A stretch of 20,755 nt of DNA from IMG/VR virus record IMGVR_UViG_3300047491_000336, positions 1-20,755 of that record; one strand, given 5' to 3'. This DNA comes from a virus. The position numbers were made by a program, and so were the translations under genes. Shown piece by piece: positions 1 through 20,755 of this stretch (position 1 is the stretch's first letter; every line of letters begins with the position of its first letter). The notes under the pieces are model-generated. The model made no database searches. It saw only the letters and a list, made by a program, of their open reading frames with translations, and was not told the origin of the DNA.

Positions 1-3000
1 CGTGTTGTCCCGAACGCTTCGGCATCCCTGATGTCCGTCGCAAACCATGAGGAAGGCTTGAACTTGTTGAACTTTTGCCGCGTCCCATGCCACACCGGAC
101 CGACGTTGTACCCCTGCTCCTTCAGCACGTCCGCCCGCATCTTCTCAAGCTCGGCGTACTCGTCTGGATGAGCCGACTTCCACGCGGACCACGCGGCGGG
201 GATGTCGGAGGCTTGCGAGAACGCGAACGCATCGGGCTTGTTGATCTTGGCGTACGTGTTGTCGCCCATGCGATTGACGCTGAACGCGACCGCGCCGGGA
301 CTCGCCTTGTGGACGTTCTTGAACGCCGCCGCCACACGCTCGACGGGCAGGTCAGCCGCGTCAGCAATGTCATCCCATGACGCATAGCTGGTTGCCTCGT
401 CGGCAACCTTTCGCCACGCCGCAACAATCTTTTGGAAGTCGTCGGCCACTGCGTCACCAGCGTTGATCTTGACCATTGCCACCGCAGACAATGGCTTTCC
501 CTTGCGCGGCCCGTCAGGATGCGACTCGCCACGGCTGACAAACACGGCAGGCCGCTTCTCACGCTCGCGCATAGTGCGCTCGGCAACCGATTCACCGCCC
601 CCCGTCCACGTCTTCGTCAACTCGCGGAATATGGCGTCGTGTTTGTTGGCTCTATTCTGCATGGCATGACCGCGAGCATACAGCGCCGTATCCGCCTGCG
701 CCAACCGCTTCAACGCCGTGAAGTCCCGCATCCCTTCGGCCAACTTCACGAAGTCCTTGTCCTTGAACTCCGATATGTTGGAACCGAACAGACGGTTCAC
801 AAAGCGAATGACGTTGTTCAGCCATGACCGGAAACCATCCTGCGCCCCCGGAGCCGCCTTGCGTAACGCATCGGCAACCTTATTGCGCCCCTCCTGCGTC
901 TCCATTGCCACGGCAAACCTGTGCGCCCCCTCCGAAGTGTTCAGGTCAATGTCAGGGTCAACCGACTTCAACGCCTTGCTCACGACGCGCCCATGCGCCT
1001 CCGGTATCCCCTTCCGTGCCGCCATGCCGATAATCTCGGCAAGCTCATGTGGCGCGGTGGTAATGTCCCCGTTCTTAGGGTCAACCGTGACGACGTACTT
1101 GTCACGGCCTGTCCGTTGCGTCATCCCCATCGCCTCTTGACCAGCCCTCGGCCCGGTCTTTGGCCCTTCAATGCCAGCGTGCCTAAATTCGATCGTAAGC
1201 CCCGACTTGGCATCAGACCATGTGCCGATATGCCCCTCGGCCTTTCCGGCCCGCCAAGAGCCTCCCAGCGGCTTTACCATCGCTTCGGTATTGGCGCGGT
1301 GTTCGTCAATCGTGGTCCCTTTGACTGCCGGACGGTTTTCGCGGGTCTGGAACGGGACTTCGCCATCATCGGCACCGGCAACCCTCGGCTCTCGGCTCAA
1401 GTCCTTGCCGGACATCACGCTTTCCTCGCCAGTCGCCTTGTTCTTGACATCGTACATCAGGTGCGGAGAACCCAACTCCTGATCGGTATGGTACCCGCGA
1501 TTGGCTCCGACCACCTCTAACTCGTTTCCGCTTGCATCGTAAACAGTAGTCCCCTTGTCAATGAAGCGATCATCTCCCATGTGTTCGCGTATCTTGGCTT
1601 CAAGAAACGCCTCGCGCTTCAGGTTTTCCGCCATCCCCGTACCTTGCTGCCTGTCACGCTGACCGGCACTCCGGTTCCTCATCTCTTCTGTGGACATTAC
1701 CCTTGCAGGCTTTCGTGCTCGCGCAATCGCCGCCTCGTCGCGCTGCATCCGTCGCTCCTCTTCAATGCGAATGTTGCGTTCCTGCGCAACCATGTTCCGC
1801 AACCGCAGCACGTTCATACGAGTTGTAGTCGGGACGCCGTAGCTATCTAATTCCTTGCGCAAGTCACGGACCTTCATTTCTGAAATCTTGCGCGATGGCT
1901 CAATGTACCGATTGCGCTCCGGATTGATAAGCTCCGGCTGTTTTTTCCCGGAAGGGGAGATAGCCCCGCCTTGCTTTGCCGTTTCCGGCCCTTGCGTTCC
2001 GCTTACAGCTTCACGGATAGGCGGGACTTGGTTTGCCGCGTCTGTTGGCGGCTTTGCTGAAATCGGTTGTTCGGGTTCCACGTCAATCGCCGGACGCTCC
2101 TGCGTCAACATGGACCGCCGTAATTGCTGAATCGGTATACCTTCCGTCTCCATGCCGTTCGCTCTGGCGAAATCAACCACGTCGGCATCGGACATGGTTT
2201 CGAGGTTCGGCATCTCTCTTGCAGGGCCACGCGCTTCCGGCAGCAATCCGGCAATGCGCGGCGGATTCTGTACGGAGTCCGGCACAACCACTTCCGGCGC
2301 GGCAGCGGCGGGGGCGGCGTCGGCAGTCCCGACAATCTCTGGCTCTTTCAAGGTTGGATGCAGCCCCAACTTCACTCCGAACCTGTTAGGCTCGTTTATG
2401 ATAGCACCAGCCAACGACTGTGCCAGAACCCTGGCTCCGTTGAAGTCACCAGCCTGATATTGCGCGTATGCCTCCTGCGCCCCCGGTATCGCCGCGCCAA
2501 GACCGACATTGAAAATCTGGTCCAACGCTACCTTGCCAGCTGGCGTTGCAAGGTACTCCGCCGTCATCCCGCCCTTGAGCAGCGTCTTGGCCGCATTGAA
2601 CGCGCCCGCCACGTTCTTGAGAGACGGCTTCATGGTCAACAACTGTGGGGCCAAGCTCCCGGCAAACGTAGCGACAGGGTGAACCTGCGCCGCCGCCTCG
2701 CGCTCCGCCTGTAGCCGTGCAGCCGCCTCCGGATCAATGGCCTCTATCGCCTTTCCCTGTAGCCAGTCGGCACCGATAGCGGCACCTATACCGCCGATGA
2801 TGCCGCCGCCGATAGTTCCAGCAACTGGAACCACGCTACCAAGCAACGCCCCACCAGCGACACCGCCAGCGATACCGGCCAGAGACGGGACAACCCCCAT
2901 TGCCGCCTCACGGCCAGCCGCCACAAGTGCGCCCTCGCTCTTGGCCTTTTCCATCGCTTCGGCCTGCAACCGCTCCTTGAACGCTACCGAACCGGGATCA

Positions 3001-3221
3001 GTTGCCTCCGGTAAAGGAAGAACCCCCTGGGGGGAGGGAGACACCGGCGCGGAAAGGGACGCGCCAGCAGTGGAACCCCCAGGGGGTGAGTCAAAATCTA
3101 TCACGTCCTTGTCGAAGTCTATCACATCCCCGACACCGCCTTGTTTCGCAACAGGCATGGCGTCGAAGTCTATGACTCCGCCAGCAGGACTATCAAAGTC
3201 AATAATCTCTTCGTTGTTCAT
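1..3221 (-). CDS. Phage polyvalent protein with ADP-ribosyltransferase-like domain (3' end outside window)
   Basis: One frame stays open from the ATG at 3221 to the window edge, giving 1,073 residues without a stop; the C-terminus is missing. Parts in order: four IDFD motifs in residues 7-44; a Pro/Ser-rich linker; an Ala/Gly glycine-zipper-like hydrophobic stretch at about 108-150; a long linker; a SAP/HeH-like helix pair at about 445-480 (MKVRDLRKEL...); a HELAE motif at 725-729 resembling a zincin helix; helical stretches; and at about 1042 the block VWHGT, then KFNKF, then WFATD with a following Ala and Phe. That block is the beta-strand/His signature of ART-PolyVal domains. Proteins of this kind are known from phages and conjugative elements and are thought to be injected with the DNA to modify host targets. 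The start lies 8 bases after the previous stop with no good ribosome binding site, so coupled translation is likely. ART assignment is fairly firm; SAP and zincin are tentative. Confidence 0.8.
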   Translation of the reverse strand, partial: MNNEEIIDFDSPAGGVIDFDAMPVAKQGGVGDVIDFDKDVIDFDSPPGGSTAGASLSAPVSPSPQGVLPLPEATDPGSVAFKERLQAEAMEKAKSEGALVAAGREAAMGVVPSLAGIAGGVAGGALLGSVVPVAGTIGGGIIGGIGAAIGADWLQGKAIEAIDPEAAARLQAEREAAAQVHPVATFAGSLAPQLLTMKPSLKNVAGAFNAAKTLLKGGMTAEYLATPAGKVALDQIFNVGLGAAIPGAQEAYAQYQAGDFNGARVLAQSLAGAIINEPNRFGVKLGLHPTLKEPEIVGTADAAPAAAAPEVVVPDSVQNPPRIAGLLPEARGPAREMPNLETMSDADVVDFARANGMETEGIPIQQLRRSMLTQERPAIDVEPEQPISAKPPTDAANQVPPIREAVSGTQGPETAKQGGAISPSGKKQPELINPERNRYIEPSRKISEMKVRDLRKELDSYGVPTTTRMNVLRLRNMVAQERNIRIEEERRMQRDEAAIARARKPARVMSTEEMRNRSAGQRDRQQGTGMAENLKREAFLEAKIREHMGDDRFIDKGTTVYDASGNELEVVGANRGYHTDQELGSPHLMYDVKNKATGEESVMSGKDLSREPRVAGADDGEVPFQTRENRPAVKGTTIDEHRANTEAMVKPLGGSWRAGKAEGHIGTWSDAKSGLTIEFRHAGIEGPKTGPRAGQEAMGMTQRTGRDKYVVTVDPKNGDITTAPHELAEIIGMAARKGIPEAHGRVVSKALKSVDPDIDLNTSEGAHRFAVAMETQEGRNKVADALRKAAPGAQDGFRSWLNNVIRFVNRLFGSNISEFKDKDFVKLAEGMRDFTALKRLAQADTALYARGHAMQNRANKHDAIFRELTKTWTGGGESVAERTMREREKRPAVFVSRGESHPDGPRKGKPLSAVAMVKINAGDAVADDFQKIVAAWRKVADEATSYASWDDIADAADLPVERVAAAFKNVHKASPGAVAFSVNRMGDNTYAKINKPDAFAFSQASDIPAAWSAWKSAHPDEYAELEKMRADVLKEQGYNVGPVWHGTRQKFNKFKPSSWFATDIRDAEAFGTT
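3022..3087. repeat. 12-bp GC-rich inverted repeat within the polyvalent gene
   Basis: ACCCCCTGGGGG at 3022-3033 and its exact reverse complement CCCCCAGGGGGT at 3076-3087 enclose 42 bases. Each arm is itself nearly palindromic. It lies in the Pro/Gly linker coding region. Confidence 0.6.
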
Positions 3222-3229
3222 GGCAAGCG

Positions 3230-4255
3230 TCAAACGTCATACACCTGTCCGCCGTACTTGAACTTCTTGCCACCCATAGCCTTAGCCTTGGCTCGCGCAT
3301 CTTCAAGGCTCATTGTAGCCGGAGCCTGCGCCGTCTGCCCATCGGCACCGCCAGCCAGCCGCTTCTTGAGGGCCGCAGCCGCAGAAGCCTTCAACTCCGG
3401 GTCTTCGCTCTGCAACGCATCAACAAGCGACTGTAACTCCTTGGCTTCAAACTGCATCTTGGCGGCGTCAACCGTGCCCTTGGCCCTGATTTCAGCGGCC
3501 CCCTTCTGCCCTTCGGCAGCAGCCTGCGCCTTGCCCATCGCAACTTCCGTAGCGGCCTTGCTCTTCTCGACCTCCTGCGCCGTCGCTTCCTTGGCAAGCC
3601 CCATCTGCAACTGACGTTCCTTCTCCGCCTCAGCCATGCGGTACGGGCGGGTAGCCTCATCCATCGCCATCTGTTGCCGCTGCTTGTTCGTCATCGTGGG
3701 GGCAGACAGGCCACCGGAGACTCGGTTAGCCATAGACTTTTCCTGCCATGCAGCGTAACGCTCCTTCGCGGCGTCAATGTCAGCCTGCGTACCACCAGCA
3801 ACGCGCTTTCCTCTAACATAGTTCACCCACGCCGGACCTTGCGGCTTCGGAGCAGCGGACATCGGCTTCTCGTTCGCCTTCGCCATGTAGGGCGGGATTT
3901 GCGATCCCACGGCTGGCTTCACGGCAGCAGCGGCAACCTTGTCGGAGTACGCATTGATAAGCGGATTGCTCGCCGCGCCCTGAATCATGCCTTGCACCTT
4001 CGCGGACGGTACCGTTGTTACCGGCTTCACGGCGGGCGCGGAAGGCATCCCCTCCGTGCCATAGTACGCCGTCTTTGCAGCAGAGCTTAACGCACCACCG
4101 ACATCCGTAGCCGTTCCACGAATGCCTCGGCGCTTCAAGTAGTCGCCAGCGGCAGAAACCGCCTCTGGAGCAACATCCACAGCAGGAGCCAACGCCACGC
4201 CAACAGGCCCAGCCCCACGCATCCCGTAACCCAGTATGTCTCTTAATGTTGCCAT
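3230..4255 (-). CDS. Probable internal virion protein (Ala/Lys/Glu-rich, helical)
   Basis: This 341-residue protein is not confidently assigned to a family. The N-terminal 100 residues are Gly/Ala/Pro-rich and weakly hydrophobic. Residues about 190-310 are strongly helical and charged, rich in Ala, Lys, Glu and Gln, and predict a coiled coil. The C-terminus ends in a Gly/Lys/Tyr patch (GGKKFKYGGQVYDV). The start at 4255 has a GGAGG site 10 bases upstream. The gene sits directly before the giant polyvalent protein and after the fibre-like genes, the place where podoviruses encode internal core or ejection proteins. An ejection or core role is inferred from position and composition only; a scaffold-like or tail-associated role is possible. 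Confidence 0.7.
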   Translation of the reverse strand: MATLRDILGYGMRGAGPVGVALAPAVDVAPEAVSAAGDYLKRRGIRGTATDVGGALSSAAKTAYYGTEGMPSAPAVKPVTTVPSAKVQGMIQGAASNPLINAYSDKVAAAAVKPAVGSQIPPYMAKANEKPMSAAPKPQGPAWVNYVRGKRVAGGTQADIDAAKERYAAWQEKSMANRVSGGLSAPTMTNKQRQQMAMDEATRPYRMAEAEKERQLQMGLAKEATAQEVEKSKAATEVAMGKAQAAAEGQKGAAEIRAKGTVDAAKMQFEAKELQSLVDALQSEDPELKASAAAALKKRLAGGADGQTAQAPATMSLEDARAKAKAMGGKKFKYGGQVYDV

Positions 4256-4296
4256 ATCTCACCTGCCTCCATTCATCTACTTGTTACCACGTTTGT

Positions 4297-4302
4297 TGTC
4301 AA
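4297..4302 (-). promoter_or_regulatory. Possible -35 box before the internal-protein gene
   Basis: A perfect TTGACA lies on the minus strand in the short gap at 4256-4306; 17 bases downstream TAGATG is only a poor -10 (3/6). It could supply extra transcription of the internal and polyvalent protein genes, but the -10 is weak. Confidence 0.3.
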
Positions 4303-4306
4303 TCAT

Positions 4307-5944
4307 TCACTTGTACTCGAAATCCCAACGGTTCAATACCTTGTGGATTGAGACCGCATCCGCATTCTGGATTAGGTTCACAACGACTTCGCCCGACTCG
4401 TAATTGGTAAATCCGTTCGTGGTCGCATACATGGACCAATCTACATAAGCGACCCCACTCTCCCCGCCGCCGCCGCCCTCGCCGTAACCGGACCCCCACT
4501 CAATATCGGACACCAAGTTACTCACCGGAAGCACAGGGACATAATTTGAAGTAACCGCATCCGCATCCGTTTTTGACAACACGACGGAATCAAAGTGAAA
4601 TACCGTTGAGTTCGTGGACAGGTACACATCCACAGTTCGCGGAGCGGGGGCGTTTGAGTAATAAGACCGGACGGGGGCCTCTACAAAGTCCCATACAGCG
4701 GTTTGCGCGGCATAGTGGTAAAAGACGTTTTCCGATAGCCCCCAGTTAGTCCCGATCTGATTCCCAAAGGTCGTATTGATCGCGTACTCCGTCCAGAAGT
4801 AGGCGCGGCCCTTGTTGTAACCCCACGCCGTTTTGAATGGGGCGGTATTGGTAATCGAGAACTCCGCGCCGACATTGGTGTGCGCGGACCAATCATAGGA
4901 CCAACTGCCGGAGTCCGGAGAATACGGATAGTATTGATCGCTCCATCCGTTTTGAGCGGTTGCATCGAGCCGGGCCTGTGCCAGGTCATACGGTGCCCCG
5001 TCCGTACCGCTGACAACCGGGTTCACCAGATTTGTGAACGGGTTGCTATAGTTCGTTGAGTACCCCCAGTGATTCGTGTACTTGGTCCCCGCCCACCATT
5101 GCGAATTGCCGAGCGTTGTGTGGAGGTTCGTAATGACCCTGCGCAAGCCGTCCCACCCGTAATCAACGGCGGCATAGCCCGCCTGGATGCTGGTGTTGGT
5201 GCTGTACAGGGTTACGGTGGCATTGGTTGTGGCATTGGTGTAAGCAACCTCCGTCCCGGCAGACGTGACAAGCTCGTAAATCCCGGTGGTTGCGAGATAA
5301 TAGGTGTTCGTGTAAATGCGCCCATAGTGCCGCCAGGAACCATCCGCCGCCCGGTAGGGGGTGTACCGCAGGAAGTTGGTCGGCACGTTCGCCACGGCGC
5401 AAAGGTTTGATTCGTTGAATGCCGTAATAACAAGAGGGCTCGCGGAACTGATGTAATAGAAGTCGCCAAGGCACTCATTCAAAATGAAACTCTTTAGCGA
5501 CTGAATGTTGTCCGCTTCGGAGCGGTAAAACCACGCTCGCGGGGACCCGACCGCAGAATAGAAATTGGACGTTGTGTTTCCCGCCGCCAACACAAGCCAC
5601 CGCTCCATGCAGGCATAAGTCGAATCAAGGGTCCGCACGTCCTTGGCGTTGAACAGCATACCCGTGGGATAGGCGTTGTAAAACGCGGGCAGGTCGTATA
5701 GGTGGGGCATTAGGTACAAGTCCCCCCAAAATGCGTCTTCGATCAGCCAGACATTCGTTTCGTAAAGGTCGTTCGTCCAACCCCCATAGGCCGCATTAGT
5801 CCACGCGGGCGCATTGGTAGCTGTGCTGACATACCGGAGGTGGTTCGTTGCGGGCCAGGCCGCCAACGCCCCCGAATCGTGCCACCCTGCCCCAGCGTTA
5901 AGCGCGAGGAATATGAATATCGCCGGAAGTATTTGCAACCTCAT
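4307..5944 (-). CDS. Secreted-type protein with signal peptide, Asn/Thr/Tyr/Trp-rich, unknown function
   Basis: I do not recognise the family. The open frame extends upstream to 6043, but the best start is the ATG at 5944: it has a GAGGA site 5 bases upstream and begins a classic signal peptide (MRLQILPAIFIFLALNAGAG). The mature part, about 520 residues, is rich in Asn, Thr, Tyr and Trp, with many TNxY/YTN strings typical of beta-rich extracellular or surface proteins, and has a Gly5 patch near residue 490. No catalytic motif is apparent. The start overlaps the end of the preceding 111-residue gene by 47 bases. Its position next to the fibre gene suggests a receptor-binding or host-surface role, but a signal peptide is unexpected for a virion protein assembled in the cytoplasm. 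A moron that changes the host envelope is an alternative. Confidence 0.72.
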   Translation of the reverse strand: MRLQILPAIFIFLALNAGAGWHDSGALAAWPATNHLRYVSTATNAPAWTNAAYGGWTNDLYETNVWLIEDAFWGDLYLMPHLYDLPAFYNAYPTGMLFNAKDVRTLDSTYACMERWLVLAAGNTTSNFYSAVGSPRAWFYRSEADNIQSLKSFILNECLGDFYYISSASPLVITAFNESNLCAVANVPTNFLRYTPYRAADGSWRHYGRIYTNTYYLATTGIYELVTSAGTEVAYTNATTNATVTLYSTNTSIQAGYAAVDYGWDGLRRVITNLHTTLGNSQWWAGTKYTNHWGYSTNYSNPFTNLVNPVVSGTDGAPYDLAQARLDATAQNGWSDQYYPYSPDSGSWSYDWSAHTNVGAEFSITNTAPFKTAWGYNKGRAYFWTEYAINTTFGNQIGTNWGLSENVFYHYAAQTAVWDFVEAPVRSYYSNAPAPRTVDVYLSTNSTVFHFDSVVLSKTDADAVTSNYVPVLPVSNLVSDIEWGSGYGEGGGGGESGVAYVDWSMYATTNGFTNYESGEVVVNLIQNADAVSIHKVLNRWDFEYK

Positions 5945-6233
5945 ACCATTCCTCATTAGAAGGAAACGGATTCGGCGCAGGCCCGTCATGGTCCTCTGCC
6001 GTTGCCGTATCAAGGAAACATCTAACCCAAGCCTTTGTTCCAAGTCCCGTTGTCTTGTTTCCGGCTATGTATGCAGTTCCAGTAAAAACAGACGATCCGC
6101 CCTCTGGTATGAAATGATTTACAAGCTGATTGTCGTCTATTTGGAATGCGCGGTCCAACTCCGCAGACGCCTCCAGCGACATTATGCGCCCGCGCAGGTC
6201 AGCGATAATCCCAAATAATTCGGATTCCGTCAT
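5898..6233 (-). CDS. Small fibre-associated protein (111 aa), unknown function
   Basis: The ATG at 6233 overlaps the stop of the 961-residue fibre-like gene as ATGA and has AAGGAG 10 bases upstream, so it is preferred over an in-frame ATG at 6266 that has no ribosome binding site. Residues 1-30 form an amphipathic helix with heptad spacing (MTESELFGIIADLRGRIMSL), likely a short coiled coil. The rest looks like a compact beta domain (FTGTAYIAG, KAWVRCFLD) ending near GDIHIPRA. The tight coupling to the fibre gene suggests a fibre tip, adaptor or fibre chaperone; this is inference from context, and no family was recognised. Confidence 0.7.
   Translation of the reverse strand: MTESELFGIIADLRGRIMSLEASAELDRAFQIDDNQLVNHFIPEGGSSVFTGTAYIAGNKTTGLGTKAWVRCFLDTATAEDHDGPAPNPFPSNEEWYEVANTSGDIHIPRA
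5950..5954 (-). promoter_or_regulatory. Ribosome binding site that fixes the start at 5944
   Basis: GAGGA lies 5 bases before the ATG at 5944. The neighbouring in-frame ATGs at 5956 and 6043 lack such a site. Confidence 0.7.
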
Positions 6234-9115
6234 GCCGGGAAGTCTCCTTGGGTTTCTGCTGTCCATGCGGTTGTTGCGTTTGAGCCGCCCACGCGATCAT
6301 CAGGACTTATCTTTATGGCCCTGTACTGTCCATTCGCCATCACGTCATAGCGCGAACTTCCTGCCTCCGTCCCGCACATCCCTCCGGTAATATGCGATAT
6401 GGCGGCGGACGGAGTGCCCACCTGAGCCACTTCAACCTTGTACCCTATGTTGCGCTGATACCCCTTGCCCTTGTACGTCGTTCGGATTGTGTGATAGGTG
6501 TAATACGTCGTCGAACCCAACGCCCATCCAGGAATAGTAAACGTGTCAACGTATGTCGTTACTTCCTTCTCTCCAACGTAACGCCCGTACTTGTCCTTGC
6601 GGTACGACACGCGGCCATACTCGTTTACGCCAAGCGGAGTAGGAGCGGAGGAAGCCCCGTCAACAATCGCAATGGATGACGTATATTTAGGCGTCTTGAC
6701 CTCGTTGCCGCTTGCAATACTCTGATCGGACCTGACATCAGTGCTTGTCTCCACGTCCCAATATCCGAACTCATTGAGCCGCTTACGTTGCACTTCAACT
6801 CGCCCAGCCGTGAATGAAGGAGCGGCGGCGGGTGACGCTACGTTTGAAACCGTTGTTTCCGTCAACACGGAATCGCCGGACGCCACCTTGTTCCCGCCAG
6901 AAGTCACGCTTGCCGTCGCGGTCTTTGTCTCAAGCGTATTGTCGAACAGGCCAAAATCGTTCTTGCGTGAAGTCGCAGTCTTTACCGTGCCAGCCGTTTG
7001 GGAAGTGATCGGAGTTTCCGCCGCAGCCTCGTTCCTGTCCGTGACGGACGACACAACATCGAACGCGGTTGCCGAAGTCTCCTTAACGGCCTCCGTTATA
7101 TCCGTTGCAGCCGTGCGGATCTCAAGCGTGTTATCAAACTTTCCAAACTCATTCTTGCGTGACGTGGCGGTCTTGATTGTGCCAGTCACTTGAGAAGTTA
7201 TCGGGGTCTCGGCGGCGGCATCATTGCGATCAGTAACCGAGGATAGCGTCTCAAACAGATTCGCACTTGTTTCCTTTACGGTCTCCGCAACATTCGTCGC
7301 CGTGCGGGTCTTGACCGTAACGTCCACGCGCCCGTAGTCATTGTAGCGGTTGTTTACGTCAACGATGGTTCCGGCAGTCTGCGAACCAGGCGGCGTATCG
7401 CCTGCCGTGTTGTTCTTGTCAACGCTTACCGTAACGGTCTCGAACGCGCTGATTTCGCTGGAAGTTTCAGCATCGGCAATCGTCTTGGCAATGTCCCTGT
7501 CGCGCTGTACGTCGAACGTGCCATCGGCGTTCTCTGTAATGCTCCGCTTCACGATCTCGCCAGCCGTCTCCGCAATGGCATAATTGGACGCAAGCGTAGC
7601 GTCCTTGATCTGCCGTCCAATGTCGGCCTTGACCTGCCTGAACTTGTCCTCGACAAGCGTGATGTCGTCTATTTCCTGTTCTTTGCTGACAACGGTTTTC
7701 TTGACCGTCTCGTATGTCCCATCCTCGTTCGGGCGATTCTGCGTCTCGACAACCGTGCCTTGAGCCGAGAAGGCAACGTCTGCCAGCGGTGCAGTCGCCG
7801 CCGTGTACCTCTCCGTGTCTTCCGTCCTGTCATCAGCGTCAAGATGCTGGTCGCTATGCGTAGCATCGGTTGAAGCTGTCTGATTGATGCTTGCGCTCTC
7901 GCGCACAACATCATCATACGTGCCATCAGGATTGATAACATGCTCACGTTTCAGCACCTTCCCTTGCGTTTGCGTGATCTCATACCCCGCAACGTCTGCG
8001 TCAAACAGGTTCTTGCCCTGTTTGGTCTTTTCCGTTCTGGCATACGATACCTCGGAATCATACTGGACAACCTCTTGCTTGACGGCCAGCGCGTCGCTAT
8101 GGACGGCATTCAGCGTACCATCGCCGTTGATAGACTTCTGGAGTTTGAGCGTATGCCCCTGCGTTACGGTTGAAATTGCATACGATGTCAGGTCGGCATC
8201 GTACAGGCTTTCGCCTGATTTCTCCGTAGTCGTAACGGAATCTGACTTGTCCGAAGTATAAGCCGCAATCTCGCCCTTGACAGCCTGCGTGACCTCCGTG
8301 ATTATGTCGGCGTTCAACTCGCGCCAGTAAATCTTCTGGTCGTAGGTATATCCCTGCCCGCCATACGTCGCGCCCAACGCACTTATCTCGGCATCCAGTA
8401 CCGTCTTGACGCGATCCTTCGGGACGCCCTGGATGTAGCGGTTGACGATAACCTTGCGGTTGCCCGTCTTCCCCTTGCTCTCCATGTGCCACTCATCGAG
8501 GCTCCATGTTTCCTCGTAATAGCCGGTGCCGTCTTCTTCCCATCCCGGCGACCGCCCTATGAGATACCACGGCCCTGTCTTCGTTTCGGTCCCTACGGTC
8601 AACGCAGATGCCGTTACGGAGGTCCTAGTGGCCTGCAACGCCTCCAGCGCGTCCTTGTTCAAGTCTCCCCATCGTATCTTGAGGATACGGGAATCCTCCT
8701 GAACCGCAGCCGTACCGCTCGGGTGGGCGATATTAGCGGCCTCCGTAGTGCCGCTCCCCACAATGTCAATGTCGCCAGCCAGTCGCGGAAGTTCACCAGT
8801 AAGGCTTGTCCCCTTAAACCCAAGAGCCAACGTCTCGCGCAACGTCAGGCTTTCGGTCCCGCCAGCGCGATCCCGCACAACAATGTCTTCAACCTTCAGG
8901 ACGCGGTAAACGCCGGTATATGCCTTCGTGTTGGCCTTCGGATTGGTGACGCTCGTTCTGGCGTTCAGTACCGCCAGCAATTCCGTTCTCGATTGCAGCG
9001 GCAAATTGCGCCATTCGCGCACAAGCCGCTTGTCGCCCAGTTGGACGATGCACTCACCGTCCATCCAATAGGCTTTGCTCTCATCCAATGCAATCGCGGA
9101 ATTGGCATCACTCAT
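6230..9115 (-). CDS. Large repetitive fibre-like structural protein (961 aa)
   Basis: The start at 9115 overlaps the previous stop as ATGA, with a GAGGG site 9 bases upstream. Residues 1-265 form a non-repetitive N-terminal region with several Trp-rich strands (about 180-215), a plausible virion-attachment domain. Residues about 268-830 are a tandem array of diverged repeats of roughly 50-68 residues. Most carry a turn of the form N-x-[DFY]-G-x-[FYLW]-[DEN] preceded by a Q-x-G-x-[VI] strand. The last 130 residues (from about NEYGRVSYRKD) are a distinct Tyr/Thr-rich C-terminal domain with Gly and Cys, suitable as a tip. Length, Thr/Ser/Asp/Glu content and beta-repeat periodicity fit a trimeric tail fibre or spike shaft. 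No enzymatic motif was seen. Fibre function is inferred from architecture and position downstream of the capsid genes. Confidence 0.82.
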   Translation of the reverse strand: MSDANSAIALDESKAYWMDGECIVQLGDKRLVREWRNLPLQSRTELLAVLNARTSVTNPKANTKAYTGVYRVLKVEDIVVRDRAGGTESLTLRETLALGFKGTSLTGELPRLAGDIDIVGSGTTEAANIAHPSGTAAVQEDSRILKIRWGDLNKDALEALQATRTSVTASALTVGTETKTGPWYLIGRSPGWEEDGTGYYEETWSLDEWHMESKGKTGNRKVIVNRYIQGVPKDRVKTVLDAEISALGATYGGQGYTYDQKIYWRELNADIITEVTQAVKGEIAAYTSDKSDSVTTTEKSGESLYDADLTSYAISTVTQGHTLKLQKSINGDGTLNAVHSDALAVKQEVVQYDSEVSYARTEKTKQGKNLFDADVAGYEITQTQGKVLKREHVINPDGTYDDVVRESASINQTASTDATHSDQHLDADDRTEDTERYTAATAPLADVAFSAQGTVVETQNRPNEDGTYETVKKTVVSKEQEIDDITLVEDKFRQVKADIGRQIKDATLASNYAIAETAGEIVKRSITENADGTFDVQRDRDIAKTIADAETSSEISAFETVTVSVDKNNTAGDTPPGSQTAGTIVDVNNRYNDYGRVDVTVKTRTATNVAETVKETSANLFETLSSVTDRNDAAAETPITSQVTGTIKTATSRKNEFGKFDNTLEIRTAATDITEAVKETSATAFDVVSSVTDRNEAAAETPITSQTAGTVKTATSRKNDFGLFDNTLETKTATASVTSGGNKVASGDSVLTETTVSNVASPAAAPSFTAGRVEVQRKRLNEFGYWDVETSTDVRSDQSIASGNEVKTPKYTSSIAIVDGASSAPTPLGVNEYGRVSYRKDKYGRYVGEKEVTTYVDTFTIPGWALGSTTYYTYHTIRTTYKGKGYQRNIGYKVEVAQVGTPSAAISHITGGMCGTEAGSSRYDVMANGQYRAIKISPDDRVGGSNATTAWTAETQGDFPA
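6244..6249 (-). promoter_or_regulatory. Ribosome binding site that fixes the start at 6233
   Basis: AAGGAG lies 10 bases before the ATG at 6233 and inside the end of the fibre gene, allowing coupled re-initiation at the ATGA overlap. Confidence 0.75.
6626..8314 (-). repeat. Array of about nine 50-68-residue protein repeats in the fibre-like gene
   Basis: Repeat units begin near residues 268, 330, 395, 463, 529, 592, 655, 719 and 781 of the 961-residue protein; the next related turn is at 831. Turn motifs read NGDGTLN, NPDGTYD, NEDGTYE, NADGTFD, NDYGRVD, NEFGKFD, NDFGLFD, NEFGYWD and NEYGRVS. Spacings between them are 65, 68, 66, 63, 63, 64, 62 and 50 residues; the unit at 268 is the most degenerate. 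The units at 592-718 are nearly identical over the segment SVTDRNxAAAETPITSQ. Confidence 0.8.
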
Positions 9116-9519
9116 GCGCTGTAACCCTCATCCTGCAAACCGCTCAAGGTGTAAGATTCAAGCGTACCGAACTTCACGTTCAGATTGGTCACATCATCAC
9201 GCAGATAGACCATTTGCGCCGTCTTGACGGCACGCAAGAAACGATCCTCGGCATCCGGTACCGGATTGGCCGTGAACATATTGCTGTCCTGTAAATAGAA
9301 GTCTATCCCGGCAGAGACGGCAGGGTAATACTTGGCGTCAATGTCTATGTCGGTTGCCGTGTCGGCAGGGGCTTCAACGGTCATCCCGGTCAGGTTTTGC
9401 AGGTCGGCACAGGTCTTGTAGACGGCCTCCAGGAAAACCGACTGGTACGTTTCGGCGGCAGCAGACACACCGAACTTGATAGCCTTCGCGTCAAGCAGGC
9501 GTTGCGTGTTGATGGACAT
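9112..9519 (-). CDS. Small virion protein, possible head-tail adaptor (135 aa)
   Basis: The start at 9519 follows an AGGGGGTG ribosome binding site 5 bases upstream and lies 12 bases after the preceding stop; its own stop overlaps the fibre gene start as ATGA. The protein is mixed helical and acidic: an N-terminal helix (RLLDAKAIKFG...), an Asp-rich middle (TDIDIDAKYY), and a helix FLRAVKTAQMVYLRDD before a hydrophilic tail. It is the size of head-completion or adaptor proteins and sits between the capsid and fibre genes, where such genes usually lie. No family signature was recognised, so the adaptor role is inference from position and size. Confidence 0.7.
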   Translation of the reverse strand: MSINTQRLLDAKAIKFGVSAAAETYQSVFLEAVYKTCADLQNLTGMTVEAPADTATDIDIDAKYYPAVSAGIDFYLQDSNMFTANPVPDAEDRFLRAVKTAQMVYLRDDVTNLNVKFGTLESYTLSGLQDEGYSA

Positions 9520-9531
9520 GACGCCACCCCC

Positions 9532-9966
9532 TTATTTGCGGTCAATAACGGCAGTCACCCGAACCGTGATGGACGTGTCAACAGTGGCCGTATGCGCGGA
9601 TACCGTCAACTTGTCATTGCAGATAACCGGACAAGCGAAGTCAGCCGCACCAGTCCCGTTCGTGCTTACCTCGACGGAGGGATACAGCATGACGGTATTA
9701 GCCGCCGCAGCCGTAGTGTAGAGCGTTTGGGCGGATAGACCACCGGCCCCGCTTGTCGCCACGGTTACGGTACAGGTCGTATTGGCGGGCGTAACCGCCA
9801 CCTGCAATCCCTTGACATACCCGGCATAGGTGACTTCACTCGTAGCCGTTACCGGCGTTGTCGAGGTCGTCACTCCGGTACACGTCAGCACCGGCACAAC
9901 TTCCGGCTGGGCCAGGCAGGACACGGCAACACAGACACCGAAGCACACCGCGATAATCTTTTTCAT
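9532..9966 (-). CDS. Small signal-peptide protein 2 (144 aa), beta-rich, unknown
   Basis: The start at 9966 is supported by AAGGAG 8 bases upstream. The first 19 residues are a classic signal peptide (MKKIIAVCFGVCVAVSCLA) with probable cleavage before Gln; Cys17 is preceded by AVS, a poor lipobox, so a lipoprotein is less likely. The mature part is rich in Thr, Val and Ala in beta-strand patterns and has three Cys (in LTCTG, TTCTV and FACPVICN regions, one a pair) that could form disulfides outside the cytoplasm. It ends in VTAVIDRK. It shares an ordered set of blocks (GYV, TVT, LYT, NTVMLY, terminal RK) with the neighbouring signal-peptide gene, suggesting a tandem duplication. Its role is unknown; surface decoration of the virion or of the infected cell are the main options. 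Confidence 0.75.
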   Translation of the reverse strand: MKKIIAVCFGVCVAVSCLAQPEVVPVLTCTGVTTSTTPVTATSEVTYAGYVKGLQVAVTPANTTCTVTVATSGAGGLSAQTLYTTAAAANTVMLYPSVEVSTNGTGAADFACPVICNDKLTVSAHTATVDTSITVRVTAVIDRK

Positions 9967-9982
9967 GCTTGCATCTCCTTGT

Positions 9983-10013
9983 AAAAATGGAGCCGTGGTT
10001 TGACCGCCACGGC
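9983..10013 (-). terminator. Terminator-like hairpin between the two signal-peptide genes
   Basis: A perfect 7-bp stem (GCCGTGG/CCACGGC, 9992-9998 with 10007-10013) with an 8-base loop is followed, in the minus-strand transcript, by TCCATTTTTAC. It begins 14 bases after the stop of the upstream gene. The U-run starts 4 bases after the stem, so termination may be partial. There is little room for a promoter before the next gene, so readthrough is probably required. Confidence 0.6.
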
Positions 10014-10026
10014 ACGGTTTCCATCA

Positions 10027-10401
10027 CTACTTGCGCGTAACGGTGACATTCGTGGTAACGCCGGGGGTCGTAACAGCAACGCCCGAAACGTAGATCACGA
10101 TGTTCGTCGCCAGGTTGGTCGTCGCGTCCTGGTAGTAGATCGTATTGGTGGCCATCGTAAGCGTTACCGTTCCGGCAACACTCGCGGTCTGGACCACCAC
10201 GTTCGACACGTACCCACCAGGCAGCGTCGTCGCGTCAAGCACCACCAGCTTGTCAACGGTCAACGTCGAATCAGTCCCGTCGGTCGTAACGTAATACGTT
10301 CCAACGCGGGTCTCATTCGTGTATCCGGTAACAGCCGTATCGGCGGCAAACGCTCCAATGGCGACAATCGCGGCAACAAGCGCAATCAGGATTTTCTTCA
10401 T
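10027..10401 (-). CDS. Small signal-peptide protein 1 (124 aa), beta-rich, unknown
   Basis: An in-frame ATG exists at 10452, but that start would place its first codons inside a strong RNA hairpin and lacks a ribosome binding site. The ATG at 10401 has AAGGAGAG just upstream and begins a signal peptide (MKKILIALVAAIVAIGAFA, cleavage before ADTAV). The mature part is about 105 residues, Thr/Val/Asn-rich with beta-strand alternation and no Cys, and ends in TTNVTVTRK. It follows the major capsid gene and precedes a similarly built gene, with which it shares GYV, TVT, IYY and NIVIY blocks. The family is unknown. In most phages this slot holds a capsid accessory protein, but the signal peptide argues for export across the inner membrane, which is odd for this position. 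Confidence 0.75.
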   Translation of the reverse strand: MKKILIALVAAIVAIGAFAADTAVTGYTNETRVGTYYVTTDGTDSTLTVDKLVVLDATTLPGGYVSNVVVQTASVAGTVTLTMATNTIYYQDATTNLATNIVIYVSGVAVTTPGVTTNVTVTRK

Positions 10402-10405
10402 CGCA

Positions 10406-10413
10406 CTCTCCTT
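10406..10413 (-). promoter_or_regulatory. Ribosome binding site that fixes the start at 10401
   Basis: AAGGAGAG lies 4 bases before the ATG (6 bases from the core AGGAG). The alternative start at 10452 has no such site, so this site selects the start that opens the signal peptide. Confidence 0.8.
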
Positions 10414-10421
10414 ATGGTTGC

Positions 10422-10450
10422 GGGGACACGGGCCTCCGCCCGTTGTCCCC
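10422..10450 (-). other. Strong RNA hairpin just after the capsid gene
   Basis: GGGGACACGGGC (10422-10433) pairs with GCCCGTTGTCCCC (10438-10450) as a 12-bp GC-rich stem with one bulged base and a 4-base loop (GGAG in the transcript). It begins 17 bases after the capsid stop. No U-tract follows, so it is more likely an mRNA 3'-end stabiliser, processing site or weak pause element than an intrinsic terminator. Confidence 0.7.
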
Positions 10451-10467
10451 ATGTTCGCCAGCGATCC

Positions 10468-11433
10468 TTACGCCCCGGCATTGCCGCGCAGCGCGTGCGG
10501 ACGGTCACAGCCCGTCACGAACGACATACGAACGCGGGCCTGCCACACGTCGGGATTGTCCGACAGGACGTTGCTGTAGGTATTGGGCTTGACGCGCCAG
10601 TACCAGTACAGCTCGTTCTCCGTCGCCTTGTCGGTCATACCGAACCACGCGGTATCGCTCGACAGGTAATCCCACACCGTAATGCTCATGCCGTACCGGC
10701 CACCCTGCTTGTAAGGGTTGTCGTCGTTCAGGAACACGCCAGGCTTCTGCACAGAGCCAAGAATCACGGCGGCGGTGTCTTCCAGCGCAGCCGGGACAAT
10801 CAGCTTCTTCATGACCAGCGGACGCTTCAGACCGCGCTCGTTGACGTGCTTGCGGAAGTTAAGCCGCATCGTCGCCAACGCTCCCTGCGTCAGAGCCGCA
10901 GCCGTCTCAAGGTTGCTCCACGTACCCTGCCCCTTATCCTCCATCGGACGGGCGGAATCGAACAGGTACATGCCGTCGGCGCACAGCCACGAAGCCCCAG
11001 TACCGAACCCGGTATTGAACGCATCGGCGGCGTAGTACTCAACGGTGTCCTTGGTGGACTGCATCAGCGCATCCATCTGCTTCGAGATCACGACATACTG
11101 GTCGGTCTCTCGCAGGCGGGCCTCAATGCGGATCGCCAAGCGGAAATCTTCCGGCGTATAGGTGTTGTCAAAGCCCTGGACAGGCTCGGCCAGCGGCAAC
11201 CCGTTAGCGTCACGGTTCTTGGGCACCAGCCCAAGCTGCGTGACATACGAGTGCTTCACGTAGTCCTTCGAGGTGCTCTCCACCTTGAAGAACTGCAAAC
11301 CCTGGACGGGTTGCGAGAAATCGCGTTTCCTGACGAACTCGAACTGCGTGTTCAACAGGTCGGCGAAGTTTTCCTTCATCAACATACCGGGCGCGGAATA
11401 GCTCGGCACAACTGCACTAGCGGTAACGCTCAT
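10468..11433 (-). CDS. Major capsid protein (321 aa)
   Basis: The product is assigned as the capsid subunit from context and layout: it follows portal, scaffold and a small decoration-like gene, and has a strong ribosome binding site (AAAGGAG, 8 bases upstream). The N-terminal 30 residues are flexible (VTASAVVPSYSAPG), followed by an extended loop-rich region (DFSQPVQGLQFFKV, 40-55) and a long central helix region (ETDQYVVISKQMDALMQST, about 125-145) like the HK97-fold spine helix. C-terminal strands around 285-315 (YSNVLSDNPDVWQARVRMSFVTGCDRPHAL) resemble the capsid P-domain end. At 321 residues it is in the usual range for HK97-fold capsids with a separate scaffold. I did not recognise a close family. 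Confidence 0.8.
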   Translation of the reverse strand: MSVTASAVVPSYSAPGMLMKENFADLLNTQFEFVRKRDFSQPVQGLQFFKVESTSKDYVKHSYVTQLGLVPKNRDANGLPLAEPVQGFDNTYTPEDFRLAIRIEARLRETDQYVVISKQMDALMQSTKDTVEYYAADAFNTGFGTGASWLCADGMYLFDSARPMEDKGQGTWSNLETAAALTQGALATMRLNFRKHVNERGLKRPLVMKKLIVPAALEDTAAVILGSVQKPGVFLNDDNPYKQGGRYGMSITVWDYLSSDTAWFGMTDKATENELYWYWRVKPNTYSNVLSDNPDVWQARVRMSFVTGCDRPHALRGNAGA

Positions 11434-11460
11434 TGTGTGTTACTCCTTTTGTTGCTTCAC

Positions 11461-11952
11461 TTAGGCCGCAGCCGCTTCCAGCACGGTCGTAAGCACCTTG
11501 ACCAAGGCGCGGTTCTTCGTGTCCGTCGCCAGGTCTTGAACGGGGTTCACGTCGGACATAAGCCCGACCACTTCCAGCGCGGGATTCGAGGTGTCACCCT
11601 CATCCATCGTCACGACGTTGGAAGTCACGTCAATGCCATAGGCGATACCGATATTTGCGTCATCCACGGAGCCGTCAAGCTCGTTGATGATGAAAATATG
11701 GTCCCGCGTAATGACGCCAACGGACGCCTTCGTGGTGTTGTTGTTGGGATCGGTCTGATCCTCAAGGGCCAGATACTTGATGCCACCAGTACCGGCATCA
11801 GCATCGGACGCGCAGGCAACCAACAGGCCGCTGGTGTTCGTGTAAAGGAACTGACCAGCCTTCCAAGTCTGATTGTCCGCGACATTGATTTCGCGCACTT
11901 CCATCACCGGACCCGAATAAAGCATCGGGTTCTGCGGAGTCAACGTAGCCAT
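11461..11952 (-). CDS. Probable capsid decoration/stabilisation protein (163 aa)
   Basis: The gene has a strong AAGGAG site 8 bases upstream and ends 28 bases before the capsid start. The protein is Asp/Thr/Val-rich with beta-strand alternation and no membrane segment. It has a short extended N-terminus (TPQNPMLYSGPVMEVRE), an interior of strands and turns (WKAGQFLYTNTSGLLVAC, ASVGVITRDHIFII) and an Ala-rich C-terminus. Small beta-rich proteins directly before the capsid gene are commonly head decoration proteins in tailed phages. That role is inferred here from position and composition, not from a recognised motif. Confidence 0.72.
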   Translation of the reverse strand: MATLTPQNPMLYSGPVMEVREINVADNQTWKAGQFLYTNTSGLLVACASDADAGTGGIKYLALEDQTDPNNNTTKASVGVITRDHIFIINELDGSVDDANIGIAYGIDVTSNVVTMDEGDTSNPALEVVGLMSDVNPVQDLATDTKNRALVKVLTTVLEAAAA

Positions 11953-11970
11953 TTTCTTTTCTCCTTGTTG

Positions 11971-12363
11971 TTACTTGTCTTTGTCAGGCACAGGACCGTA
12001 AACGGTTCCATCAGCCGCCTGCGTCCTGTACTCGTCGTTTTCCCCATTCTTGGATGCCTGATATGACACTTGCGAGTCAATCGCAGCACGCTCAAGATGG
12101 GCCTTGTGTTCTTTGTCCGGGCGCATGAACAGCGGGTCGCCAAGGTGCTTCACGCCTTCCACGGCGATATAGCCCTCGTCCTCGTACCTACCCGATTCGG
12201 CGATGTTCCTGTCGCCGAAGAAGAAGTGCATCCCCTCTGCCCTTGCTCCCAGTTGTTTCTTCACCTTGGCAACAAGTCGCGCACGTTCGTCAACAAACGG
12301 TTCACTCACCATTTCCACTTTGGGGGCGAGCTTCCTAGGATTCTGACTGATGATTGAAGGCAT
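11971..12363 (-). CDS. Hypothetical phage protein between scaffold and decoration genes (130 aa)
   Basis: The start at 12363 has GGAG 9 bases upstream and lies 6 bases after the scaffold stop. The protein is charged and soluble: a helical N-terminal part (DERARLVAKVKKQLG, residues 25-39), a central aromatic turn (GMHFFFGDRN, about 44-53), then FMRPDKEHKAHLERAAIDSQ and a Gly/Asp/Pro-rich tail. No family was recognised. Its position in the head-assembly cluster suggests a structural or assembly accessory role. Confidence 0.7.
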   Translation of the reverse strand: MPSIISQNPRKLAPKVEMVSEPFVDERARLVAKVKKQLGARAEGMHFFFGDRNIAESGRYEDEGYIAVEGVKHLGDPLFMRPDKEHKAHLERAAIDSQVSYQASKNGENDEYRTQAADGTVYGPVPDKDK

Positions 12364-12369
12364 GATATT

Positions 12370-13062
12370 TTACTCCAGGGTATCGTCTCTCTTGTTGGTT
12401 TTCTTGGCACCGGAAACAATCAGCCACGCCTCCTGTTCGGGAGTGAGGCCCGATTTCCGGCCAGGCGCAGCCGCCGCAGACCTTGCAGCGATATTGCCGC
12501 GAGGCTCCTTGACAGCCTTCGTGCCTGTTCCCATCTGCTTGGCAATCGCCACCAGTTTTGCTTCCGGCAGGTCAGCCAATTCTGGGTTTGCCTTGAGTCC
12601 TTCAATGGCAGACTTCAGTTCCGGATCAAGGCTACTGCCCTTCACGCGCTCGATTTCACCGCGCCAATACGAATCACGATCCTGCAACACGGTTGCAAAC
12701 TCCTTGCGGAGATTGGCCGTAAGCTGTTTCATGGCCGCTAGCGGGTCTTCGATCACCTTGTCAGGCTCCAATTCCTCGATCCAGTCCTTCTCTTCCTGTT
12801 TGACGGGTTGTGCCGCCTGCTGCTGGATGCGAAGCATCGTTTCCATGCTGCCCTTGAGTTCAGCCAACTGCTGACTCATGCGCGTAAACTCTGCCTGCTT
12901 CTCCTTCAACGCGGCTTCCGTATCCCGTAGGGCTTTCTCGCGCCCCGTGGGTTCCGCCTTCGTGGAATCAACGGTAGTCTCTTGCGAGGCCGCGTCATCC
13001 GTTCCGACTTCCTCTGCCGTGGATAGTTCCTCTGGGGAGTCCACGTTAAGAGTGTCATTCAT
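12370..13062 (-). CDS. Capsid scaffolding protein (230 aa)
   Basis: This hydrophilic protein has the composition of a scaffold: an acidic, Ser/Thr-rich disordered N-terminus (residues 1-40); a coiled-coil stretch (REKALRDTEAALKEKQAEFTRM, about 41-62, continuing to about 82); a Lys/Glu-rich centre; and a basic C-terminal tail (about 190-225) with an Arg/Lys-rich helix, as used for capsid binding. There is no Ser/His/Asp protease signature, so a separate or absent protease is implied. It follows the portal and a small gene and precedes the capsid gene, the usual scaffold slot. Its ribosome binding site is AAGGAG 10 bases upstream. Confidence 0.8.
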   Translation of the reverse strand: MNDTLNVDSPEELSTAEEVGTDDAASQETTVDSTKAEPTGREKALRDTEAALKEKQAEFTRMSQQLAELKGSMETMLRIQQQAAQPVKQEEKDWIEELEPDKVIEDPLAAMKQLTANLRKEFATVLQDRDSYWRGEIERVKGSSLDPELKSAIEGLKANPELADLPEAKLVAIAKQMGTGTKAVKEPRGNIAARSAAAAPGRKSGLTPEQEAWLIVSGAKKTNKRDDTLE

Positions 13063-13112
13063 CTACTTGCGCTCCTTGTTTAACCCGCATACACCATGCA
13101 CGCGGGAATCCA

Positions 13113-13373
13113 TTAACCGCCATCATCGGCTTCGGCCTTCGCCCGCTTGTTCAGCTTCAGCGAATTGGCCTTCTCCGCGATCATGCGGATAGCCCCAAGG
13201 CGGTCTTGAAAGTGTTTCGGGTTTTCAGTTGTCTCCAGCCGGTCCCGACAAATCTCGATCAACTCATGCAGAAACGGCACCATGTACCGCTCGAACTGTT
13301 CGGACTCGTAAAAGTCAATGAATCCGTTGACGAACTCATGGTTGTCGAAAACGCTTTTGGGCTTATCCGTCAT
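13113..13373 (-). CDS. Small hypothetical protein translationally coupled to portal (86 aa)
   Basis: Its ATG overlaps the portal stop as ATGA, with only a weak GGGGG upstream, so translation is probably coupled. The protein is helical and charged (FIDFYESEQFERYMVPFLHELIEIC, about 18-42, then RLETTENPKHFQDRLGAIRMIAEKANSLK) with a short Lys/Asp-rich tail. No motif was recognised. Being tied to the portal gene and ahead of the scaffold suggests a role in procapsid assembly, such as portal assembly or a minor head protein; this is inference. Confidence 0.7.
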   Translation of the reverse strand: MTDKPKSVFDNHEFVNGFIDFYESEQFERYMVPFLHELIEICRDRLETTENPKHFQDRLGAIRMIAEKANSLKLNKRAKAEADDGG

Positions 13374-15622
13374 TGCATCGCCCCCATCTGTCCCGCCATT
13401 GCGTTGCCGGTGGCCTCACCGGGAGTCTGATTGGCAGTCATGCCGTTAGGCGTCTGGCTCATCTGCGAAGCAAGTTGCCCCTCGTACTGCTTGAGCAACT
13501 TCGTCATGTGGATGTGCCGGTCAAGAATCTGGACGTTCGGGTTGGATTCCTCGGCGCCCTTCCACTTCATGCGCTCCTGCTCATGCTGGGCAAGATGCAC
13601 TTCATGGGCCTCGCCAAGATTCGGATTAAGCACTTGCCCAAGGTCAATCATGGCCCGCGTCTCATGTTGCGCGAGTTGTATGGCGTCACGGTTTCCGTCA
13701 GGCTTGAACCAGCGGCTAACGTCAACGCCCTTCACGATCTTACCGAAGATGTCCTTGCCAACGGTGGGCAGGTCCATAACGGAGCCGAAAATAGGGGCAA
13801 GCGTCTGTATCGCCTGCGTCATGGTCTGGATGTTCAGCGCGTTCTGCTCGAACTCGTCAACGATGTTGATTTCAACGTCAAACTCACCGAACAACTCGCC
13901 GGGATTAATCTTGCGCTGGATGTTGTTTTCCGTGATGGAAAGCACCTGATCGTTATCCCCGTAGAGATGCCACAGGCCAAGGCATTTGCGCCCGTGGAAC
14001 TCAAGAAACTGGTGCAGGACATACTTCGCCAGCATGATATGAGGATTGGCCGCGTTCTGGCTCACAATGCTGCTTTCGGTGGCAGAAGTACGCGCCCCGG
14101 CATACTCGCCCATCAGCGGCTTGTCGGTCCCGGCAGCGCGGTTGGCATCCTCATCGAAGTATTGCAGGTGCAACAGCCCGTTCTGCTGGATGTCAACAAT
14201 CTGGAACTCATCAACGCTGTTCTGGCTATCAACCCAGTACACCTTATCCTTGCGGAATCGCATGTCCTGCGTATAAACCTCGCCGCGAACAGCCTTCAGC
14301 GGCTTGTTGTTCTGCAAGGTCCGGTTGTCAATCAACTGCTGGCGCGTGATGGTCTGCTCGTCGTAATCCCCGCGCAACGCCTGGGCATACGAAAAATGGT
14401 AAAGCCGCCCATCGTCATCCGGAAGGCAATGAAGCATCTCAAACGGCCATTCATCATCAGGATCGGGATTGCGCTCGAACCGGACGCACACGGCGTCATC
14501 AAGCGAGTTTCCGGCGAACGTAAGCCACCATTTCTGCATCGGAAGCTTGTCGTCCCAGTTCCCCTCGTCATCCATCGGCAGCATGACATAGGCGTCCGTT
14601 ACCCTGAAAAGCCCGGTCTCTGAACGGTTAATGCCGCCCACCACTCCGTCTGACGTGGTGCGGGTATCGTCAATGGCGTTGTCAGATTTGCTTCCGTCCC
14701 ACTGGTCCTGCATCGTCAGCTTGTCGGTATTCAGGTAGAACCCGTTGGCAATCTCATTCTGCTGGATCGTGGATAGCGGCACGTAGTCATCCACGCAGAT
14801 GCAGGATTGCCGCTGAATGTCTCCAATGGCCGGGTCAGCCCAGAAGTTTTCAATGGGCACCGGCCCCAGTGACGGCTGATTTTCCACGATCTTGAGTTCA
14901 TCATCAAACCGCCATCCGATAATCGGCGGGTCTTCGTTTGGAACGGTAGGGTTCCCGTACACAGGCACGCGGGATACACGCTTCGCCAACTGCCTGTTCC
15001 ACCCAACGCACACCGGGTAGTTGCCATACTTGACGGTCATGAACAGGGTATCAATGGCCTTGCGGTCGAACTTGTCCTTCTTCCGGGCCCACCGCGCCAG
15101 GATGTTGTGCTGTTCGGCCTGGTCGTAGGCTTGCGCATCGGAAATGAACGAGTTGGTCCCAAGGATCGGTACATATTTGTACGGGTCTGGCTTGGACGTA
15201 AGGACGGATGCAAGCTGGGCCGTAAGCGTTCGGACCTGCCGAAAGAACAGGGTAGACCCCTTTTTGTATGACTTCGTGAGCGTGATGTCACGCCCAACGG
15301 TATCCACGGTCCCTTCGCTGTTCTCGTATGCCTGACGGTCATGCCGCTGCCGCTCGCGCTCCCGGATGGTGGCGTTTTGGCCACACTTGTACATCTCATC
15401 GGCCAGCTTCCAGATTTCCTCGTAGGGATACCGGCTTGCCCGGTTATGCTCGAACTGCCGCTTGACGACCTCTCTCGCCTTGGCTACCAGGTCTTCATCA
15501 TCGGCAAAGTTGATGCGCGGCGGCTGGTCTAAAGACTGAACATCATCCTCGACTTCGGCGTCAGGAATGGCCAGAACGGCATCTTTGGCTTGTTCGTCAA
15601 AAGTGACTGATTCGTCATTCAT
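13370..15622 (-). CDS. Portal protein (750 aa)
   Basis: The length and layout fit a P22-type portal: an N-terminal clip/wing region with Tyr/Trp-rich segments (KQFEHNRASRYPYEEIWKLADEMYKCGQNA), a long middle with a stem (RLYHFSYAQALRGDYDEQTITRQQ), and a C-terminal barrel/helical tail. The last 60 residues are Met/Gln/Ala-rich (QMSQTPNGMTANQTPG...), as in portal C-terminal barrels. The frame extends upstream to 15682, but that start lies inside the intrinsic terminator stem; 15622 is preferred. There is no Shine-Dalgarno site at 15622, and a possible promoter lies 7 bases upstream, so the mRNA may be leaderless. The gene starts the head operon, with a scaffold and capsid downstream. Confidence 0.82.
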   Translation of the reverse strand: MNDESVTFDEQAKDAVLAIPDAEVEDDVQSLDQPPRINFADDEDLVAKAREVVKRQFEHNRASRYPYEEIWKLADEMYKCGQNATIRERERQRHDRQAYENSEGTVDTVGRDITLTKSYKKGSTLFFRQVRTLTAQLASVLTSKPDPYKYVPILGTNSFISDAQAYDQAEQHNILARWARKKDKFDRKAIDTLFMTVKYGNYPVCVGWNRQLAKRVSRVPVYGNPTVPNEDPPIIGWRFDDELKIVENQPSLGPVPIENFWADPAIGDIQRQSCICVDDYVPLSTIQQNEIANGFYLNTDKLTMQDQWDGSKSDNAIDDTRTTSDGVVGGINRSETGLFRVTDAYVMLPMDDEGNWDDKLPMQKWWLTFAGNSLDDAVCVRFERNPDPDDEWPFEMLHCLPDDDGRLYHFSYAQALRGDYDEQTITRQQLIDNRTLQNNKPLKAVRGEVYTQDMRFRKDKVYWVDSQNSVDEFQIVDIQQNGLLHLQYFDEDANRAAGTDKPLMGEYAGARTSATESSIVSQNAANPHIMLAKYVLHQFLEFHGRKCLGLWHLYGDNDQVLSITENNIQRKINPGELFGEFDVEINIVDEFEQNALNIQTMTQAIQTLAPIFGSVMDLPTVGKDIFGKIVKGVDVSRWFKPDGNRDAIQLAQHETRAMIDLGQVLNPNLGEAHEVHLAQHEQERMKWKGAEESNPNVQILDRHIHMTKLLKQYEGQLASQMSQTPNGMTANQTPGEATGNAMAGQMGAMQ

Positions 15623-15626
15623 GACC

Positions 15627-15658
15627 GCAACATATTTCGTTCTTATCAATGTTGCAAC
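15627..15658 (-). promoter_or_regulatory. Candidate promoter and operator dyad of the portal operon
   Basis: On the minus strand TTGCAA (15657-15652), a 17-base spacer and TATGTT (15634-15629) form a weak sigma70-like promoter (4/6 matches each). The -10 ends 7 bases before the portal ATG at 15622, which would start the mRNA at the A of the start codon. GCAACAT/ATGTTGC arms (15627-15633 with 15649-15655, 15-base spacer) overlap both hexamers, and the 8-bp palindrome GTTGCAAC sits at 15651-15658. Operator function is hypothetical. Confidence 0.45.
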
Positions 15659-15660
15659 CA

Positions 15661-15694
15661 TAAAAACAAAAAAGCCGCGCATGATTAGCGCGGC
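15661..15694 (-). terminator. Intrinsic terminator after the terminase/co-chaperonin block
   Basis: A perfect 7-bp stem (GCCGCGC/GCGCGGC, 15674-15680 with 15688-15694) with a 7-base loop is followed in the minus-strand transcript by TTTTTTGTTTTT (15673-15662). It lies 29 bases after the co-chaperonin stop and just before the portal gene. Confidence 0.9.
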
Positions 15695-15723
15695 CCAGGT
15701 GGGAAGTACTAATGCAGAAGACT

Positions 15724-16011
15724 TTAATCGAACAGCACAGGCATCAACACCTCCTCTCTCACAAACCAGAACTCTCCGTCAAGGTGGTGCATCCCATCAG
15801 ACAATTCGGGACACTTGACGCTTTTCCCGGCATGATCCCCGGCAAAGTGCTTACACTTCGGACCAACTGCGATTATCTCTACGAACTCGCTATGATCCTT
15901 GTACGCATCCGGCGTGACTATCAGCCCTTCGTCGCCACGGCAGCACTTACGCACAAGCAACTTGTCGCCAATGGGCCTGATCCTTGAAACGTCAATCACA
16001 TCATCTTCCAT
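15724..16011 (-). CDS. GroES-like co-chaperonin (95 aa)
   Basis: The start at 16011 is chosen over 16089 because it has AAAGGAG immediately upstream and gives the usual Cpn10 size. The N-terminal strand IRPIGDKLLVRK (11-22), the mobile-loop-like EGLIVTPDA (28-36) and the strand FVEIIAVGP (43-51) match the GroES order. A C-terminal EEVLMPVL (86-93) closes the fold. Such proteins work with host GroEL to fold phage capsid proteins, as gp31 of T4 does. Odd: the segment after GP is Cys/His-rich (C53, H56, H60, C67, H75, H76; C23-C24 also present), which could bind a metal. The gene ends the packaging transcription block, just before the terminator. Confidence 0.82.
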   Translation of the reverse strand: MEDDVIDVSRIRPIGDKLLVRKCCRGDEGLIVTPDAYKDHSEFVEIIAVGPKCKHFAGDHAGKSVKCPELSDGMHHLDGEFWFVREEVLMPVLFD

Positions 16012-16016
16012 CGTGA

Positions 16017-16022
16017 CTCCTT
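16017..16022 (-). promoter_or_regulatory. Ribosome binding site that fixes the co-chaperonin start
   Basis: AAGGAG lies 5 bases before the ATG at 16011. The upstream in-frame ATG at 16089 lies inside the previous gene without such a site. Confidence 0.8.
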
Positions 16023-16034
16023 TCTGATCCGCCT

Positions 16035-17084
16035 TTACAGCCAAAACCGCGTCCATGAAAACTCGCCATGAGACGGATGAACGAACCACGCCGTCTGATG
16101 TGGAAGGCTATGCCGCCCCTCCTTGTGGTCGTTCGCATCCGTACCCGACAGGCTTCCCCCAATCATCCAGTCCTGATGGTTCAACGCGCTATGGAAGTGC
16201 CCAATAACCATCTTGTGATGCCTCTTTTCCTCTTCCATGTGGAACCGGGCCGTAACCTCGCGGCCCTGCTTGCGCTGAATACCATAGTACGGGATTCCAA
16301 ACGTGCCTATGATCCCATCTCCATGCCCACACAAATAGCGCGTCTTCTGGACCGTAACCATTGCCGTCGCCACCGGATGCACGTTCACGACGGTATTCGC
16401 GCATTGCTTGACGTATTCCTTGGCAATGTTAGCCGTGATGTACCCGAAGTTGTTATACCCGCCCTGCGACTTCTGCGGCTTCTTCGTCAACCGACCGTGA
16501 TTGTCAAGCGTCACGATTTCCGCCCGCACAGACGCGAAGTGCTGCGCCATTGACCGGATGAACTCACCCATGAGATACCCGGCCTTGACCGCCTGGACGG
16601 GGGCCGGAAATTCATTCGTGACAAGCAACTCCTGGTGGATGTCGCCGGAAATATAATCCCCTGTCCCCAGGATAACACACTCATCAATCCGGTACGCCTG
16701 CCTGTTCGCCGCAACCCAGTCAATCAGCTTGCGGGCCAACGTGGCAACACGCCGCTCCGCAATACCATAGTCGAACGCCCCGAAACCCTCAATCTCCGAA
16801 GCCACTGTCTTCTGCCCGATGTGCCAGTCCGACAACTGGATCACGAGCGAACATGGCGACCCTACACCCGGCTTTTGCGGCGTGTAGAGCATATCAGGCG
16901 GCTCCGCCAGCTCGATTTCGTGCATCAGGTCGGCCAGCACCACCGATTCCTCGCCAAGCCCCCGCTTGTGGATGTCCAACACGGCTTTCAACTTCGCGTT
17001 CTCATCCCTCAAATGCTGGATCGTCGGGTCATTCTCGATCCGGTCCATCATCTCCTTTACCGTCATCTTGCTTTTGGACTTCAT
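16035..17084 (-). CDS. Calcineurin-like metallophosphoesterase (349 aa)
   Basis: The metal-binding motifs of the Mre11/SbcD-like phosphoesterase superfamily are in order: DWH (D86, H88), GTGDY (D143), a GNH-like DNH (N195, H196), HGD (H254) and GHFH (H296, H298). The first 60 residues are Lys-rich and predicted helical or coiled (KEMMDRIENDPTIQHLRDEN), a possible oligomerisation or DNA-binding extension. The start at 17084 overlaps the preceding stop as ATGA and has GAGG 6 bases upstream. Family members include nucleases and phosphodiesterases; a role in DNA processing during packaging or recombination is plausible, but the substrate is unknown. The canonical GDxxD and GNH[DE] motifs are atypical here (GDYISG, DNHGR). 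Confidence 0.85.
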   Translation of the reverse strand: MKSKSKMTVKEMMDRIENDPTIQHLRDENAKLKAVLDIHKRGLGEESVVLADLMHEIELAEPPDMLYTPQKPGVGSPCSLVIQLSDWHIGQKTVASEIEGFGAFDYGIAERRVATLARKLIDWVAANRQAYRIDECVILGTGDYISGDIHQELLVTNEFPAPVQAVKAGYLMGEFIRSMAQHFASVRAEIVTLDNHGRLTKKPQKSQGGYNNFGYITANIAKEYVKQCANTVVNVHPVATAMVTVQKTRYLCGHGDGIIGTFGIPYYGIQRKQGREVTARFHMEEEKRHHKMVIGHFHSALNHQDWMIGGSLSGTDANDHKEGRHSLPHQTAWFVHPSHGEFSWTRFWL

Positions 17085-17506
17085 GCTATGCCTCGCTTTT
17101 CCTTCGCCTTGCGCACGTTTTCTTCCGTTGACCAATACACGACTCCATCACCCTTGAACTGATTACCGGCGAACACGCCGCTATTCACGGCCTGCCGGAA
17201 CGCATTAGGATTCAACTTCGTCAACACCCTGAAGTCAGACTCCGCAATGAACGCATCCCTGCAATGCTCCTTGATCGCCGCCGCCAACTGTGCCGGGTAA
17301 TCCAGCTTGTGCAGGAAGTCCTTCACGCTGATCCCCTTCGCTGGCTTCACAACTACCTCAAGCTTATCAACAGGAACGGAAGCCCCATTCAGGAAAGACC
17401 GCGCAACTCCCTCGCTCACCCCAGTAAGCTTTGCAAGTCTCGCACGCCCAATACCCTTGTTTTCTTCCGCCACCTTACTCAACCTCGCATACTGTTCTGC
17501 CGTCAT
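17081..17506 (-). CDS. Putative DNA-binding HTH protein (141 aa)
   Basis: The start at 17506 is chosen because AAGGAG lies 7 bases upstream; the in-frame extension to 17569 overlaps the previous gene and has none. Residues 18-41 (KGIGRARLAKLTGVSEGVARSFLN) form a helix-turn-helix with the typical LAKLTGVS turn and recognition helix. After a Pro/Lys linker, residues about 58-85 (VKDFLHKLDYPAQLAAAIKE) form a second helical unit, and the C-terminal part (about 100-130, NPNAFRQAVNSGVFAG) resembles another winged or HTH-like segment, followed by a Lys-rich tail. It sits in the block after terminase and is coupled to the phosphoesterase. It could be a transcription regulator of the late operon or an auxiliary terminase/DNA-binding subunit; neither is proven. 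Confidence 0.7.
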   Translation of the reverse strand: MTAEQYARLSKVAEENKGIGRARLAKLTGVSEGVARSFLNGASVPVDKLEVVVKPAKGISVKDFLHKLDYPAQLAAAIKEHCRDAFIAESDFRVLTKLNPNAFRQAVNSGVFAGNQFKGDGVVYWSTEENVRKAKEKRGIA

Positions 17507-17513
17507 CCTCTTT

Positions 17514-17519
17514 CTCCTT
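17514..17519 (-). promoter_or_regulatory. Ribosome binding site that fixes the HTH-protein start
   Basis: AAGGAG lies 7 bases before the ATG at 17506, in the gap after the preceding gene's stop at 17529. Confidence 0.8.
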
Positions 17520-17528
17520 TCTGTGTGT

Positions 17529-17822
17529 TTACTTTTCCAACCCCAACACCATCTTCGCGCAACGCGCATAGCCCTGAATGTCGTCCCAGTTGTCAGCCAG
17601 CATCGGATTGTTCGCGGCTCGCGCCAGCTTATCCAAGATCATATAAGCCGCATGATTCACTGCCAAAAGTTGATCCTTCGGCAACGTGGAGTCCGCATTG
17701 GTTTCAGCGTCAAGTCTCCGCTCAATCCAAATCTTGTACATGCCTTGAGTCGTTGGAAAATGCTTGTTCGGGTGCCCGTATTGTCCGCCGCGTGAGTCGG
17801 TTAGTTTCTTGGTCTCACTCAT
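17529..17822 (-). CDS. DUF6378-like phage protein (97 aa)
   Basis: The ATG overlaps the preceding stop as ATGA. The pattern GGQYGHPNKHF (12-22), a Trp helix (IWIERRL), KLARAANNP (65-73) and DNWDDIQGYA (77-86) matches my memory of the small phage family DUF6378, whose members keep an R/G-x-YG-x(4)-F head and a DxWxDxxGYA tail. Its biochemical role is not established; the Asp/Asn-rich helical make-up recalls small nucleotide-binding all-alpha folds. It sits with a DUF4406-like gene and a zinc-ribbon gene in a nucleotide/DNA-metabolism-like cluster. Confidence 0.72.
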   Translation of the reverse strand: MSETKKLTDSRGGQYGHPNKHFPTTQGMYKIWIERRLDAETNADSTLPKDQLLAVNHAAYMILDKLARAANNPMLADNWDDIQGYARCAKMVLGLEK

Positions 17823-18016
17823 TTCATCATCCCTTTCATGAAGTCAACGATTGCTTCGTTGGACGCTTCCTCGAACGCATGAAGCGCGTCCCTCTGCGCC
17901 TCCGTCCACACCGTGTCAAAAAACTTCTTCAACCCGTTCGCCGTGAAGTGCGCCCCCTCCGTCTCCCATTCGGGGTGCGCCTTGATAAAGACGAGCCACA
18001 ATGCCAGCTTGTTCAT
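17819..18016 (-). CDS. Small hypothetical protein (65 aa)
   Basis: The short frame is bounded by neighbours: its stop overlaps the next start as ATGA, and its ATG lies 3 bases after the previous stop, with no good ribosome binding site, so translation is probably coupled. The N-terminus has hydrophobic residues (MNKLALWLVFIKAHPEW); the rest is helical and acidic (TEAQRDALHAFEEASNEAIVDFMKGMMK). No family was recognised. Confidence 0.65.
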   Translation of the reverse strand: MNKLALWLVFIKAHPEWETEGAHFTANGLKKFFDTVWTEAQRDALHAFEEASNEAIVDFMKGMMK

Positions 18017-18019
18017 GGG

Positions 18020-18430
18020 TCAATCATCACTCCGCGCAAGCTGTTCCTCGATGCTCGGCGTATTCAACCCACACATCTTGTCCGCCCACAAACACAACTG
18101 GTCAACGTCCCTGAAAACCGGAATCGCCAACCGCTCCGCCTCCTTGATTTCTCGCTGACACCCAACAGAAGTTTCCCACCCCGACAACAACAACATCGCA
18201 TCCGCCACGCGCAACCACGCCACGCTATACGAATACACGTCGCCAATTGGCGGCACCGGCCTCACACGCATGATGAACGAGTAATCACTGAATACCGGGA
18301 ACGGGCTGAATCCCAACTGAAAAAGCCTGGCCTGCCACACCTCACCGCTGTTGATGTTCGCCAGCGCATCCAACAGGTTATCTCCCTGAATCGGACCCGC
18401 CACATACAACTTGATATCTCGCCTTATCAT
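18020..18430 (-). CDS. DUF4406 / nucleoside 2-deoxyribosyltransferase-like protein (136 aa)
   Basis: The fold signature is clear: a first strand and turn YVAGPI (9-14), an Asp/Ala-rich helix, a strand around 38-48 (QLGFSPFPVF), then VADAMLLLSGWETS (75-88) and a Glu in the next helix (E94) before a strand AIPVF. This is the pattern of DUF4406/NDT-like phage enzymes, which cleave or transfer the base of deoxynucleosides or sense nucleotides. The start at 18430 has a strong AAGGAGG 8 bases upstream. It lies between the zinc-ribbon gene and small genes. Activity and substrate are not determined by the sequence. Confidence 0.82.
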   Translation of the reverse strand: MIRRDIKLYVAGPIQGDNLLDALANINSGEVWQARLFQLGFSPFPVFSDYSFIMRVRPVPPIGDVYSYSVAWLRVADAMLLLSGWETSVGCQREIKEAERLAIPVFRDVDQLCLWADKMCGLNTPSIEEQLARSDD

Positions 18431-18449
18431 ATCCCTTTCCTCCTTTTTA

Positions 18450-18707
18450 TTATTTTTCTGGCTCAGTCATCCCGTTTCTGACAATGAACGAAGACACCCT
18501 GAACGTCTCATAGTGGCCGCAATTTTTGCATAGATAAGCAATGCGGATTCTCACTTTGGCCTGCCTTGTTATGTCGCGAACAGGATCAACAGAAAAACTG
18601 TACAACGATGAAAGGAACCCGCACTTCTCGCACACTATTTGTTCATTCAATGCTTGCAGAGGTTCATGATCTTCTGACTTGTTGATCTTTATGAACTCGG
18701 TATTCAT
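18450..18707 (-). CDS. Zinc-ribbon small protein (85 aa)
   Basis: Two CxxC knuckles, CEKC (26-29) and CKNC (60-63), each followed by Gly, are separated by about 30 residues, the spacing of a zinc ribbon. The segment between is basic and beta-like (QAKVRIRIAYL). The start at 18707 has AAGGAGG 10 bases upstream. It immediately follows the large terminase. Candidate roles are nucleic-acid binding or assisting packaging or transcription; this is inferred from the fold only. Confidence 0.75.
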   Translation of the reverse strand: MNTEFIKINKSEDHEPLQALNEQIVCEKCGFLSSLYSFSVDPVRDITRQAKVRIRIAYLCKNCGHYETFRVSSFIVRNGMTEPEK

Positions 18708-18735
18708 TACGCCCTTTCCTCCTTTTTGTGTTCAC

Positions 18736-20595
18736 TCACACGCCCCGATAATCACCCCCGTAATCATCGTTATATCTAACACCGGTACCACTTCTTACCA
18801 CACTTGTCGAGAAATTATACATGTCCCCGCACCACCGCATCGGTATCTGGCACATATACGCCAACGCCGTACACCCATGATCGTCCTTTTTCCTCGGCGT
18901 CTCCTTCCGGTTCTTCAGGTCATTCCCGCTCCGGTATTCCTCCCACACCCACCCGCTCAACTCCCGCAACAAGTTCTGGCACGTCCTGAAAATGTATATC
19001 CTCGCCGCCCCGTTCGCCCCCGCCGTGAACGGATGCTTCTTCTCGTAATCCACCCCGAACAACGCCTTCATCACCGGAACGTAATGCTCGCTGTTCTTCC
19101 CGCTCGCCGAGTTGCATTGCAACCCGCTCGCCCTGTAAAAGTACCCGTATGGCCTGCCGCTCCCCGCGTCCTTCGACCCGAACGACCGGCTATCAATCAC
19201 CGTCTTCGCGTAACACTCCTTCACCTGCAATTCCTCGAACATCTCCAGCATCATCCCGCTCTGCGCACCCATGCTCGCCATCCCCAGGCTCTTCCTCTTG
19301 TTCCCACTCAACCGCACAATGTCCGCCACATTCTCGTTAATCAGCCGCCCACTCGAATAGAACTCCCGGTAGATAACCACATTGCTCACACTCCCATCCT
19401 TCCCCGGAGGACTCACCGCCGCCCACAAGCACGCCGTCGGATTCGTCACCCCATGATCTATCCCCCGATACCGTGTCCACGTCCCCGGAATCTCGAACGG
19501 CTCTATCACATGGACCACCGGGTCAAACTCGTCAATCACCAGCCCGCTCGTCTGGTGCCACTCCCCCAATACCCTCGCACGCCCCTCCCGCAACGTCTTG
19601 ATATTCCGCAACCGCGTCGGCTCATGTATCCACTTCTCAAACGCCTTCTGCTTCTCACTCTCAGGGTATATCCAGTCCGGAACATCCATCAAACTCGTGT
19701 TGTAGCACGATACGCTATGACCCCTCTTCTGCGTCCCCGTCAAAAACCGCTGCAACCACCCGCCACCACCCGTATCCGGCCTCCCCTCTACCCGGTGCGG
19801 CGTCAATGTGAAAAACTGCTTCCCCTTTACCGTCCTGCACCGCTCATCCACCGCATCAAACAACGCCTCCGGCGGCTGCTCATCCCACATGAATCCATCA
19901 TACGCGCTCGACTCGTAATTGCTCTGACTCTGGCTATACGCATGGAACTTCAGTATCGTCCCGTTCGTCAACTCCACCAACGGCATCCGATCAAAGTTCG
20001 GTTCCTTTCTCCTTCTTCCAGGCCCCTTCCCCTCACTAAACCGCCCATACACCCCCAACACCTCATCCGGCACGTACTCCTTCACCCTGGGCCATACCGT
20101 CGTCTTGATATGACTCCACTCATAACTCCCAAACGCCATCGTCAATTGCCGATCCACCCCCCTAAACGGCCTCCACACCACCCCATGCTCCGCAAATACC
20201 GGCCACGTCTTGTCCAACTCCAATATCCCACTCAATACCGCCTTCACCACCCCCACCGTCGTCTTCCCAACACGGTTCGGCGCAACCACCGCCATGATGT
20301 CATGCTCTTCCCAGTCATTCAAAAAATCCAACTGCTCCTGACTGTTCGGCGCATAATACTTCAACTTGTTCCTCATCCAGTCATTCCGCAACCACTCAAA
20401 CCGCTCCCTCACCCCCTTGTGCGCCCTCATGTAATCATGCCTAAATAACAACACCTTCCGCCCAAGAAACAACCGCGCCCTCTCTACATCATGCACCGCC
20501 TCAACCAACTTCTTGTTCTCCAAGTACTCCCGGTACGTTATCCCCCTGTACTCATCACCATCCAAGTAAAACGTGTACGTAAACGGATTCGCCAT
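18736..20595 (-). CDS. terL: Terminase large subunit (619 aa)
   Basis: The two-domain packaging motor is clear. The ATPase has Walker A APNRVGKTT (105-113), Walker B FMWDE (235-239, with D238 and E239 the acidic pair) and a coupling segment TLTPHR (264-269). The nuclease domain has a first acid in GIDHG (D380), a second around VIDSR (D469) and the C-terminal DDHGCTAL (571-578) typical of phage TerL. The protein packages DNA into the procapsid with the portal and cuts the genome. It is the first gene after a good promoter, with GGGAGAGGG before the start at 20595. A small terminase subunit is not recognised in the window. Confidence 0.93.
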   Translation of the reverse strand: MANPFTYTFYLDGDEYRGITYREYLENKKLVEAVHDVERARLFLGRKVLLFRHDYMRAHKGVRERFEWLRNDWMRNKLKYYAPNSQEQLDFLNDWEEHDIMAVVAPNRVGKTTVGVVKAVLSGILELDKTWPVFAEHGVVWRPFRGVDRQLTMAFGSYEWSHIKTTVWPRVKEYVPDEVLGVYGRFSEGKGPGRRRKEPNFDRMPLVELTNGTILKFHAYSQSQSNYESSAYDGFMWDEQPPEALFDAVDERCRTVKGKQFFTLTPHRVEGRPDTGGGGWLQRFLTGTQKRGHSVSCYNTSLMDVPDWIYPESEKQKAFEKWIHEPTRLRNIKTLREGRARVLGEWHQTSGLVIDEFDPVVHVIEPFEIPGTWTRYRGIDHGVTNPTACLWAAVSPPGKDGSVSNVVIYREFYSSGRLINENVADIVRLSGNKRKSLGMASMGAQSGMMLEMFEELQVKECYAKTVIDSRSFGSKDAGSGRPYGYFYRASGLQCNSASGKNSEHYVPVMKALFGVDYEKKHPFTAGANGAARIYIFRTCQNLLRELSGWVWEEYRSGNDLKNRKETPRKKDDHGCTALAYMCQIPMRWCGDMYNFSTSVVRSGTGVRYNDDYGGDYRGV

Positions 20596-20631
20596 CTCTC
20601 ACCCTCTCCCTTCAACCGTAATATGCCCGCA

Positions 20632-20659
20632 ACTGTAGCACACTCACCTCACCTGTCAA
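20632..20659 (-). promoter_or_regulatory. Sigma70-like promoter of the terminase block
   Basis: On the minus strand a perfect TTGACA (20659-20654), a 16-base spacer and TACAGT (20637-20632, 4/6 matches) are preceded by the extended -10 TG (TGC just before the -10). Transcription would start near 20625, giving a leader of about 30 bases before the terminase ATG at 20595. This is the only full-strength promoter pattern I see in the window. Confidence 0.75.
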
Positions 20660-20711
20660 CAAACCACGCCAAACGCCTCTACAACGCCACAACCTCACCA
20701 AGCCACCTCAC
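20646..20711. repeat. ACCTCAC heptamer repeated three times upstream of terminase
   Basis: ACCTCAC occurs at 20646-20652, 20692-20698 and 20705-20711 (GTGAGGT on the coding strand). The first copy overlaps the promoter spacer. Spacings are 46 and 13 bases. This could be a regulator or packaging-protein binding array, or simply composition bias. The rest of 20660-20755 shows nothing else I can name; it may be the end of an upstream gene. Confidence 0.4.
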
Positions 20712-20755
20712 AGCATAGGACAGCACCATTCAGCCTCCCACAAGCCATCCTGCCC

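Follow-up and report, generated by a model that had tools for sequence, protein, structure and literature searches.

Two small proteins with conserved putative export signals are encoded directly behind the capsid gene of an uncultivated virus

The window analysed here is the whole 20,755-base IMG/VR record IMGVR_UViG_3300047491_000336, a linear fragment from an uncultivated virus, in which every recognised gene lies on the minus strand. The genes run in the order terminase large subunit, exonuclease-like, GroES-like, portal, scaffold-like, decoration-like and Mu gpT-like capsid, followed by two genes designated SP1 and SP2, a conserved 135-aa gene, a 961-aa fibre-like gene, a small gene, SP3, a 341-aa gene and a last gene of more than 1,000 aa, which runs off the end of the fragment (Table 1). 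A sequence-only reading of this DNA had described three signal-peptide proteins inside a virion morphogenesis operon, next to capsid and fibre genes. The operon was recovered as described, with the terminase, portal, scaffold-like, decoration-like and capsid genes upstream on the same strand, and the capsid neighbourhood is correct. The fibre neighbourhood holds loosely, because the 961-aa gene has no family match in Pfam or PHROGs and is called fibre-like from its repeats and size only. This gene contains a 124-nt direct repeat (6928-7051 and 7120-7243, 192-nt spacing, 73% identical), and the motif IDFD occurs four times at the N-terminus of the last gene (about 3080-3220, minus strand). No informative family match was obtained for the 135-aa gene. 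A pattern scan of 84,980 species genomes found no relative of the capsid or portal protein, and therefore gave no link to a prophage or a host.

Table 1. Positions of the genes and RNA hairpins of the window and of the related genes in other genomes (a slash marks the predicted cleavage)
Feature	Position	Strand	Remarks
Terminase large subunit	18736..20595	-	phrog_2, E 1e-16; tblastn to annotated terminases
Portal protein	13370..15622	-	20-23% identical to annotated portal proteins (tblastn, E down to 8e-7)
Head-decoration-like protein	11461..11952	-	phrog_49, E 0.0023, weak
Major capsid protein, Mu gpT-like	10468..11433	-	Pfam PF25209, E 1.7e-9, above cut-off; phrog_371
Strong RNA hairpin, capsid-SP1 gap	10422..10451	-	no T run; hairpins also in this gap of L002 and L006
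SP1, 124 aa	10027..10401	-	signal peptide residues 1-19 (10401-10345); predicted cleavage AFA/ADT
Terminator-like hairpin, SP1-SP2 gap	9992..10013	-	T-rich tail; similar hairpins in L002 and L006
SP2, 144 aa	9532..9966	-	signal peptide residues 1-19 (9966-9910)
Conserved 135-aa gene after SP2	9112..9519	-	kept in L002 and L006; connector-like by position only
961-aa repeat-containing, fibre-like protein	6230..9115	-	N-terminal part conserved in L006
SP3, 545 aa	4307..5944	-	signal peptide residues 1-19, MRLQILPAIFIFLALNAGA/GW
SP1 orthologues	L002:9467-9862; L006:15064-15519		
SP2 orthologues	L002:9914-10339; L006:15581-16003		
HTVC023P gp45, gp46	L010 11394-12050; 12084-13469		

The three signal-sequence genes were found where that reading had placed them, and the computed starts agree with the ribosome binding sites that it had reported. 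The sequence AAGGAG is well spaced upstream of the ATG codons of SP1 (10401) and SP2 (9966). The SP3 start is weaker, with GAGGA five bases upstream of the ATG at 5944, which lies 47 nt within the preceding gene. SP1 begins with MKKILIALVAAIVAIGAFA before the mature start ADT, and SP2 with MKKIIAVCFGVCVAVSCLA before QPE. SP1, SP2 and SP3 have the features of a Sec signal peptide, with a positive N-terminus, a hydrophobic core within about 9-15 residues, small side chains at -3 and -1, and a start preceded by a ribosome binding site. Signal peptides were scored with our own rule-based script, distinct from SignalP. With the chosen starts SP1, SP2 and SP3 all passed, whereas the other 14 of the 17 window genes failed. 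When random N-termini were drawn 5000 times from the protein's own composition, the observed score was reached in 0 of 5000 draws for SP1, in 0.46% for SP2 and in 0.04% for SP3. The same signal-peptide features are present in the SP1 and SP2 proteins of two related contigs, and no lipobox was found in SP1 or SP3.

Relatives were collected by pattern scans of viral contigs, and the search for homologues with the same synteny found orthologues of SP1 and SP2, each with a signal peptide and a suitable ribosome binding site, in two contigs from other metagenomes, L002 and L006. The order capsid, SP1, SP2, 135-aa gene is identical in the three genomes. A third contig, L003, ends inside the capsid gene, and the capsid-SP1-SP2 arrangement was not found elsewhere in the collections searched. 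As the pair is present in three genomes only, the profiles are shallow, and failed homologue and fold searches therefore say little. SP1-SP3 and the orthologues gave nothing above noise in Pfam, PHROGs, NCBIfam and PADLOC, and PDB sequence searches gave no match of note.

The capsid proteins of L002 and L006 are 81% and 78% identical to that of the window, and the L006 portal is 66% identical. The corresponding values are 41% and 31% for SP1 and 43% and 49% for SP2. The signal parts have diverged to about the same extent as the mature parts, with 32-56% identity, and charge, hydrophobic core and cleavage site are kept in all three genomes despite this divergence of the letters. The predicted cuts fall directly before a conserved mature start, which is ADT in SP1 (AFA/ADT in the window, VLA/ADT in L002 and AFS/ADT in L006) and QPE in SP2 (CLA/QPE, AFA/QPE and ACG/QPE, respectively), and every SP1 and SP2 start has its matching ribosome binding site. 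Where an export signal is under selection, its properties are expected to be kept while its letters change, and this pattern is the strongest evidence on this point. The export that had been proposed for all three products appears highly probable for SP1 and SP2, whose signal peptide, cleavage site and start are kept in three genomes.

Cleavage of SP2 in the window is predicted either at CLA/QPE by signal peptidase I, or before the lipobox cysteine Cys17 by signal peptidase II. A lipobox-type cysteine is present two to four residues before QPE in all three genomes (Cys17 in the window, Cys14 in L002 and Cys16 in L006); Cys14 of L002 stands one residue short of the position rule of the PROSITE PS00013 type. 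Because of this cysteine SP2 may be a lipoprotein, though the signal-peptidase-I site adjoins the lipobox. In mature SP2, Cys29 and Cys65 are invariant in the three genomes, and this pair would suit a disulfide that forms in an oxidising compartment beyond the cytoplasm. The AF2 model of SP2, built from three sequences, shows a beta sandwich, with low confidence (mean pLDDT 54.6). VIA-align with this model gave a phage baseplate (Z 5.3), a phage needle (Z 4.8), the lambda tail fibre (Z 4.5) and unrelated beta domains; these matches do not stand out, being mixed beta domains matched by a low-confidence model in a range of little meaning. Foldseek against BFVD with the same low-confidence model returned nothing at E <= 0.001. 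Mature SP1 is rich in Thr and Val, and its AF2 model was unusable (mean pLDDT 34.6). The products had also been called beta-rich, which for SP2 agrees with the low-confidence model and for SP1 has no usable model behind it.

SP3 differs in its distribution. Searches of viral contigs, phage records and the sister contigs, which end earlier or lack SP3, gave no relative, so that the search for shared synteny, successful for the pair, failed for SP3 in every collection searched. We consider SP3 likely to be exported, as judged from one sequence, since no relative was found. The protein is rich in Tyr, Trp, Asn and Thr, and contains 20 TN dipeptides against 4.3 expected. SP1 contains 5 against 1.3 expected, and a clear TN excess is limited to SP1 and SP3 among the window proteins, an oddity that the two share.

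Both gaps around SP1 contain RNA hairpins. The capsid-SP1 gap has a strong hairpin, lacking a T run, in all three genomes (z -3.3, -5.5 and -3.5). The hairpins of the SP1-SP2 gap, also in all three and each with a T-rich stretch after it, have z values of -1.0 to -2.2, which are not clearly above the composition expectation. The hairpin sequences differ among the three genomes, and Rfam gave no match. The hairpins may set the relative amounts of capsid, SP1 and SP2. A further strong terminator-like hairpin with a T run lies before the portal gene (15672-15696, minus strand).

Distant relatives of the capsid protein among isolates and complete genomes are the Pelagibacter phages HTVC023P and HTVC027P, DSL-LC04, Planktothrix phage Pag-Yong1 and podovirus ct2G2228. 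They resemble the window in gene order, which in them is terminase-portal-GroES-scaffold-capsid; in the window the GroES-like gene comes before that for the portal. In HTVC023P, HTVC027P, DSL-LC04 and Pag-Yong1 the capsid gene is followed by genes for small proteins without a signal peptide, one of them annotated as a cement protein. These proteins start with MATTTF, MSTTLF or MTTTLT, in contrast to the signal peptide of SP1, and a signal peptide in this slot is therefore a trait of the window's lineage. Homology of SP1 or SP2 to the cement or neighbouring proteins of the relatives was considered but not supported, as the profile comparison gave no usable similarity (hhalign probability about 0.1% in the comparison with cement proteins, with shallow profiles).

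HTVC023P has two adjacent hypothetical genes with signal-peptide-like starts, gp45 and gp46, in the structural region downstream of its capsid gene. In contig L004 a 588-aa fibre-like ORF with a signal-peptide-like start (12249-14015) lies downstream of a Mu gpT-like capsid gene; this ORF has no clear ribosome binding site and no match among phage records. In two distant capsid relatives, L020 and L005, reading of the ORF lists revealed no obvious signal-peptide gene after that for the capsid. It is also known that genes for curli export and fibres are present in some genomes of HTVC023P-type and other pelagiphages and of pelagimyophages (PMC9599517). Because of gp45 and gp46, the curli genes and the L004 ORF, exported proteins in such clusters are not unique to the window.

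The conserved export signals suggest that SP1 and SP2 act in the host envelope or at its surface, and are not packaged conventionally. The reading that we prefer is that SP1 and SP2, together with SP3, are envelope proteins made late in infection, which mask or change the receptor surface, and we give this whole statement a probability of about 0.4. SP1 and SP2 would be true substrates of the Sec pathway, produced together with the capsid protein. SP1 would be freed by signal peptidase I, and SP2 would be freed likewise or held by a lipoprotein anchor. After cleavage the products, which are small and rich in Thr and Val, would gather in the periplasm or the outer membrane late in infection; we infer the late timing from the operon position and a diderm host from the short signal peptides. 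There they would mask or modify the receptor that the phage itself uses, or the surface around it. Progeny would then not be wasted on debris and dying cells, and competitors would be shut out. SP3, found in this genome only, would add one more exported protein, with an identical or similar role. In support of this reading, the signal peptides and cleavage sites of SP1 and SP2 are kept in all three genomes despite the divergence of these proteins, the cysteines of SP2 suit an oxidising compartment, and SP1, SP2 and the capsid gene form one co-directional operon whose intergenic hairpins recur in all three genomes. Cor and Llp serve as precedents, as do the curli components of HTVC023P-type pelagiphages (PMC9599517) and the two signal-peptide genes of HTVC023P.

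It is known that Cor of phage T1 and Llp of phage T5 are outer-membrane lipoproteins that block FhuA, and they are thought to stop progeny from adsorbing to cell remnants; Cor acts early after the start of infection (PMC13164509). Against late masking, SP1 and SP2 lie in a structural cluster, whereas Cor acts early; their slot holds an annotated cement protein and others in the isolated relatives; and two unrelated proteins exceed the needs of one receptor blocker. Family, PDB and fold searches found nothing in sequence or fold that resembles an exclusion protein, Cor and Llp included, the fold search having been made with the low-confidence SP2 model.

The main rival, for which gene position speaks, is that SP1 and SP2 are decoration or head-fibre proteins, which would be exported by Sec, fold in the periplasm with the SP2 disulfide, and coat the particles only on exit at lysis. 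In the relatives the same slot is occupied by a cement protein and another small protein, and SP1 stands directly behind the major capsid gene in all three genomes, as a Pam1-type cement protein does. Such a protein is expected to be cytoplasmic and to have no signal peptide, whereas SP1 has one. The small size and Thr/Val-rich composition are consistent with decoration, and the strong hairpin behind the capsid gene, kept in all three genomes, could set the SP1 level relative to the capsid. The SP2 model does match phage baseplate, needle and tail-fibre domains (Z 3.7-5.3), but these weak matches come from a model with a mean pLDDT of 54.6, in a range of little meaning. Moreover, a decoration-like gene is already present upstream of the capsid gene, and the profiles of SP1 and SP2 show no usable similarity to the cement or neighbouring proteins. 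To our knowledge, no tailed phage adds particle parts via the periplasm, which also counts against this explanation, and we regard it as unlikely.

Alternatively, the hydrophobic N-termini might not be export signals at all, and SP1 and SP2 would be cytoplasmic head proteins, with an N-terminus that serves as an assembly arm or is cut by a phage protease. The position among head genes would suit such proteins, as would the small proteins without signal peptide behind the capsid gene of the isolated relatives. This explanation appears improbable in view of the charge, core and AXA-type site kept in three of three genomes, with the cut before the conserved mature start, and of the lipobox cysteine of SP2, equally kept, and its invariant cysteine pair.

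SP1-SP3 might also build a surface layer or an adhesin on the infected cell, causing aggregation or an altered surface, in a role like that of the pelagiphage curli. The presence of curli export and fibre genes in HTVC023P-type pelagiphages and pelagimyophages (PMC9599517), the TN enrichment in SP1 and SP3, and the large size and Tyr/Trp/Asn/Thr-rich composition of SP3 speak for it. However, neither Pfam nor NCBIfam gave a match of SP1-SP3 to the curli families (CsgA/B, CsgG/F), and no gene for an outer-membrane secretion channel was recognised within the 20.8-kb fragment, so that we hold this role to be quite improbable. A spanin-like role in lysis, for which SP2 could be the outer-membrane lipoprotein, is very improbable and was rejected for the absence of a second membrane segment, as neither protein has a clear one in all three genomes, neither resembles the inner-membrane spanin partner, no recognised lysis gene adjoins them, and SP1-SP3 have no lysis family match.

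The keeping of signal peptides in two genes between the capsid gene and later virion genes indicates a link between assembly and the envelope that is non-standard for tailed phages. Among the papers searched there was no direct precedent for tailed-phage virion proteins with signal peptides. If late receptor masking is true, SP1 and SP2 would represent a new family of factors for exclusion or against readsorption, produced along with the virion. If they are instead on the particles, they would be an exception to the rule that cytoplasmic proteins alone make up the particles of tailed phages. Under either reading the SP1-SP2 pair is a specific and testable target.

Compared with known systems, the cement and other small proteins of the Pam1-like and HTVC023P-like podoviruses (DSL-LC04, Pag-Yong1, ct2G2228 and HTVC023P) are likewise small and occupy the same slot, next to a Mu gpT-like capsid gene and in a similar gene order, but have no signal peptide and no detectable similarity to SP1 or SP2. 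The pelagiphage curli, a type VIII secretion system, are likewise exported proteins from distantly related podovirus-type phages, although their gene position differs from that of SP1 and SP2 and no curli family match was obtained in the window. SP1 and SP2 differ from Cor of T1, which is early, and from Llp of T5 in their position in the structural cluster, in being paired, and in having no sequence or fold similarity found to them. They are, however, alike in being small phage-encoded proteins with predicted Sec export, and SP2 may share the lipoprotein anchor of Cor and Llp.
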